Positions 1 through 64,000 of a DNA stretch of 64,000 bases are shown here, in pieces. The stretch is taken from positions 1-64,000 of the forward strand of contig JAHHHL010000005.1 of the NCBI GenBank assembly GCA_019359375.1. Direction: 5' to 3'. The translations under genes were made by a program, and so were the position numbers. Positions within the stretch are counted from its first letter, which is position 1; each line of letters opens with the position of its first letter. The stretch comes from Lyngbya sp. HA4199-MV5 (lineage in GTDB: Bacteria; Cyanobacteriota; Cyanobacteriia; Leptolyngbyales; Leptolyngbyaceae). The notes beneath the pieces are model-generated. The model saw only the letters and a program-made list of their open reading frames with translations, was not told where the DNA came from and ran no database searches.

Positions 1-90
1 CGCAACTGGTATGAGGTGAAACGCAACTTATTCAATCCCCTTATTGCCGCGTTCATTCAAGACCATCTGGCTCAGTTGGCTGTCGTTTAA
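1..90 (+). CDS. 3' end of an unidentified gene (partial)
   Basis: An open frame runs in from the left edge and ends at TAA (88-90), giving 29 residues that finish in LAQLAVV. Codons are normal for the region and there is no internal stop. The fragment is too short to assign to a family. It could also be a chance open stretch. Confidence 0.4.
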   Translation, partial: RNWYEVKRNLFNPLIAAFIQDHLAQLAVV

Positions 91-184
91 CCCCTATCGC
101 AGCGCTTCTGTCAATGCGTAAGTTCTAGAACTTTTGGAAAACCCTCTCGGCGCTTGTCATATCAGGTGTGCGGCTGTCTGCTCT

Positions 185-478
185 TTACTCCCACGTCGCG
201 ATCGGCTTCAAAATAGTTGGAATTTCAGCATTGGTTGGGAACTCTAGCTGGGTCTCTCGCAAACCCAGGTAGCCAGACTCAGTAAAAGAAAGCAACATCC
301 GTTGGAGTGCTAACCAGACATCGGCTTCATACTCCCAATCACGTTGTCGATAGGCTTGAGCTGCGATCGATCGCAGTGCCCAAAAATAACTGTTTCTTAC
401 CACCGAACCACCTTTTTTGTATGCTGGTACGTCTTCATGATGAAGAAACACGATCTCTTGCTCAATTCTGGCTCTCAT
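185..478 (-). CDS. Hypothetical protein, 97 aa
   Basis: I do not recognise this protein. It has no signal peptide, no membrane segment and no cysteine motif. It is mixed helical, with a charged N-terminus (MRARIEQEIVFLHHEDV) and a Trp/Tyr-rich centre. It starts at ATG 478 and is the downstream partner of another possible short minus-strand gene at 548-727. Both may be remnants of a larger gene set next to the broken Rpn-type gene at 1105. It is called on length, HIP1-containing coding sequence and the absence of a better frame. Confidence 0.5.
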   Translation of the reverse strand: MRARIEQEIVFLHHEDVPAYKKGGSVVRNSYFWALRSIAAQAYRQRDWEYEADVWLALQRMLLSFTESGYLGLRETQLEFPTNAEIPTILKPIATWE

Positions 479-547
479 AGGGCTAAGAAACCTCGATTTT
501 TGCTTGACAATCTACGCTGAAATCATCGCTTTAGCCAGCTTATAAAG

Positions 548-727
548 TTAGTTAAAGTTGTAGTTGCATATACAGGCACTTTGCAGTTCATGCAGCAAGA
601 ATAGAGGGATAGAAGTCTCTACCCCATTGATGGGATCACTCGCCACGTGAAGATCCCAAAAGCGATAAGGACGCTGCGGCTCAAGCTGTACCCGCAGAAC
701 GTTGTAGCGCGATCGCGTGGCTGTCAT
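548..727 (-). CDS. Possible short protein, 59 aa, hypothetical
   Basis: Reading the minus strand from ATG 727 to TAA 548 gives an uninterrupted 59-residue frame beginning MTATRSRYNVLRVQ. The first ~48 residues have balanced, globular-looking composition (YRFWDLHVASD, SIPLFLLHEL). The last ten (CICNYNFN) look like read-through into non-coding DNA, so this may be a 3'-truncated gene. No ribosome binding site stands out. It fills most of the otherwise empty 479-787 spacer. I cannot name a family. Confidence 0.35.
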   Translation of the reverse strand: MTATRSRYNVLRVQLEPQRPYRFWDLHVASDPINGVETSIPLFLLHELQSACICNYNFN

Positions 728-787
728 AGTAAAGCAGCGTTTCTAAACGTAACGATTTAAAACTCCAACTATTAAACGGGTGATGAA

Positions 788-1063
788 ATGACAACCTGCC
801 CTTTATGTTCTGATATTTTACTGCGTCATCTTCGCTCTGGTAAACCATACTGGCTTTGTCGTCGTTGTCGCGTCGAAATTTTAGAAAAAAAAGACTCGAC
901 TGAAAAAATTTACCCCAGACATGAGGTCAGCCCTCACACGCTTCCGCGCCCCATGCCGACACACCATGCGGTCGTCCGGCTAGCAGCGCTGGAGCAGGAG
1001 TCCTCCGTGGGACGTACTCAGCGTCAGCAGCCACCCATCAAGACCGACATTGAGCACGGTTGA
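788..1063 (+). CDS. Small zinc-ribbon-like protein, 91 aa
   Basis: The N-terminal third carries two CxxC knuckles (C4/C7 in TTCPLCS and C24/C27 in LCRRCR) separated by 16 residues. That is the spacing of a small zinc ribbon, and similar short cyanobacterial proteins begin the same way. After residue 33 the sequence is polar and low in structure, so only the knuckle part is likely to fold. Start is ATG 788. The role is unknown. Nucleic-acid or protein binding is the usual inference for such ribbons, and nothing here proves it. Confidence 0.6.
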   Translation: MTTCPLCSDILLRHLRSGKPYWLCRRCRVEILEKKDSTEKIYPRHEVSPHTLPRPMPTHHAVVRLAALEQESSVGRTQRQQPPIKTDIEHG

Positions 1064-1104
1064 GGCGCTTGTTGACCTGACAAGACCAGTGCTTCTGCTA
1101 ATGA

Positions 1105-1536
1105 CGCGATGCGAACGATCGCAAGGAGTGGAAACTCAGCTTGATTTGGCGCTTGTATGAAGCTGGGTACAGCCATCGCGACGTGCTGCATCTGTTCAAG
1201 TTCATCGACTGGGTTATGATCTTGCCAGAAGGGTTGAAGCAGGCGTTTTGGTTGGAGTTGAAGGCTTACGAGGAGGAACGCAAAGTGCCCTACATTACGA
1301 GCGTTGAAGAAATCGGCTTTGAACGAGGCATTCAACAAGGACGGCAAGAAGGACGGCAAGAAGAAAGCCGATCGCTGGTTATGCTCCTCCTAGAGCAACG
1401 ATTGGGGCAATTGCCGGATGACCTGCACGATCGCCTCTCTCCGTTAAGCCGGACGCAGCTAGAAGCACTGGCGATCGCTCTACTGAATTTTTCTACCCTG
1501 GCTGAGCTAGAAGCCTGGTTAGACTGCCTGGAGTAG
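1105..1536 (+). pseudogene. N-terminally truncated Rpn/DUF4351-type protein remnant
   Basis: The frame from 1105 matches the C-terminal half of a common cyanobacterial family of PD-(D/E)XK nuclease/transposase-like proteins. It shows RKEWKLSLIWRLYEAGYS, LFKFIDWVM, a YEEERKVPYITS segment, the typical QQGRQEGRQEE repeat and a DUF4351-like tail (MLLLEQRLGQLP). The nuclease domain that should precede it is missing. Two in-frame stops (TAA 1099, TGA 1102) lie immediately upstream, and no neighbouring frame restores the missing part. A TTG at 1141 could give 131 residues, but that product would lack the catalytic domain. It converges on truB with no spacer. Confidence 0.65.
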
Positions 1537-2511
1537 TCAGCTAAAGTCACTCTCAAAGACCATCTGAGAGAGCAAAACGATCCCAACTTCGGTATCGGTG
1601 GGTGTACCAATGCCGAGAAGCCGACCGTCTTCGTGATGTACGCGCAGTGGTTGCTGAAGTGGAGGCACCGCATACATTTGCAGTCTTTCTATATCGTCCT
1701 CTGACTTTTCTGCGTCCTCTTCTTTCCACTGACCGTTTGCATCCGGTTGAATGACAATGCGCTGCCCCTGACACCACCGACGGGCGATCGCCGCCGAAAG
1801 TGAAATCTTGCTCAGGTGAAGCAACGCTGCTACTGGCTCAATCGGTTGGAACAAACCTTTCTCCCGTTGCCTTTCTAGAGTATCCAGCGTCAGACTGTCT
1901 GCTAGCTCAAAGCCGCTGCTTGCGGTGCGTGTCAGGGCTGCCAGCGTTCCACCTGTTTTCAGGACATTGCCCAAATCCCGCGCGATCGACCGGATGTAGG
2001 TGCCAGGTCCACAGGCGATCGCCAGATCCAGTTCAGGAAAATCGCCCGGTCGCCAGTCCAGCACTTCCACGCTGTAGACGTGAACGGTACGAGATTTGGC
2101 GACGATCGTTTCGCCTGCCCGTGCTAAATCGTACAGACGCTTCCCCTGTACTTGGATGGCACTGTAGTTGGGTGGAATTTGCTGGATCGTGCCCTGAAAG
2201 TGCTGAAGCGCCTCTTTGACGGTTGCCAAATCAAGACCTGTCACCGGATGAGCCAGCAACGTTTCACCTTCTAGATCATCGGTAGTGGTGCTGACTCCTA
2301 ACCGCACCGTGGCTCGATAGGCTTTATCCTGCCGGAGAAATTGAAGCAGACGAGTGGCTTTGCCCAATGCGATCGGCAACACTCCGATCGCCGCCGGATC
2401 GAGGGTGCCTGCATGCCCAACCCGCTTCATCTGCAAGAGTCGCCGCACTTTGGCAACACAATCGTGAGAGGTGAACCCTGCTGATTTGTTGAGGTTAATA
2501 AACCCATCCAT
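1537..2511 (-). CDS. truB: tRNA pseudouridine(55) synthase TruB
   Basis: TruB converts U55 of the T-loop of elongator tRNAs to pseudouridine in the cytoplasm. The N-terminus has the family signature (GFINLNKSAGFTSHD, then VGHAGTLDPAA). The catalytic aspartate is D38 in GTLDP. Further conserved blocks are KAYRATVRLG and the PPNYSAIQVQGKRLYDLAR region. At 324 aa it is slightly longer than many bacterial TruB proteins, with an acidic C-terminal insert around residues 255-275. ATG 2511 gives the expected N-terminus. The stop abuts the stop of the broken gene at 1105-1536 (convergent). Confidence 0.95.
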   Translation of the reverse strand: MDGFINLNKSAGFTSHDCVAKVRRLLQMKRVGHAGTLDPAAIGVLPIALGKATRLLQFLRQDKAYRATVRLGVSTTTDDLEGETLLAHPVTGLDLATVKEALQHFQGTIQQIPPNYSAIQVQGKRLYDLARAGETIVAKSRTVHVYSVEVLDWRPGDFPELDLAIACGPGTYIRSIARDLGNVLKTGGTLAALTRTASSGFELADSLTLDTLERQREKGLFQPIEPVAALLHLSKISLSAAIARRWCQGQRIVIQPDANGQWKEEDAEKSEDDIERLQMYAVPPLQQPLRVHHEDGRLLGIGTPTDTEVGIVLLSQMVFESDFS

Positions 2512-2714
2512 AAATGGTGTGGGAATGAGGGAACCGGGAAATGAGGCGATTGCAGGCGGCGTGGAGAATGTTTCCGTGCTGAACTGAGACGTGCTTGCTC
2601 AATCAGTAGCGATAGCAAGTTGCGATGCGTGCGTCAGACTTTCACTGTGAAGCCTACGAACGAATGACCTTTGCCCTTCTACTGATCTTATTCACTATAC
2701 ACAACCCACAACGC

Positions 2715-3665
2715 CTACTTCGCTGCTTGCCGATTGGCATTGCGTTGAGCGACGATCGGAAAATTCCTCGTCAAGATACCCCATTTCACCCCGGCAGTGC
2801 CTTTGAGCGTGTCGCCCTCAATACGACCATTAAACTGGATCACACCTTGCTGCCCCTGGATCGTTTCGGTGCGACTAAAGGTGAGACGATCGCCCGTAAG
2901 CGTAATGTTTGGAATTGTATATTTTTTGCCATCGGCGATCGCGTCTCCTTTCACCTGCTGATATTGCTGGGTAAATCGCAGCGTGTAGGATTGACCGCGA
3001 CCGGGTGCATATTCTACCCGTCCCTTCCAGTCACCCGCAATGTTTGAGGGCACCACCCAGTAATAGAGGTTGCGCGGCACCGAAGCGTTTGCATTACCCG
3101 GTACTGTGACCGTTTTGTCTGGTTTCCAATCGCCCATCGTAAAGGAATGAGAAACGATGCGCGTGCCGGGTCTCAGGCTACTCAGTAGTTTGGGTCGGAG
3201 TTTCAGGTTAATGTCGGGCAGCAAATAGAGCGTGACGACACTCGCGTCACGGAAATCAGTTTGAAAAAGGTCTTGCTGCAAAAACTGGACGCGATCGCTC
3301 ACCCCCGCTTTTTGGGCATTCTCGTTGCTTTGGCGTACCAGCCCTGGATTGATGTCTACTCCAACACCTCGACGAGCACCGTAGTCTTTGACCGCACTAA
3401 TCACGAGTCGTCCATCACCAGAGCCAAGATCATATACGGTGTCATCACGCGTCACGCCTGCCAGCTTCAGCATTTCCGTCACCACGGCTTCGGGTGTGGG
3501 TACGTAAGGCACATCTGGCTTAATCGGTACGGGGCTTTCTGTTGGGGTTGGTGCTGGCGCTAGTTGAGCGATCGTCACTGTGCTCCTACTGAAACCAAGC
3601 AAAGCAAGGCTAAGACTGACACCAAGCCCCAATGCACCCAGCGCGATCGTTTTCCGTAACGTCAC
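2715..3665 (-). CDS. Exported class I SAM-dependent methyltransferase
   Basis: The 316-aa protein begins with a hydrophobic signal or anchor (about residues 5-33, with an AlaProThr-rich stretch after it), so it probably acts outside the cytoplasm or on the membrane. The Rossmann core starts at VYDLGSGDGRLV (motif I), followed by GVGVDINP (motif II) and an acidic block VQFLQQDLF. The last ~90 residues are beta-rich (RVEYAPGRGQSYTLRF, ITLTGDRLTFSR) and may be a separate small domain. The substrate is unknown. An exported methyltransferase with an intact SAM site is slightly odd, because SAM is cytoplasmic. A membrane anchor with the enzyme facing inward would resolve this. Confidence 0.75.
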   Translation of the reverse strand: MTLRKTIALGALGLGVSLSLALLGFSRSTVTIAQLAPAPTPTESPVPIKPDVPYVPTPEAVVTEMLKLAGVTRDDTVYDLGSGDGRLVISAVKDYGARRGVGVDINPGLVRQSNENAQKAGVSDRVQFLQQDLFQTDFRDASVVTLYLLPDINLKLRPKLLSSLRPGTRIVSHSFTMGDWKPDKTVTVPGNANASVPRNLYYWVVPSNIAGDWKGRVEYAPGRGQSYTLRFTQQYQQVKGDAIADGKKYTIPNITLTGDRLTFSRTETIQGQQGVIQFNGRIEGDTLKGTAGVKWGILTRNFPIVAQRNANRQAAK

Positions 3666-3979
3666 AGCAACTACTCCAGACTTGTAAAAGGTAAAACACT
3701 CTTTTGTAGAGTATCTAGTTTTTGGGGTCTCGATACCTACTTTCCGATAGAATGCAGCGACGATCGATTAGTTCCCACCTCTCGGCGTGCAAATTTCTGC
3801 CACGGGCGCAAACCTCTGACCGCTTTTTGCTATGCTAGTGAAGTCTTAAAGCAGACCAAACCTCAGGTCTGCCCTGTCTGAACCAGGCTCTTTAGCTGTT
3901 GATTACCCAGAGCAAGCTAGCGGTTCAACTCAGGGACATTGTTCAAACGAAAGACGCTGGTTGTTCTAAGCCAGCTTAT
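3666..3979. other. Spacer between the methyltransferase gene and tRNA-Leu
   Basis: About 310 bases without a convincing gene. It should hold the promoters of both divergent units (minus-strand methyltransferase, plus-strand tRNA-Leu). I see no clear -35/-10 pair that I would defend, and no long hairpin or repeat. Confidence 0.5.
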
Positions 3980-4061
3980 GCGGATGTGGCGGAATTGGTA
4001 TACGCGCACGCTTGAGGTGCGTGTGGCATTGTCCTTGCGAGTTCGAGTCTCGCCATCCGCA
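3980..4061 (+). tRNA. tRNA-Leu (anticodon GAG)
   Basis: The acceptor stem GCGGATG pairs with CATCCGC at the 3' end, followed by A as the discriminator base. The D arm (GGCGGAATTGGTA), anticodon stem CACGC/GCGTG around loop TTGAGGT (anticodon GAG, codons CUC/CUU), a long class II variable arm and T arm with GTTCGAGTC are all present. CCA is not encoded. The long variable arm is typical of tRNA-Leu. It lies upstream of proA on the same strand and is probably transcribed alone. Confidence 0.95.
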
Positions 4062-4175
4062 TTTTTATTTTCAACCGTCAGGTTCAAAGTTTGGTAGATA
4101 GGTTCGTTTAATGGGGATGGGCATTCAGAATCATTCACCCAGACCAGCTAACCGTCGTTTACCGGATGATTGCTC

Positions 4176-5480
4176 ATGATTTCATCAGCTACAGCAGCGT
4201 CCTCTCTTCCGGCGATCGCTCAGCAAACGCGGGATAGTGCCCGTCATCTGGCAACGCTACCGACTGTCCTGAGAAATCAGGCGCTAGAGGCGATCGCTCA
4301 GGCGTTAGAGGCGGCTACCGACGAAATTCTTACCGCTAACCAGTTGGATTGTCAGGCTGCGGAGACAGCAAACCTTCCAGCCGCCCTCTATGCTCGCCTC
4401 AAGCTAGATAAGCCAAAGCTGCAAGGCGCGATCGCGGGCATTCGGGATGTGGCGAAATTGCCTGATCCCGTGGGCGCTGTGCAGCTTCATCGAGAGCTTG
4501 ATGAGGGACTTGTGCTGACGCGAATAACCTGCCCGTTAGGGGTACTGGGAGTCATTTTTGAAGCCCGTCCCGATGCCGTCGTGCAAATTACGAGTCTCGC
4601 AGTCAAGTCTGGCAATGGAGTAATCCTCAAAGGTGGTCAGGAGGCACTGCGATCGTGCGAAGCGCTTGTGACTGCGATCCGTCGGGGACTTGCCCAAACA
4701 CAGGTTGAACCAACGGTAGTGCAGCTACTAACCACGCGAGAAGAGACGCTGGCTCTGTTAAAACTAGACCAATACGTCGATCTCATCATTCCCAGAGGCT
4801 CCAATGCGTTTGTGCGCTTTGTGCAGGACAATACGCGCATTCCGGTGTTAGGGCATGCAGAAGGCATTTGCCATTTGTATATTGATAAAGCGGCGGATGT
4901 TCAAAAGGCAGTGGCGATCGCGGTCGATGCCAAAACCCAATATCCTGCTGCCTGTAACGCGATCGAAACGCTGCTGGTGCATCAAGCGATCGCCTCCGAA
5001 TTTTTGCTGGAAGCCGTAGTTGCACTTCAACTTCGCAACGTTGAGCTGCGAGGCGATGAACGCACGCGCGACATTCTCAACATTACGGCTGCCACTGAAG
5101 CCGACTGGTCTACCGAATACAGCGATTTAATTCTGGCGATCAAAATTGTTGATGATGTGGATGAGGCGATCGCGCATATCAACACCTATGGTTCCCGTCA
5201 TACGGAAGCGATCGCCACAGAAAGCACTGCAACTGCCGAAACGTTTATGGCACAAGTTGATGCCGCTGGTGTCTTCCATAATTGCTCCACCCGCTTTGCC
5301 GATGGCTTCCGCTATGGGTTTGGAGCCGAAGTGGGCATCAGCACTCAAAAAATGCCGCCACGCGGTCCTGTTGGTTTAGAAGGCTTGGTGACATACAAGT
5401 ATCAGTTGGTTGGCAACGGACAGGTGGTAGCAGCTTACTCTGGTGCCCATGCCAAACCATTTACGCACCGGGATTTGTAA
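4176..5480 (+). CDS. proA: Glutamate-5-semialdehyde dehydrogenase (gamma-glutamyl phosphate reductase)
   Basis: ProA reduces glutamyl-5-phosphate to glutamate-5-semialdehyde with NADPH, the second step of proline synthesis. The sequence follows the family throughout: [13 protein letters not shown] near the start, [44 protein letters not shown], the catalytic cysteine in [14 protein letters not shown], and [20 protein letters not shown] near the end. Length (about 434 aa) is normal. I chose ATG 4176 over the in-frame TTG at 4170, which adds two residues. The gene converges on crtW with a 16-base gap. Confidence 0.95.
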
Positions 5481-5496
5481 TCGTGCATTCCACTGC

Positions 5497-6294
5497 CTAC
5501 AGTGAGAGCAATGTTGCCTGACGGTGCTTGGCGATCGTGGGCAATTGCCACCAGGGTACGTGTGGATATTCGTGATGCTCGTAGTGATAGCCAAAGTGAT
5601 AGCACGCCAGCAGTGACAGCAGCAGCGGACGGTGTGCGCTCTGGGCACGAAAAACATTCTGGTAGCCACCGACTGGTTCACGGTGAGGCAAATACGTCCC
5701 AAAGTAAAAAAGCTGCATCGAACTCAGCACCGATGGCACAACCCAAAACATGAGTAAGTTTGCTTCCGGTACATGCAAGAGCAAATGCATGGCATGAAAT
5801 GATGCCATCAGCGCCAGTAAACGTCGCCAACTCCAATAGTGCTGCAAAAAGCTGACGTACCAGGAAACGGGATTTTTGAACGTACCGTTGTGAAAGTCAG
5901 GATCTAAAGCACTGGCTGGGTGGTTGTGGTGCTGCCAGTGGGCTTTGAGGAGTTGGTCATACGAGAAGAGCCCGTACAACAGTAGCGCTAAGGAGCCGAT
6001 CGCGCGGTTGAGTTTGCGGTGTTGAGGAGCGACTCCTCCATGCATGGCATCATGCGCTGTGATAAACAGCCCTGTGTAGAGAAACATTTGCCAGAGTATG
6101 GCAAGAAACTGCCAAAACGGATGTAACTGACCGAGTGTACTGTTGAGTAATATGGCTAAGCTCCCTGCCCACGTTGTCATAATCAGACCTGCGATCAGCA
6201 ATCCTCGCAGGTGCAGCAGAATGGATGTAAACGACGTGGTGAGTAAGGGGATTGACGCAAACAGGTGCTTTCTATGAGATGCAGCGGTAGACAT
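5497..6294 (-). CDS. crtW: CrtW-type beta-carotene ketolase
   Basis: This membrane-bound di-iron oxygenase family adds a 4-keto group to carotenoids, giving echinenone or canthaxanthin. The histidine boxes are clear: HDAMHG in the first hairpin, HWQHHNHP followed by DPDFH, and the C-terminal CYHFGYHYEHHEYPHVPWW. The family marker YFGTYLPHR is also present. Four or so membrane segments surround the boxes. ATG 6294 gives the usual N-terminus (MSTAASHRK, about 265 aa). The frame can be extended upstream to 6363, but that adds residues unlike the family. Fatty-acid desaturases share the boxes, but the last motif is specific for CrtW. Confidence 0.9.
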   Translation of the reverse strand: MSTAASHRKHLFASIPLLTTSFTSILLHLRGLLIAGLIMTTWAGSLAILLNSTLGQLHPFWQFLAILWQMFLYTGLFITAHDAMHGGVAPQHRKLNRAIGSLALLLYGLFSYDQLLKAHWQHHNHPASALDPDFHNGTFKNPVSWYVSFLQHYWSWRRLLALMASFHAMHLLLHVPEANLLMFWVVPSVLSSMQLFYFGTYLPHREPVGGYQNVFRAQSAHRPLLLSLLACYHFGYHYEHHEYPHVPWWQLPTIAKHRQATLLSL

Positions 6295-6608
6295 GCAGGC
6301 AGTTTTCTCAGTGATAGTTACACGGACTCGCATTGTTTGCTGGCATGATGCCAACTTTGTCACGGATGGTTGTCCTCATGCCTTTGATGTCGTCAATTGA
6401 GCAGAGTTGCCAAACCTGGACTGGCATGAACAATGTAACAGAAATGTAACAATTCTGTGAGCATCAGAACTGCCCCCTGCGAAAGAGTTAGTATCGCTGG
6501 TGTCGCTAGCCCTAAGGATGAATAGGGCGTGTGTCCAGAACACAATGATTTTCATCCACTGGTTTCACAACGCCTGAGCGCGATAGTGATCTTGCTCTGT
6601 GCGAAGTA

Positions 6609-8822
6609 TTAAGTGCGAGCCATGTCGCGCATTGCGCCTCTCGCCATTGCCGCGATCGCCTGATCATTCGCTTTTGGGAGATGGTAATACTTGCCGCCTG
6701 CCTGCTGTGCCAACTCTTTCGCAAAGCCTGTTGAAATGAACTTGTTTTCGGTATCAATCACAAGAAGCTGAATGCCAAGGGCACGAATTTTGCTGGCAAT
6801 GTCGAGCAGTTCCGCTTTGATATCCGGCTTTTCGTCGGGTGGAATGGTTTCACCCAGCGATCGTGCCAGCGGGATATTGCCGCGTCCATCGGTAATCGCC
6901 ACGATCACCACCTGCCCAATATCGCCAGATTGTTTCGCGTTCATGCCCACACGAACTGCCTGCGTGAGTCCATGCGCTAAGGGCGAACCACCCCCACAGG
7001 GCATGCGATCGAGCCGTCGTTTGGCTGCTTCGATCGATCGAGTTGGTGGCAGCAAGATCTCTGCCTGTTCGCCCCGAAACGGAATCAACGACACCTGATC
7101 CCGATTCTGATAAGCCTCTGTCAGTAACCGCAGCACCGCTCCTTTGGCTGACTGCATCCGATTCAGCGCCATCGAACCCGATGCATCCACGACAAAGACC
7201 ACCAGTGCTCCTGCCTTGCGTGCTAACCGCTTGGCGCGTATGTCTGCCTGTTCGACAAAGACGCGTTTGCGGGGTGTGGGGTGTGGGGTGTGGGGTGTGG
7301 GGTGTGGGGTGTGGAGAGAGTTTTGAGTTCTGCCCTCTGCCTCCTGCCTTCTGCCCTCTGCCTTCTGCCTTCTGCCTTCTGACTCTTCTCTCCTCTCTCC
7401 TCTCTCCTCTCCCCTCTCCTCCCTCCTCGCCCGTCGCCCTTTTTGATAGGGAGCCGCCGCCCTTAATGTTGCATCCACCGCAATCCGACGTGCTTTACCT
7501 TTGGGCAGCATGGGCTTCACGTAACGACCGCGATCGTCCGAGAAAATAATGGTGCGACTGCCAGACTTGCCCTGACGGGATGCCATCTGAGCAAAGTAGA
7601 GCACCGAAGGGTCAAGAATCACGCCTTCAGGGTCAAAGATAAATTCTTCGGGAATGGCGGGTGGTTCTTGCTCTTGCTCTTCTTGATCGTCATCTTCGTC
7701 TTGATCGTCCTGCTCCTGTTCGTGCTCGTCTTCTGGCTCTTGCTGACTCTGCGGTGGCGGTGGTGGAGGGGGTGCCTCTTCGGGAGGCGTTTGCACAATG
7801 GTCGATCGCGGCACAATGACCAACTCAACGGCGCGACGCAAATCTTCTGCTGTCACATCGGTACGACCATCCAGCGCGGCATGGGCTTTGGCAACGCGCA
7901 CGGCAAATAGTTCCGCTCGATGTCCCTGTACGCCACCTCGCAGCGCTTCGTTGACCAGATACCCGACCTGTTCGGAGGTCATTTGGACATCCTTGAGCCA
8001 TTCTCGCGCCAGCACAATCTGGGTTTTGAGCGCGTCGATGTCGTCGGTGTACTGAGTCAGGAATGCCTGCGGAGAATCGGCGTAACGGGTGGCTTGTTCG
8101 ACTGCCAGCACCCGATCGTCCAAACCCAACACCATATCGGCAGACAGGGCGATCGCAATTCTGTCTAACAAATGCTCTCGCAACGTCCCTTCCTCTGGGT
8201 TATACGTAGCGACCAACAGAGGCTTGCAGGGATGCTGAAAGCTAATGCCTTCGCGCTCAATCTGGTTCCGCCCATCCGTCAGCACCGACAGCAGGAGATT
8301 GGCTGCCTGATCGTCCAGCAGATTAATTTCATCAATGTAGAGCACTCCACGATGAGCTTCTGCCAGCAAACCCGGCTGAAATACCGTCTCACCTCGCTTG
8401 ATCGACTGGCTGACATCCACTGAACCTAAGAGTCGATCTTCTGTAATGCCAAGGGGGACTTGCACGAACGGCGCGGGGATGACAGTCGTAGGAAAGGCTA
8501 AAGTCTCAAGGCTAACGTCTAAAAGATCCCCATTTAGCCTTAATCCTTCATCGTTTATCCTTTCCATCGTCTCGTCGTCCCAGTCCTCAGGATGCAGCGG
8601 ATCGCTGTTGAGGGAGCCTTCGACAATTTCGATCGGCGGCAACAGTGCATGTAAGGCTCGCGCCATCACCGATTTAGCCGTGCCGCGTCGCCCTGCAATG
8701 ACCACACCCCCCAAATCTGGATCGACGGCTGCCAGCAGTAGGGCAAGTTTGATGGCTTCCTGACCCACAACCGCAGCGAGGGGAAAGGCAAGAGGTGGGG
8801 CAAGTGTATTGAGTGCGGGCAT
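6609..8822 (-). CDS. chlD: Magnesium chelatase subunit D, with a low-complexity insertion
   Basis: ChlD works with ChlI and ChlH to insert Mg2+ into protoporphyrin IX, the first step committed to chlorophyll. The order is an AAA+ domain ([20 protein letters not shown]), a proline run and long acidic linker (PPPPPPP, then [19 protein letters not shown]), and a VWA domain with MIDAS motif DASGS and a [11 protein letters not shown] block. The protein is ~737 aa against about 670 expected. The excess is a ~55-residue block just before the VWA domain, encoded by heptanucleotide repeats (7266-7440) and reading [17 protein letters not shown] and [14 protein letters not shown]. The frame stays open across it. 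ATG 8822 is preferred over the longer frame from 8846. Confidence 0.95.
7266..7440. repeat. Heptanucleotide low-complexity block inside chlD
   Basis: On the plus strand the block has three parts: GGGGTGT heptads (7271-7313), a TTCTGCC-type heptad tract (about 7333-7380), and a CTCTCCT-type pyrimidine tract (about 7382-7430). The same modules fill intergenic spacers elsewhere in the window. None of these heptads contains a stop codon in any of six frames, so the block can sit in an open reading frame if its total length is a multiple of three. Confidence 0.9.
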
Positions 8823-8884
8823 GGTATGGCTCAAAAAGCGGTGCAAATCTCAGCATACCAACATCTCTGGGTCGAAGCGTGCCG

Positions 8885-10141
8885 CTATGCGATCGTCGTT
8901 CCTGACTCCGATGTTGCTGGTAACGTGACGGTAAGCGGAAAGGTCACTGTAAACGTAGAACCCACATCGATCGTAGAGTCCACGCTAATGTCTCCTTGCA
9001 GTAAGTTGACGAGCCGCGAGGCGATCGCTAGCCCCAGCCCTTTACTATCAAAGTCGCGGGATTGGTCGCTGGTTCCCAGTTGAAACCGAGGCTCAAAAAT
9101 CTGGGCTTGATCCTCCGGTGCAATGCCGATGCCTGTATCCGTCACGGTGATTGACCAGCGCTGATCAGGCAGGGACTGAGCCTGTAGCTGAATGGAGCCA
9201 GCATTCGTGTAACGGATGGCGTTGTGCAGCAGGTTGGTGATAATTTGATGCAACCGTAGCGGATCGGTCAGGATGCTGTCAGGAGCCGTTGTACAATCAA
9301 CGCTTACTTGTAAGCCTTTCGCCGCGATCGTGGGGGTCATCACCGTGACGATCTCTTGCACGATCGCACGCACATCTGTTGTCATCAGATGCAGTTTAAG
9401 CTTGCCAGCTTCGTAGCGCGAAAGCTCGTTTAAATCATTAATCAGGTGCAGCAGATAGCGCCCGTTCCGCAACACACGCTCAATATGATCGATTTTAGGC
9501 GCTGAATCTTGTGGGGGTGCTGCTTGCTGCTGGCGTAGAAACAGTTCCGAAAAACCGACGATCGTGTTCAGCCGCACGTTTAGTTCATCGGTCAGCGACG
9601 ACAAGCTATCTTGATTGGCGCGCACCAGCCGATCCATTTCTTTCCCCGTCATCGCTAACTGATGCTGCAATTGGTCAAGTTCCTGCATACGCTCTTCGAC
9701 ATAGCTTTTGAAGCACTGCGCGATCGCTTCATCAATCACCATGTCGATCAGGCGAAAGGTACGATACACTTCCACTGGTGATTCACGGGTTAAATCAACT
9801 TCTAGTGCTTCAAAAATTGCCCGCCGCAGGAGCCGATATTCTCGCGCAATCTCTACGGGGTCAAACCCCTGCTGTGCGCGTAGTGTGCCGTGCTGCAAAC
9901 TGGCATCCACCAGCAACTGAAGGTCATCTTCCTGGCTGCGTGACAGGACAGTTGCCAACGCTGTCAGCACCATTGGTAAATGATCTCTGATGGCTGTAGG
10001 CGAGAGCGTGTCATCGCTTTTTAAGTGTCGATCGCGATGCACAGCCTCTATCCACGCATTGAGAATTGTCTCGACTCGCTCAGTAATCAGTTGACCAAAG
10101 TTGAGCATGGCAGCAAGCAGTGCAAGGCAGCGATAGGGCAC
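8885..10141 (-). CDS. Histidine-kinase-like protein lacking the phosphoacceptor histidine
   Basis: 418 aa, no membrane segment. Residues ~12-145 form a helical region resembling RsbRD/RsbT co-antagonist N-terminal sensors (AIRDHLPMVLTALA, HGTLRAQQGFDPVEIAREY). A coiled coil leads into a DHp-like helix and then a HATPase_c domain with N box (LHQIITNLLHNAIRYT), G1 (DTGIGIAPEDQ) and G2 (GLGLAI) intact. The H box should read like SHELRTPLNAIIGFSELL. Here it is TDELNVRLNTIVGFSELF, so the histidine position is D185. It can probably bind ATP but not autophosphorylate in the usual way. ATG 10108 (M12) is an alternative start. No response regulator lies nearby. Confidence 0.85.
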   Translation of the reverse strand: MPYRCLALLAAMLNFGQLITERVETILNAWIEAVHRDRHLKSDDTLSPTAIRDHLPMVLTALATVLSRSQEDDLQLLVDASLQHGTLRAQQGFDPVEIAREYRLLRRAIFEALEVDLTRESPVEVYRTFRLIDMVIDEAIAQCFKSYVEERMQELDQLQHQLAMTGKEMDRLVRANQDSLSSLTDELNVRLNTIVGFSELFLRQQQAAPPQDSAPKIDHIERVLRNGRYLLHLINDLNELSRYEAGKLKLHLMTTDVRAIVQEIVTVMTPTIAAKGLQVSVDCTTAPDSILTDPLRLHQIITNLLHNAIRYTNAGSIQLQAQSLPDQRWSITVTDTGIGIAPEDQAQIFEPRFQLGTSDQSRDFDSKGLGLAIASRLVNLLQGDISVDSTIDVGSTFTVTFPLTVTLPATSESGTTIA

Positions 10142-10175
10142 TCAATTAGTGTAGCGATAGACATCAGGCGATCGA

Positions 10176-13100
10176 TCATTCGCTGCGAATAATTGCCAGA
10201 ACTTGTCCAGCCGTAACGAGTTGCCCAGGGCTGCACAGAATATCAGTCACAACGCCCGGTGCTTCAGGCAGCAGCAGCATTTCTTGCTTCATGGCTTCCA
10301 GAATGATTACGCCAGTTTCTTCGGTGACGCGATCGCCCGGTTGTACCAAAATTTGCCACACATTTGCAGTCGTTGCAGCGGTGATTGCATAGCAGTCGTC
10401 AGGAATTTCAATCGTTGGTGTAGGGGGAAGATCGGGTTCTGCGGCGATCGTGCTTTCATCGTGAGCATTGAGTGCCCAGCGATCGCGCTCTTCACGAAAG
10501 GCGGTTTGCTGACGAGTTTTGAAGGCAGTTGCTTCTTCAGCAATGCTCTGTAAAAACTGCTGATAGTCTTGCAAGTTGAAGGTCGTTTCTTCGATCGTCA
10601 GCTTGAATTTGCCTTCAATAAAGTCTTCGCGGAGTTGCGTCAGTTCCGCATGAGAAACGGGATAAAACCGAATTTGATCGAAAAAGCGCAATAGCCAGGG
10701 CTTGCCATCCTTAAAGTCTGCCGTTTGCTTGTAGCGATTCCAGACAGGCACCGTGCGTCCCACAAACTGGTAGCCACCGGGACCTTCCATGCCGTAGATG
10801 CACAGGTAGGCACCGCCGATGCCCACCGCGTTCTCAGGTGTCCAGGTGCGCGCGGGATTGTATTTGGTCGTCACCAACCGATGACGGGGATCAAGCGGCA
10901 CAGCAACCGGGGCACCGAGGTAGACATCGCCTAACCCCATCACCAGATAGCTGGCGTTGAACACAATCTCTTTCACGTCCTCAATCCGGTCTAAACCATT
11001 GATGCGTCGAATAAATTCAATGTTGCTGGGGCACCAGGGCGCATCCTTACGCACCGACTGCATGTATTTTTGAATCGCCAGTTGCGTTGAGGCATCGTCC
11101 CAGGAGAGAGGTAGATGGACAATGCGCGTCGGCAAGGTTTTCAGATCGGCGATCGCAGGCAAATGCGCCTCAATTCCCTGCAATGCGGTGAGCAAGTCCT
11201 GTTGCGACAAAACGCGGCTATCGTAATGCACCTGGAGCGATCGCATACCTGGCGTAAGTTCCAGAATGCCTGCAATCGGATTCGCTTGCAGATAGGTCAT
11301 CAACTCATGGACTCGAAAGCGCAGATTGAAGTCCAGCACCAGGGCACCATACTCAACGAGCAGATATTTGTCGCTTGCCTGTCGGTACGTCACAGCAATC
11401 TGGGTGTCACTGGCAGGCAACGTCGCAAGAATGGCACGTTCGCTCGAACCATCATCAGAAATCGTGATAGACTGCCCGACCTGTAGCGTTTGAATCTGGC
11501 GATCGAGTGCCAATTCCTGCTGCAATGCCTGATCGAAGGTGAGGCGATGGAATTGAATCGTGTTACCCGGTTTGAGCTGCCCAATTTTCCACAGTTCGGC
11601 TTCGGCGATCGTCGCTGGGCACACAAACCCACCCAGACTGGGACCATCTAACCCGAGAATGATCGGCATATCACCTGTAAAGTCGATCGTGCCTACCGCA
11701 TAGGCATTGTCGTGAATATTGGACGGATGCAGCCCAGCCTCGCCGCCATCCTGCCGTGCCCACTGCGGTTTAGGACCAATCAGCCGGATGCCCGTTCGCG
11801 CCGAATTGTAATGCACTTCCCAATGAGTATTGAAAAACGTCTCAATGTCTGCACCCGTGAAGAAATCGGGTGCGCCGTGAGGACCATACAGCACGCCGAT
11901 CGTCCAATGTTCGGGATAGGTCGGAATCAGTTCAGGCGGTAACGTTTGTGGTTCTTGGGAGAAGACTGCATTCAACTTCAGGACATCACCCACTTGCAGC
12001 GCTCTGCCTCCGTGTCCGCCAAAGCCTCCAAGCGTAAACGTTGCCTTGCTGCCCAGATAATCGGGCACATCAAAGCCGCCCTGCACCGCCAGGTACGTCC
12101 GAAAGCCATTGTCTTGAATGGTGCCCAGGCGTAACGTACTGCCTGCTTTGACGGAAACGGCTGTCCAAAAGGCGATCGGCTCCTTATCCAGGGTTGCTTT
12201 CATTGCGGCACCCGTCAGACAGATCACCGTGTCGATATTGAAGCGCAGGGTGGGACCTGACAGCGTACATTCCAAGCCTGCTGCCGTCTCTGAATTGCCC
12301 AGAATTTGATTGCCTAAACGAAATGCCAGCGAATCCATCGGACCAGACGGTGGCACTCCCACATCCCAATAGCCCACGCGCCCTGGATAGTCCTGCACGG
12401 TGGTCATCGTGCCTGCAACGAGAACGTCGATCGTCCGGGCGTGATAGGCAAACGTGTTCAGAAACTTAGTCGTCATCGCCCCATCTGCAAACGCGGGAGC
12501 CGCGATGATTTGGCGCAAATACTCCAGGTTGGTTTCGATACCGTCGATGCGAGAACTAGCCAGGGCAGTTTGGAGAGCCGCGATCGCCCCCTCTCTCGAT
12601 TCCCCATGCACAATCACTTTCGCCAGAAGGGGATCATAGAAAGGCGAAACCTCCGTGCCCGTTGCAATCCACGTATCGCAACGGATATTGGTAGGAAACT
12701 GAACGTTGGTCAGCGTCCCCGAACTCGGCTGAAAGTTCTTGTTGGGATCTTCGGCATAAACCCGCACCTGGATCGAGTGCCCTTGGGGTTGATAGCGATA
12801 GGTCTCCAGCAACAGCGATTCGCCTGCTGCCTGTCGCACCATCCATGCCACCAGATCGACTCCGGTAATCGCTTCCGTCACGCCATGTTCGACCTGCAAG
12901 CGAGTGTTGACCTCCAGAAAATAAAACTGCTCGGTATCTACGTCATAGATGAATTCAACGGTGCCAGCCGATCGATAACTCACAGTCTGACCGAGCCGCA
13001 CTGCCGATTGGTATAGGTGCTGCCGGAGTTCATCACTGATGTTTGGTGCAGGCGTTTCTTCAATGACCTTCTGATTCCGTCGCTGAATGGAGCAGTCCCG

Positions 13101-13775
13101 CTCACCCAACGCCACGACGGTTCCTTGCCCATCGCCAAAAATCTGCACCTCAATGTGGCGTGCCCGTTCCACATATTTTTCGAGAAAAACCCCGCTTTCG
13201 TTAAAGTTATTGCGGCTCAGGCGCTGTACGGCAGCAAAGAGATCCGCCAAGGTCGCCTCCTCCCAACACAACTGCATCCCAATGCCACCACCGCCCGCTG
13301 TGCTTTTGATCATCACGGGATAGCCGATCGCTGCTGCCGCCTCTTTCACCTGATCCAGATGATCCAGGAGTGGCGTACCTGGAACGAGAGGAAGTCCAGC
13401 TTGTTGGGCGATCGCCCGTGCTTCGTGTTTCAGCCCAAACTGTCGAATCTGGTCGGGAGTGGGACCAATAAACGCGATTCCTGCTTGAGCGCACGCTTCG
13501 GCAAAGGCAACATTTTCGCTCAAAAAGCCATAGCCAGGATGGATGGCATCGGCTCCGGTTGCTTTTGCCGCTGCCAGGATGGTCTCTGCCTGTAAATAGC
13601 TTTGAGCGGCAGGGGCGGCACCCACACATACTGACTCACCCGCCGCTGTAACGTGTGCTGCGTGAGCATCCGCTTCAGAATAGACGGCAACTGAGGCAAT
13701 GCCTAAGCGATCGAGCGTGCGAATAATCCGGCAAGCGATCTCACCCCGATTAGCAATCAGAACTTTAGAAAACAT
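10176..13775 (-). CDS. Urea carboxylase family protein (urea or guanidine carboxylase)
   Basis: A biotin-dependent carboxylase of ~1,199 aa. In order: biotin carboxylase ([16 protein letters not shown], glycine loop [26 protein letters not shown]), carboxyltransferase with KipA/PxpC-like and KipI/PxpB-like halves ([18 protein letters not shown], then [14 protein letters not shown]), and a C-terminal biotinyl domain with biotin-lysine in EAMKQEM. The family makes allophanate from urea; many members are now known to carboxylate guanidine, and I cannot tell which this is. The allophanate hydrolase that normally follows is not in the window. ATG 13775 is chosen over TTG/GTG-type extensions to 13799. 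A possible NtcA-type promoter lies upstream, fitting nitrogen control. Confidence 0.9.
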
Positions 13776-13841
13776 AGTTAGGAGATTTCTAGCCAACAAA
13801 ATACCCGTCGGGGTAGGTTTGATCCGAACGCGATCGGTTAG

Positions 13842-13883
13842 AGGCTACGATGCTGGCAAAACCTGCCCCCTACCAAACGGTAC
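13842..13883 (-). promoter_or_regulatory. Possible NtcA-activated promoter of the urea carboxylase gene
   Basis: On the minus strand the sequence reads GTA-N8-TAG (13883 down to 13870), then 22 bases, then TAGCCT (13847-13842), a TAN3T-type -10 box. NtcA-activated cyanobacterial promoters have GTA-N8-TAC centred near -41 with the -10 box about 22 bases downstream, so the spacing fits exactly while the last base differs from consensus. The -10 lies ~67 bases upstream of the start codon. The functional context (urea or guanidine nitrogen) supports the reading. A chance match remains possible. Confidence 0.4.
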
Positions 13884-13968
13884 CTTCTTTCTTGGAACTC
13901 TCCTAAGTAATGTGCGACTGTCTCAGCCTTGCGATCTGAAACCTGGAATCTCATGCTTTGAGGTGAAA

Positions 13969-16266
13969 TCAGTTGCTAGGCGCGGGTTGAGGTGGTCCAG
14001 ATGTAGTGGGAGGTGGGGCTGGCTCGGCGGGAGGTAGCTCCGGCGCAGTGTTCTCAGGCGGCGGGGCTGGCTCAGGAGCAGGTGCTGCTTCGGGTGGTTG
14101 AGCAGGCGCTTCTGGAGGTGCTGGCTTACCACCGTCGGCAGGTGCAGGTCTTGGTGCCTCTCCTGACGGTGCATCATTGCGAGACTCCCCAGAATAGCCG
14201 CCCTCAGATCTGGGTGCTTCGCCGTCATACATCTGGGCGGGTCTTAGAGGCTTGGCTTTGATCGTGCCTTTGCGATCGTCTAGCTTGGGCAGTTCGGCAA
14301 ACTTCTCAACCGCCATGCCTTTGACTACGGTAGTCATAAAGTTGTGCCATACTTCTGCGGCTGTGCTGCTGTAGCTCCAGGTAGGCGTATTGTCATCGTT
14401 ACCCAGCCAAACGCCAGTCGCCATTTGCGGCACGAAACCAATAAACCAGAGATCGCGAGCGTTTTCAGAGGTGCCTGTTTTACCTGCGACAGGTCTACCA
14501 ATTTGTGCCGCCTGCCCGGTGCCACTGTTGACGACGTTTTGCATCATCCAGGTGACGATCGCGACTGAATCTTTGTCAACAACCTGTTTCGGCTTTAGCT
14601 TTGCGGTATAAATCACCTCACCTTTGCGGTTAACAATACGGCGAATACCGTGTGTTTCCGTGTGGTTGCCTTTTGCTGCGAGCGTTGCATAGGCACTGGT
14701 CAGCTCCAGCAGGTTCACTTCAGAGGTGCCCAGCGCCAGCGAGTAGGTGGGCAAAAGCTCAGACTGAATGCCCAAATCGTGCCCCAGTTTGATGACCGGA
14801 TCAAAGCCAATATCAATCAGGAGTCGCACAGAAACCAGATTCACTGAGTTTGTCAGCGCGTCACGCAGGGTTAACCAGCCGCTGTATTTACGGCTGTAGT
14901 TTTGAGGCTGGTAGCCGTCTACAGTCAACGGTGCATCAAGGTAAGAGGCATAGGGCGAAACGCCTGTCGCGATCGCCGTGGTGTAGAGAATCGGCTTAAA
15001 AGACGACCCTGGCTGTCGTTGAGCCTGCGTCACCCGATTGAACTGGCTGGTGATGAAGTCAGTACCGCCCACCATCGCGCGAATTTCACCATTGCGGGGA
15101 TCAACTGCCACCAATGCGGCTTGCTTAAAGCCTTCGGCTGGTCCAATATTTTTGACGGCATCCTTGACGGCTTTCTCGGCGGCTTTCTGCCAGGTAGAAT
15201 TCAAACTCGTTTCGACGGTTAACCCGCCCGCTTCAAGTTGCTCTTTTGTCACCAACTTGGGCAATTGTTGCTGTACGTATGAGGTAAAGTAAGGCGTATC
15301 GCTGTAGAGTTTTTTCGGCGAACTAGGCTTCAGCGTCAGCGTTTGCGCCCGTGCTTGCTCGACTTCGGCTGCTGTCAGGAAACCCGCTTCCTGCATTCGT
15401 TCGAGGACAATATCGCGCCGTTGACGAGCCACTTGTATGTTTACCAACGGCGAGTAGTCACTGGGTGCAGGCGGCATACCTGCAATCATCGCCGTTTCTG
15501 ATAGCGTCAGTTTGTCAACGGACTTGCTGAAATACACCCAGGCAGCATCGGCTACACCATAGGCTCCTGACCCCAAGTAGACCAGATTTAGATACTTTTC
15601 CAGCACCTGGTCTTTACTCAGCGTCCGCTCAATCTTTTGTGCCAGAAACGCTTCCTGAAGCTTGCGCCCTACCGTGCGATCTTGGGTCAGGTAAACAATC
15701 CGCGCGACCTGCTGGGTAATCGTACTGCCCCCTTCTACCAAATCACGGGCAAGCAGGTTAGACGCAACGGCTCGCATGATCGATTGATAGTCAACCCCGT
15801 TGTGTTGATAAAACCGACGGTCTTCAGCGGCTAAAAACGCCTTGATCACGCGATCGGGCATTTGCTTAATCGTTAGCTTTTGTCGGGTTGCGGAACCAAG
15901 CTGCTGCAACACAGAGCCATCGGCGGCTTTGATAATCAACGTTCCATTCTGAGAAAAGCTGGAGATATCTGAAACGTCAGGCAGGCTCTGTTCAATTTTC
16001 CAGGCACCCCAGGCAAGTGCCGCACCCCCTCCCAACGCCACCATCGCCAACCAGAATGCATAGCGACGGTGTAGCGGTTTACCTGTGCGAATACGTTTGC
16101 CACGCGGCGCTACAGGTTCAGCCCGATCGGTCGCTTTGGAAGGTGCTTTCATGGGCAATGCGGCAGGCGGGTTGGTCGCACTGTCTCGCCGCAAATCAGA
16201 CCGTAACGGCTGAGAACCGTTGGAGCGGATCGATAAGTTTTTGAGTTTTGAAAGAAAATTTTCCAC
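13969..16266 (-). CDS. Class A penicillin-binding protein (PBP1a family)
   Basis: A bifunctional peptidoglycan glycosyltransferase/transpeptidase. After a basic cytoplasmic segment there is one membrane anchor (about residues 68-88). The GT51 domain shows AAEDRRFYQHNGVD and GGSTITQQVAR. The transpeptidase shows SxxK in PGSSFKPI, SxN in NSVNLVSV and KTG in GKTGTSENARD. The last ~100 residues are Pro/Ala-rich (PPPENTAPELPPAEPAPPP) and probably unstructured in the periplasm. GTG 16266 is the start (GTG GAA AAT TTT). The gene lies alone between the urea carboxylase and chlG. Confidence 0.95.
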   Translation of the reverse strand: MENFLSKLKNLSIRSNGSQPLRSDLRRDSATNPPAALPMKAPSKATDRAEPVAPRGKRIRTGKPLHRRYAFWLAMVALGGGAALAWGAWKIEQSLPDVSDISSFSQNGTLIIKAADGSVLQQLGSATRQKLTIKQMPDRVIKAFLAAEDRRFYQHNGVDYQSIMRAVASNLLARDLVEGGSTITQQVARIVYLTQDRTVGRKLQEAFLAQKIERTLSKDQVLEKYLNLVYLGSGAYGVADAAWVYFSKSVDKLTLSETAMIAGMPPAPSDYSPLVNIQVARQRRDIVLERMQEAGFLTAAEVEQARAQTLTLKPSSPKKLYSDTPYFTSYVQQQLPKLVTKEQLEAGGLTVETSLNSTWQKAAEKAVKDAVKNIGPAEGFKQAALVAVDPRNGEIRAMVGGTDFITSQFNRVTQAQRQPGSSFKPILYTTAIATGVSPYASYLDAPLTVDGYQPQNYSRKYSGWLTLRDALTNSVNLVSVRLLIDIGFDPVIKLGHDLGIQSELLPTYSLALGTSEVNLLELTSAYATLAAKGNHTETHGIRRIVNRKGEVIYTAKLKPKQVVDKDSVAIVTWMMQNVVNSGTGQAAQIGRPVAGKTGTSENARDLWFIGFVPQMATGVWLGNDDNTPTWSYSSTAAEVWHNFMTTVVKGMAVEKFAELPKLDDRKGTIKAKPLRPAQMYDGEAPRSEGGYSGESRNDAPSGEAPRPAPADGGKPAPPEAPAQPPEAAPAPEPAPPPENTAPELPPAEPAPPPTTSGPPQPAPSN

Positions 16267-16620
16267 ACTACAGCCTCATCACCACCACGCGATCGCCGTC
16301 CTCATTGTAAGGGGTTGGGATCAAAAAGCGTCTCAGGGCATAAGCAAACCCTAGCACCTTCATCATCCAGCCAACTCCTCGACCACAGATCCCGACCATA
16401 GATCAAAATGAGGGTCTGCTATATCTTGACAGAATCTCACCAGCGATCAAGGCGACGATCGCTGGAAATGCCCATCGGGTCGAAGGTACAAGCAAAATTC
16501 TATGTTTGTCAAAGCGGATACTCATGCCCTCCTCACGATTGATCCTGCTTACTATGACAGGCGAGTGCAACCTGAATTTGTACTCAGCTTAACCAAATTC
16601 AGCTTAACCAAATGAAGCCG
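16267..16620. other. Spacer between chlG and the PBP gene
   Basis: About 350 bases with no supportable gene. It separates two minus-strand genes, so it should contain the PBP promoter and the end of the chlG transcript's neighbour region. A short direct repeat (AGCTTAACCAAAT/TTCAGCTTAACCAAATG) sits at 16587-16614. I see nothing else. Confidence 0.5.
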
Positions 16621-17652
16621 CTAAACTCCAGCATGACCCAACGCTAACCCGGCGACGAGCATCCCTAAAACCAGAAAGGGCTGTGCGCTTGCCTGATACT
16701 TCACATCGTTCTTCAGTGGGTCACGTAGAAAATACATATCTTGAAACGTGATCTGGGGAATCACCAGCAGTAGCAGGATTGTGGCATACAGGTTTTCGTG
16801 AATGCTGATGAGATACGCCGCAACACCAGCCTGGAAGACATCGATCATACAAACGCAAATCCACGCCGCTGTCGTGACCCCAAACATCACTGGCAACGAT
16901 TGCAACCCTAGCTGTCGATCGCCCTCTACACTTTTAAAGTCATTGACCACTGCAATCCCCAAGCCTGCAAGACTATAGAACAAAGTGAGAATCATGATCG
17001 TCGGGTTCAAGTCGCCAAACAGAGCGTGACCCGCCCACCACGGCAGCGCAATGTAGCTGGCACCCAGGGCGTAGTTGCCCAACCAGCCGTTTTGCTTTAG
17101 CTTTAGTGGCGGCGCAGAATAGATGTACGACACAAAGGAGCCTGCGATCGCCATCACGGTAATGGTCGGAAACTCATGCCCTGCCCATCGATCCAGGATA
17201 TACGCAACCCCAATGCCACCAGCCAGCAGCACCAAAATTTGCACGGTTACTTGTGGAATGGAAATGGCTCCAGACGGAATCGGGCGATAGGGTTCATTGA
17301 TGGCATCAATGTCGCGATCGTAAAAATCATTCAGCGTTTGAGTATAGCCCGTCAGCAAGGGACCCGACATTAACATGCACGCCGCCGAAATCAGCACATT
17401 CTCCAACGTCCAGCGATAGTTTCCTGACGACGCTGCACCACACACAACCCCCCAGATCAATGGAATCCAGGTAATCGGCTTCATCAACTGGAGGCGAATT
17501 TTCCAAATGGATGTCTCGCCCTGCTGTGCGCCTTTCATACCCAACAGTTGACGAGCCTGGGCCGTGCGATCGCTCCCTGACGTAACCGCCTCTTCGGATG
17601 CAAGCTCAGCAGCAGGACTGTCTGGTAAGGGAGCAGGATTTGATTCAGTCAT
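16621..17652 (-). CDS. chlG: Chlorophyll synthase ChlG
   Basis: ChlG attaches the geranylgeranyl or phytyl chain to chlorophyllide a in the membrane, the last step of chlorophyll synthesis. It is a UbiA-family prenyltransferase with about nine membrane segments. The polyprenyl-diphosphate motif is TLNDFYDRDIDAINEPYRP. The second motif lies around NDFKSVEGDRQLGLQSLP. The N-terminal ~45 residues are polar and Ala/Ser-rich, as in other cyanobacterial ChlG proteins. Length (343 aa) is normal and ATG 17652 is clear. Together with chlD and petP it makes this a photosynthesis-rich stretch. Confidence 0.95.
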   Translation of the reverse strand: MTESNPAPLPDSPAAELASEEAVTSGSDRTAQARQLLGMKGAQQGETSIWKIRLQLMKPITWIPLIWGVVCGAASSGNYRWTLENVLISAACMLMSGPLLTGYTQTLNDFYDRDIDAINEPYRPIPSGAISIPQVTVQILVLLAGGIGVAYILDRWAGHEFPTITVMAIAGSFVSYIYSAPPLKLKQNGWLGNYALGASYIALPWWAGHALFGDLNPTIMILTLFYSLAGLGIAVVNDFKSVEGDRQLGLQSLPVMFGVTTAAWICVCMIDVFQAGVAAYLISIHENLYATILLLLVIPQITFQDMYFLRDPLKNDVKYQASAQPFLVLGMLVAGLALGHAGV

Positions 17653-17674
17653 ACGATTAGCGATTGGGGCGGAG

Positions 17675-17779
17675 GGGGGATGAGAGAGGGGTGCAGGGGA
17701 AGCGGAGGAAGCAGGGGCGTTTTGAGTTGATTGAGCAATCAGCGGTCGGTCAGCTTTTTAGCCTTCTGCCTTCTGCCTA
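17675..17779. repeat. Low-complexity repeat cluster between chlG and get3d
   Basis: Purine-rich GGGGGATGAGAGAGGGG and GCAGGGGAAGCGGAGGAAGC tracts lead through TTTTGAGTTGATTGAGC to a TTCTGCCTTCTGCC tract. The order (purine tract, TTTTGAG core, pyrimidine tract) matches the other copies of the family in this window. Confidence 0.75.
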
Positions 17780-17809
17780 ACGATCAGAATTCAGGAGCTT
17801 ACGTGAAGG

Positions 17810-18907
17810 CTAGAAAGAAATGATCAGGAAGCTGTCTTGAAATTTGGCTCCAGCAATTGGTTTACCGCTCAGCTCTGGTGGTAGCGAGACGTTGCGCCGC
17901 TGATCGCCAGCCTCGATCGTGATTTCGGGTCCAGACTGGGTAAGCTTTACTTGCTTTTTGTCAAACCCTGGCAGAAACAGACTGACCTTGCGTTCTGCGA
18001 CATTGATGGCGATCGGTCGAGGCGCTTGAGCTGCCTGCTCTAAATCGGGTAGCGATTCTATCAAGGATTGCCAATCGTTGACTGCCTGAGAGGGAATCGG
18101 TGTCACAGGCAGGGGGGCGAAGGTTTCTCCAATGCCACCACTGTCATGAGAGCGGTTCACCAGTACGCCACCCACGGTTAACCCGACCTGTTGCGCTGCA
18201 CCCCAGAGATAGGTTGCGGTTGCCACTGCCGCTGCATCCTCTGTTGTCACGAGATAAGCCGCAACGCGATTGGGATCTGCTAACGCCTGCTTGCCTTGCT
18301 CCAGAATATTGGTTGCCTGCTGTGCCGCAGGTTGGTTAAGAAGATCGTCCGTCCAGCTTACGTTTAGCACTGCGCTGGCGATCGGCTGCAAAAACGGCGA
18401 GAGCGTCTTGCCCAAATCCGAATCGGCAAACACCTTACGGAAGCGACGGGCATACCAGCTCAAGCTTTCAGGCATCCCAAACAGCCGCAGCGTTGGCTGA
18501 TCACCAGCCCCATCAAACACGATGACATCATACTTGCCACTCGCGTCGTACTCCCGCAGCGCATTCAGCACCAGGGCATTGTCCATCCCTGGCAGCACGC
18601 TGAGTTCCTGCCCAAAGACTTCTTTAAAGAATGGCGTTCTCAAGTATTGCGCTTCCAGCTTCTTTACCTCTTCCCAACTGCGTTCCAGCAGGGCAGAGGC
18701 TTGAAACTGCACCGTGAAAAGGTTTGGCGAAAGTTCCTGCGGCTCATGGCTGGGAACGGCACCTAAGAGAATCCCAATCGCGACCTCTGGCTCTTGAAAT
18801 GCCAGCAGCACTCGTTTCCCCTGAGCCGCAAAGCGTTTAGCCGCCGCGATCGCGATCGTCGTCCGACCAACCCCACCCTTGCCCAAAAACGTCAAAATTA
18901 GAGCCAT
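17810..18907 (-). CDS. Get3d-type ATPase (ArsA/Get3 fold with C-terminal alpha-crystallin domain)
   Basis: 365 aa, soluble. The N-terminal domain is a SIMIBI-class P-loop ATPase (LILTFLGKGGVGRTTIAIAA). The signature lysine of GKGG is kept, but the second P-loop lysine is arginine (GVGRTT), a change visible in the DNA (CGG). The last ~85 residues are a small beta domain like HSP20/alpha-crystallin (SLFLPGFDKKQVKLTQSG). This combination, and an incomplete active site, describes Get3d of cyanobacteria and chloroplasts, which is reported to bind tail-anchored proteins. ATG 18907 gives the family start (MALILTFLGK). The role in this organism is inferred. Confidence 0.85.
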   Translation of the reverse strand: MALILTFLGKGGVGRTTIAIAAAKRFAAQGKRVLLAFQEPEVAIGILLGAVPSHEPQELSPNLFTVQFQASALLERSWEEVKKLEAQYLRTPFFKEVFGQELSVLPGMDNALVLNALREYDASGKYDVIVFDGAGDQPTLRLFGMPESLSWYARRFRKVFADSDLGKTLSPFLQPIASAVLNVSWTDDLLNQPAAQQATNILEQGKQALADPNRVAAYLVTTEDAAAVATATYLWGAAQQVGLTVGGVLVNRSHDSGGIGETFAPLPVTPIPSQAVNDWQSLIESLPDLEQAAQAPRPIAINVAERKVSLFLPGFDKKQVKLTQSGPEITIEAGDQRRNVSLPPELSGKPIAGAKFQDSFLIISF

Positions 18908-19053
18908 GTGTCCGCTTCCAACCCAATGCATTACTGTGCCAGCAGAGAACTCTGCCAGCGTTCCTTCTTATGGTAACGATTGCCCAGAATCTGCCCACAT
19001 TACTTATGCGGAGTCTGAGGCAGCAACCATGCCATGAAGCCAGCTATCAATGA

Positions 19054-19251
19054 TTAGTCAGATACAACCCGCACTTCATCCTCAAAAAACCAGGTCGCTG
19101 AGTTGTCCTCAAATTTGATCAGATACCCAACCCCACTACCATCTGTCATTTTGTAATCCTGAATCACACCATACTCGCCCAGCTTCTTAGCAATTACCGG
19201 AGACACCCGATCGCGCAACCGATACACACGAACCTTCTGACCAACTTCCAT
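19054..19251 (-). CDS. petP: Cytochrome b6f complex small subunit PetP
   Basis: A 65-aa SH3-like protein. It begins MEVGQKVRVYRLRDRVS, passes through GEYGVIQDYKMTDGSGVGY and ends with SATWFFEDEVRVV, the known pattern of cyanobacterial PetP, a peripheral subunit of cytochrome b6f involved in tuning electron transport. There is no membrane segment. It lies upstream of get3d and chlG on the same strand. The ~145-base gap to get3d means that co-transcription is uncertain. Confidence 0.9.
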   Translation of the reverse strand: MEVGQKVRVYRLRDRVSPVIAKKLGEYGVIQDYKMTDGSGVGYLIKFEDNSATWFFEDEVRVVSD

Positions 19252-19325
19252 CGCCGCTCCGAGACTATAAAACCAGGACTATAAAACCAAGACTCAGTGT
19301 ATCAGCGTCGCGGGTCGGATGGTGT

Positions 19326-19564
19326 GGTGTAAGGGAGATTTTGGAAGAAGGGAGTGAGGGGTGAGGGGTGAGGGGTAAGGAGTTTTGAGTTGAACCAGTC
19401 GCTGGGTGTTGATTATGAGTCCATGAGCCTTTCCTGACCTCTTCTAAAAACTAAAAACCTTTCTGGTATGCCCATTTCTAATACGCCCAAAGCTTTTAGG
19501 GTTTTACAACTCCCTTGCCTTCTGCCTTCTGCCTCCTGCCCTCTGCCTCTCCCCAAAAGCTTTA
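19326..19564. repeat. Low-complexity heptad repeat cluster upstream of hisF
   Basis: GAGGGGT heptads (19354-19377) are followed by AGTTTTGAGTTGAACCAGTC, a unique centre, CTTCTAAAAACTAAAAAC, and a CCTTCTGCCTTCTGCCTCC tract ending 30 bases before hisF. The overall order is purine arm, core, complementary core, pyrimidine arm. This spacer (19252-19594) holds both the petP upstream region and the hisF upstream region, with no other gene. Confidence 0.8.
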
Positions 19565-19594
19565 GAATGCAAACGTTCCACATTGCGGAAAACC

Positions 19595-20365
19595 ATGCTG
19601 GCGAAGCGAATTTTGCCCTGTTTAGATGTGAAGGCAGGGCGGGTAGTGAAGGGAGTCAATTTCGTCGATTTGCGGGATGCGGGTGATCCAGTCGAGTTGG
19701 CGCAGGTCTACAACCAGGCAGGGGCAGACGAACTGGTATTCCTCGATATCACGGCAACTCACGAAGATCGGGGCATCATTTTTGATGTGGTGTATCGCAC
19801 TGCCGAGCAGGTGTTTATCCCACTTACCGTAGGTGGTGGCATTCAAAACTTAGAGACTATTAAACAATTGTTAAGAGCCGGAGCCGATAAGGTCAGCATC
19901 AACTCAGCAGCCGTGCGTGATCCCAGTCTCATTGATCGCGCCAGCGATCGCTTTGGCAACCAGTGCATTGTCGTGGCGATCGATGCCCGTCGTCGGCAAG
20001 AGGCTGATAATCCTGGTTGGGACGTGTACGTGCGCGGTGGACGAGAGAATACTGGACTGGATGCGATCGCCTGGGCAAAAAACGTCGAGCAGCGTGGTGC
20101 TGGGGAGTTGCTGATCACCAGTATGGATGCGGATGGCACTCAGGCAGGCTACGACCTGGAGCTAACAAGGGCGATCGCCGAGCAGGTTGAAATTCCGGTC
20201 ATTGCCTCAGGCGGAGCGGGCACCTGTGAGCATATTCATGCCGCACTCACAGACGGTAAAGCCGAAGCCGCACTCCTCGCCTCACTCTTGCACTACGGAC
20301 ATCTCACCGTCGCTCAAATCAAAACCCACCTTGCGGAGCAAAACGTGCCTGTTCGTCTGGTTTAA
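19595..20365 (+). CDS. hisF: Imidazole glycerol phosphate synthase subunit HisF
   Basis: HisF is the cyclase half of IGP synthase. It joins ammonia from HisH to PRFAR, making IGP and AICAR for histidine and purine metabolism. It is a TIM barrel: [19 protein letters not shown] with the first catalytic aspartate (CLD), [17 protein letters not shown], then [15 protein letters not shown] with the second catalytic aspartate, and [11 protein letters not shown] for phosphate binding. ATG 19595 gives the normal 256-residue protein. A TTG at 19583 would add four residues. Confidence 0.95.
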
Positions 20366-20452
20366 CCAACACCCAACGCCCGAACTACAAATTTCTTGCA
20401 CCGCCAAAAATAAAGATGACGAAATCTGAGTATCTGTTACAATACTTCAAGT

Positions 20453-20743
20453 ATGCTGATACTTATTCTTACTATTGTCATTGCCTTGGTTGCCTGGTCA
20501 CTGCATTTGATGCAGCAGGCAGTCGATCGCAATGAATTTTCACTGATGCTGGCGGGCACTTTAGTTGCTTTCTCCGCCGCCGCAATGGTCGTTGTCTATT
20601 TTTTGATGGGAAATTATATTGGCTACGTGACTGGTATGACGCACATCGTCGTCTCCGATACGTCATCCGCCGATATCGCTGTTTGGCTCACGGATGTCGA
20701 TCAGAATTTGAGTGGCATAGAGCAGGCTGTTGACTTGCACTGA
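20453..20743 (+). CDS. Small two-helix membrane protein, 96 aa
   Basis: Two hydrophobic segments (about residues 2-20 and 30-52) flank a short loop with VDRNEF, followed by a polar C-terminal half ending in LSGIEQAVDLH. It begins at ATG 20453, 88 bases after hisF on the same strand. I do not recognise a family. The regular membrane topology and normal codon use support a real gene. The IS630 element is inserted 76 bases downstream. Confidence 0.6.
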   Translation: MLILILTIVIALVAWSLHLMQQAVDRNEFSLMLAGTLVAFSAAAMVVVYFLMGNYIGYVTGMTHIVVSDTSSADIAVWLTDVDQNLSGIEQAVDLH

Positions 20744-20827
20744 GAAAAATAGACTGACTAAGTTGCATCCTTCGAGGCTCACTTCAAAAAATAAGCGCAA
20801 CGGTCGATTTAGAGAGTTAAACCTTGT

Positions 20828-21682
20828 CTAAGTTGAAACCCGTAGTTTTTCTTCTTCTGGGTCGAGGTGATTTTTTACCCATAAGCGGTCAGCGAGGGCA
20901 AGGGGTTTGGCATTAATCTCCTGTTGAAACTGTTCCACACGTTGCTGCAATGCGGTTGGGCTGGTATAGCAGGCATGATAAGTCACATCTTCCCGTAACC
21001 ATTGCCAGAGATGCTCCACGGGCATGAAGTCTGGACTGTAGGCAGGCAACGGTGCGAGGGTAATGTCGAGTGCGGTGGCGGACGCTCGTACCGTTTGGGC
21101 ACGATGATAGGGTGCACCATCCCACACCAGCTGCAACGGCACATCGGGAAACTCCACGCGCAGTCGCTTGAGGACATCAATCGTGTGGAACTGGTCGGCT
21201 TTGTCATAAGCAAAGACACGCACCTGAGCGAGATTGTAGAGATAGACCCCGTAAAAGGAAACTTTCGCACGTCCTGGTGAACTGGAACTGACCCAGAAGC
21301 GCTCACCCCGAATGGCCCAACCATAGCCCGCGTCAGTGTCCAAATGGATATGGGCTTCATCAATGTAAACCAGCAGGCAGCGTTGGTGGAGCGCCTCATC
21401 GAGCATGACCTGTAGGCGTTCCAGAAAGGCAGCACGCTGGGCCGGCTGCCCTTTATTCAGTAATTTGTGCGCTTTCTTCCAGGAAAACCCCAAGCGCTTG
21501 AGCACCTTACGCAAGGTATCGCGGCAGCAGTCGATGTCAAAGTGTGCCTTGACCCAAGCAACCAACCGCTTGAGAGTCCATCGGGGTTGCGTCGGCGCTG
21601 TCCGCTGTTGGGGTGGGGTTGCCGCCAGGTCTAAAGCCTCACGGAGCACCGCCGCTACCCCTTGCTCGACGACAGCAGGCAA
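20828..21682 (-). CDS. IS630-family transposase, DDE part (orfB)
   Basis: 284 aa when read from the internal ATG 21682. The catalytic triad is visible: first D in LVYIDEAHIHLD, second D in LVWDGAPYHRA, and E in SPDFMPVEHLWQWLRED. The start lacks the DNA-binding half, which lies in the overlapping frame upstream (21655-21888). The natural protein is probably a fusion made by -1 frameshifting at a run of seven C on the coding strand. The frame has no internal damage. Confidence 0.9.
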   Translation of the reverse strand: MPAVVEQGVAAVLREALDLAATPPQQRTAPTQPRWTLKRLVAWVKAHFDIDCCRDTLRKVLKRLGFSWKKAHKLLNKGQPAQRAAFLERLQVMLDEALHQRCLLVYIDEAHIHLDTDAGYGWAIRGERFWVSSSSPGRAKVSFYGVYLYNLAQVRVFAYDKADQFHTIDVLKRLRVEFPDVPLQLVWDGAPYHRAQTVRASATALDITLAPLPAYSPDFMPVEHLWQWLREDVTYHACYTSPTALQQRVEQFQQEINAKPLALADRLWVKNHLDPEEEKLRVST

Positions 21683-21888
21683 AGGGGGGGATGTCCGCCT
21701 GTGCGTTGATACACCAGTGACTCGAAGCCTGCTTCATTGTACCGATGCACCCACTCCATGATGGTTTGCGGATTGCGTCCACTCTGCCGTCCTACCGCTG
21801 TCGCACTTTTGCCCTGGCAGATCTCGTACAGAGCGAGCAAGCGTTCACGGGTGCGCGCATGGGTGGCTTGGAGCGCTTGCACTCTCAA
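21655..21888 (-). CDS. IS630-family transposase, helix-turn-helix part (orfA)
   Basis: 77 aa. The helix-turn-helix region runs from ALYEICQGKSATAVGRQSGR to TIMEWVHRYNEAGF, the usual N-terminal domain of IS630 transposases. It overlaps orfB by 28 bases. The overlap contains CAT CCC CCC CTT TGC in this frame. Slipping back one base on the C run gives CCT TTG CCT GCT GTC and continues as PLPAVVEQG in orfB. That makes a full ~345-residue transposase. Confidence 0.85.
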   Translation of the reverse strand: MRVQALQATHARTRERLLALYEICQGKSATAVGRQSGRNPQTIMEWVHRYNEAGFESLVYQRTGGHPPLCLLSSSKG

Positions 21889-22231
21889 ACCTTCGGGGCT
21901 TTGCTGTCAGCGTGACGTATCAACCTTTAACATGGCTCGTTCATTGACTCTTTCGCATCGCTGCTTTCAGCTTAGCTAACTCGCCTCAAAAACTCCAGTT
22001 CTCAAGATGGACGAGGTTTAGTAGCTCAATCACCTTGAATCAGTAGGTTGGCGCGTTCACACTGGGGTAATAAAAGCGGACGGTAGAAAGACGATCGCTC
22101 AAGAGCAATGAACGGATCAGATAACGGTGCCAAGACGGTAGAATCTGACACATTAAAGACCGACGAGAACTACTAAGTTAAAGCGATCGTGCTTACTTCT
22201 ACAGCTATTGCGTGACACCCACGCGTCACTC

Positions 22232-23314
22232 ATGTCTAAAACGCTTTACTACCAGCTTGGCTCAGTTGTCCTTTCCCTAATCTTGATTGCCGTCATCATT
22301 GCGCTAGTCGGTGCATCCCCAGTACAGGTGGTCAGCAGCATGTGGTCAGGCGCGTTTGGTACACCCGATCAGTTTGCGCGGGTGATTGCCACGCTGGCTC
22401 CCCTACTGCTGTGTACCTGTGGCTTGCTGTTCACTTTTACCGCCGGACTGTACAACCTGGGGATTGAAGGGCAGATTGTGGCAGGCGCGATCGCAGCGAC
22501 GGCTGGTATACGCTTATTGCAAGACGTGCTTCCGGCTCCCCTGGTGATACTGCTGGCGATCGTCATTGGCGCAGGCGGCGGGTTTCTGTGGGGCTTGTTG
22601 GCAGGGATTTTGAACGTCTACGGTCGCATTAACGAGATTTTTGCGGGGTTGGGACTCAACTTTGCGGCACAGGGGTTGGCGCTGTATCTCATTTTTGGTC
22701 CCTGGAAACGAGAAGGGGTGGCTTCCATGAGCGGCACCGAGCAGTTTAGTGAAGCCCTCTGGCTACCCACGATCGGTAACACCGAAGCCAGCCCTGTGTC
22801 CCTACTGGTGGCGATCGCGGTACTGGCGATTACCATGATTGTCATGCGCGGCACTTATTTTGGCTTACAGCTTCGAGCCGTGGGGCAAAACCTGAGAGCA
22901 TCTTACGTGTTGGGGATTCCCTCCGTCCAGCAGTTGCTCAGCGCGTTTGGCATTTGTGGAGCTTTTGCTGGCATTGCCGGAGCGTTGCAAGTCCTTGCCG
23001 TCTTCCATCGGCTGATCCCCAGTATTTCCAGCAATCTCGGCTTTCTGGCGTTGCTCATTGCCATGCTGGTTGGCTTCAACGCCTGGTTGATTTTGCCTGT
23101 TGCCTTTTTCTTCAGCGCGCTTAATATTGGGAGTCTTCAATTGCCCCTCTCACTTAACCTGGAATCGTCTCTGGCAGGCGTGATTCAGGGGATGCTGGTG
23201 CTGTTTGTGCTGCTCGGTCGTGGGTTTGGCGATCGCAAACCTGCTGATACCAGTTCTGGTACACCTCAGCCCCAAGTCGTATCGCCAACTGAGCAACTGG
23301 GCGTAAACGGTTAG
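22232..23314 (+). CDS. ABC transporter permease, nucleoside/BmpA type (first subunit)
   Basis: About 360 aa with 8-9 membrane segments and the branched-chain/ribose type permease signature (AGLYNLGIEGQIVAGA, AVGQNLRASYVLGI). These features place it with permeases of nucleoside uptake systems that use a BmpA-like lipoprotein. The partner permease is at 24785, and no ATPase or binding protein lies in the window. ATG 22232 is preferred; TTG 22208 would add eight residues. An IS630 copy ends ~200 bases upstream, which may have replaced the native upstream region. Confidence 0.85.
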   Translation: MSKTLYYQLGSVVLSLILIAVIIALVGASPVQVVSSMWSGAFGTPDQFARVIATLAPLLLCTCGLLFTFTAGLYNLGIEGQIVAGAIAATAGIRLLQDVLPAPLVILLAIVIGAGGGFLWGLLAGILNVYGRINEIFAGLGLNFAAQGLALYLIFGPWKREGVASMSGTEQFSEALWLPTIGNTEASPVSLLVAIAVLAITMIVMRGTYFGLQLRAVGQNLRASYVLGIPSVQQLLSAFGICGAFAGIAGALQVLAVFHRLIPSISSNLGFLALLIAMLVGFNAWLILPVAFFFSALNIGSLQLPLSLNLESSLAGVIQGMLVLFVLLGRGFGDRKPADTSSGTPQPQVVSPTEQLGVNG

Positions 23315-23397
23315 TGGGTTGCATGATCAGATGTTGGTACAACTCGCCTTTTCAAGTCATAACCGGATCGGTCTTTGAACAAAAGGGAGTTAATAGC

Positions 23398-23931
23398 TCA
23401 GTGAGAACAGGGCGATCGCTCGTAATAGAAACGGCTAGGCTTGTGGTATAAAATCCAGCCCATCGAACAGCCTTGTGGAAATTCACCCAACTGATGAGTG
23501 ATTGGCGTATAGCTCTCTGTTGATTTACAGCGTAAATTTGCAACATCATTCAAGACCACCTCATCAGCGTGAGAGTCGTCTGAGAGAGGTAAAATTCCCA
23601 AGATTTTTTGCGGGGTCGCTTGTTTTAAAAACCACGTCCGAATTTTTTCTAATGCCTCTGGTGAACAAGTCTCTGCTACAGATTGGACCGTAAGATCTGG
23701 TTCATGATGCAGTCGAAGCCGAATCCAAATATCTCTTGCTTCTGCAAAGGAATAACCGCCGCCGATGATCTGATCACCTTGAGTCACCAACGTCTTAAAT
23801 TTCCAATCAGTACGAAACTGGCTGCTGCTCACAGGCAGGGGAAATTCTCCAAAATAGGCAATAAGAAATACAGCGATTACAGCCACTGGCATGCCGATCG
23901 CCATTGCGATGACGCTTAAAAGTATTTTCAT
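23398..23931 (-). CDS. Hypothetical membrane-anchored protein, 177 aa
   Basis: One N-terminal membrane segment or signal (residues 3-29, ILLSVIAMAIGMPVAVIAVF), then a mostly polar domain with four cysteines and the phrase ITHQLGEFPQGCSMGWILYH. ATG 23931 is clear. I recognise no family. It lies on the opposite strand between two permease genes that normally sit side by side, so it is probably an insertion into that operon. Confidence 0.55.
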   Translation of the reverse strand: MKILLSVIAMAIGMPVAVIAVFLIAYFGEFPLPVSSSQFRTDWKFKTLVTQGDQIIGGGYSFAEARDIWIRLRLHHEPDLTVQSVAETCSPEALEKIRTWFLKQATPQKILGILPLSDDSHADEVVLNDVANLRCKSTESYTPITHQLGEFPQGCSMGWILYHKPSRFYYERSPCSH

Positions 23932-24056
23932 GACTTACTCTCTAGCAAGATTCTGTCGCATTTCAGAACACCCATTGCCATGAATCGTTCACCCCCACCA
24001 GTAAGGTCAGTGCGTTCGTGCGGCAACAGCACTACTGGGCGGTTGCAAGTGTCACC

Positions 24057-24485
24057 CTACTTGAGCAGTTTTATCACTGTAGGATCGTCGGCGTTGTATC
24101 GACTATTTGTAGACTTAACGTCATCGAGAGTGATAACATCACCATCACTATTAGCGACAAACGTATAATTTGCAGCCCTTTCATAGGTTCTGCCAGTGGC
24201 AATCTCCCTGAGTAAATCGCCAGCTCTGGCGTTCAGTCGCGTCTTAACACCATCTCTCCAAACAATGTGGAAAAAAGAAGTCGATGCGGTTACACCCTCA
24301 ACGGCATAGCAAGGCATGCGAGAGACGCTACCACCGTTATTGTTGCCACGGTCTAAAAAGGAGCATTTTGCAAAGTATGCGGCTGTACCAGCTTGAACCT
24401 GATGGGCACTCAGCATGGAGACAGACATCACGATCGCCGCGATCAACCATTTACCCTTACTCATCATTTTTTGGCTAAGTACCAT
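24057..24485 (-). CDS. Small exported hypothetical protein
   Basis: A signal peptide is clear from M7/M8 on (SKGKWLIAAIVMSVSML, cleavage near HQVQAG). The mature part (~105 aa) has two cysteines (KCSFLD, MPCYAVEG) that could pair in the periplasm, and ends DDPTVIKLLK. Starts at 24485, 24467 or 24464 are all possible; the later ones give a standard signal peptide. No family recognised. Like its neighbour at 23398 it lies antisense between the two permease genes. Confidence 0.6.
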   Translation of the reverse strand: MVLSQKMMSKGKWLIAAIVMSVSMLSAHQVQAGTAAYFAKCSFLDRGNNNGGSVSRMPCYAVEGVTASTSFFHIVWRDGVKTRLNARAGDLLREIATGRTYERAANYTFVANSDGDVITLDDVKSTNSRYNADDPTVIKLLK

Positions 24486-24554
24486 ACTTTTAATAGAATC
24501 AAGATTGCTAAAAATATCTCTACAGCAGACGCTTAATCATCACCTCACCAGTTT

Positions 24555-24686
24555 CTAGGGCGCGCCATCAATTCAGCTCCAAGACCTTGCGGTACCAGCG
24601 TAGTCGCGCCTGTTCCAATACACGAAGTTAGGGGCTGTAGCCCTTGCTGAAAGTGATGTGTAGTCGTCATTGATGACAATCCCTAG
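24555..24686 (+). mobile_element. MITE copy A (~130 bp)
   Basis: CTAGGGCGCGCCATCAATT at the left and CATTGATGACAATCCCTAG at the right form terminal inverted repeats. The interior includes TTAGGGGCTGTAGCCCTTGCT. It contains no coding frame. It lies 98 bases upstream of the second permease gene. Four further copies are at 32294, 35208, 40567 and 48056. Confidence 0.85.
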
Positions 24687-24784
24687 TTCATGACTACAAC
24701 TGACTTCAAGGTCAATCCTTAAAGATTTTGAGCAATTTCACTCAAAACTCCCCGATGCAACATTCATCACGCGCTTTTTCCCCT

Positions 24785-25777
24785 ATGGACACCGATCAAA
24801 TTATCGCCATTCTCGCTACCGCGATCGCCACTGCCACGCCGCTTGTCTTTGCCTGCATTGGCGAAACCATTACCGAACGGGCAGGAGTCATTAACCTGTC
24901 AGCCGAAGGCACGATTATGCTGGCGGCGATGACCGGGTTTGCGGTAGCGAAAACAACCGAGGGATTGGGAAACACGCCCAGTTTGCTGCTGGGGTTTGGG
25001 AGTGCAGCGCTGGTGGGAGCGGCGATTGCGCTGGTTGTGGCATTTGGTACACTCTCGTTGAAGCAGTCTCAGGTGGCGATCGGGTTTGTGCTGGCGTTGC
25101 TGTGTGCCGATCTATCGTCATTTTTGGGGAATGCTTTCGTCCGCATCCCTGGTCCGACCGTTCCCAATCTCAACGTGCCGATCCTGCAAGATATTCCCTT
25201 CATTGGCAAACTGCTATTTCAAAGCGATTTGCTGGTGTATGCCAGCTTTGGGCTGATCGTGTTGACCTGGGTGTACTTCTATCGCACTCGCGCTGGGCTG
25301 ATGCTGCAAGCGATCGGTGAACAGCCTGCTGCCGCCTTTGCCAGAGGAACGAACGTCATTTTGATGCGCTATTTTTACACCACGTTTGGGGGTGCGCTGA
25401 TGGGCATTGCTGGTGCGGCGTTTGCGCTGGACTTCAAGGCTGGGTGGAGCCATCGTCACACGGGTGGGTATGGATGGATTGCGCTGGCGATCGTCATCTT
25501 TGGCGGTTGGAATCCGCTGCGAGTGGCTCTAAGCTGCTATTTTTTTGGCATTTTGCAATCAGTCGCCAGCATTGCCCAGAGCGCGATCCCAGACGTTCCG
25601 ACGCAGGTGTTGACTGTAGCACCGTTTGTACTGATGATCCTGTTTCTAGTGCTTACGTCTAGCGAATGGTTGGAAAGACTATTGAAACGGTTGCCACCCA
25701 CCTTGAGCCATGCCGCGAGCCAAACCGTTCATAGCACACCACCCGCTGCTCTCGGTCGAGTCTTTGAGCAGGATTAG
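24785..25777 (+). CDS. ABC transporter permease, nucleoside/BmpA type (second subunit)
   Basis: About 330 aa, 8-9 membrane segments. The signature ERAGVINLSAEGTIMLAAM is that of the second permease of BmpA-type nucleoside ABC systems, and RAGLMLQAIGEQPAAAFARG matches the cytoplasmic loop. I prefer ATG 24785 (MDTDQIIAIL), although ATG 24755 and TTG 24728 are in frame; none has a good ribosome binding site. The first permease is 1.5 kb upstream. Two antisense genes and a MITE lie between. Confidence 0.85.
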   Translation: MDTDQIIAILATAIATATPLVFACIGETITERAGVINLSAEGTIMLAAMTGFAVAKTTEGLGNTPSLLLGFGSAALVGAAIALVVAFGTLSLKQSQVAIGFVLALLCADLSSFLGNAFVRIPGPTVPNLNVPILQDIPFIGKLLFQSDLLVYASFGLIVLTWVYFYRTRAGLMLQAIGEQPAAAFARGTNVILMRYFYTTFGGALMGIAGAAFALDFKAGWSHRHTGGYGWIALAIVIFGGWNPLRVALSCYFFGILQSVASIAQSAIPDVPTQVLTVAPFVLMILFLVLTSSEWLERLLKRLPPTLSHAASQTVHSTPPAALGRVFEQD

Positions 25778-25798
25778 CGAGAAAACAGCAGAAACACC

Positions 25799-26701
25799 AT
25801 GACAGAAGAGCCAGAGTCTGAGATCATTCGTCACGTTGGAGCACTGCCTCTTGGTGTGATTGCAGGGGCAACGTATCCACTCCAGGCATTGCTATTCATC
25901 GCTCAAAACCCTCAATTATGGGGAGGGGTGGTGATCCCTATTCTGGTCAACCTGATCATTGGAGCAGCCCTTTACACCGGGCTACTGCTTCCCGGTTGGC
26001 GAGGCATTGATCAATGGGCTTCTGGTGTGCCGATCGGGTTAGCACAGTGGGTCGCGACCTTACCACCCTGGGCTTCTCGTCTTTTAACCTGGCTACCGAC
26101 AGGCGCAACCTTTCTGGACGACGTACTGCGCTTTTTGATGGCGATCGCGCTGTTTGTGCTGACTGGACTACTGCTCGTACAGTTTGGTGCCATCTTAGGT
26201 GCGCCCTGGTATGGCAACCTGGCAGAACAAACCGAGCGGCTCCGCAATGGACAGGTACCCATTGGCGCACCTGGTTTAAGTCGAGCGTTGCAGGATATTT
26301 GGCGAGCGATTACCTTTCAACTTAAAAAGCTGCTGTTGCTAGCGGTGGTAGGACTGCCATTTTTGGTGCTGAACTTCTTGCCGCCGCTGGGCACGACGAT
26401 CGCCAGCATCGGCGGGGTTGCTCTGGCAGCACTATTAGTCGGGTTAGACTTTCTCGATGCACCGCTGGAGCGTCGTCGCTTCAGCTTTCGCCGCAAGTTA
26501 GGGGTGTTTGCCCGATCGCTCCCTGCTAGTGCCACCTTTAGCTGGGCGTGTTTGGTGCTTGTCAGCGTGCCGTTTATCAGTCTCCTGGCTGTGCCTGTTT
26601 GTGTCGCGGCGGGGACATTGTTTTGCTGCGATCGAGTCTTGCCCTATCTACCTGCCACTCAGAGCCATGCTGAAGCAGAGCAAGTAGATGAGACGGCATA
26701 A
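25799..26701 (+). CDS. EI24/CysZ-like membrane protein
   Basis: 300 aa with about five or six membrane segments and the EI24 pattern: GALPLGVIAGATYPLQALLF near the start, LGAPWYGNLAEQTERL after the third segment, and FLDAPLERRRFSFRRKLGVF before the last. EI24-family proteins include CysZ (sulfate uptake), but most cyanobacterial members are uncharacterised. It follows the permease gene by 21 bases and may share its transcript. Ribosome binding site is weak (GCAGAAACACC). Confidence 0.8.
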   Translation: MTEEPESEIIRHVGALPLGVIAGATYPLQALLFIAQNPQLWGGVVIPILVNLIIGAALYTGLLLPGWRGIDQWASGVPIGLAQWVATLPPWASRLLTWLPTGATFLDDVLRFLMAIALFVLTGLLLVQFGAILGAPWYGNLAEQTERLRNGQVPIGAPGLSRALQDIWRAITFQLKKLLLLAVVGLPFLVLNFLPPLGTTIASIGGVALAALLVGLDFLDAPLERRRFSFRRKLGVFARSLPASATFSWACLVLVSVPFISLLAVPVCVAAGTLFCCDRVLPYLPATQSHAEAEQVDETA

Positions 26702-26724
26702 GCCAACAAGCAGCCAAGCGATCG

Positions 26725-27801
26725 CTACTCAACAGGCTCCGCCAGACTGATGGCATGGGCTGGTTTTGGTAACGGGTTGGTAACTTGACTACTGGTTGTC
26801 GTGGCGGCAGGGATAAAGAGTTTGTCGCCCTGCTGCAATACGGGATCTTGCTTACGATCGCCCGTCTTCAGCGCTTGCGCCACATCAACGTTAAGCACCT
26901 GACGTTCGGTGACATCGTTCACACGATGAATTTGCACCTGTCGCAGATCAGCACCCGTCAAAGCACCACCTGCCTGCTGAATTGCCTGTGAAACCGTTGG
27001 CAACCCAACCTCTGGGCGTAAAGCCGCGCTACTGCTGGGAACGGCATAAATACCAGGACGAGGCACTGCGCCACTAATTTGTACAGCCGTTGCTACAGGC
27101 GCTGGACCTGCTTTGGCAAGCGTGTTGTAAATCAACGCAGCGGCATCAGCGCGGGTGGGACGATCGCCCTTAAGCTGCTGCAAATCGCTATAGGTAATGG
27201 GTGAGACTTGAAACGCTTTTTCCACCATCATGGCAAACTGACCGGATGTCACAGGTTTGTCCGGGTGAAACTTGCCATCCACAAACCCTCGCACAATGCC
27301 CTTAACCGCTAACGATTCAATATATCCCTCTGCCCAATGACCTTTCACGTCGTTGAGGGCGGCAACGGGTGCCTCGATCGCGGCTACTTCAGCGCTAGAA
27401 CTAAAGTCACTGTCGCCAGTAGACATCTTTTCCGGCAAGGCAACGCCACCTGAAATCTGTGTAGAAGCCACGCCAGAGGGCATCGATCGCAGCGCTGGTG
27501 GCACATTCACCTTGGGTAGCTTTCTAAGCACAACCGCCCGACGTTGGGCGACCAGTTGCTCCGCTTTGGTGGGTACCGTTGTCCCAGCATCAATGCTCAC
27601 GGCTGGCATCGTCTCAGGAGCAGCGATCGTGGGTTTTGCCTGGGTCGTAGCCGCGTCTGTCTTTGCACCATCCTGCTTTGCCTTAGAGCCGGTCTCGTCA
27701 TCGGGCTGAGCCAGATGCGGAAAGAGTGCCGCAAAGCCTTGATAAAACGCAACGGTAGCAAGAGAGCTAAACACCAGGGTTGTGGCCGTAGAAATACGCA
27801 T
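26725..27801 (-). CDS. SLH- and SLBB-domain envelope protein
   Basis: About 358 aa from ATG 27801. A signal or anchor (ATTLVFSSLATVAFYQGFAA) is followed by ~110 disordered Ala/Thr/Pro-rich residues. Then comes an SLH repeat (LNDVKGHWAEGYIESLAVKG, GFVDGKFHPDKPVTSGQFA). The C-terminal part has an SLBB-like fold (VQISGAVPRPGIYAVP, TVSQAIQQAGG, LQQGDKLFIPA), as in polysaccharide-export proteins. The likely location is periplasm or outer envelope, bound to peptidoglycan-linked polymer. The frame runs on to 27957, but that extension looks non-native. Confidence 0.8.
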   Translation of the reverse strand: MRISTATTLVFSSLATVAFYQGFAALFPHLAQPDDETGSKAKQDGAKTDAATTQAKPTIAAPETMPAVSIDAGTTVPTKAEQLVAQRRAVVLRKLPKVNVPPALRSMPSGVASTQISGGVALPEKMSTGDSDFSSSAEVAAIEAPVAALNDVKGHWAEGYIESLAVKGIVRGFVDGKFHPDKPVTSGQFAMMVEKAFQVSPITYSDLQQLKGDRPTRADAAALIYNTLAKAGPAPVATAVQISGAVPRPGIYAVPSSSAALRPEVGLPTVSQAIQQAGGALTGADLRQVQIHRVNDVTERQVLNVDVAQALKTGDRKQDPVLQQGDKLFIPAATTTSSQVTNPLPKPAHAISLAEPVE

Positions 27802-28123
27802 AAAACTTAGACCAATAGGGGACTGGAGTGACTTAGCAGCGAGATCAAGACCCTTTGCAGCAAGCGACGATCGTGAGAAGCAAACCAGCAGGGCGCGTGC
27901 GTGAACGATTAACAAGGCACGAGAACTACTACCCAATACGGCATTTTGCCTGACCATCAGGATAGAACTTGAACTGTGATTGCGGTGAGACTCTAGTGCC
28001 AGCCACAGCGAATAGATTAGCCAGCCCGCTGACTCTATGGGATCTGCCTACGTGTCGATCGCTCAAGCGTCACCCTGACCCGCAAGACTCACCATTCTAC
28101 GGACTACTGATTGCCCCTGATCC

Positions 28124-29128
28124 CTATTTGCCATCCATGACTAAAACGAGCTTCCCCATTGTGGAACCCGCTTCGAGCGATCGATGCGCCTCTGCCACCT
28201 CAGCTAGAGGAAACGTTTGGCTGACGTGTAGGGTGAGTTGACCCGCATCAATCCAGTGAGCGCACTGTTGCAAAATTCCTGCCTGTCGCTGCTGTTCTGT
28301 CTCCAAACCTTGCAGCATGGGTAGCAGCATCAGTTCAAACCCCACGCGCTGATTCCGGGTACGCGCTACTTTCCAGTTTGTGGCAGGGTCAGGCTCCAAA
28401 ATTGTCACAATGTCGCCGTATACCTTCGTCGCCGCGAACGATTGACTCAAGGCGGCACCTCCTACCGTGTCAAAGGCAACATCCACACCCTGTCCATGCG
28501 TCCAATGCATCACCGCTTCTACAACGTCTGTCTCTTGGTAGAAAAACACTTGACTCGCCCCCAAATCCCTGACAAACAGTGCTTTTGCTTCCGTGCTGAC
28601 GGTCGTACACACCTCAGCCCCACGCAGTTTGGCAAGCTGAATGGCAACATGCCCCACACCACCTGCTCCTGCGTGGATGAGAACACGCTGCCCTGCCTGT
28701 AGGGTTGCCCGATCGTACAAGGCTTCCCAAGCCGTAATCAGTACCAGCGGAGCCGCCGCCGCGTCTGCAAAACTCATCGTCGTTGGCTTAGGGGCAGCAA
28801 AACGAGCATCTACGATCGCCCACTCTGCATAATTGCCGGGATGTCCCCCCAACCCACCATTGCAAAAATACACCTCGTCACCCGGTTGGAACTGATGCAC
28901 CGCAGTGCCCGTAGATTCGACAATGCCAGCCCCATCACAGCCCAAAATTGCAGGCAGGCGATCGGGAAAAAAGGTGCCTCGCTTCCGTAGCTTCGTATCG
29001 ATCGGGTTCACACCCGCTGCTTTCAGGCGCACGAGCAATTCTGTCTCTTGCTGTAATGTTGGCTCTGGTACATCACCCATTTGCAAAACGCCTGGGTCTC
29101 CAACAGCAGGCATTAAAGCAGCTTTCAC
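28124..29128 (-). CDS. Zinc-type alcohol dehydrogenase/quinone oxidoreductase family protein
   Basis: 334 aa, medium-chain dehydrogenase/reductase. Catalytic-domain motif AGVNPIDTKLRKR, then ILGCDGAGIVESTG. The NAD(P)-binding motif is HAGAGGVGHVAIQLAKLRGA. It lacks the structural zinc cysteines, so it belongs with zeta-crystallin-like NADPH:quinone reductases. The substrate is unknown. GTG 29128 is the start, supported by GGGAGG eight to nine bases upstream. It stands alone. Confidence 0.85.
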   Translation of the reverse strand: MKAALMPAVGDPGVLQMGDVPEPTLQQETELLVRLKAAGVNPIDTKLRKRGTFFPDRLPAILGCDGAGIVESTGTAVHQFQPGDEVYFCNGGLGGHPGNYAEWAIVDARFAAPKPTTMSFADAAAAPLVLITAWEALYDRATLQAGQRVLIHAGAGGVGHVAIQLAKLRGAEVCTTVSTEAKALFVRDLGASQVFFYQETDVVEAVMHWTHGQGVDVAFDTVGGAALSQSFAATKVYGDIVTILEPDPATNWKVARTRNQRVGFELMLLPMLQGLETEQQRQAGILQQCAHWIDAGQLTLHVSQTFPLAEVAEAHRSLEAGSTMGKLVLVMDGK

Positions 29129-29374
29129 AAGTGACCTCCCATTTTATGGTTGCCTTGCATACGTTCTACATTGCTAAGAAAGACAGAGCTAAGAAGTATA
29201 GAGAGGCATTTAGGTTTCTTTTTACTGAGAGTGTAGTCGTAAAATTACTAAAAGAATTGTTTGATTAGATGTGGTTAAGCTTACAGCTCTAATCCCCAAA
29301 GATACTCCTTCGGATTGTGATAGCTTAGTTAGCCGTTCGGGTTGAATAGAGGATGACCACTACAAAACCAAGCA

Positions 29375-29731
29375 ATGACTGACACCAAGCGAAGGATTAA
29401 GATGTCCGATGTTTCTGACGAAGCGCTGGTCGAAATTTGTCGATCGGCAGAAGTCATTGCCTGTGAATGCCCTGGCTACTTGGCTCGTATTTTGCGTCAG
29501 GTCAGAACGTTTCGTCACTACACAACCAATTGCATTGAACAGTTTCCTCAAGACGCTGAAACCCACCTTTGGCTGGCAGAACAAGCAGCAAAAGCCGAAG
29601 CGCTGCTGCATGAAACGATGATTGAACTGATGCAAAAAGAGGGTCTCATTGATGACTCTGAGCATATTTTATTAAATAAGTTGTCTGAACGAGCGCGTGC
29701 AACGGCGCTAAAGCAACTTGGAATGAATTGA
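29375..29731 (+). CDS. Conserved hypothetical protein, 118 aa
   Basis: A soluble, mostly helical protein with a cysteine-containing centre (EVIACECPGYLARILRQVR, HYTTNCIEQFP). The C-terminal helix carries LLHETMIELMQKEGL. Similar short proteins occur across cyanobacteria, but I cannot name a family. ATG 29375 is used; ATG 29402 (MSDVSDEALVEIC) is equally possible. It converges on era. Confidence 0.65.
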   Translation: MTDTKRRIKMSDVSDEALVEICRSAEVIACECPGYLARILRQVRTFRHYTTNCIEQFPQDAETHLWLAEQAAKAEALLHETMIELMQKEGLIDDSEHILLNKLSERARATALKQLGMN

Positions 29732-29770
29732 CTGCTGATTCATCAATCTGTGCTTTATTAATCTGTTGCT

Positions 29771-30844
29771 CTATTCCTCTACTCGATACCCTAGCTCAGC
29801 CAATCGAGCGCTGGACTGTCGCCACTTAGGTTGCACTTTGACAAACAGCTCCAAATAAACTTTACCAGCTACTAATTTTTGGATTTGCTGCCGCGCAGCC
29901 GTGCCGATCGCCTTGAGCATTTCGCCCCCCTTACCGATGAGAATGCCTTTTTGGGACGGACGCTCGATGTAAATGGTTGCCAGAATGCGAGTAATCGTGG
30001 GTTCTTCTTCCACGCGATCAATGCCGATCGCCGTCGAATGCGGCACTTCCTCACGAGTCAACAGCAAGACCTGCTCTCGAATCAGTTCCCCCATAATGAA
30101 ACGCTCTGGCTGATCCGTGACTAAATCGGGTGGGTAATAATAAGGACCCGGCTCCAACTGTTGGATCAGTTGCTCCTGTAGCGTGTCTACGCCGTCTCCA
30201 GTCAACGCCGAAAATTTGGCAACGCTCCACTGCTGGCTGGCAGCGAGTTCGTGATAGGTGCGATCGAAGGGGTGTGGGGTGTGGGATGTGGGGTGTGGAG
30301 TAAGTCGTATATTACTGACTTCTCCTGCTTCCCCTGCCCCCTCCGCCCCTTCTGCCCCCTGCCCTCTGCCTTCTGCCTCTCCTGCCTCCCCCGCTTCCCG
30401 TTCCCCCTGCTGATCCGCTTTATTAATGCCCAAGATAATCGGCGTTTGGCAATGGGTGAGCAGATTGGCAATAAAGCGATCGCCTCCGCCTGCTGCCACT
30501 GATCCATCCACCACAAATAGCAAAACGTCTACTGACTGGATGGCAACCCGTGCATTCTTGACGAGCACTTTGCCTAACTCGTGGTGGGGCTTGTGAATAC
30601 CGGGCGTATCGACAAAGATGATTTGAGCAGTTGGTGTGGTCAAAATGCCCCGGAGCCGATTGCGGGTCGTTTGCGCGATCGGGGAGGTGATGGCGATTTT
30701 TTGTCCTACTAAATAATTCATCAGGGTGGATTTGCCCACATTAGGACGACCAATGATGCCCACAAAGCCCGATCGAAACCCAGGGGGCGAGGTGGGAATG
30801 AGTCCATAGCCATCCCCCTGATCGTAGCTATTCAACTCACTCAT
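29771..30844 (-). CDS. era: GTPase Era, with a low-complexity insertion
   Basis: Era binds 16S rRNA near its 3' end and acts in 30S maturation. G1 GRPNVGKS, G2 region TTRNRLRG, G3 DTPGIH, G4 NKAD, then G5 SALTG. The C-terminal KH domain shows KGILIGKGGEMLKAIG and VKVQPKWRQ. At 357 aa it is ~50 residues too long. The excess lies directly after G4 (residues ~144-192) and is encoded by repeat DNA (30267-30415), reading GEAEGRGQGAEGAEGAGEAG and TPHPTSHTPHPF. The frame stays open and all G motifs are kept, so it is probably functional. Confidence 0.95.
   Translation of the reverse strand: MSELNSYDQGDGYGLIPTSPPGFRSGFVGIIGRPNVGKSTLMNYLVGQKIAITSPIAQTTRNRLRGILTTPTAQIIFVDTPGIHKPHHELGKVLVKNARVAIQSVDVLLFVVDGSVAAGGGDRFIANLLTHCQTPIILGINKADQQGEREAGEAGEAEGRGQGAEGAEGAGEAGEVSNIRLTPHPTSHTPHPFDRTYHELAASQQWSVAKFSALTGDGVDTLQEQLIQQLEPGPYYYPPDLVTDQPERFIMGELIREQVLLLTREEVPHSTAIGIDRVEEEPTITRILATIYIERPSQKGILIGKGGEMLKAIGTAARQQIQKLVAGKVYLELFVKVQPKWRQSSARLAELGYRVEE
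30267..30415. repeat. Heptanucleotide low-complexity block inside era
   Basis: On the plus strand: GGGGTGTGGGGTGTGGGATG heptads (30269-30297), a short AGTAAGTCGTATATTACTG link, then CTTCTGCCCCCTGCCCTCTG-type and TCTCCTGCCTCCCCCGCTTC-type pyrimidine tracts. Module order is the same as in chlD: GGGGTGT heptads, link, TTCTGCC heptads, then CT-rich tract. Confidence 0.9.
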
Positions 30845-31054
30845 GGTTATTCAGCTTGCTCATACAGTTCCTCACCCAGCCCTTCTCATTCGTAACGCGA
30901 TGCTCATCCATTGCTCACTGTAGTCTATGCAGGAACGCTTAGCCGCAAGCACTTAGGATCGTGGGTTCAATCAATGCACCCAACAGAACGTTCGTTGGAT
31001 GGTATTGTTGCCTCCATGTCTTTTTTAATTTTTTAAGCATCATAGGATGACGAA

Positions 31055-31603
31055 ATGCATCGATCGGCGTTAAACGAATCCTCTACCATGCTGAAGCCAT
31101 CTAGCTTGATAGCACTTCTATCTCTTACTACGCTGATTGTTCCCATGCCTCTGACAGACTTAGCCGTCGCCAATGCAGAAGATTCTGTTTGCTTTTTGCG
31201 AATGCGAGACGGTCGATCGTTTGACTTGAGAAAGCTGTGTGGCAAAGCCTCTCCGTCAGCAACGATGGTGCAGTCAACGTCCTCTGCTAAAGCGCCATCG
31301 GCACCCAACAATGCCAGTCAGTCAATCAACCAAGGCGGAGATGAGTCAGATGACGAGACGCAAACCCCTCCCGCCAGCAATTCAGCAGCGCCCGCAACGA
31401 TTCAAACCCCTAAAGCGCCGCAGCCAGGGGTTCAAGTGGCTCCTGAGGCAACGTCCGCTGGTTCTGCTACGCCTGGGATTCAACCGATCGCGCCAGCCCA
31501 GACAACTCCAAGTCCTACGGCTGTTCCACCACGGCGGGGTATGACTCCAAATACAGTTCCAGCAAACGCTCTACCACCAGACGTAAACGAAGAAATCCGC
31601 TAA
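31055..31603 (+). CDS. Exported Pro/Ala/Thr-rich hypothetical protein
   Basis: 182 aa. A signal peptide is best seen from M12 (SSLIALLSLTTLIVP, cleavage near AVANAE). A short folded segment follows (DSVCFLRMRDGRSFDLRKLC, two cysteines). The remaining ~110 residues are disordered and rich in Ala, Pro, Thr and Gln. This short domain plus tail occurs in other cyanobacterial exported proteins without known role. ATG 31055 has a weak AGGA; ATG 31088 gives the more standard signal peptide. Confidence 0.7.
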   Translation: MHRSALNESSTMLKPSSLIALLSLTTLIVPMPLTDLAVANAEDSVCFLRMRDGRSFDLRKLCGKASPSATMVQSTSSAKAPSAPNNASQSINQGGDESDDETQTPPASNSAAPATIQTPKAPQPGVQVAPEATSAGSATPGIQPIAPAQTTPSPTAVPPRRGMTPNTVPANALPPDVNEEIR

Positions 31604-31766
31604 AATTTCCTCTGCCACAATTCCCTTTACAGGGTAAACACAGAATTTTCATCAGCCAGATCAGTGAATTTACTGAAACGTAGCAGTCACTACACATTTT
31701 AGGCTTTTAGCACAGTATTTTCAGATAGCACTCGCAATTTCATCGCAGTCATACAGAACGCACCGT

Positions 31767-32000
31767 TTAGCGCTTCAATAAGCTAATGCTTTCAGGCTTG
31801 GCACCATGAAGTGACTCTAACTCCAGCGTTCTGCCTGCCAGTTGGCTTACAGCATTTCTACGTAAGTCACAAGAATTGACAGAGCCTTTCTGTTGGAGTT
31901 CAAACTCCTCCAGCCTCTGTTGGGCAGACCTGCCGATCGCAGCTCTGCATATAGCAGGCATGTTCGCAATTTTCATAGTTAGGACAGTCGTTCGATTCAT
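31767..32000 (-). CDS. Possible small protein, up to 77 aa
   Basis: An open minus-strand frame. From the second ATG (31976) it reads MKIANMPAICRAAIGRSAQQ and then a Glu/Leu-rich stretch. It has two cysteines and no membrane segment. There is no clear ribosome binding site and I know no homologue. It lies divergently from another short frame at 32035. It is listed because it fills a ~1-kb region without other genes, but the frame may be chance. Confidence 0.3.
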   Translation of the reverse strand: MNRTTVLTMKIANMPAICRAAIGRSAQQRLEEFELQQKGSVNSCDLRRNAVSQLAGRTLELESLHGAKPESISLLKR

Positions 32001-32034
32001 TTCTGTTCATTCATCTGGCTGAGGAGCACCTACC

Positions 32035-32112
32035 GTGAACGATTCATTTGGGCAATTAGATTACGCTGAAATTAGCTCTCTCGCTCAACACTTCACTGAG
32101 TTCATCGCTTGA
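32035..32112 (+). CDS. Possible 25-aa peptide or broken small gene
   Basis: GTG 32035 is preceded by GAGGAG at good spacing (8-9 bases). The frame reads MNDSFGQLDYAEISSLAQHF and stops at TGA 32110. The same frame then stays open for 27 more codons (to TAG 32194, including WQSLEKATLETAIFVIDPHK). It is therefore either a real 25-residue peptide or a 53-residue protein interrupted by one TGA. No family recognised. Confidence 0.3.
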   Translation: MNDSFGQLDYAEISSLAQHFTEFIA

Positions 32113-32220
32113 TGGCAATCGCTTGAGAAAGCGACGTTGGAGACAGCGATTTTTGTGATCGACCCTCACAAAGACAGCGGAGGATCGATCGTCTAGTAGA
32201 TTGAAACAAACGTTTTACAC

Positions 32221-32269
32221 CGTAGTGTGAGCGTCCCACGCATGACGCAGGCAAGATGTCCGCACTACG
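32221..32269. repeat. Imperfect palindrome CGTAGTG...CACTACG
   Basis: Outer arms CGTAGTG/CACTACG enclose GTGAGCGTCCCACGC and CAGGCAAGATGTCCGCAC. The AGGCAAGATG element recurs at 41561-41572. Such short hairpin repeats are frequent in cyanobacterial spacers. Confidence 0.5.
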
Positions 32270-32293
32270 TTTCGTAATTTTCTGTTTGCTCTA

Positions 32294-32424
32294 CTAGGGG
32301 CTGTCATCAATTACAGCTACACATTACATGTAGCAAGGGTTCCAGCCCCTAGCCTTATGTGTTGGGGCGGGCGCGATAAGGCTGATACCGTAAGGTTTTA
32401 GAGCCGATTGATGACGCGCCCTAG
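32294..32424 (-). mobile_element. MITE copy B (~131 bp, inverted orientation)
   Basis: Begins CTAGGGGCTGTCATCAATTA and ends TTGATGACGCGCCCTAG, the reverse orientation of copies A, C, D and E. The internal ACACATTACATGTAGCAAGG and CCAGCCCCTAGCC segments match the other copies. The remaining bases up to the amine oxidase start (32425-32669) hold no convincing gene. Confidence 0.9.
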
Positions 32425-32669
32425 CGTTCAGTCACAAGTTTGCAAGCGAACTACAGAGGGTTCGACACGTTTTTGCCCTGAACCTCTCAGGGGTTTTGCT
32501 TCAACTAAAGTTTTCAGCTTAAAGTTTTCGGCTGCTTGCATCCGTGGTTTGCAGAGTCATTTCTGCTTGACCGTGCGGGTAGCGTTTAATGTGCAGCTTT
32601 CTAGTAGAAAGCTGCGCCTGGTTTTTGCTGTCTTTTTGTGCTGTTTTTAACCTTGATAAGGGAGGCATT

Positions 32670-34214
32670 GTGAAACGTAGAGATTTCATTACGAGAGTGG
32701 CAGCGGCTGGTGGATCGACCTACGCCGTGATGAAGGCATTAGACCTGATGGGAGAAACCGCCTCTGCTCAAACAGGACCGCTTAACCTGCGACCAGCGTC
32801 CGATCGCAGTCGCGTCGTGATCCTTGGAGCCGGACTGGCAGGCATGACGGCTGCCTACGAACTCCGCAAAGCTGGCTATCGCTGCACAATTTTAGAAGCG
32901 CGGAGTAGACCTGGAGGACGCTGCTGGACAGTGCGGGGTGGCGATCAGATTGTTGAAACAACTGGCACAGTGCAGACTGTTCAGTTTGCCAAGGGAGAAT
33001 ACTTCAATCCCGGACCGGCTCGCATTCCTCAGCACCACATCACCATTCAATACTGCCGCGAGTTGGGTGTGCCGCTGCAAGTATTTGCAAACCTCAACTA
33101 CGAGCAGTACTACTACAACGAAGGCGTTCCAGGAGGCTTGGCAGGTCAGAAAGTCCGTGCCCGTCAAGCCAAAGCGGATGCTCGTGGCTATGTTTCGGAG
33201 TTGCTGGCAAAAGCCGCTTCCCAGGATCGTCTGGATGCCCAGCTCACCGAAGACGATAAAACACGCTTAGTTGACTTCCTGAGAACCTACGGTGGACTTG
33301 ACCCGGATTTGTTCTACCGAGGCAATGCTCGACGCGGTTATGATGCCGCGCGACAGGGAGCGTCGAACAATCCTGGAAAGATTAACAGCCCGTTCTCCTT
33401 GAGTGCTCTGATCAACCTGGGCTTTGCTGGCTACGAATCTTTTGAGCAAGGGTATGACCAACAGATGCTGATGTTTCAGCCGATTGGTGGTATGGATCGG
33501 ATAGCCACTACGCTGGCGAAAAAAGTTGGCAATATCAACTATGGCGCAGCGGTTACTGAGATTCGCAAGACCCAAAATGGGGTTCGCATCGTTTACACCG
33601 ACCAGGGCAGCACCAAGGAAATTCGAGCAGATTTCTGCATTTGCACGATTCCGCTATCGGTGCTTCGCACCATTCCGTCTGACTTCTCTCCCGATATGCA
33701 GCAAGCAATTGCTGGGGTTGACTACGCGGTCACGGGCAAGAGTGCCCTGCAATTCAATCGCCGTTTTTGGGAAGAAGACGAGAACATTATGGGTGGGATC
33801 ACCAGCACGAATATTGGGCTGGGAACGATCTGGTATCCCTCTCACAACTATCTCTCTCAACGGGGTGTGGTCGTGGGCTACTACAACTTTGGGGCAGTAG
33901 CAGCGGAGTTTGGCGCACTTAGCCCAGACGCACGAGTGCAACGGGCGATCGAGTTGGGCAGTCGCATTCACCCCCAATATCGATCGCACTACGACACAGG
34001 GGCTTCGCTCTTCTGGCCTCAAATTCCGTACAACCTGGGCGGCTGGGCAACCTACACGACGGCAAGCCGACAGCAGTTCTACCCCCGTCTCAACCAGCCA
34101 GACGGCAATATCTTCCTTTGCGGTGAACACCTGAGCTACCTCACGGGCTGGATGGCAGGAGCGTTTGAATCTGCCCGACTCGTGGCGCAGCAGATTAATC
34201 AGCGCAACGGCTAA
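32670..34214 (+). CDS. Tat-exported flavin amine oxidase (L-amino-acid/monoamine oxidase family)
   Basis: 514 aa. The N-terminus is a twin-arginine signal (KRRDFITRVAAAGGSTYAVM) ending near ASAQT, so the folded FAD protein is expected outside the cytoplasmic membrane. FAD-binding motif VVILGAGLAGMTAAYELRKA and EARSRPGGRCWTV follow, with GGMDRIATTLAKK, and the C-terminal LCGEHLSYLTGWMAGAFES typical of the family. It should oxidise an amine or amino acid to an imine plus H2O2; the substrate is unknown. GTG 32670 is chosen because GGGAGG precedes it and it gives the Tat signal; the frame from 32589 would hide it. The RidA-like gene follows 104 bases downstream. Confidence 0.88.
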   Translation: MKRRDFITRVAAAGGSTYAVMKALDLMGETASAQTGPLNLRPASDRSRVVILGAGLAGMTAAYELRKAGYRCTILEARSRPGGRCWTVRGGDQIVETTGTVQTVQFAKGEYFNPGPARIPQHHITIQYCRELGVPLQVFANLNYEQYYYNEGVPGGLAGQKVRARQAKADARGYVSELLAKAASQDRLDAQLTEDDKTRLVDFLRTYGGLDPDLFYRGNARRGYDAARQGASNNPGKINSPFSLSALINLGFAGYESFEQGYDQQMLMFQPIGGMDRIATTLAKKVGNINYGAAVTEIRKTQNGVRIVYTDQGSTKEIRADFCICTIPLSVLRTIPSDFSPDMQQAIAGVDYAVTGKSALQFNRRFWEEDENIMGGITSTNIGLGTIWYPSHNYLSQRGVVVGYYNFGAVAAEFGALSPDARVQRAIELGSRIHPQYRSHYDTGASLFWPQIPYNLGGWATYTTASRQQFYPRLNQPDGNIFLCGEHLSYLTGWMAGAFESARLVAQQINQRNG

Positions 34215-34318
34215 ACCTGGAGCACGCTTCAGGTTCATCAACTCTCAAGGTGCATCGACTCCGAAAGGTGATTGCAATTCACTCAGCACACAACATACTG
34301 AACGCAACAGGAGAAAAT

Positions 34319-34888
34319 ATGAGCAAGCATCTCACTCAGTTCTTTCAACAACGGCTCTCTAAGTGGAGGCGTTGGCTCGTCATTACACTTTGCAGTCTTT
34401 TAGTCATCACGGCGACCGCGATCGCTGCTCAAGCCGAGGGTACCAGAGCGCCCCGACAGGTTAAATTTACCCTTTCGGCAAGCCCAGCGGCAACGATCGC
34501 TCGCGGGGTTGCCTTTCCTAAAAATGTCGGCTTTTACTTCACCAGTGGCACCGTCCCTCCTGCGGTCAATCCAGATGCGCCAGCCACTAGCCGAGAACGC
34601 TTTGGCGATACTTACACACAAGCGAAAGGTACCCTCCAGCAGATTGAAAGTTTGCTCAAGGAAGAAGGGCTGAGCCTGAAAGATGTGGCTTTTCTCATTT
34701 GCTACTTAGTGCCCGATCCAGCACTTAACGGTCAAGTGGACTATCCGGGCTGGTTTAAAGCCTACGGCGAATTCTTCAGCAATGAAGCAAACCCCGTGAA
34801 AACGGCACGATCGACGGTCGGTGTCCAGAGTCTTGTCAACCCTGGCTGGTTGGTTGAAATCGAGGCGATCGCGGTCTACCCCCGCTAA
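34319..34888 (+). CDS. Exported RidA/YjgF-like protein
   Basis: 189 aa from ATG 34319 (AGGAGA upstream). The N-terminus is a signal or anchor (RWLVITLCSLLVITATAIAA, then QAEG). The mature part has RidA features: IARGVAFPKNVGFYFTSG, TYTQAKGTLQQIESLLKEEG, then TARSTVGVQ with the arginine used by RidA to bind the imine carboxylate, and VEIEAIAV at the end. RidA enzymes hydrolyse reactive imines/enamines to ketone plus ammonia, the direct products of the oxidase encoded upstream. Export is unusual for this family. Confidence 0.82.
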   Translation: MSKHLTQFFQQRLSKWRRWLVITLCSLLVITATAIAAQAEGTRAPRQVKFTLSASPAATIARGVAFPKNVGFYFTSGTVPPAVNPDAPATSRERFGDTYTQAKGTLQQIESLLKEEGLSLKDVAFLICYLVPDPALNGQVDYPGWFKAYGEFFSNEANPVKTARSTVGVQSLVNPGWLVEIEAIAVYPR

Positions 34889-34918
34889 GGAGAGAGAACT
34901 AAACAAAACCGATAATCT

Positions 34919-34990
34919 GTAGGGGTTTAGCATTCGGCAGGTGCGCCCTTGGTCGTAGCAAAGATAGTTGCCCGAATGCTAAACCCTTAC
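34919..34990. repeat. Long hairpin downstream of the RidA-like gene
   Basis: GTAGGGGTTTAGCATTCGG (34919-34937) pairs with CCGAATGCTAAACCCTTAC (34972-34990), almost perfectly over 19 bases with a ~34-base loop. There is no T run after it. It may end the oxidase/RidA transcript or be a small palindromic repeat; both are plausible. The rest of 34991-35207 and 35339-35636 holds no gene I can support; 35011-35028 repeats part of the 96-bp repeat (TTAATCCACGATCGTAAG). Confidence 0.65.
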
Positions 34991-35207
34991 GCTTGAGTTT
35001 CCGGTGTTATTTAATCCACGATCGTAAGTATTGCGACTCGTCCCATTGTCTGTCCCCGTCGAAGCGATAAATTTGAGCCAAGCAATTCCTCGATCATCAG
35101 TCATTGTTAGTGACGGTTGCAACAGTCCTACATGTTCCTCATTCGTTATGAAGGGTACCTGGGCTGATGCAGCCGTCGTCCATTTTTGAACGACTTCTTA
35201 ATCGACG

Positions 35208-35338
35208 CTAGGGCGTGTCATCGATTAGCTCCGAAACCTTGCAGTATCAGCAGTGTCACGCCCGTCCCAACACATCAGGCTAGGGACTGGAACCCTTGCT
35301 ACAAGTAATGTGTAGTAGTAATTGATGACAGCCCCTAG
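35208..35338 (+). mobile_element. MITE copy C (131 bp)
   Basis: CTAGGGCGTGTCATCGATTA at the left and TAATTGATGACAGCCCCTAG at the right. The interior (CGAAACCTTGCAGTATCAGC, then CACATCAGGCTAGGGACTGG) is nearly identical to copy D at 40567. Confidence 0.92.
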
Positions 35339-35636
35339 CGATACAACGTCTTTCACATCAATTAAGAGTCATGGCGATTCTCAGGAAGAGATCCGGGTTG
35401 CCGAAGTTAAAACCCAATCTTCGGGAAGATAAGCAGGTTTTTCCGATTTTAAGCGGATTCATCTGGGGGTGAGGCTAAATTCTCCGATCGCCGAAAAGCA
35501 GACAGGTTGTGTGGTGAGGTTGTCTGCCAGGAAAAAGGCTTAATTTCGACGCTAACAACTGGTTTTTCCCTGGTTGAGCAAGGTTTAGCATCGCACACTG
35601 AGTGCATCAAACCGAAGCAAGAAGGGAGTTCTAGCC

Positions 35637-35954
35637 ATGAGCCTTACAGTTGCACCAGACACCATCGAGTTTTTTCCGCAAGCCGCGATCGGTCAAGTTG
35701 AGCAACCCATTACTTTGCATCAACGGGGACGAGTCAAGTTTATGGCAACCACCTGGTTTGCCCGGTTTTACCAGCCCACCGCTCAAACGCAAGCGTTGCC
35801 AGGTACACGCGTGAAGGTGATTGGCAGAGAAGGGTTGACGCTACTTGTCGTGGCTGTTGGCAATGACCAGCATCAATTAGAGATGTCTGCTACACGCCCT
35901 GAAACCGCTCAGTTGAGCTTGCTACAGCGGATGAATGCCTGGTTTGCCGCTTAA
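35637..35954 (+). CDS. NfeD-like small beta protein, 105 aa
   Basis: Starts at ATG 35637 with GGGAG upstream. A middle segment (ALPGTRVKVIGREGLTLLVV) resembles the C-terminal OB-fold domain of NfeD proteins, but there are no membrane segments and no protease domain. It is followed 25 bases downstream by a small membrane protein (35980), and the two probably form a transcription unit. In other cyanobacteria similar soluble NfeD-C proteins sit beside membrane partners. The assignment rests on one motif. Confidence 0.6.
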   Translation: MSLTVAPDTIEFFPQAAIGQVEQPITLHQRGRVKFMATTWFARFYQPTAQTQALPGTRVKVIGREGLTLLVVAVGNDQHQLEMSATRPETAQLSLLQRMNAWFAA

Positions 35955-35979
35955 CTCAGTGAGTGGAGGAAAAAGCATC

Positions 35980-36210
35980 ATGCACAGACCAAAGCAGCAT
36001 GGCTGGTTGCTGAGAGTTGCTAGCAACGTGCTCATGACCTTTCTGCTCAGTCTCTTTGGGTTACTTGTCGCGCTTCTGCTGGCAGGTATCGTGGAAAGCT
36101 TGCCACTCATCAATCTGTTGCTGAATCTACTGGAACAGTGTTTGCCGAAAGCCATCGCTCTGGTGCTCTGCATCGTCGGTGTGGCGGTGGTGCTGGAATC
36201 CATGCGGTAG
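35980..36210 (+). CDS. Small membrane protein, 76 aa
   Basis: Begins at ATG 35980 after GGAGGA. Two hydrophobic segments (FLLSLFGLLVALLLAGIV and IALVLCIVGVAVVLES) are joined by a leucine-rich loop. It is the likely partner of the NfeD-like gene just upstream. No family name. A longer reading from 35935 overlaps the upstream gene and is not needed. Confidence 0.6.
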   Translation: MHRPKQHGWLLRVASNVLMTFLLSLFGLLVALLLAGIVESLPLINLLLNLLEQCLPKAIALVLCIVGVAVVLESMR

Positions 36211-36284
36211 CCGTTAAGCAGTCGTTCAGAAGGTATCTCGGAATGAGAATCGCTCTCAGTCCTGCACTGTTTGCAAGAGAGCAT

Positions 36285-36659
36285 TCATCTGAGCGGTAGT
36301 GCTTGTGTTTTCAGTGTAGTCAGGCTGGCTAACTTGAGATCGTTCGTCAACAAGAGTGCATTGAGAGACTGAGCTGTGGCTGCAATCATCGCATCCGGCA
36401 ATTTCAGGCGGTGCTGTTTACGAAGAGCGATCGCTATACTTTTAATCGATTCATCAATGCCAATGATCAGCAGTTGAGCTAAGAAGTTGCGGATCGTTTG
36501 CTCTTCGGCTTGGCTAAGATTGGGGTACGAAAGCAGTTCCATTTCAGTGATGATGGAAACATGGTAGGAACCACTAGGTAGAGGAGCTGTTAAGCGTCCA
36601 CCGAGGTAATAGAGGGCAATGTTGGCATCAAGCACAATGAGGGGTTGGTTTACGACCAT
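36285..36659 (-). CDS. PIN-domain toxin (VapC-like)
   Basis: 124 aa. PIN ribonuclease fold with the acidic residues in place: VLDANIALYYL (first Asp), ITEMELLSYP (Glu), LKLPDAMIAATA (Asp) and LLTNDLKLA (Asp). Such toxins cut RNA, often tRNA, when released from their antitoxin. It overlaps the upstream antitoxin gene by ten bases, the usual toxin-antitoxin arrangement. It is the last gene of a five-gene minus-strand run. Confidence 0.85.
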   Translation of the reverse strand: MVVNQPLIVLDANIALYYLGGRLTAPLPSGSYHVSIITEMELLSYPNLSQAEEQTIRNFLAQLLIIGIDESIKSIAIALRKQHRLKLPDAMIAATAQSLNALLLTNDLKLASLTTLKTQALPLR

Positions 36660-36865
36660 TCATCTCGGATTTGCTGTTGATAGTCCAGAGGATCGACGGT
36701 GAGTTGAATTACCCCTGCATACGCAGCTAATGCTGGTGTTATATCTTGTTGTTGATGGGTTGCCAGAATTTGTTCAATCGCCTGCCAATCTTCATAATCA
36801 ATCAGAACCGCAACCGGACGCATCGATTCATCAGTAACAATTTGCTTTTTAATCGGTTTCATCAT
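36650..36865 (-). CDS. Antitoxin of the PIN toxin (Phd/YefM-like)
   Basis: 71 aa. The N-terminus KKQIVTDESMRPVAVLIDYE followed by DWQAIEQIL is like Phd/YefM-type antitoxins. The acidic C-terminal third (DPLDYQQQIRDEWS) is the likely toxin-binding tail. Start is ATG 36865 or 36862. It ends inside the toxin gene and begins 27 bases after higA. Confidence 0.8.
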   Translation of the reverse strand: MMKPIKKQIVTDESMRPVAVLIDYEDWQAIEQILATHQQQDITPALAAYAGVIQLTVDPLDYQQQIRDEWS

Positions 36866-36892
36866 TGATTCCTGAGTTGAGCTTCACATTAA

Positions 36893-37297
36893 TCAGGCAA
36901 ACGAATCAGGGGATAGATGGAAGAAGGATGCTAGTGCCTGAGTCTGATGTTCTGTCAGTTGGCTTTTATGATTCAAAACGTCCAAAACAACAGACTCACT
37001 GCCAAAAATAGAGACTAAAGCATCGGGTTGAAGATTGGACTCTTCCATCAAGGCTTTGAGCAACTCGATGCCTTTCAGCATGGGCATTGGCTCATATTGT
37101 TCTTCGTAGTCATAAACCAGCATTCCCAGTACTTTCAGGTAATCACGATCGTCCTGAGTGAGCTGACTTCGATCTAAAATCAAATGAATTTGAGCCTGGG
37201 TTGCATTGAACTCAGCATCATTTGTGATGGGACGCGGTGGAAATGTATTAATCAGTGTCATATAGTAACTGCTAGGAGTTTTCAAACCAGTCGTCAT
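36893..37297 (-). CDS. higA: HigA-like antitoxin
   Basis: About 134 aa. The N-terminal half is acidic and helical (LTQDDRDYLKVLGMLVYDYE). The C-terminal half is an HTH (LLKALMEESNLQPDALVSIF, then VVLDVLNHKSQLTEHQTQAL) that should bind the operon promoter. It follows and overlaps higB, the toxin-first order typical of hig modules. ATG 37297 has AGGAG upstream; ATG 37261 (MTLINTFPPRP) would remove the overlap and is equally plausible. Confidence 0.85.
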   Translation of the reverse strand: MTTGLKTPSSYYMTLINTFPPRPITNDAEFNATQAQIHLILDRSQLTQDDRDYLKVLGMLVYDYEEQYEPMPMLKGIELLKALMEESNLQPDALVSIFGSESVVLDVLNHKSQLTEHQTQALASFFHLSPDSFA

Positions 37298-37580
37298 TTT
37301 TCCACTTCTCCTTGTCGTATTCTGCATGAGTTAGAACAGCACGGATAAATATAAGTTGATAGGCATAGTCAATATATGTGATTAAGCGAAAGTTGTTGCC
37401 ACTGATGTTGAAAACCGTGAGATTGCCTACCAAGTCTGCTGAAGGAAAAACCTGTCGAAGCTCGTTGAATGTTTGAAACCTCCCTTCTGTAATTCGTTGA
37501 TACCAGAGTAGTAATCCAGTTTGAGCAGTGGCTTGTAGCTCCCAAAATTCTCTCAGTGCTTTTCGACTAATGACACGCAT
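37272..37580 (-). CDS. higB: HigB-family toxin
   Basis: 102 aa, basic N-terminus (MRVISRKALREFWE). The family block SADLVGNLTVFNISGNNFRL is followed by FIRAVLTHAEYDKEKW, the signature of the HigB_toxin group of ribosome-dependent mRNA interferases. Its first 14 bases overlap the end of the STAND ATPase gene, so translation of the two may be coupled. Confidence 0.88.
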   Translation of the reverse strand: MRVISRKALREFWELQATAQTGLLLWYQRITEGRFQTFNELRQVFPSADLVGNLTVFNISGNNFRLITYIDYAYQLIFIRAVLTHAEYDKEKWKNDDWFENS

Positions 37581-39924
37581 TCATCCTCCCTTTTTTATTT
37601 TGCATTGACTGCCTCACTCTCTCCACCTGCTTTGGTGCTTTCATTTCACTAAACAATCGAATTGCCTCTTGAAAACTTTCATTACTCTTGTCAATTTGTT
37701 TGATTGTCAAATATGTTGATCCAAACTCATAATAAGCATCAGCCAGGCTGCATTTAGCACCTATTTGCTTCAATATGCTAATTGATTGTCCATGATTAAA
37801 TAATGCTTCTTGGAAATTATTTTGTTCTCTATAAAGGACTGCCAAACCACTTAAAGCTCTAGCTTTGATTAAAATATGTCCGTATTCCTTGTCGAAAAGA
37901 ATAGCTTTGCAATACATTTTATATGCTTTTTCAAAGTCTCCTAAATTTTTATAGGTTAATCCCAATAGAACTGCAACTTCTCCTTTATGCCAACCAGCTA
38001 AACCTGTTCGATCAAGCGCACCATTAGTTAAGCTGGCATATTCAAAAGCCTCTTCCATTAATCCTAAATATGAACTAGTTAACGCTATCCCATGCAACTC
38101 TTCAGATTCATGCTCAAATAAGCCTAGCTCACAAGCTTTCTTTTCTTCAAGAAGTGTTAAAATTTGCTTGAATAGGCTCATTGCTTCTTCTAGCTCCCAC
38201 AGGTCAATTTTACAAAGCCCAATATGATGCAAAGATCTTGTAATGAGTCGCCTGAGTTTAAATTTTATTGTTTCCAGACTTTCATCGACAGATAAATTGA
38301 AAGCAGTTTGAGCAACTTCCGACGATTTTACATAACACTCGATAGCTTTGTGTGTCTGCCCCAAAAACTGAAATGAAAGACCCAAAAGATTTAAGCACTT
38401 TCCTAGTGAATAGCTGGGTTTAAGATGGACTAATATTCTATTTATTGCAATATTGACTTGTTGGTGGAGACCTAATCTATAAAAAGAATTTCCAAGATGT
38501 TCACCTTCTCTCCATTGATTGAGTCTTGCTTTCACGATCACTTCAGCGCACATTTCGAAATCATTGATATTTAGGTAATGGTAATACGACTCAAAAGCTC
38601 TAAAAGCTTCCTCTAGCGTTCTGACCATATCTATCAATACAGTCCAAAAACTTGCTGTTTTTCGATTGGTTACTTCCCAATCCTCACTTGCTCTTAGTCG
38701 AGTAATCGCCTCCGTCCTTATCACTGGATGCAACCAAAATTCTCTATCTTCACAATCAGCGAGGGAACGATCCTGTAAAGCTTTAATCACACGCTTCTGG
38801 CGATTCTCTGGTATGTCCCACAACAGGCAAAACAGTCCTTCGATCGGCACCGTTGGCACATCTTGATAGCGATAACAGCCCATGCGGTAGAGTAACTTGT
38901 AAGCGTCTGGATCAAGTTCTTGCAAACGATCGAACTGTTTTGTGACTAAATCTTCCAGATCTCGTTCAATAAATAAATCGTCCTGGTTTGCTTGCCAGTA
39001 GGCTTCAACATTACCTGAGAAATCTTCCAGAACCGCGCCACTGATGATATCCATTGCTTTGGCATTACCACCATAGGCATCGTGCAAAGTAGCCAAAGAA
39101 GGGATATCCGTATTGATACTACGGCTCTGGAAAAACTGTTCCCAGGCTTGAACATCCAAACTTCTGAGCGAATAATGCTGTACCGTCACATCCGCTTCTC
39201 GCAGGCGTTCACGGCTGGTGATCAAGGTAATTGACTGCACAGTTAGATCACTTAGCACTCGCAGCAATTCTACATAACGACGATGCGCTTCAATGAATTT
39301 GCCTGCCGAATCTAACGCAGGTTCCAGGTTGTCAATCAAAATCCCTATGCGTTCCGTTTGCAGTTTGCGCTTGAGCCGATCGAGCGATACCAAAAATTCT
39401 CGTCCGGGTTCTTCACCCAGTTGCCGCAGCTTTTCTTCCAGTAGTCCCTCGATCGACGCAATGTCCTTCGTCTCCTTCGCAATCGGAAACTCCAGAAAAG
39501 AGCCAAACTCCTGCTGGAGATACTTCCGTGCCAGTGTGGTTTTCCCAACACCACCCCGTGCCTGCATCACAATCACTCTGGCATTGCGGCTAACCAGCGT
39601 GTCTAAGTCGGCGATCGCCTCATCCCGTCCCACAAAATTCGGGTCAGCCGTTGTAGTGGCTTGGGCTGCTGGAATGTGATCGCTCTCCGCCAACGTCAAC
39701 CCAAAAGTTTCAAAGCAACGGGCGATCGTCCGTTTATCAGAGCCTTTGCAATCCAGGACGTTCTTCACCGTCTCTGGGTCAAGTCCAGTCAGCTCTCCCA
39801 GTCGCTCCAACGTATATTTGAAGCCTGCATTCTCCTCCACCTCGTGCGATCGCACCTGTTCCCGGAGCTTTTGCAGACCTTCCGGTGTGAGTACACGCGC
39901 GCGGCTACGTTTGGGAGCGTTCAT
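37567..39924 (-). CDS. STAND-type NTPase (NB-ARC-like) with HTH-like N-terminus and TPR repeats
   Basis: About 785 aa. Residues ~10-90 (numbered from 39951) are a helical, HTH-like domain (LTPEGLQKLREQV, YTLERLGELTGLDPETVKNV). The NTPase core has Walker A QARGGVGKTTLARKYL, Walker B IGILIDNLEP, and LITSRERLRE. After a winged-helix-like region (residues ~340-430), ~350 residues form TPR repeats (LLGLSFQFLGQTHKAIECY, LGLTYKNLGDFEKAYKMY). STAND proteins sense a ligand or protein and oligomerise; many bacterial ones act in defence. No effector domain is fused here. ATG 39924 gives MNAPKRSRARV; TTG 39951 is the alternative. It overlaps higB by 14 bases. Confidence 0.85.
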   Translation of the reverse strand: MNAPKRSRARVLTPEGLQKLREQVRSHEVEENAGFKYTLERLGELTGLDPETVKNVLDCKGSDKRTIARCFETFGLTLAESDHIPAAQATTTADPNFVGRDEAIADLDTLVSRNARVIVMQARGGVGKTTLARKYLQQEFGSFLEFPIAKETKDIASIEGLLEEKLRQLGEEPGREFLVSLDRLKRKLQTERIGILIDNLEPALDSAGKFIEAHRRYVELLRVLSDLTVQSITLITSRERLREADVTVQHYSLRSLDVQAWEQFFQSRSINTDIPSLATLHDAYGGNAKAMDIISGAVLEDFSGNVEAYWQANQDDLFIERDLEDLVTKQFDRLQELDPDAYKLLYRMGCYRYQDVPTVPIEGLFCLLWDIPENRQKRVIKALQDRSLADCEDREFWLHPVIRTEAITRLRASEDWEVTNRKTASFWTVLIDMVRTLEEAFRAFESYYHYLNINDFEMCAEVIVKARLNQWREGEHLGNSFYRLGLHQQVNIAINRILVHLKPSYSLGKCLNLLGLSFQFLGQTHKAIECYVKSSEVAQTAFNLSVDESLETIKFKLRRLITRSLHHIGLCKIDLWELEEAMSLFKQILTLLEEKKACELGLFEHESEELHGIALTSSYLGLMEEAFEYASLTNGALDRTGLAGWHKGEVAVLLGLTYKNLGDFEKAYKMYCKAILFDKEYGHILIKARALSGLAVLYREQNNFQEALFNHGQSISILKQIGAKCSLADAYYEFGSTYLTIKQIDKSNESFQEAIRLFSEMKAPKQVERVRQSMQNKKGRMNACH

Positions 39925-39999
39925 ACATCTCGGCTGAATTGACTTTAGCAAGGCTCTACAACGTCCTACTGTGCCTCGGCAGCATCAACGCCAAAAACA

Positions 40000-40323
40000 T
40001 CAACGCCAAAGTTTATTTTCCAAATCTCTGAGTTGTCGCTCCAAGCGATCAATGCGACCGCGCAACTCATCTACTTCTGATTGTCGAGGGACACCAACAT
40101 CTTGCATGATGTTACGGATTTGCCGTTGTACCTGTGTCTCAAAATTACCTTGTTCAGATTTCAGCGTTTGCATTAGATCGTCAACCACATCTTTCGCTTG
40201 TTCTGGGTCGAGCTTGCCATCTTTAACAAGTTGATCACCAACTTCTTTGAGCTTGTCTGCTACTAATGATGTAGTACCAACACCAAGCATCAATAGCTGC
40301 GAAAGCCAATTATTGTTATCCAT
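40000..40323 (-). CDS. Phasin-family-like coiled-coil protein, 107 aa
   Basis: A short hydrophobic start (WLSQLLMLGVGTTSLVA) is followed by a long amphipathic helix (LKEVGDQLVKDGKLDPEQAK) and a C-terminal coiled coil (VDELRGRIDRLERQLRDLEN). This pattern is that of small cyanobacterial proteins annotated as phasin family, which can coat polyhydroxyalkanoate granules. No other PHA gene is nearby, so the granule role is unproven. ATG 40323 is clear. Confidence 0.75.
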   Translation of the reverse strand: MDNNNWLSQLLMLGVGTTSLVADKLKEVGDQLVKDGKLDPEQAKDVVDDLMQTLKSEQGNFETQVQRQIRNIMQDVGVPRQSEVDELRGRIDRLERQLRDLENKLWR

Positions 40324-40566
40324 GTTGTTATCCTATTGATGATCTTTTTACGTGCAAATAAGACCGTCTCTAAATCTCTAGCCTTGGATTGTTGCATTTA
40401 AAGGAAGTACGATCGCTCAGCCGCACGAGTTATGGCGGGTTTCCAAACAAGTTGGGCTAGAAGTGTTAATTGAAACCTCCATCTTTGCATGCTGATAGAC
40501 TTCATACTGATAGACTTGCTGCTTTCTTGTGTTGTTGTGTTGCTGTTACACTGTAGATACAGCTTA

Positions 40567-40696
40567 CTAGGGCGTGTCATCAATTAGCTCCGAAACCTTG
40601 CAATATCAGCAGTGTCACGCCCGTCCCAACACACCAGGCTAGGGGCTGGAATCTCTACTGCAAGAAATGTGTAGAGTAATTGATGACAGCCCCTAG
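40567..40696 (+). mobile_element. MITE copy D (130 bp)
   Basis: CTAGGGCGTGTCATCAATTA at the left and GTAATTGATGACAGCCCCTAG at the right (trimmed to 20 bases: TAATTGATGACAGCCCCTAG). The interior matches copy C. It ends 55 bases upstream of the gene at 40752. Bases 40324-40566 contain no gene I can support, only AT-rich direct repeats (GATAGACTTCATACTGATAG). Confidence 0.92.
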
Positions 40697-40751
40697 CACT
40701 CGAAGCTTTAATTTGCTGCTTCTTTGTCTTCATTACCTCCATTTTAGTGCT

Positions 40752-41075
40752 ATGGTCATCGAATGGTTAAAAATTCAAGTTGTTCCAGAATTGCGCGAAA
40801 AATACATCCAAAAAGATGAAGAAATTTGGACTACAGCTCTATCCAAGTATCCCGGCTATCTAGGGAAGCAGGTTTGGATTGATCCCAACAACCTGGATAA
40901 GGTTGTTCTAGTGAGTTATTGGGCAAGTCGTGAAGCCTGGAAAACCGTTCCCGCGAAAGATTTAGAAGCGATCGAAGCAAGATTTGCCCAGCAGATGGGA
41001 AAAGATACTTACAAAATAGTCGAAGAAGGTGAGTATCAAGTACGGAAATTTCCTCAAGGTCAACCTAAATCCTAA
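40752..41075 (+). CDS. TIGR03792-like antibiotic-monooxygenase-fold protein, 107 aa
   Basis: Starts MVIEWLKIQVVPELREKYIQ and continues DEEIWTTALSKYPGYLGKQV, the pattern of a small cyanobacterial family with a dimeric alpha-beta barrel (ABM-like) fold. VVLVSYWASREAWKTVP is the second half of the fold. The function is unknown; related folds degrade haem or oxidise quinones. A frame start at 40680 lies inside the MITE and is rejected. Confidence 0.75.
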   Translation: MVIEWLKIQVVPELREKYIQKDEEIWTTALSKYPGYLGKQVWIDPNNLDKVVLVSYWASREAWKTVPAKDLEAIEARFAQQMGKDTYKIVEEGEYQVRKFPQGQPKS

Positions 41076-41622
41076 AATCAATCTTTAGACAGTCTGGAAA
41101 GCTGTCAGGCGTTGCCTCTCTGAATGAGGTCTTATGCTAACCCTACGTTGATCCTGAAGTAGCGTATTTTACGCTAACAAGACAAAACCGATCTTAGTAG
41201 AGCATTCTCATCAAAGCATTCTTATCAAAGTATATGTGCTAGACAGGCAGCGCTTTGAGGGGATTGCTTTGGCAAAGTTGGTCAGGCATTTAAAGCCCTT
41301 CCCAAAGGTCTCTGTCAGGTTTTGCGCTCATTTGCACTCATGAATTACATCTCAACTCAGACGTGATCCTAGCGATAACTCATAGCGAGGCTGCACCGGA
41401 ATCAAGCTTCACCATACAAAACCCAGTCTACAAATATAATCCTGCACAGCTTCCAAAAATAATTAGAACCGCTAACACAGAGACTGCTAAACGGATCACT
41501 TAACCCACCAGTCCGCGACGTAAATCTAGCCACCCCTCCGTAGCGCAGTAGCCTTAACTGCAAGCAGGCAAGATGCCTGCCCTACGGTTGCCAGACTTCC
41601 ACCTTATTGTACGAAGGAGCAC
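41076..41622. other. Spacer with palindromic fragments, no gene
   Basis: About 550 bases without a supportable gene on either strand. A CCGTAGCGCAGTAGCC...GCCTGCCCTACGG element (41536-41586) is an imperfect hairpin and includes GCAGGCAAGATGCCTGCC. The remainder shows no clear promoter, RNA or repeat. Confidence 0.5.
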
Positions 41623-41718
41623 GAATTTAATAAGGTGTAATTCTTTCCGTAGGGATGTTATATGTAACGTCCCTACAGACGAGAAGTGATTCAAGTTAAT
41701 TAATCCACGATCCTAAGC
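41623..41718. repeat. 96-bp palindromic repeat, copy 1
   Basis: Runs from GAATTTAATAAGGTGTAATT to TTAATTAATCCACGATCCTA. The centre GTAGGGATGTTATATGTAAC followed by GTCCCTAC is an imperfect form of the 28-bp palindrome seen in copy 2 at 46615. The two copies are otherwise nearly identical over 96 bases. Confidence 0.9.
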
Positions 41719-41788
41719 TCATGTCGTGCAACTGGCAACGAGAGCCGAATAACATGATGCCTGTAAAACCTTGAATTGTGGCTATCCT

Positions 41789-42082
41789 CTAATAGGAGCT
41801 GTTGGAGAAGCTTTTGCCACCGCCTGTGCCACGGCTATCTTCCCTCGGCTTTGCTTTGTTAACTTTAAGCTCTCGACCCAGCCACTCTGCGCCATCAAGC
41901 TCAGAAATGGCTAAGTCTTCTTTGGATTCATCCTTCATCTCAATGAAAGCAAATCCTCGCTTTCTGCCCGTCTCACGATCTGTAGGAAGGCTAATTCGAC
42001 TGACTTCGCCGTATTCTGCAAATACTTCGCGCAGGTCGTCTTCAGTAGCCTGGAAGGACAGGTTACCCACGTAAATAGTCAC
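41789..42082 (-). CDS. RRM-type RNA-binding protein (Rbp family)
   Basis: One RRM domain: RNP2 TIYVGNLSF and RNP1 KRGFAFIEM, with ALTERNATING-charge helices between (TEDDLREVFAEYGEVSRISL). The C-terminus is short and Gly/Ser-rich (GTGGGKSFSNSSY), as in the cyanobacterial Rbp proteins related to plant glycine-rich RNA-binding proteins. Some are cold-induced or help localise thylakoid-protein mRNAs. I chose GTG 42082 (GTG ACT ATT TAC) with GGAGAG upstream, because family members start at this point; the frame runs on to 42118. Confidence 0.88.
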   Translation of the reverse strand: MTIYVGNLSFQATEDDLREVFAEYGEVSRISLPTDRETGRKRGFAFIEMKDESKEDLAISELDGAEWLGRELKVNKAKPREDSRGTGGGKSFSNSSY

Positions 42083-42430
42083 GCTTCTCTCCAACCAAGT
42101 TTCGAGGGACATTCTCAATCATGATTAAATCACCAAAGATCATTTTTTGGTTTTTGAGCCTGATTGAGACATTTGGCAAACATTGTAGCAGATTTCTGGT
42201 GAGGCAGCACATCTTTAGCAAAATGTCTACCGATAAAACTATGGGTTGCTACAGCGCCAGGTTTAGGCTTAGAGAGAGGGGTACGATCGCACGCCAAGTT
42301 TGGCAAGAGGTTTGGTTGACCTCAGTGCGCTCTTGGACTTTTCAGTCTGCTCTGGTCGCGTCCTCACAGCAGCACGTATGATGGGAAGGAGCCAAATGTC
42401 TGGTGTGGTTGCAACGGGAGAATTTAAGGT
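42083..42430. other. Spacer between the RRM gene and ispH
   Basis: About 350 bases between divergent genes. It should hold the leader of the RRM gene (a long leader is common for this family) and the ispH promoter. An open plus-strand frame at 42121-42381 (MIKSPKIIFWFLSLIET) has poor composition and no ribosome binding site, so it is not called. Confidence 0.5.
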
Positions 42431-43639
42431 ATGGATACGAGAGCCTTTAAGCGATCGCTCAACAGTTCTGAAAACTATCACCGCAAAGGGTTTGGGCATG
42501 AGGCAGATGTCTCAGACCAGATGCAGTCGGAATATCAGAGCCACTTGGTGCAGCAAATCCGTAGCAACAACTTCACGATCCAGCGAGGGGACGTGACCAT
42601 TCGGTTGGCTGAGGCGTTTGGGTTTTGTTGGGGGGTTGAGCGTGCGGTAGCGATGGCGTATGAGACGCGGCAGCATTTTCCTACAGAACAAATTTGGATT
42701 ACGAATGAAATTATTCACAATCCTTCGGTAAACCAACGGTTGCGGGAAATGCAGGTGAATTTCATTCATGTGACTGATGGTGAAAAAGACTTTTCGGGAG
42801 TCGATCGAGGTGACGTGGTCATTTTGCCTGCTTTTGGAGCCAGTGTGCAGGAGATGCAGTTCTTAAATGAGCGGGGCTGCACGATCGTTGATACGACTTG
42901 CCCCTGGGTGTCTAAGGTTTGGACGACGGTTGAAAAGCACAAAAAAGTGGACTACACCTCCATCATCCACGGTAAGTACAACCATGAAGAAACCGTTGCT
43001 ACGAGTTCGTTTGCAGGCAAATATTTGATCGTGCTGAATCTGAAGGAAGCTGAGTATGTGGCTCGCTACATCCTTCATGGGGGCGATCGGGCTGAATTTA
43101 TGACCAAGTTTGAGCGTGCCTGTTCTGTGGGTTTTGACCCCGATCAAGATCTAGAGCGTGTGGGTATTGCCAACCAGACAACGATGTTGAAGGGCGAGAC
43201 GGAACAACTGGGCAAGCTGTTTGAGCGCACGATGATGCAGAAGTATGGACCGGATCAACTCAATCAGCATTTCCTGAGCTTCAACACCATTTGTGATGCC
43301 ACGCAAGAACGCCAGGATGCCATGTTTGAGCTGGTAGAAGAACCCTTAGATTTGATGATTGTGGTGGGGGGCTATAACTCCTCTAATACGACGCATCTAC
43401 AGGAGATTGCGACTGAACGTGGCATTCCTTCGTATCACATTGACAGTGCCAATCGCATTGGACCAGGGAATCGCATTGAGCATAAGCCGCTTAAACGCGA
43501 TCTAGAAGTGGCTGAAAATTGGTTGCCTGTCGGTCCTGTGGTGGTAGGGATTACGTCGGGAGCGTCAACCCCAGACAAAATTGTTGAGGATGTACTGGAG
43601 AGAATTTTTGAGCTAAAAGCAACGGTGCCTGTGGTATAG
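42431..43639 (+). CDS. ispH: 4-hydroxy-3-methylbut-2-enyl diphosphate reductase
   Basis: IspH makes IPP and DMAPP in the last step of the MEP isoprenoid pathway. The three cysteines that hold the iron-sulfur cluster are C66 (GFCWGVERA), C157 ([11 protein letters not shown]) and C288 ([14 protein letters not shown]). HNPSVNQRL and [12 protein letters not shown] are further conserved parts. At 402 aa it is the long cyanobacterial/plant form, with ~55 extra N-terminal residues compared with E. coli. ATG 42431 is the only good start. Confidence 0.97.
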
Positions 43640-43642
43640 CAA

Positions 43643-43676
43643 ATGGCAGGAGGCAGAGGGCAGAGGGCAGAAGGCA
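43643..43676. repeat. GGCAGAGGGCAGAAG heptad tract after ispH
   Basis: GGCAGGAGGCAGAGGGCAGA and the following AGGGCAGAAGGC are the complement of the TTCTGCC heptad family. The tract begins four bases after the ispH stop codon. Confidence 0.85.
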
Positions 43677-43753
43677 AAACCTTGCCTAGCAGTGCTTTGA
43701 TAATGATATGTCCTAGTCAACCTCTCGACTGCTATATAGCTCGTTTACATGGC

Positions 43754-43787
43754 AGAGGTACGATGCCTTAAGCGTTGACGTACCTCT
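43754..43787. terminator. Hairpin between convergent ispH and SLH gene (possible terminator)
   Basis: AGAGGTACG (43754-43762) pairs perfectly with CGTACCTCT (43779-43787) around a 16-base loop. The position between two convergent gene ends suits a bidirectional terminator. There is no classic T run right after it on either strand, so it could instead be a small palindromic repeat. Confidence 0.45.
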
Positions 43788-43813
43788 AAGTATGCATTTT
43801 GTCAGATAGAAAC

Positions 43814-45949
43814 TCAGACAGAAACGATATAGGGTGAATTAATGGCAGGAACTCGCCCCGCCTGAACTAGCCCCTGATACACGATCGCGACCACTTCGGC
43901 ACGGGACGCTTCACGGGTTGCGTTCAGTTGTCGCACATTGGGAAAGTTCACAACGATTTTAGACCTGGTGGCGGTGGCTACGGCGTTCTGTGCGTTTTGG
44001 GGCACTGTATTGCGATCGTCGTAAGCATTCAGCAGGCTGAGATCACCAGCGGGTAAGCCCAAGCCACTCACCAGTGAGAGCCAAACTTGAAGGCGCAAAA
44101 CATTTTGGTTTGGCTTAAACGTGCCATCAGGAAAGCCAGAGATAAACCCACCCTGGTATGCCTGGTCGATCGCGGGTTTAGCCCAGAAATTAGCAGGGAT
44201 ATCCGCAAAAGTCGAAAGCGCCCGTTTGGCGGGAGGGTTAAAGGCTTTGGCGATAATGGCGGCATATTGAGCGCGATTCATCGTCACATCAGGCTTGAAA
44301 CTGCCGTCTTCAAACCCACTAATCAGGTTTTGATTTGCCATTGCGATGATAAAATCATTCGCCCAATGTCCTTGAATGTCCGTAAAGAGGGGCATTGGGG
44401 TATCGGGAGAGACGATAAATGGCGAGGCGATCGCGGGTGCCCGATTGAGTGCCACTAACGATTGGTAAATAATGGCGACGACTTCAGCCCGGGTGATATC
44501 GCGCAGGGGTTCGAGTTGTCGAATGTTGGGGTGGTTGACCACAATCCGCCGTTGGGTTGCCGTTGCCACCGTTTCAGTCGCAAAGCTGGGGATTTGAGCG
44601 CGATCGCTATAGACCTTCAGTGCATCCAGAACACCACCTGTCAAGCTGATCCCGCTGATGAGCGAGACGATCGACTGTACGCGGGTTAGATTTTGATTGG
44701 GGCGAAAGGTATTGTCAGGAAAGCCGCTAATAAAGCCCATCTGATTGGCTTTGGCGATCGCAGCGATCGCCCAAAAGCTTTGCGGTACGTCACTAAAATT
44801 TTTGGCAGCTTGCTTAGCGGGTAAATCAAAGGCTTTGGCAATGACGGCTGCATACTGAGCGCGCGTAATCGGTGCTTCTGGTTTAAAGGTGCCATCGGGG
44901 AAGCCACTAATAAAGCCTCGACTCACTAACCCCTGGATAAACCCTTCTGCCCAATGTCCTCTGGTGTCATTAAAGCCAGCGGGAATAGAGGGAGGCGTAG
45001 AAGGCGTTGGAGTTGGTGCGGGTGTTGGGGTTGGCGTTCCTGATGGGGAAGGAACTGGTGTCGGGATTTCGTTGCCCACGAAGTCGATCGCGCCCTGGAC
45101 TTTGGTAGGGTCAACCTGATTGCCAACCGAAATGAGTGTAAGTGTCGTGCCATTTTGAATATCAAACTGCCCATTTTGGCGAAAAATATTGCCGCCTGGA
45201 GCCTGACTGTTGCCCAGATCAGGGAGGGCTGTTTCAGTCACTACTAAGCCTGTCTCGGTATTGTTCTGAACAACATTGCCGCGTAGCACTGCTTTTGATT
45301 GCTTGTTAATCACAATGCCAGCACGATTTTCAGAAATTTGATTTTCTGCCAGCAAGGGTGCTGCGCTATCACCAACTGCAATGCCAAAGCCAGTTTGCCG
45401 ACACACATTTTGCCGCCATTCGCCTTTGGAGTTGCGGGTAATGGAGAAGCCGCTGGCTGAGTTTTGCACCACAACATTGCCCACGACAGACGGATTAGCG
45501 GTGCCTGTGGCAAAAACCCCCTCGCGTTTGCAGTTGGTGAAGGTGTTGTTGGCGATCGTCGGGTTTGTTGACTCCACCCACACCCCCGTACCACGAATCT
45601 CTGGATTGGTAACCGTTACACCCTTGAGTTGAGCCTTATTCGCCAGATGAAAGGTGACATTCTGGTTGGCGAAGGTCGGGCTGGGGAAAACACCGCTACC
45701 AGAGATTAAAATACCGCTACCTTTGCTGGCTTCGCTGCCAACAACTGTCACCCCCGAAGGAACTTTGATGGGAAACGCCTCACCGCTAGCGGCACTGTAG
45801 TTACCGGCGGCGAGTTGAACAGTTGTGCCTGCCTGAGCGTTTTGAAGGGCACGGGTGATCGTTTTGAAGGGAGCCGCCTGCGTCCCGTTGCCACTGTCAT
45901 TACCTGTGGCTGGGTTGACAAAAAGGGGGGTCGAAGTCGCTTGCACCAT
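43814..45949 (-). CDS. DUF1565 beta-helix protein with two sets of SLH repeats
   Basis: 711 aa. Residues ~8-290 form a right-handed parallel beta-helix: FVNPATGNDSGNGTQAAPFK and TITRALQNAQAGTTVQLAAG (DUF1565), then repeats such as NTFTNCKREGVFATGTANPS. A Pro/Thr linker (TPTPAPTPTPSTPPS) leads to SLH repeats in two sets of three, starting at DTRGHWAEGFIQGL and DIQGHWANDFIIAM. The second set looks like a duplication of the first. SLH repeats bind cell-wall polymer, so surface location is likely. No classic signal peptide is seen at MVQATSTPLF, which is odd for a surface protein. Confidence 0.88.
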   Translation of the reverse strand: MVQATSTPLFVNPATGNDSGNGTQAAPFKTITRALQNAQAGTTVQLAAGNYSAASGEAFPIKVPSGVTVVGSEASKGSGILISGSGVFPSPTFANQNVTFHLANKAQLKGVTVTNPEIRGTGVWVESTNPTIANNTFTNCKREGVFATGTANPSVVGNVVVQNSASGFSITRNSKGEWRQNVCRQTGFGIAVGDSAAPLLAENQISENRAGIVINKQSKAVLRGNVVQNNTETGLVVTETALPDLGNSQAPGGNIFRQNGQFDIQNGTTLTLISVGNQVDPTKVQGAIDFVGNEIPTPVPSPSGTPTPTPAPTPTPSTPPSIPAGFNDTRGHWAEGFIQGLVSRGFISGFPDGTFKPEAPITRAQYAAVIAKAFDLPAKQAAKNFSDVPQSFWAIAAIAKANQMGFISGFPDNTFRPNQNLTRVQSIVSLISGISLTGGVLDALKVYSDRAQIPSFATETVATATQRRIVVNHPNIRQLEPLRDITRAEVVAIIYQSLVALNRAPAIASPFIVSPDTPMPLFTDIQGHWANDFIIAMANQNLISGFEDGSFKPDVTMNRAQYAAIIAKAFNPPAKRALSTFADIPANFWAKPAIDQAYQGGFISGFPDGTFKPNQNVLRLQVWLSLVSGLGLPAGDLSLLNAYDDRNTVPQNAQNAVATATRSKIVVNFPNVRQLNATREASRAEVVAIVYQGLVQAGRVPAINSPYIVSV

Positions 45950-46159
45950 AATGATTCCTCTCTCTCAGATGATTATTGCCTTCAATGCCGTCTTTGATGA
46001 TTCCGCGTTGCATTCGTTCATGCTTGGTGTCACTGAATGTCTGGCAAGCTCAAAAGCAAGACTCCATTGGTATCGGTATCCTTGGAGGAAACTCGCTCTA
46101 CAATACTTCAAAGCGTGAGTATGGCTAACGTCTAAGTATTTTTCGTATAGGGAGATTTA

Positions 46160-46540
46160 GTGCTGCTGGTCGCTGTTTTAGTGTGTAATGGGCTGCTTGG
46201 GTTGCTCTGCTTAGTCGCAGCATGGCAGCTTTGGCGACTTAAGCAGCGTCTGGCAAGAGCCGCTAACACGCTCTCATCGTTTGAGCGATCGGTGCATCGG
46301 GTGCTGCATCGTGCGCCAGAGGTTGTCGGTCGGGGGCATTCGGGTATCCATCAATGGCGCGAACAATATCGAGGGCTGGAACCTCAGCTTCAGCGCGCTC
46401 AACAAGCATTAGCGCTGCTCAGCTTAGGACAGGCTCTCTGGCAGCGTCGGTTTTTGATTGGTTCAACGCGATCGAGGCACAAAACCGCTCCAAAGCGTTT
46501 TCTGTCATCTCGTTTTTTATCATTCATGCTAAAGCGGTGA
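46160..46540 (+). CDS. Hypothetical membrane-anchored protein, 126 aa
   Basis: GTG 46160 is preceded by GGGAGA. The N-terminal segment (LLVAVLVCNGLLGLLCLVAA) is one membrane helix, followed by a basic, helical part (RLKQRLARAANTLSSFERSV). It resembles the single-helix start plus coiled coil of the DUF948 protein encoded 1.1 kb downstream. No family name. It is probably linked to the YtxH/DUF948 genes. Confidence 0.6.
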   Translation: MLLVAVLVCNGLLGLLCLVAAWQLWRLKQRLARAANTLSSFERSVHRVLHRAPEVVGRGHSGIHQWREQYRGLEPQLQRAQQALALLSLGQALWQRRFLIGSTRSRHKTAPKRFLSSRFLSFMLKR

Positions 46541-46614
46541 TTATGACCTGCGAAGGGTGGCATGGGAAGGCTGCTGTCTAGCCTGTGCGTGCTGCCGACA
46601 AAGGTAAAGAACGC

Positions 46615-46710
46615 GAATTTAATCAGGTGTAATTCTTTCTGTAGGGACGTTACATGTAACGTCCCTACAGACGGGAAGTGGTTCAGGTTAATTAATCCAC
46701 GATCCTAAGC
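46615..46710. repeat. 96-bp palindromic repeat, copy 2
   Basis: Runs from GAATTTAATCAGGTGTAATT to TTAATTAATCCACGATCCTA. The centre is a perfect 28-bp palindrome, GTAGGGACGTTACATGTAAC followed by GTCCCTAC. The ~190 bases between here and the YtxH start hold a possible start at 46791 in the YtxH frame but nothing convincing. Confidence 0.92.
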
Positions 46711-46901
46711 GATCAGCCATCAGGGTAATGTTGGGGTAGATTAGAAGGTGTTGGTGTCAGTCTTGCCAACGCCTTTATTGACCAGGAGCCTTGTTCAAGC
46801 GGAGTTTTATCCGCTGTTTTGCTTCCAGGGAGACAAAAGACCAGGCGCGGCAACGTGCCGTTGAGACCGCGAGTCATCGTTACAAAAGGGAAAACCAGAA
46901 C

Positions 46902-47252
46902 ATGTCAAATAACCGCTCTGGAGCATTTCTGGGAGGGTTGCTGGTGGGAACCGCGATCGGAACCCTGACGGGTATTCTCTTAGCACCGCGCGCTGGACGT
47001 GAAACTCGCCAGTTTTTAAAAAAATCGGCTGATGCTCTACCAGAGTTAGCTGAGGATTTATCGAGCAGCGTGCAGCTACAAGCCGATCGCCTCTCTGAAT
47101 CAGCGTTGCGTAACTGGGATGGTACGCTGGTACGGCTGCGGGACGCGATCGCCGCTGGCTTTGAAGCGAGCCAGGAACATCAGGCGTTGGAGACGGCTGA
47201 ACCCAAACACGCGCCTGAACTTGATCCCCCTGTTCACGATCATTTGCTGTAG
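46902..47252 (+). CDS. YtxH-domain protein, 116 aa
   Basis: MSNNRSGAFLGGLLVGTAIG then TLTGILLAPRAGRETRQFLK is the YtxH signature: a Gly-rich membrane helix followed by LLAPRAGRETR. The rest is helical and polar. Homologues in Gram-positive bacteria are general-stress proteins. ATG 46902 fits the family; the frame extends to 46791 but adds unlike residues. It is followed 18 bases later by the DUF948 gene; such pairs recur in bacteria. Confidence 0.85.
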   Translation: MSNNRSGAFLGGLLVGTAIGTLTGILLAPRAGRETRQFLKKSADALPELAEDLSSSVQLQADRLSESALRNWDGTLVRLRDAIAAGFEASQEHQALETAEPKHAPELDPPVHDHLL

Positions 47253-47270
47253 ACTGCTGTAGGCGAAACT

Positions 47271-48011
47271 GTGAGCAATCCGTTGTTTTGGCTGGTATTG
47301 TCGTTGCTGTTTGTCACGGTCAGCCTGACGATCGTACTGGTTGTGGCAATTCCGACGCTCAGAGAGCTTTCCCGTGCCGCTCGGAGTGCCGAGAAATTGT
47401 TCGATACGCTCCGACGCGAGTTTCCACCCACCCTTCAAGCCATTCGCCTGACAGGGCTGGAAATTAGTGATCTGACCGACGATGTGAGCGAAGGAGTACA
47501 AAGTGCAGGGCAGGTTGTGAAACAAGTCGATCAAAGTTTGACGGGAGTGCGGCAACAGGCGCAACGGGTACAATCCACGACTCGCAGCGTGGTGATTGGC
47601 TTCAAGGCGGCTTGGCGTGCTTTTACGCGATCGCCCAAACCGTCTTCTCAGCGTCGCGCAGTCGATCGCGCCTCTACACCTCGACCGGATGACTTTGATG
47701 GGGCTTCACGAGACGACGGACGGTCTAGTGATCTCTTGCCAGACAGCACCCGTTCCAAAGCTCGACGGCTCAGCTCGGAAGCAGATGCGAACCCGTCTTT
47801 GAGTGTCCGTAAGCCTGCTCCAGCCTTACGCGATCCCAATCAAGCCAACCCCAACGAGCAGTGGCAATCGGCCGCTTCGCCAAGCAACGTTGAGCAGGCA
47901 CGATCGTCGTCTTTTCGTCCGTCTGAATCGTCTCCTGATGAGCCACCTGTTCACCAACCCGAACCGAAATCGCTGAATGTGCGTTCAGAAGCTGACAGCG
48001 ACGATGAATAG
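47271..48011 (+). CDS. DUF948-like membrane-anchored protein
   Basis: GTG 47271 start. One N-terminal membrane helix (FWLVLSLLFVTVSLTIVLVV), a coiled coil (LREFPP...TGLEISDLTDDVSEGVQ region, VVKQVDQSLTGVRQQAQRVQ), then ~120 disordered Ser/Arg/Pro-rich residues. The helix plus coiled coil is the DUF948 (YtxG-like) pattern and matches the YtxH neighbour. Role in envelope stress is inferred from the family only. Confidence 0.8.
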   Translation: MSNPLFWLVLSLLFVTVSLTIVLVVAIPTLRELSRAARSAEKLFDTLRREFPPTLQAIRLTGLEISDLTDDVSEGVQSAGQVVKQVDQSLTGVRQQAQRVQSTTRSVVIGFKAAWRAFTRSPKPSSQRRAVDRASTPRPDDFDGASRDDGRSSDLLPDSTRSKARRLSSEADANPSLSVRKPAPALRDPNQANPNEQWQSAASPSNVEQARSSSFRPSESSPDEPPVHQPEPKSLNVRSEADSDDE

Positions 48012-48055
48012 CACTTGCAAAAGCTGTTGGTGAGACGCTATGGGTCTCTTGTCGT

Positions 48056-48186
48056 TTAGGGCGCGTCATCAACTAGCTCCAAACCCCTGCGGTCTCAGCC
48101 TAATCGCGCTCGCCCCAACACATGAGGCTAGGGGCTGGAACCCTTGCTGAAAGTAATGTGTAGTCGTCATTGATGACAGCCCCTAG
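48056..48186 (+). mobile_element. MITE copy E (~131 bp)
   Basis: TTAGGGCGCGTCATCAACTA at the left (TTAG instead of CTAG) and CATTGATGACAGCCCCTAG at the right. The interior CATGAGGCTAGGGGCTGGAA and CCCTTGCTGAAAGTAATGTG matches the other copies. It ends 58 bases before the GTPase gene. Confidence 0.9.
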
Positions 48187-48244
48187 CCTTGCTCGAAAAT
48201 CGTTAGGATGAAGCAGTCGCCCTCAATGATGTCTGCTGCCATCT

Positions 48245-49753
48245 ATGTCTGAATCAACGCCAGTCGGGACACCGCAAACTCCGAGCCAATTTAGTCGAGA
48301 ACTGGACGAAGCTATTTTGGGCTTTGAAGACATTCAGGCAGAGCTAAATTACAGGCAGGCGCAGAGTGCGTTGCATACGTTAGTCGAGAATCTAGATTTA
48401 ACGCCGCAAGAACGACGGGGACTGGAAACAGAAATTGGTGGGCTAGAAACGCTGTTGGATAAGCTCGATCGCCAGGTCGTTCACATTGCTGTCTTTGGGA
48501 TGGTGGGACGTGGCAAATCGTCGTTGCTGAATGCCTTGTTGGGCGATCGGGTCTTTGAGACAGGACCCATTCATGGCGTGACCCGCGATTGCCAAACCGC
48601 AAGTTGGAACATTAGACGCGAGGCGATCATAGGCAGCAACCGTCCCATTTTGCGCGTTGCCCTCCCCAGCGTTGGCGAATCCCATATTGAACTGATTGAC
48701 ACGCCTGGTATTGATGAAGTGCAGGGTGAAGCGCGAGAAGCCTTGGCACGGCAGGTTGCTAAGCAAGCAGACCTGATTCTGTTTCTCATCGCAGGCGATA
48801 TGACGAAGGTGGAATACCAGGCGTTGTCAGACTTGCGGAATGCGAGTAAGCCGATCCTGCTGGTGTTCAACAAAATTGACCAGTATCCCGATGCCGATCG
48901 CCTTGCCATCTATCACAAAATCCGAGACGAGCGCGTGCGGGAATTGCTTTCACCCGACGAAATTGTGATGGCAGCCGCTTCGCCGTTACAAGCCAGGGCT
49001 GTACGTCGCCCTGATGGACGGGTCGCAGCCCAACTCAGCACAGGCGATCCTCAGATTGACGAACTGAAGCTCAAAATCTTAGAAATTTTGGCGCGAGAAG
49101 GCAAAGCGCTGGTGGCACTCAACACTATGCTGTTTGCCGATGATGTGAACGATCGCCTGGTCGAGCGCAAAATGGTGATTCGTAACCAGAGCGCCGATCG
49201 CACCATCTGGAATGGAGTGATGACGAAAGCAGTGGCGATCGCCCTCAACCCCATCATGGTGGTAGATATTCTCAGCAGCGCCGTGATTGATGTCGCCATG
49301 ATTCTGACCCTTTCCAGGCTGTACGGCATCAACATGACGCAACACGGTGCCGTCAGCCTGCTGCAAAAGATTGCCTTAGCGATGGGTGGCGTAACAGCAA
49401 GTGAGCTACTGGCAACCCTGGGACTGGGTTCCCTCAAGAGCCTGCTAGGGTTAGCTACGCCTGCAACGGGTGGTGTCTCACTCGGTGCCTATGTGTCTGT
49501 GGCGCTGACCCAGGCAGCGGTAGCTGGGGTTTCGACCTATGCGATCGGGCAAGTCACCAAAGCCTACCTCGCCAACGGAGCCTCTTGGGGCGATGATGGA
49601 CCCAAAGCCGTCGTCACCCGCATTCTGGCATCGCTCGACGAAACCTCCATCCTCAACCGCATCAAAGACGAATTGCGTGCCAAACTCGACTTGAATCGAC
49701 GTAATGTGCATCCTAAAGCTGGAGCAGCCAAGCAACCGCCAAGTCAGTTTTAG
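48245..49753 (+). CDS. Membrane-associated Era/dynamin-like GTPase (DUF697-type C-terminus)
   Basis: 502 aa. G1 GMVGRGKSSLLNALLG, G2 GVTRDC, G3 DTPGIDEVQG, G4 NKIDQYPD. The C-terminal ~190 residues have several hydrophobic segments (NPIMVVDILSSAVIDVAMIL, then GGVSLGAYVSVALTQAAVAG), as in the YcjF/DUF697 group. The likely role is in membrane dynamics or stress; the substrate is unknown. ATG 48245. The stop codon overlaps the ribosome binding site (AGGAGG) of the next gene. Confidence 0.85.
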   Translation: MSESTPVGTPQTPSQFSRELDEAILGFEDIQAELNYRQAQSALHTLVENLDLTPQERRGLETEIGGLETLLDKLDRQVVHIAVFGMVGRGKSSLLNALLGDRVFETGPIHGVTRDCQTASWNIRREAIIGSNRPILRVALPSVGESHIELIDTPGIDEVQGEAREALARQVAKQADLILFLIAGDMTKVEYQALSDLRNASKPILLVFNKIDQYPDADRLAIYHKIRDERVRELLSPDEIVMAAASPLQARAVRRPDGRVAAQLSTGDPQIDELKLKILEILAREGKALVALNTMLFADDVNDRLVERKMVIRNQSADRTIWNGVMTKAVAIALNPIMVVDILSSAVIDVAMILTLSRLYGINMTQHGAVSLLQKIALAMGGVTASELLATLGLGSLKSLLGLATPATGGVSLGAYVSVALTQAAVAGVSTYAIGQVTKAYLANGASWGDDGPKAVVTRILASLDETSILNRIKDELRAKLDLNRRNVHPKAGAAKQPPSQF

Positions 49754-49765
49754 GAGGTAGGTACC

Positions 49766-49987
49766 ATGTCATTTCAACTGTTTACACAAGTTGCGTTAAA
49801 GGAAGATATGCCTGCACTGTGTTTGAAGCAAGGAAGCATTGGCACGATCGTAGAGTTTTATCCTATGCCAAATGGACAAGAGAACGGGTATAGCCTCGAA
49901 GGGTTGATTCCTCAAGATACGGTTGAAGTCTCTGAATCGCAAATCGAAGCGATCGCCATATCACTGCCACAAACTCAGATAAATTAG
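49766..49987 (+). CDS. DUF4926-like small protein, 73 aa
   Basis: FTQVALKEDMPALCLKQGSI followed by GTIVEFYP is the small SH3-like DUF4926 pattern. It starts at ATG 49766 with a strong AGGAGG that overlaps the GTPase stop, so the two genes are translationally linked. Members are often found alone or beside toxin-like genes. Function unknown. Confidence 0.8.
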   Translation: MSFQLFTQVALKEDMPALCLKQGSIGTIVEFYPMPNGQENGYSLEGLIPQDTVEVSESQIEAIAISLPQTQIN

Positions 49988-50114
49988 AGTGCGATCGCTA
50001 GACATAAATAATCAGGATGGGTCAAGAGAAAAGCGCATAAAGAGACATACAGTAAAGTGCTAGCGATCGCTAGATGGGACACTTAAACCCTGCTGGCTCA
50101 TATTAGTTTCAAGA

Positions 50115-51167
50115 GTGGATTCGCAGGTGATGATGCAACCTGATCAACGACTAGCAATTTTGCTGCATGAGGGGGTGCAAGGCGTACAGGGCAAAACAGG
50201 GCTGACGATGCTGCGGTACAGCGAAGCTGCGATCGTCGCAGTGATCGATCGCGCTACCGCTGGTGCGTCGATTCCTGAGCTAACGGGTATTCCGCGCGAT
50301 GTCCCGATCGTGGCATCGGTGGCGGACGCACTCACGCACAAACCTGATGTGCTGGTCATTGGTATTGCCCTGCTGGGAGGCGTTCTGCCCAAAGATTGGC
50401 GGCAAGATATCCAACAGGCGATCGCCGCTGGACTGTCGATTGTCAATGGCTTACACACCCCCTTAAACCGTGATCCAACGCTTCAAGCGCTGCTCAAACC
50501 AGGACAATGGATCTGGGATGTGCGGCAAGAACCTCCCGCTTTAGGCGTGGGTACGGGACAGGCTCGTTCACTGTCCTGTTTGCGGGTGCTGACGGTTGGT
50601 ACCGATATGAGCGTGGGTAAAATGTCTACAAGTTTGGAACTTCACCGTGCCTCTGTGAAACAAGGGCTGCGATCGCGCTTTCTCGCATCCGGGCAGGCAG
50701 GTATGATGATTTCGGGCAGCGGCATTCCATTGGATGCGATTCGGGTCGATTTTGCGGCAGGCGCAGTGGAACAACTGGTGATGCAGGCAGGCAGCGATCG
50801 CGATATTCTGCACATTGAGGGGCAGGGTTCCTTGCTCCATCCCGCTTCGACGGCTACGTTACCCTTGCTCCGAGGCAGTCAGCCCACCCATCTGGTGCTG
50901 GTGCATCGCGCTGGACAAACTCATATTCGTAACGCTCCCCATGTGCAGATTCCACCCTTGCCTGACGTGATACAGCTTTACGAAACAGTTGCCGCTGCTG
51001 CTGGAGCCTTTGCGTCGGTGCAGGTTGCCGCGATCGCACTAAACACAGGACACCTCTCTGCGTCTGAAGCACAGCAGGCGATCGAGCAGGTTCAGCAGAA
51101 AACCCAGTTGCCCTGTACCGATCCTGTGCGGTTGAGTGCAAAGCCGTTACTCGATGCCATCGTATAG
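50115..51167 (+). CDS. DUF1611 (DgcN-like) P-loop protein
   Basis: 350 aa. The N-terminal domain has a Rossmann look (RLAILLHEGVQGVQGKTGLT, VLVIGIALLGGVLPKDW). The C-terminal domain has a P-loop GTDMSVGKMSTSLELH and IEGQGSLLHPASTATLPLLR. In some bacteria a DUF1611 protein (DgcN) works with an enolase-superfamily epimerase (DgcA) in D-glutamate breakdown. A DgcA-like enolase-family gene is 10.6 kb away at 61803. GTG 50115 is the longest start; ATG 50130 is an alternative. Exact reaction here is unproven. Confidence 0.8.
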   Translation: MDSQVMMQPDQRLAILLHEGVQGVQGKTGLTMLRYSEAAIVAVIDRATAGASIPELTGIPRDVPIVASVADALTHKPDVLVIGIALLGGVLPKDWRQDIQQAIAAGLSIVNGLHTPLNRDPTLQALLKPGQWIWDVRQEPPALGVGTGQARSLSCLRVLTVGTDMSVGKMSTSLELHRASVKQGLRSRFLASGQAGMMISGSGIPLDAIRVDFAAGAVEQLVMQAGSDRDILHIEGQGSLLHPASTATLPLLRGSQPTHLVLVHRAGQTHIRNAPHVQIPPLPDVIQLYETVAAAAGAFASVQVAAIALNTGHLSASEAQQAIEQVQQKTQLPCTDPVRLSAKPLLDAIV

Positions 51168-51230
51168 CAGTACCATGCTTTTTACGACACATCCTAACCA
51201 TCAAGGCATTGCTAAGCAAGATTCTGCCTT

Positions 51231-51252
51231 CTGCCCTCTGCCTTCTGCCCTA
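51231..51252. repeat. TTCTGCC heptad tract upstream of the AdoMet decarboxylase gene
   Basis: ATTCTGCCTTCTGCCCTCTG followed by CCTTCTGCCC. It ends a few bases before the GTG start at 51258 and leaves no room for a purine-rich ribosome binding site. Confidence 0.85.
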
Positions 51253-51257
51253 ACCTT

Positions 51258-51617
51258 GTGATTCGATCGCACCACTTCTCAGCCATCTTGACCATCTCGG
51301 ACGCGATCGCCAACAGCACCACTGACGACCTGCTGGAGTTGCTGAAGGGTTGTGTTCGGGCGGCGGACTTAACCGCTGTGGCAGACGCTACGGCTACGTT
51401 TTCGCCTCAAGGTGCGTCGGCTGTGCTGCTGTTAGAAGAGTCTCATGTGGCGCTGCATGTCTGGTCTGAGTGTCGCCAAGCAACGGTGGATATTCATGTG
51501 TGTGATTATCATCAGGATAATCGTCTCAAGGCTGAAGTGCTGGCAGAGCAGTTGGCGATCGCGCTTTCGGGCAGCAGCGATCGCGTTCACTGGCACGCAT
51601 TAGAGGTGATGGGATAA
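51258..51617 (+). CDS. speH: S-adenosylmethionine decarboxylase proenzyme
   Basis: 119 aa. AdoMetDC supplies the aminopropyl donor for polyamine synthesis and makes its pyruvoyl cofactor by self-cleavage. The cleavage site is E61-S62 in LLLEESHVALHVW; H67 and C82 (VDIHVC) match the catalytic histidine and cysteine of the small bacterial class. GTG 51258 is the start. It opens a run of DUF4178, SpeE-like, FemABX and DUF350 genes. Confidence 0.92.
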   Translation: MIRSHHFSAILTISDAIANSTTDDLLELLKGCVRAADLTAVADATATFSPQGASAVLLLEESHVALHVWSECRQATVDIHVCDYHQDNRLKAEVLAEQLAIALSGSSDRVHWHALEVMG

Positions 51618-51706
51618 GTAAAGTTTTGAGTGATGCGAGCTGAGTTTTGAGCGGAGGCATTTAAGTTAGAACTCAAGACTCTAGATTCTCCTTGAGACAG
51701 CATTCC

Positions 51707-52399
51707 ATGACAGCAGGGCTATCTGAAACCCAACTGCGGCATTTGCGAGAAGGCAGTCAGCTTAAGTACCACGGTGTTCAGTGGGTGATACAAGACTACA
51801 GCACCTATACAGATGACAACGGCTACGAAACCGAAGAGTGGCAGTTAAAGTCGAGTAGCGGCAAAGAATATTACTTGCTGCGCGAAGTCGATCCGCAAAA
51901 CCCAGAAACTCTGGTTCACTGGTATCTTGCTGAAGAACTGCGTTATCCCACTCTCCTTGACCCGCAAACGTCCCGCGATCGCCTCACGATGGTGGGAGAC
52001 GAGATGCGATCGCACGCCACTCCATACCCAGAACTCCAGCTCTTCAATCGCGTTTATGCCTTTGAATCGCAAACCGAGGGCGACTACGAATCAGACGGCA
52101 CCACTCGCCACCGCATCACCTGGGACTACTGGGATAGTGCCCATCTCTGGAACCTGGCGCTAGAAGCCTGGAGCGACGGCACCTTAGCGGTCTACTCTAC
52201 TCGCGTCGTGCAACCTGCGGACTTTACCGAAATTCAATCAAGCAATCGTGCCTCACTTGCTTCTGGACAAAGCTCTAGCGATTATGTGGCGACCATGCAA
52301 GCCTTTTACAACCAGAAACGCGATAGCCGCAGCCGTGAACTCGCGATCGCCTGGATTGTGACGATCATTGGCTTCTTTTTAATGATCTCTGGAATCTAA
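51707..52399 (+). CDS. DUF4178-domain protein with C-terminal membrane helix
   Basis: About 230 aa. The DUF4178 pattern is LREGSQLKYHGVQWVIQDYS, then WQLKSSSGKEYYLLREVDPQ and later ITWDYWDSAHLWNLALEAWS. A single hydrophobic segment closes the protein (IAWIVTIIGFFLMISGI), so the domain should face the cytoplasm from a tail anchor. Its function is unknown. DUF4178 genes are found beside AdoMetDC, SpeE-like and DUF350 genes, as here. ATG 51707 is preferred over TTG 51692. Confidence 0.85.
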   Translation: MTAGLSETQLRHLREGSQLKYHGVQWVIQDYSTYTDDNGYETEEWQLKSSSGKEYYLLREVDPQNPETLVHWYLAEELRYPTLLDPQTSRDRLTMVGDEMRSHATPYPELQLFNRVYAFESQTEGDYESDGTTRHRITWDYWDSAHLWNLALEAWSDGTLAVYSTRVVQPADFTEIQSSNRASLASGQSSSDYVATMQAFYNQKRDSRSRELAIAWIVTIIGFFLMISGI

Positions 52400-52404
52400 G
52401 GCCA

Positions 52405-52641
52405 AGTGAGGCGTGAGAGGGGAGTAGGGAGTGGGGAGTAGGGAGTAGGGAAGCAGAAAGAGTTGTTAGTTGTAAAGCTCTAAAGCCTTTCGGCAGATCA
52501 AACATGGGCATATCGGAAAGGTTGTTAGCGCCAGAACTACTCCTGACTCCTTCTAAAAACTAAAAACTAACAACCAAAAACTCCCTTGCCCCCTACCCCC
52601 TGCTCCTCTCTCCTCACCTCTCACCCCTCACCTCTTCTTCA
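52405..52641. repeat. Low-complexity dyad repeat between DUF4178 and SpeE-like genes
   Basis: Purine arm of GGGAGTA heptads (52419-52450), GAGTTGTTAGTTG, a unique centre, CTCCTTCTAAAAACTAAAAA and CTAACAACCAAAAACTCCC, then a CT-rich pyrimidine arm that runs right up to ATG 52642. Confidence 0.88.
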
Positions 52642-54105
52642 ATGACTTCTCTTTTCATCGAACATCACCCCAACGGTCTTGCCTTCTACATCAATGGCGA
52701 TTTGCAGTTTGATACGGCAGACGAAGCGATTTACCACGAATACTTGGTGGTGCCTGCGATCGCCCTGGCTGTTCAACGCTTCCCCAACACACCGTTGCGC
52801 GTCCTCATTTGCGGGGGGGGTGATGGGTTAGCCGCCCGTGATGTGCTTCGCTTTGACGCGGTGAGCGACGTAACCCTGGTGGACTATGATGCGGAGGTGT
52901 TAGAACTTGGTCGCACAGTCTTTGAACCCTACAATCAGGGCAGTTTGATCAGTGGATTGGAACCTGCGTCCGGGAAAAATCGCCTGACCGTTTATACCCA
53001 GGAAGCGTTTGAGTTTGTGGCAAACGTGCCCGATGCTTGCTACCACGCCGTCATTTGTGATTTCACCTTTCCGAGCCGATCGGAGGACACCCAAATCTAC
53101 AGCCGCGAGTGGTTTCAGCAGGTGCATCGCGTTCTTTGTCCTGGTGGCATCATGAGTACGAATGGTGTCTCGCCAGAACAGCGCACATTGGGCTTTTGGT
53201 GCCTCTACCAAACCTTACTCGCGGCTGCACTTCAAGCAAAACCTCTACAAGTTGCCATTCCTTCGTTTCGAGAACACGGCTATGGCGATTGGGGGTTCTT
53301 TATCGCGTCTGAGGTGCCCATGACGCGATCGGAGGTCGAAGCCGTCGACCTTCCCGCTAACCTGAGCGCCTTGCAGCCTTATCGCTGGCAGACGGTTTTT
53401 CAAATTCCCACCACGATCGCCCAGCATCGTGAGGTTCCAAAGGTTCATACGCTGGACAGTCCTCAGCTTTTTTATTACCTGTTGAATCCGCGATTGCAAT
53501 TAACCACGACACTGATCGACGATTCAGCCCCACAATTCATCGATTTCTTGGATGTTCAAGAAGAAGGTACGGGCGCGATCGGTACTCATGATTTACTGCA
53601 ATTAGACGCGATCGCAACTGCATGGCTCGATCAGTTACACCAAGCGAAAAAGTTCCCTCAAGCAGCTCAAAGTGCTGAGATGCTGCCCGTCCAGCATCGC
53701 TATCACAGCCCCCAAATGACCACAGAATGGCTTACTTATCTCAAAGCGTTGTTAGAAGAAGTCAACCTCAATCAGTTGTTAGCCAGCCTGCTAGAACGTG
53801 CTCAAGAATTACCTCCTCAACTTGCCCGTGAACTCAAGCAATTGACCGAAAAAATACGAACAGGACAACCCATCACTTACATTTCAGAACATACGGCTGA
53901 ACTAATCACCCTGCTTTCTGTCACCGTTCTCATGGCAAATGTCGCTACGCCAGATATTGTTTTTGCTAAAGGGTATTCCGGTTCTTCAAGAGGCTATTCT
54001 AGCAGTGGTAGCTCTGGTGATGAAAACTTTGGCTGGCTTGGCTTTTGGACAATGTTAATTGGGGGCATTTGGCTCTGGAATCTTTATAAGAATCCTGATG
54101 AATGA
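52642..54105 (+). CDS. Spermidine-synthase-like protein with C-terminal extension and membrane tail
   Basis: 487 aa. Residues 1-250 are the spermidine synthase fold: DEAIYHEYLVVPAIAL, RVLICGGGDGLAARDVLR and a CDFTFPS motif where family enzymes have DS(S/T)DP; the first Asp (catalytic) is kept and the second is Phe. Residues ~250-430 are helical and unfamiliar. Near the C-terminus are a hydrophobic segment (ITLLSVTVLMANVAT), a Ser/Gly-rich stretch (GYSGSSRGYSSSGSSGDEN) and a last membrane-like segment (LGFWTMLIGGIWLW). It probably transfers an aminopropyl group from decarboxylated AdoMet, to an acceptor that may not be putrescine. It follows speH and DUF4178. Confidence 0.82.
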   Translation: MTSLFIEHHPNGLAFYINGDLQFDTADEAIYHEYLVVPAIALAVQRFPNTPLRVLICGGGDGLAARDVLRFDAVSDVTLVDYDAEVLELGRTVFEPYNQGSLISGLEPASGKNRLTVYTQEAFEFVANVPDACYHAVICDFTFPSRSEDTQIYSREWFQQVHRVLCPGGIMSTNGVSPEQRTLGFWCLYQTLLAAALQAKPLQVAIPSFREHGYGDWGFFIASEVPMTRSEVEAVDLPANLSALQPYRWQTVFQIPTTIAQHREVPKVHTLDSPQLFYYLLNPRLQLTTTLIDDSAPQFIDFLDVQEEGTGAIGTHDLLQLDAIATAWLDQLHQAKKFPQAAQSAEMLPVQHRYHSPQMTTEWLTYLKALLEEVNLNQLLASLLERAQELPPQLARELKQLTEKIRTGQPITYISEHTAELITLLSVTVLMANVATPDIVFAKGYSGSSRGYSSSGSSGDENFGWLGFWTMLIGGIWLWNLYKNPDE

Positions 54106-54142
54106 AATAGCGATGTTAGAGAGGTTGACTTGAGTAACAGTG

Positions 54143-55192
54143 ATGCTGACTAAACCGTTGGAACCAGTCAAACTGCACGAAACATTAGAGATTCGCTTAC
54201 TCACGCTGAACGATTGTGCTCAGTGGGATGCCTTCCTGCAAGCTTCACCGACAGGATGCTTCATGCAAGCATGGGTGTGGGGAGAATTTAAACAACTAGA
54301 AGGATATCAAAGCTTTCGCTATGGTCTTTTTGCCGAGCATCTTCTAGTTGGTGTCTGCTGTTTCTATTACTATCCCTGCGAACACACTGCAAATTTACTG
54401 GTTGCTCCAGGCGCTCCCTGCTTTTTACCAGGATTTGAACAAGCAGGAATGTCACTACTTCTAGAACAGGCAAGAGCGCTGGCAAAAAACGTAGGCGCGA
54501 TCGCGCTGCGTCTTGAGCCATTGTGGTTAGAAAAACCGATATGTCTTAACGAATTTGTTCGTGCCCCAGTCGAGCTTTTACCATCAGAAACCCTCTTAAT
54601 CGATCTGCGCCCCCCGATCGCTAAAATGCTGGCTTCGATGAAACCTAAAGGACGGTATAACATTCGGCTGAGCCAGCGGCATGGCGTAACAACCCACTTT
54701 ACAACTGACTCTCAAGCCATTCCTGTGTTCTACAATCTGTTCTGGGAAACGGTGCAGCGACAACAGTTTTTCGGTGAGCCATACAGCTTCTTTATCAATT
54801 TTTGTCAGACACTTTTTGCTGCAAACATGGCAGAAATTGGCTGGGCAACCTGGCAGAACGAAGTCTTAGCAACTGTTCTTATGGTGTACTGGGGCGATCG
54901 CGCCACTTACCTCTATGGCGGACGTAGCGAGGCTTACCCGCATGTCATGGCAAGCTATGGACTTCACTGGGCAGCCATGCAGCGTGCGAAAGCAAAAGGA
55001 TGCAGCTTTTATGATTTTTACGGCTATACTCGCGACCCAAGCCATAACTACGCTAAATTCTCACAGTTCAAGCGCCAGTTTGGTGGCACACCCGTTACGA
55101 CAATCGGCGCTCACGATTACTTCTTTTACGACCAGCTAGCAGATACCTTAATTGGGTTGTTCAAACGATTGGGTAACGAACGTGAGAGATAA
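54143..55192 (+). CDS. FemABX-family aminoacyltransferase-like protein
   Basis: About 349 aa with two GNAT-like halves. Motifs: FMQAWVWGEFKQLEGYQSFR in the N-terminal half, MLASMKPKGRYNIRLSQRHG (typical Fem segment) at the join, and YLYGGRSEAYPHVMASYGLH with AKFSQFKRQFGGTP at the end. Fem proteins move amino acids from aminoacyl-tRNA to peptidoglycan precursors, and relatives modify other acceptors. Its place between the SpeE-like and DUF350 genes suggests a modification step in the same pathway. GTG 54140 or ATG 54143 start. Confidence 0.85.
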   Translation: MLTKPLEPVKLHETLEIRLLTLNDCAQWDAFLQASPTGCFMQAWVWGEFKQLEGYQSFRYGLFAEHLLVGVCCFYYYPCEHTANLLVAPGAPCFLPGFEQAGMSLLLEQARALAKNVGAIALRLEPLWLEKPICLNEFVRAPVELLPSETLLIDLRPPIAKMLASMKPKGRYNIRLSQRHGVTTHFTTDSQAIPVFYNLFWETVQRQQFFGEPYSFFINFCQTLFAANMAEIGWATWQNEVLATVLMVYWGDRATYLYGGRSEAYPHVMASYGLHWAAMQRAKAKGCSFYDFYGYTRDPSHNYAKFSQFKRQFGGTPVTTIGAHDYFFYDQLADTLIGLFKRLGNERER

Positions 55193-55199
55193 GTTTTAA

Positions 55200-55302
55200 G
55201 ACTTGAATTTTCTTCCGCTTTCGCTTCTTCTCCTGACTTCTGACTTCTGACTCCTAACGTCTGACTGCTTCTAACAACTAAAAACTAACAACCAACAACT
55301 AC
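55200..55302. repeat. Low-complexity repeat upstream of the DUF350 gene
   Basis: CTTCTGACTTCTGACTCC-type heptads (55232-55260) lead to CTTCTAACAACTAAAAACTA and ACAACCAACAACTAC ending at ATG 55303. Only the pyrimidine half of the family is present here. Confidence 0.85.
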
Positions 55303-56169
55303 ATGAATCCTTTCTTTCTCAACGGCATGACCCGCATTGGGCTAGTAATCACTGAGCTAGCCGTTGGCTTTGGTATCTTCTGGTTGGGGCAGTTGGCGTA
55401 TCAAAAGCTGTTTCGACGGATGGATCTAAATCTGGAGTTGTTTGTACGGGATAATCCGGCAGTGGCGATCGCGCTATTGGGCTATAACTTCGGCATCATC
55501 CTTGCCCTGGCAGGTGTGTTGGCTAAAGAGAGCGCTACGTGGCTTGACCATTTAATCTCCCTGGCAAGCTACGGTGCAGGCGTGATTCTGCTGATGCTGG
55601 CAGGTGCGTGGGTGGGCGATCACTGGATTCTTAAACGCTGTGACTGTGCTCGTGAAGTGGTCGAAGAGCAAAACGTGGGAGCCGCTGCCGCTGAAGCTGG
55701 TGTGCATATTGCCAGTGGCTTGATTTTGAGTGCTGCCCTTGGTGGTCAGAGTGGCACCTGGCTTGTCGGGTTAGTGTGCTGGTGCGTCGGCTTGAGCGTT
55801 TTGGTGCTGGTAAGCGCCCTCTATCCTCGCGTGACTCGATACAACGTGTTTAGAGAAATCTGCAAGCGCAATAACCCCGCAGCGGGTGTGGCTCTGGCTG
55901 GGTTGCTGATCGCGACGGGCAATACTGTGCGGGTAGCGTTTGCGCCAGACTTTCAAAACTGGGCTGAGAGTTTCACCCAATACCTTGTGGTGCTGGGTTT
56001 TTGCCTACTTGCTCTGGCGTTGATTCGCTGGTTTGCGGATCTGGTACTGGTGCCAGGGGTGAAGATTTCAGACGAGATTGTCAATCAAGCCACCCCCAAT
56101 TTGGCAGCAGGATTGATCGAGGCATTTGCCTATATCGCAGGGTCATTTCTGCTTGCCTGGAGCGTTTGA
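55303..56169 (+). CDS. DUF350 (YjfL-family) membrane protein, double domain
   Basis: 288 aa, about eight membrane helices. Two DUF350 units, each with the conserved block: ELFVRDNPAVAIALLGYNFG in the first and EICKRNNPAAGVALAGLLIA in the second. DUF350 proteins are inner-membrane proteins of unknown function. Here the gene closes the speH-DUF4178-SpeE-like-Fem run on the same strand. Start is fixed by ATG 55303 right after the repeat. Confidence 0.88.
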   Translation: MNPFFLNGMTRIGLVITELAVGFGIFWLGQLAYQKLFRRMDLNLELFVRDNPAVAIALLGYNFGIILALAGVLAKESATWLDHLISLASYGAGVILLMLAGAWVGDHWILKRCDCAREVVEEQNVGAAAAEAGVHIASGLILSAALGGQSGTWLVGLVCWCVGLSVLVLVSALYPRVTRYNVFREICKRNNPAAGVALAGLLIATGNTVRVAFAPDFQNWAESFTQYLVVLGFCLLALALIRWFADLVLVPGVKISDEIVNQATPNLAAGLIEAFAYIAGSFLLAWSV

Positions 56170-56393
56170 GCTACGTCAGTGTATCTACGCGATCGCACAC
56201 ATCTCATCTGATATTAGCCGTGCCGTTTTGGCTACCTTGGCAAACGTCGTCACAGTCTTTTTCTAGACTCAGCCCTCAAGCTGTTTTTAGCCGTGGTTAG
56301 ATTGAACCGTCTTTGCTATCGATCGTACGGGATGCGGTAATCTAAGGAATGTCCAAACCTGCGTTGCTTGAGCAGAAAAGGAGCCTGACCAAC

Positions 56394-56969
56394 ATGAGTA
56401 AAGGTCGGTTAGAAGCGTTTAGTGATGGGGTCATTGCCATTCTGATTACCATCATGGTGTTGGAACTAAAAGTGCCCCATGAAGCTAGTTGGGTCGCGCT
56501 ACAACCGCTATGGCCAGTCTTTTTGAGCTATATCCTGAGTTTTATTTATCTGGGTATCTATTGGAATAACCACCACCATCTGTTTCAGGCAGTGCAGCAA
56601 GTGAAGGGCACCGTCTTGTGGGCAAACTTACATCTCCTGTTCTGGTTATCATTGATTCCTTTTGTGACGGCATGGACGGGTGAGAACCACTTTGCCGCTT
56701 TGCCGGTGGCTCTGTATGGCACGGTGCTGCTATGTTCTGCGATCGCGTATTTCATTCTTAGCCGCATGCTGATTGTTACTCACGGTAAAGAGTCCACGTT
56801 AGCGACCGCGATTGGGCGAGACTTTAAGGGTAAGGTGTCTGTTGTGATTTATGCCCTGGCCATTTTGCTCTCGTTTTTGAATGCGTGGGCAGCTTGTCTG
56901 CTGTACGTTTTGGTGGCAGTGATGTGGTTGATTCCTGACCGCCGCCTCGAGAGTGTACTGACCTCATAA
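56394..56969 (+). CDS. TMEM175-family potassium channel-like protein
   Basis: About 191 aa, six membrane helices. The first carries RLEAFSDGVIAILITIMVLE, the FSDG signature of the TMEM175 (DUF1211) group of K+ channels. Bacterial members have one six-helix repeat per subunit and form tetramers. YLGIYWNNHHHLFQAV is the next conserved block. ATG 56394 is the family start; ATG 56349 adds fifteen residues. It may or may not belong with the DUF350 cluster 225 bases upstream. Confidence 0.88.
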   Translation: MSKGRLEAFSDGVIAILITIMVLELKVPHEASWVALQPLWPVFLSYILSFIYLGIYWNNHHHLFQAVQQVKGTVLWANLHLLFWLSLIPFVTAWTGENHFAALPVALYGTVLLCSAIAYFILSRMLIVTHGKESTLATAIGRDFKGKVSVVIYALAILLSFLNAWAACLLYVLVAVMWLIPDRRLESVLTS

Positions 56970-56986
56970 CAGCTAACAGCAGAGGC

Positions 56987-57006
56987 TAGGGCGTGTCAAC
57001 AATCTA
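56987..57006 (+). repeat. Solo MITE end (fragment)
   Basis: CTAGGGCGTGTCAACAATCT matches the left end of the ~130-bp MITE family, but no interior or right end follows. It is probably a decayed copy. It lies between the TMEM175 gene and the aldo/keto reductase. Confidence 0.55.
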
Positions 57007-57123
57007 CGCGCTAACACAATCCACAAGCCGATCGCTAAATCTCTGGGACGATGCAGGCTACAGTCAGTCAGCGGTATCTTGTTCTTGAATCTTAGACAAG
57101 CAGAATCTTTAGCAAGCAATAGT

Positions 57124-58086
57124 ATGGAAACGCGAGAACTCGGTACGTCAGGCATTCACATCACGCCTATCATCACGGGCACCTGGCAGGCGGGAAAAAG
57201 CCAGTGGGTGGGCGTTGAAGATGTCGATACAATTAAAGCCATTCGCGCCGCCTTTGATGCTGGGATTACCACCGTCGATACGGCTGAAATTTATGGTAAT
57301 GGTCACTCTGAAAGAGTTGTGGCTGAAGCGTTGTCTGATGTGCGCGATCGAGTTGTTTACGCCACAAAAGTTTTTGCGAACCATCTGAAATACGATCAGG
57401 TGATTGCCGCTTGTGAGGCTTCGCTGCAAAATCTGAAGACCGATCGCATTGACCTGTACCAAATCCACTGGCCTTCTGGTTCCTTTAAGAGCGAAGTGGT
57501 GCCGATCGCAGAAACCATGCAGGCACTCAATGATTTGAAACAGCAGGGCAAAATTCGGGCGATCGGGGTGTCTAACTTCTCTCAGAAGCAATTAGAAGAA
57601 GCCGCACAGTACGGACGCATTGATAGCCTCCAACCGCCCTACTCCTTGTTCTGGCGCTACGTTGAGAAGGATGCCGTGCCCTATTGCATCGAGCAGAAGA
57701 TTTCCATCATTGCTTACTCATCCCTGGCGCAAGGACTGCTGACGGGTAAATTTGGAGCCGATCATACCTTCCCGCCCGAAGATAATCGTGCGAAGAACAA
57801 GCTGTTTCAAGGCGAAACCTATCAGCGTGCTCAAACCGCGTTAGCAAAACTACGCCCGATCGCCGATCGCTACCAAACTAGCCTTGGTAATCTGGCGCTG
57901 GCATGGTTGGTCGCTCAACCTCAAGCAAACGCGATCGTTGGCGTTCGCAATGCCGAACAAGCCGTTGAAAACGCAAAAGCAGGCGAACTCAAGCTTAGTG
58001 ATGCAGACCTGGCAGAAATTGATCACATTGGGCGTACTGTCACCGATGCGTTTGATGACAATCCGCTGATGTGGAACTGGGGGTAG
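57124..58086 (+). CDS. Aldo/keto reductase
   Basis: About 320 aa TIM-barrel oxidoreductase using NAD(P)H. The catalytic tetrad is visible: D in TVDTAEIYGNGHSE with Y in the same block, K in VVYATKVFAN, and H in LYQIHWPS. IGVSNFSQKQLEEA and the C-terminal AIVGVRNAEQAVENA cofactor-binding block are typical. ATG 57124 gives the family start (ELGTSGIHITPI). The physiological substrate is unknown. Confidence 0.92.
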   Translation: METRELGTSGIHITPIITGTWQAGKSQWVGVEDVDTIKAIRAAFDAGITTVDTAEIYGNGHSERVVAEALSDVRDRVVYATKVFANHLKYDQVIAACEASLQNLKTDRIDLYQIHWPSGSFKSEVVPIAETMQALNDLKQQGKIRAIGVSNFSQKQLEEAAQYGRIDSLQPPYSLFWRYVEKDAVPYCIEQKISIIAYSSLAQGLLTGKFGADHTFPPEDNRAKNKLFQGETYQRAQTALAKLRPIADRYQTSLGNLALAWLVAQPQANAIVGVRNAEQAVENAKAGELKLSDADLAEIDHIGRTVTDAFDDNPLMWNWG

Positions 58087-58135
58087 TAAGGGGTGAAAGG
58101 GGAAGGGGGAAGGGGTGAGGGAGTGGGGAAGCGGA
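58087..58135. repeat. GAAAGGGGAAGGGGGAAGG low-complexity tract
   Basis: A purine arm only (AAGGGGTGAAAGGGGAAGGG and GAGGGAGTGGGGAAGCGG) starting right after the aldo/keto reductase stop. It is a partial copy of the heptad-like family. Confidence 0.7.
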
Positions 58136-58165
58136 TGCTTCTACTGGGTGTTGAGCACTAATTAA

Positions 58166-58555
<390 letters not shown>

Positions 58556-58657
58556 GCAATGAGTATGTGATTCATCTAAAGCTCTTAATATCAAGGCTAT
58601 GTGAGTTTGATAGGTTGACTCAGTGATATTACAGACAACATCCTGAACATTCGCCAA

Positions 58658-59260
58658 TCACCAAATCTTCGCCATTTGTAAGACAAAGCCTGGTAACTCT
58701 GGATCACCGCTTACAGTTTCGGGGTTGTCCAGGATAACTGGTTCCTGATTGGGACGATATAGATGCACTGTGCGGTTTTTGCGATCGATCAAAAAGCCCA
58801 GCACAGACCCATTCGCGATGTATTCCTCCAGCTTGTTCTGCAAACTGGTCAGCTTGTCGCTAGAAGAGCGTAGCTCAATCACAAAATCAGGACAGATGGG
58901 TGCAAAGGAGGCTTTTTGTTCTCCTGTTAATGCCTGCCATCGCTCTAGCCTGATCCATGAGGCATCAGGAGAGCGAGTTGCACCATTTGGTAGAGTAAAC
59001 CCAGCGCTGGAGTCAAAGCCGATACCTGTTCCATCTTGTTCTGTCCAGTTCCAAAGCTGAGCAGCAATGTTGAAGTTTCGATTCCCGGTATCGGCGAAAG
59101 CGGGTGGCATGATGATGACTTCTCCGCTGGCGGTACGTTCAATGCGTAGATCGCGGTTAGCTAAGCAGAATTCATAGAACTGCGTGGGAGTCATGGGGGC
59201 GATCGCAGGCAAATTCACAGTCAATGGACTGTTTTCCGTTTGAATGAGCAGCGTGGTCAT
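58658..59260 (-). CDS. Uma2-family endonuclease-like protein
   Basis: 200 aa. Uma2 proteins have the PD-(D/E)XK nuclease fold: RIERTASGEVIIMPP, SPDASWIRLERWQ with the Asp, then DFVIELRSSSDKL with Glu. They are very numerous in cyanobacteria and mostly of unknown function. ATG 59260 has GGAGG upstream (RBS GGAGGCAACC). A longer frame from 59374 overlaps the upstream gene and lacks family likeness. It follows the exported hypothetical gene by 37 bases. Confidence 0.88.
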   Translation of the reverse strand: MTTLLIQTENSPLTVNLPAIAPMTPTQFYEFCLANRDLRIERTASGEVIIMPPAFADTGNRNFNIAAQLWNWTEQDGTGIGFDSSAGFTLPNGATRSPDASWIRLERWQALTGEQKASFAPICPDFVIELRSSSDKLTSLQNKLEEYIANGSVLGFLIDRKNRTVHLYRPNQEPVILDNPETVSGDPELPGFVLQMAKIW

Positions 59261-59297
59261 GGTTGCCTCCCAACCTGAAAAGGGACATCGCGTGCTA

Positions 59298-59876
59298 TCA
59301 AACCTTTTCTTTGAACACGGTTCTCCACGCCTCAACCGTGCCTTTACCGATTTCAATATCCTTCGTCTTGCCATTCTCCCACACTAGCCGAATTCTCATA
59401 TTTCCCGGTGGAGCACTGGCAAGCGCAGTAGCTAATTCAGGTACGACGGTTCCATCATCATAGGTGTAAAGTTTCCCGTTGACTGCGAATAGAATTGATT
59501 TTGGCGTATCGTCAAAGCGGGTGTAGCGGTAGATTGGCTCCTGCTCAGAGTAGCGTTCCTCAATCTTTTTACCCTTCTTGTTATGAATCCAGCGACTCCG
59601 CCAAACGGTTTTGTAGCCAATCAGGTCTGACTCATACCAGGTGTACGTGGCACGAATGCCGCTTTTTGACCAGCTTGTGACAAAAACAAACCCATGATCA
59701 GACGGGCTGAAGTTTTTGTCATACACCACAACCCCATCAAACGGATCGCTAATGACCTGAGACCACTGCACCTTAGCGCTGCCCTCGATCGGCGCAGGCT
59801 GAACTGCTCTCGCAACCGATCCCACACACAAGGCGAATCCAATCCCGAAACCGAATACGAGTACTTGTTTCTTCAT
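59298..59876 (-). CDS. Exported hypothetical protein, 192 aa
   Basis: Signal peptide MKKQVLVFGFGIGFALCVGS, cleaved near ARAVQP. The mature part is beta-rich, with WSKSGIRATYTWYESDL and VPELATALASAPPGNMRIRL, and ends in a helix (GTVEAWRTVF). It is not recognised. ATG 59876 is clear. Confidence 0.65.
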   Translation of the reverse strand: MKKQVLVFGFGIGFALCVGSVARAVQPAPIEGSAKVQWSQVISDPFDGVVVYDKNFSPSDHGFVFVTSWSKSGIRATYTWYESDLIGYKTVWRSRWIHNKKGKKIEERYSEQEPIYRYTRFDDTPKSILFAVNGKLYTYDDGTVVPELATALASAPPGNMRIRLVWENGKTKDIEIGKGTVEAWRTVFKEKV

Positions 59877-59994
59877 CTGTATTTATTGTGCGAAAGCAAC
59901 TGATGACTTGGAGCTTAGATCGTGATGCACAGGCTGATACTGATCGTCTACAAATGCGATGGGAGCGATCGCGGATGGTTTGGGAAAGGCAGAG

Positions 59995-60150
59995 GGATGA
60001 GGGATGAGGGATGAAGGATGAGGGATGAATGCTAAAGAGTTTTTAGTTTTTAGAAGAAATCAGGAATGGCTCATGCGCTAACAACCAACAACCAACAACT
60101 GGGTTAACTCCTGACTCCTCACTCCTCACCCCTCACTCCTCTCCCCTTTA
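59995..60150. repeat. Low-complexity dyad repeat downstream of the S41 protease gene
   Basis: GAGGGAT heptads (59996-60027), AGAGTTTTTAGTTTTTAGAA, a short centre, GCTAACAACCAACAACCAAC, then CTCCTCA heptads (60112-60140). The pyrimidine arm runs into the 3' end of the protease gene and encodes its last residues (GRGVRGEE). Confidence 0.88.
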
Positions 60151-61441
60151 AAGGCTTCCCGATCGCCTCTAGCACCGCTGCGATCGCCCCGTCCTTTTGT
60201 GGATCGCGTCCTTGGGCATAGGGCACGGTAAACGGCACATCGATATCCGGGGCAACGCCTTTGCCTTCAATGCGCTGTCCATCGACCAACACATCGGCAA
60301 CAGCAACGTAGAGCAAGCTGCCGTCCTGCATGATGTAAGCACGCCCAGCTAGCACCGCCCCAGCCGTTTTGCTGCCCACAATTTTGCCAACTCGAAACTG
60401 CCGAAAGCCGTAGGCAAGAATTTCTTTGCCACTGCGCGATCCCTGGTTGACCAGCATCACGACTGGCTTTCTCCACGGCAAATCAAAACTGCCTTTGCTG
60501 CCGTTGCGGTTGGTAAAGGTCACATCAAGCGCGGGTGCTGTAAACGGATTCAGGTAGCTGGGTTCGGCTCCTCCCCAGCCATCGCGCAGATCCCAGACAA
60601 GCCCATCGACCTCGCTAAGACGATCGCCCAGTTCTTGCTCAAGCTGCCGCTGGTAGGCATCATCGGCATACGACCAGACGTGGATATAGCCGATTTTTTT
60701 GCCGCCGCGATCGATCACCTGGACACTGGACTTCATCGCATCCAGAAACATCGTCGTAGGGTCGAGGCGTTTGGGTGTGACGGCGATCGTTTGCGGTGCC
60801 GTGGTCGGCGTGCGCTGAATTTGAAGCTCAACCGGGCGATCGGCTTGTTCAGCAAAGGATTGAACAGGTTGGAATGGCTTGCCATTCACCGCTAGAAGCT
60901 GATCTCCCACCTTAAGCCCACCCTTGGCAGCAGGCGAACCATCCAGCACAGCACGCACAAACGTCTTGCCGTCAACCTCACGCGTATAAGCACCAATGCC
61001 GACGTATTCCAGCTTGCCGTTGGGTAGAAAAGGCTTGAGCTGCTTCTGGATGCCTCGTCGCCAAAAGACACCTGCTAGCTGGTAGTACTCTGGCTCTGCG
61101 GGTGTGTAGTAATGGGTATGCGAGGCTTTCAGCTCTGCCAGCATTTGGTTGACGACAGGCGCTAGTGCTTCGGGCGATCGCGCCTGAGCCGCCAGGGGTG
61201 CATACTTCTGCCGCATCGCCTTCCAGTCAACGCCGTTAAATTTCGGGTCGTAAAAATTATCGTTGACCGTCTGCCAAATTTGCTCAAACACCTTTGCCTG
61301 TGATGGCTCTGCACGCGAAAGCATAGGTGTCACTGCCCAGAGCAATATCGGCACCAAAAGACTTGCGAAAAACGTGATCAACCAGCGACGAGACAGCCGC
61401 TTAAAACGTGTGACTGTCGATCGCATAAAATGGCTCAACAT
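60119..61441 (-). CDS. S41-family (CtpA-like) carboxyl-terminal processing protease
   Basis: 440 aa. A membrane anchor or signal (LITFFASLLVPILLWAVTP) is followed by a PDZ domain (LDGSPAAKGGLKVGDQLLAV) and the S41 catalytic core. The nucleophile serine is in NQGSRSGKEILAYG and the lysine in GSKTAGAVLAG. CtpA proteins process D1 of photosystem II, but cyanobacteria have several paralogues, and this one could cut other periplasmic or lumenal proteins. The final eight residues (GRGVRGEE) come from repeat DNA at the stop codon. Confidence 0.88.
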   Translation of the reverse strand: MLSHFMRSTVTRFKRLSRRWLITFFASLLVPILLWAVTPMLSRAEPSQAKVFEQIWQTVNDNFYDPKFNGVDWKAMRQKYAPLAAQARSPEALAPVVNQMLAELKASHTHYYTPAEPEYYQLAGVFWRRGIQKQLKPFLPNGKLEYVGIGAYTREVDGKTFVRAVLDGSPAAKGGLKVGDQLLAVNGKPFQPVQSFAEQADRPVELQIQRTPTTAPQTIAVTPKRLDPTTMFLDAMKSSVQVIDRGGKKIGYIHVWSYADDAYQRQLEQELGDRLSEVDGLVWDLRDGWGGAEPSYLNPFTAPALDVTFTNRNGSKGSFDLPWRKPVVMLVNQGSRSGKEILAYGFRQFRVGKIVGSKTAGAVLAGRAYIMQDGSLLYVAVADVLVDGQRIEGKGVAPDIDVPFTVPYAQGRDPQKDGAIAAVLEAIGKPLKGRGVRGEE

Positions 61442-61534
61442 GCCTACCTTGCTATCATTCAGATAACGATTTACCTTCTTAAATTGAATTAAAGCGAATC
61501 ACGAAAGTTCCACAAATCCCTCAATAGGCTTGTT

Positions 61535-61802
61535 TGGCTGGAGGGAGGTGTAAGGGAGAGGAGTAGGCAGGGGAAGCAGGGGAAGCGAGGGAAGCAAGGG
61601 GGGCAGGGGAAGCAGGAGGGGCAGGGGAAGCAGAGTTGGGAGTCAGAAGTGAGGAGCGGGAGTCAGAAGAAGATAAGGTATTGCTAATACCACCCTCAAC
61701 TCAACACTCGAAACTTCTTCCCTTGCTCCGTTTGCCGCTCCCCCACTCCCCCCCACTTCCTCTGCTCCCCCGCTTCCCCACTCCGCCTCCCCACTCCGTC
61801 TC
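61535..61802. repeat. Long low-complexity repeat cluster upstream of the epimerase gene
   Basis: Purine arm with GGGGAAGCA nonamers (61566-61640) and GAGTCAGAAG links, a short centre, then a CT-rich arm (61735-61801) that ends one base before ATG 61803. The spacer from the S41 start (61441) to here has no gene. Confidence 0.88.
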
Positions 61803-62861
61803 ATGCAACTCCGTATCCAGCTTTTCACCGTTCACAAACGCTTCCCGCTCACGATCAGCCGGGGCACAACGGCACAAACAACCAACGTATGCGTGGCGAT
61901 CGAACATGAGGGCATTGAAGGATGGGGAGAGGCATCGCCCTTTTCGATCGGTGAACAGCCGCAAACAACGGAGGCGATCGCGCGATCGCTGCAAAAAATC
62001 GCCCCATTGCTGAAAGCTCTCAGCCCGTTGGAACGTCAGCGCATTGAGCGACTGATGCTAGAGGCTCGTCTGCCGTCTGCTGCCCGTGCCGCTCTAGACA
62101 TCGCCCTGCACGATTGGGTCGGGAAGCAAGCAAATCTACCCCTGTGGCAACTGTGGGGGCTGGATCGCGATCGCATTGTCCCAATCTCGATCACGATCGG
62201 CATCAACCCACCCGACATCGCTCAACAACGCGTAAAAGACTGGCTAGGACAGGTGCCAACTCTCCAGGCGCTCAAGCTGAAACTTGGCAGTCCCGAAGGC
62301 GTGGAAGCAGACCAGGCAATGGTGGTAGCTATCCAAAGTGCCGCTCCTCACATTAGTCAGATCAGCATCGATGCGAATGGTGGCTGGAACGTAGAGCAAG
62401 CAACGCAAATGGCACACTGGTTAGCCGATCGGGGCATCACCTACATCGAACAACCGTTGCCTAGAGGACAGGAAGGTGATTTGCCAAAGCTTTATCAAGC
62501 ATCGCCATTGCCCATTTTTGTCGATGAAAGCTGCTTTACCAGCTACGACATTTTGCCGCTGGTCGATCGCGTCCACGGCATCAACATCAAACTCATGAAA
62601 GCAGGTGGTCTTACCGAAGCATGGCGCATGATTCACACCGCCCGCGCCTGTGGCTTAAGGGTGATGTTTGGCTGCTACTCCGACAGCGCGCTACTCAATA
62701 CCGCCTTCGCTCACCTGTCACCCCTCGCCGATCACCTGGATCTCGACAGCCATTTAAATCTACTGGACGATCCCTTCACAGGTGCCAGCTTTCAAAATGG
62801 ACGGGTACTGCCAAATGAGCAGCCAGGTTTAGGGGTGAAATTGAGGGCAGGAGGAGGCTAG
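61803..62861 (+). CDS. Enolase-superfamily dipeptide epimerase (Ala-Glu epimerase/DgcA-like)
   Basis: 352 aa. N-terminal capping domain (TVHKRFPLTISRGT) and TIM barrel. Catalytic lysines ALKLKLGS (KxK) and INIKLMKAGG; metal ligands DANGGW (Asp), EQPLP (Glu) and DESC (Asp). This arrangement fits L-Ala-D/L-Glu epimerases, and DgcA-type enzymes are close relatives. O-succinylbenzoate synthase is a less likely alternative. The DUF1611 gene at 50115 could be a functional partner. ATG 61803 lies right at the repeat edge. Confidence 0.85.
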   Translation: MQLRIQLFTVHKRFPLTISRGTTAQTTNVCVAIEHEGIEGWGEASPFSIGEQPQTTEAIARSLQKIAPLLKALSPLERQRIERLMLEARLPSAARAALDIALHDWVGKQANLPLWQLWGLDRDRIVPISITIGINPPDIAQQRVKDWLGQVPTLQALKLKLGSPEGVEADQAMVVAIQSAAPHISQISIDANGGWNVEQATQMAHWLADRGITYIEQPLPRGQEGDLPKLYQASPLPIFVDESCFTSYDILPLVDRVHGINIKLMKAGGLTEAWRMIHTARACGLRVMFGCYSDSALLNTAFAHLSPLADHLDLDSHLNLLDDPFTGASFQNGRVLPNEQPGLGVKLRAGGG

Positions 62862-62874
62862 AGGCGATCGGGAA

Positions 62875-63999
<1,125 letters not shown>

Positions 64000-64000
64000 A

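Follow-up and report, generated by a model that had tools for sequence, protein, structure and literature searches.

What do SpeE-like enzymes modify when their genes lie beside those of DUF350 and DUF4178 membrane proteins? The question is raised by a cassette at 51258-56169 of contig JAHHHL010000005.1 of Lyngbya sp. HA4199-MV5, the first 64,000 nucleotides of which (positions 1-64,000, hereafter the window) were analysed. A preliminary description, made from the letters alone, had read here five plus-strand genes in a row, and the open reading frames and Pfam matches, all above cut-off, bear this out. SpeD (51258..51617, AdoMet_dc, class 1b-like, 119 aa, 62.6 bits) is followed by a DUF4178 protein with a C-terminal membrane anchor (51692..52399, 45.3 bits; possible start ATG at 51707), a SpeE-like protein with an aminopropyltransferase fold and a C-terminal membrane tail (52642..54105, 78.2 bits against a cut-off of 22.9), a FemABX-family transferase of FemX size (54140..55192, 350 aa, 104.4 bits against a cut-off of 24) and a tandem DUF350 polytopic membrane protein (55303..56169, 144.6 bits split over two stretches). 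Upstream of SpeD, on the same strand, lies a DUF1611 (DgcN-like) gene (50115..51167; Pfam, NCBIfam), which locus comparison marks as accessory (5 of 30 loci). The genome holds a single gene each for SpeE, DUF4178 and FemAB, and one DUF350 gene plus one match below cut-off.

The cassette recurs in 30 locus rows, 29 of them distinct (L036 and L060 represent the same genome). The order DUF4178, SpeE-like, FemABX is the same in all 30, with genes that often overlap or stand a few bases apart; a contig start truncates DUF4178 in L072 and L074. Failure of the gene set to recur, named in the preliminary description as grounds for giving up the idea, was thus not what we found. DUF350 follows Fem in 23 rows and does not adjoin it in seven, and L070 and L071 have it in short or split form. 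In 19 of 30 rows SpeD has a cassette gene no more than 800 bases away, even though its position has been rearranged (7 upstream on the same strand, 12 downstream and convergent); the other 11 rows, some of which are on short contigs, show no SpeD in the examined DNA. In a phylum sample of 292 genomes, window-type SpeE (E < 1e-50) and window-type Fem (E < 1e-60) occur in the identical nine genomes. A chance neighbourhood is rejected because of this identical presence and the adjacency in 30/30 rows; a Fisher test (p = 2.7e-17) ignores shared ancestry and was not relied upon. Named strains of Nostoc, Calothrix, Leptolyngbya, Anabaena and Pseudanabaena carry the cassette. Two deep relatives, L042 and L043, serve only as supporting evidence, since their source genomes are 7 and 9% contaminated; the Fem of L042 was detected by tblastn and genome search and lies outside the 31-row Fem alignment. 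Among plasmid records, 27 have a SpeE match and 24 a Fem match, and the two were not seen together in the inspected stretch of one SpeE-matching and one Fem-matching record. Other repeated neighbours are two clusters of open reading frames, c5 (six window-family rows) and c7 (five). These results support a conserved, membrane-linked module in which Fem, whose presence had seemed the least expected part, is a fixed member and not a bystander.

All 31 aligned rows of the SpeE-like protein match Spermine_synth, and its structure model resembles aminopropyltransferases (best Foldseek E 7.6e-18). The best NCBIfam model, PRK03612 (522 positions), which we take to be the membrane-fused form of SpeE, is matched over its C-terminal half only, with 192 bits against a cut-off of 472, and the spermidine synthase equivalog TIGR00417 is not reached (73.1 bits; cut-off 249.55). 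Homology to SpeE begins at residue 10. The Tyr, the GGGDG donor-site Asp and the catalytic Asp (equivalents of Tyr79, Asp104 and Asp173) are conserved in the alignment of all 29 distinct family members; in known aminopropyltransferases the donor-site residue is Asp or Glu. By contrast, the equivalents of Asp176, Gln206 and Tyr241 are altered in 29/29 distinct members and in both deep relatives, while canonical cyanobacterial SpeEs retain all three (10/10; of 12 fetched regions, L106 was left out and L110 yielded no open reading frame). L060 was omitted from the residue count and the tree. In the human enzyme, positions 176, 206 and 241 are the second Asp, the Gln and the Tyr of the amine pocket. 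At residue 174 every family row has Asn, and none has Asp at residue 143, in agreement with the altered active site suspected at the outset. The change of Tyr241 to Phe is not specific to this family, since 12 of 12 SpeE forms with an N-terminal seven-helix region (7TM forms) also have Phe; these forms, however, all retain the second Asp and the Gln, and the window family lacks both.

The tail of the SpeE-like protein has a hydrophobic segment at residues 422-440, and the model places helices at 416-435 and, at low confidence, at 464-483. A motif N...PDxVFAKG runs through it, its N, P, D, K and G conserved in 30/30 rows and both deep relatives. By hydropathy, 21 of the 30 rows have two tail segments, seven (the window included) have a single one and two (L036/L060) have none, and a hairpin is therefore not certain everywhere. 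The DUF4178 protein has a hydrophobic segment at residues 217-235, and its model (pLDDT 88.7, numbered from the Met at 51707) a long helix at 191-228; no solved structure matches its fold (best Foldseek E 6.7e-3, TM about 0.2), and the weak elongation factor P matches of this model were not used. With the six hydrophobic segments of the DUF350 protein, three of the five products look membrane-bound, just as had been surmised.

The FemABX protein carries a Phe310-Lys311 pair in 31/31 rows. In FemX, Phe304-Lys305 is the catalytic pair (PMC4964394), and the two pairs probably correspond; the mapping goes through the lipid II:glycine glycyltransferase structure 6snr only, because the FemX alignments end at 299, short of residue 304. 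The place of FemX Tyr254 is Tyr in 31/31. Of the FemX residues that bind the acceptor, Lys36 has Lys in 26 and Arg in five rows at its place, and Tyr215 has Phe in 29 and Tyr in two. At the place of the acceptor-binding Arg211, Glu stands in 31/31 rows, on which pairwise and 15-row profile alignments agree, and this would argue against the usual wall precursor as acceptor. By alignment, Fem has probably kept its catalytic pair and has changed the acceptor residue at the Arg211 place, much as the SpeE-like protein keeps donor and catalytic residues and changes acceptor residues; its donor would be aminoacyl-tRNA.

The supply of decarboxylated AdoMet, which the preliminary description had assigned to SpeD, stands as plausible but uncertain. 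The pyruvoyl Ser, His and Cys are present in 19/19 cassette SpeDs. A Pro reported (PMC10407285) as fully conserved in proven AdoMetDCs, which we read as the Pro of HTWPE, is kept in 11 of the 19 and is Ser or Thr in eight, among them the window SpeD (Ser). One genome with the cassette, G193 (99% complete), has no AdoMet_dc match. SpeD as a partner of DUF1611 instead of the cassette was considered and rejected: the two genes overlap in just 3 of 30 rows, and DUF1611 has no match in the examined DNA of the 12 rows with convergent SpeD, so that this pairing is a side note.

We propose a membrane-bound conjugation module of two transferases, one moving an aminopropyl group to a non-diamine acceptor and the other, Fem, aminoacylating, and give this reading a probability of roughly 0.45. 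The donor of the aminopropyl group, most probably decarboxylated AdoMet, would come from SpeD. With its C-terminal tail anchoring it to the membrane on the cytoplasmic side, the SpeE-like enzyme would move this group onto a non-diamine acceptor, so that there would be no distal amine to bind. FemABX would then add an amino acid from aminoacyl-tRNA to the new amine, or to the same target, while DUF4178 (a tail-anchored beta protein) and DUF350 (polytopic) may form a membrane scaffold or a passage for the product. A further reading, which we hold only tentatively and consider rather doubtful, is a hitherto undescribed two-step envelope modification in which the SpeE-like enzyme would aminopropylate a membrane component and FemABX aminoacylate the new amine from tRNA; the invariant Glu of Fem, where the wall-precursor enzymes have Arg, would fit a cationic acceptor. 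Were it true, the cassette would parallel, in a tRNA-dependent form, the ATP-grasp or oxidase enzymes found beside DUF350 elsewhere. Against the conjugation module count the genome without AdoMet_dc, the 11 rows with no SpeD in the examined DNA, the Pro-less SpeD in 8/19 and the seven rows of 30 with DUF350 not beside Fem.

The SpeE-like protein could instead be the ordinary synthase of spermidine or a related polyamine, placed at the membrane, with Fem, DUF4178 and DUF350 loosely linked to it. It is the sole Spermine_synth gene of its own genome, the canonical speE that might have shared its acceptor having been looked for there and not found; each of the seven class-level genomes with the window type has exactly one SpeE match (E up to 0.001, in a search scoring the best first-look candidates), with no canonical SpeE seen, and the donor site and catalytic Asp are conserved. 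Yet 29/29 distinct members lack the amine-pocket residues (second Asp, Gln and Tyr) that 10/10 canonical SpeEs keep, Fem follows SpeE in every row, and the related MFS-SpdSyn reportedly does not replace SpeE in E. coli (Li et al. 2019); we regard this explanation as very improbable. Retained donor and catalytic residues without those that bind a diamine support the earlier view that ordinary spermidine synthesis is not involved, on sequence grounds. A PF01916 gene (deoxyhypusine/homospermidine-synthase type), present in this genome, in 8/8 other cassette genomes and also in 4/6 control genomes without the cassette, is possibly a separate polyamine route; the carboxynorspermidine route was discarded (nspC match 35 bits, cut-off 409).

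If the SpeE-like enzyme used AdoMet or another donor, for methyl or aminocarboxypropyl transfer, SpeD would be separate and possibly a re-purposed decarboxylase. This would accommodate G193, the missing Pro (PMC10407285) and the overlaps of SpeD with DUF1611, but it has to face the conservation in 29/29 distinct members of the two Asp residues that aminopropyltransferases have, and a SpeD that stays close to the cassette through rearrangement; we find it quite unlikely. Somewhat less so, though still unlikely, is an envelope-stress module of the kind found with PspA, in which polyamine-type chemistry would tune or report the state of the membrane and Fem would separately alter a peptidoglycan or exopolysaccharide target. 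Sister 7TM-SpeE loci of the same phylum carry PspA and DUF4178 (L044) or CesT/Tir (L046), a Novosphingobium plasmid (L112) joins band-7 and an amine oxidase to genes of this type, and the FemX-like HfsK is reported, on indirect evidence, to modify holdfast polysaccharide (PMC5362036). Relatives of the L044 PspA, the L046 CesT and the L112 band-7 protein are, however, absent among 456 open reading frames of at least 80 aa from the window-family rows (phmmer, E up to 0.01), and the Glu of Fem speaks against a wall precursor here too.

Found in many cyanobacteria, the cassette suggests a modification chemistry carried out at the membrane and not the usual synthesis of polyamines. For the SpeE-like enzymes beside DUF350 that are called 'polyamine-independent', this variant narrows the question of what they modify: the cassette is single-copy and co-inherited, its SpeE-like acceptor pocket lacks the residues that bind a diamine, and its fixed partner probably forms amides. 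Knowing the product would probably also indicate what DUF350 and DUF4178 do.

DUF4178 (30/30 rows) and DUF350 (23/30) are neighbours shared with 7TM and MFS-SpdSyn modules. Clusters of AdoMetDC, MFS-SpdSyn and DUF350 (Li et al. 2019, Biochem J 476:2579) reportedly make no spermidine; they resemble the cassette in setting an AdoMetDC homologue next to DUF350 and a SpdSyn of non-canonical type with a proposed role outside spermidine synthesis, and differ from it in that the cassette has no MFS fusion, has Fem and DUF4178 as fixed members and has an atypical SpeD. The plasmid of Novosphingobium sp. ES2-1 (L112) carries two DUF4178 genes, DUF350, SpeE-like and SpeD in one run, but its SpeE is a 7TM form (seven hydrophobic segments), its partners are a flavin amine oxidase (PF01593) and band-7, and the 12.7 kb shown hold no Fem. 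The cassette Fem shares family, size and the Tyr at the Tyr254 place with FemX of Weissella (1ne9, 4ii9), and family and Phe-Lys pair with 6snr; both of these have Arg in the alignments where the cassette Fem has Glu, and the latter alone is fixed beside a SpeE-like gene. The clusters of GspS-like ATP-grasp enzymes and DUF350 (PMC11237479) likewise set an amide-forming enzyme by polyamine-type genes, but with an unrelated ligase fold, whereas the candidate amide-forming enzyme of the cassette would depend on tRNA. A FemABX protein paired with such a SpeE-like/DUF350 core was not found in the literature searched, which mostly excluded subscription papers.

The core of the pathway is nevertheless not undescribed, contrary to the earlier proposal: an operon of 7TM-SpeE, DUF350, DUF4178 and PspA/CesT is already in print (PMC11237479). 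It shares with the cassette a SpeE-like domain, DUF350 and DUF4178 at a membrane, and the cassette departs from it in having neither 7TM nor PspA/CesT and in having a C-terminal SpeE tail and FemABX. Hydrophobic segments ahead of the SpeE domain number five to seven in 12/12 7TM forms and are found in 0/30 window-family rows. In the tree, 7TM forms and window family stand together, separate from canonical SpeE (support 100/100); the 7TM forms make up one side of a branch (support 82/77) in the tree that includes L106 and not in the other, and the window family may have arisen either inside or beside the 7TM group. The core of SpeD, SpeE-like, DUF350 and DUF4178 is hence known, and the new part of this variant is the addition of Fem, the C-terminal tail and the absence of the 7TM region and of PspA.

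The five plus-strand genes of the cassette (SpeD, 51258-51617; DUF4178, 51692-52399; SpeE-like, 52642-54105; FemABX, 54140-55192; DUF350, 55303-56169) were found where the preliminary description had placed them, and their family assignments were borne out, all above the Pfam cut-off. The genome (6.9 Mb in 95 contigs, completeness 100), whose closest named relatives are Leptolyngbya and Stenomitos, carries a single gene each for Spermine_synth, DUF4178 and FemAB, so the second speE that was said to speak against a dedicated pathway does not appear. One DUF350 gene is accompanied by one match below the cut-off, and one AdoMet_dc gene above the cut-off by a weak one on another contig (C15). Elsewhere in the window, the GC content falls to 0.43-0.46 at 36001-42000 versus about 0.52 in the remainder, possibly marking an acquired stretch.

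The predicted recurrence of the gene set is evident from the order DUF4178-SpeE-Fem, which is kept in all 30 loci compared (the window, 23 named cyanobacterial loci and six further genomes with 48-63% identity to the window SpeE-like protein; L036 and L060 are from one genome, leaving 29 distinct rows), with DUF4178 truncated in L072 and L074, where the contig begins. DUF350 comes next after Fem in 23 of the 30 and is absent there in L059, L072-L076 and L078; in six of these seven (all but L076), Pfam detected no DUF350 in the next plus-strand gene. In Cuspidothrix (L070, 12501-12944) DUF350 has half its usual length, and in Anabaena UHCC 0204 (L071, 12519-13095) it is split over a pair of overlapping ORFs, as if the gene were decaying. 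SpeD lies nearby in 19 of 30 loci, upstream on the same strand in seven and convergently downstream in 12. Co-transcription of the cassette genes is likely from their arrangement, because many junctions overlap or span only a few bases. The commonest ORF clusters outside the cassette are c5 (six loci), c7 (five) and DUF1611 (five); among the 456 ORFs of at least 80 amino acids in these loci, no relative of PspA, CesT, band-7 or amine oxidase was found with queries from L044, L046 and L112. In Pseudanabaena frigida alone, an LD-carboxypeptidase (peptidase S66), a wall enzyme, follows Fem (L073, 12559-13458).

In a sample of 292 genomes of the phylum, the window-type SpeE (E < 1e-50) occurs in nine, and the window-type Fem (E < 1e-60) in the identical nine, adjoining SpeE every time; one further genome and some second copies gave weak Fem matches only. 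We conclude that the cassette is a genuine membrane module whose genes are inherited together. Each of the seven class-level genomes that have the window type gave exactly one SpeE match, and no canonical SpeE, in a search that scored only its top preliminary candidates. A deoxyhypusine/homospermidine-synthase-type gene is present in the genome of the window and in all eight other cassette genomes, and also in four of six cassette-less ones; it is possibly another polyamine source and no marker of the cassette. A cassette-type SpeD with a different C-terminal end stands without cassette genes in the surrounding 3.2 kb in genome G185 (L095, 1426-1722), where no SpeE, Fem or DUF350 match was found genome-wide, and looks like a remnant.

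The best NCBIfam model for the SpeE-like protein is PRK03612 (522 positions), which scores below its cut-off and matches over its C-terminal half only (residues 10-280 versus 264-514 of the model). The predicted structure (pLDDT 78.5 as a whole; of the first 28 blocks of ten residues, 26 score 82-98) resembles solved aminopropyltransferases most closely, with 1uir, 6qmm and 1jq3 in the top ten (best E 7.6e-18). We aligned 29 distinct rows of the window family with two deep relatives, 10 canonical SpeEs of cyanobacteria and 12 forms with an N-terminal membrane domain (7TM forms). Throughout the window family, human Tyr79, Asp104 and Asp173 are matched by the same residues; PMC12812037 describes Asp173 as the base in catalysis and has the attacking amine held by Tyr79 and Tyr241. 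The altered active site noted earlier was confirmed, the Asp176, Gln206 and Tyr241 positions all being changed. The first is Tyr in 20 rows, Phe in five, Cys in three and Ser in one (Trp and Leu in the deep relatives), while Asn and Phe occupy the other two in every window-family and deep row. The 7TM forms keep the Asp176 and Gln206 equivalents, with Phe at the Tyr241 position (12/12), and canonical SpeEs keep Asp, Gln and Tyr (10/10). Asp176 and Gln206 have roles in holding putrescine. Read most simply, these residues point to a conserved donor side and chemistry, with an acceptor that would be other than a diamine. In the tree, canonical SpeE stands apart from all others (support 100/100) and the window family forms a single clade (100/98).

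The proposed membrane tail is likewise present: a membrane helix follows the SpeE domain and ends in N...PDxVFAKG, of which N, P, D, K and G are kept in 30/30 and in both deep relatives. After it come a loop rich in Gly and Ser and another helix of lower certainty; by hydropathy the tail has two segments in 21 of 30 rows, one in seven including the window, and none in two from one genome. Ahead of the SpeE domain, none of the 30 rows shows a hydrophobic segment; all 12 7TM forms have five to seven. In the deep relatives (L042, 7761-10883; L043, 5592-8234) the tail runs several hundred residues past the shared motif, with no Pfam match. A Gly/Ser/Tyr-rich stretch beyond the membrane helix (residues 430-460 of the window protein) resembles small, separate membrane/lipoprotein-like ORFs beside 7TM-SpeE (L046, 10105-10347; L112, 4840-4986) and may be a fused form of this partner.

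The Fem protein is FemX-sized. For Weissella FemX, PMC4964394 reports that Lys36, Arg211 and Tyr215 are important in binding the substrate, that Tyr254 probably contacts the tRNA, and that catalysis requires Phe304 and Lys305. Across 31 Fem rows the Tyr254 place is always Tyr (Tyr257), that of Lys36 is Lys in 26 and Arg in five, and that of Tyr215 is Phe in 29 and Tyr in two. The Arg211 place is Glu in all 31, a pairing repeated when a 15-row profile was aligned to FemX; the lipid II:glycine glycyltransferase 6snr also has Arg opposite this Glu. Phe310-Lys311, invariant in the 31 rows and aligned with Phe373-Lys374 of 6snr, would correspond to FemX Phe304-Lys305, the FemX alignments themselves stopping at residue 299. 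Thus, as in the SpeE-like protein, the side for donor and catalysis seems to be retained and that for the acceptor to be altered; Glu at the Arg211 place would be a better fit for an acceptor bearing an amine than for a diphosphate. On a Methylobacterium plasmid, a Fem relative (L111, 7944-8975) comes after genes for a peptidase-domain ABC transporter and an HlyD-type adaptor, an arrangement like that of peptide export loci.

The Ser, His and Cys for self-processing and catalysis are kept in all 19 cassette SpeDs. Full conservation of one Pro is described as setting proven AdoMetDCs apart from relatives that decarboxylate arginine (PMC10407285). At this place, which we read as the Pro of the HTWPE motif, the cassette SpeDs have Pro in 11, Thr in six and Ser in two, the window protein among the last. 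These replacements, and a genome with the cassette (G193) in which no AdoMet_dc match was found, are the strongest results against decarboxylated AdoMet as an obligatory donor. A DUF1611 (DgcN-like) gene precedes speD (the pair at 50115-51617 in the window; also L056, L058, L059) in five of 30 loci, with a 4-base overlap in three; SpeD may therefore also serve DUF1611 chemistry. A second SpeD-like ORF of about 120 amino acids (..LIDSGISAYIW..), without the usual ESHxxxH motif, occurs on C15 (L080, 1423-1785; 22.5 of 25 bits, below the cut-off) and in genome G060 (L096, from 1417; 25.4, just over).

We give the full two-step mechanism, with aminopropyl transfer by the SpeE-like protein and aminoacylation by Fem, a probability of roughly 0.45; that both groups would be put in sequence on one membrane molecule seems rather unlikely. 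The core gene set is already known, and the FemABX form appears to be what is new, no publication on it having been found in the literature accessible to our search. In PMC11237479, PspA, CesT/Tir, 7TM-SpeE, DUF350, a lipoprotein and DUF4178 make up one operon, and a GspS-like ATP-grasp ligase with DUF350 another, variants of which add AdoMetDC and polyamine oxidase; the suggestion made there is that polyamines are sensed or that other substrates are aminopropylated. The phylum of the window also has operons of the PspA type: L044 carries PspA, DUF4178, DUF350 and 7TM-SpeE, and L046 carries PspA, CesT/Tir, DUF350, 7TM-SpeE and SpeD. On one Novosphingobium plasmid (L112), a single row of genes comprises band-7, two DUF4178, DUF350, 7TM-SpeE, a flavin amine oxidase and SpeD. 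The core is thus widespread and its partner enzyme variable, being an ATP-grasp enzyme in some loci, an amine oxidase in others and FemABX in cyanobacteria.
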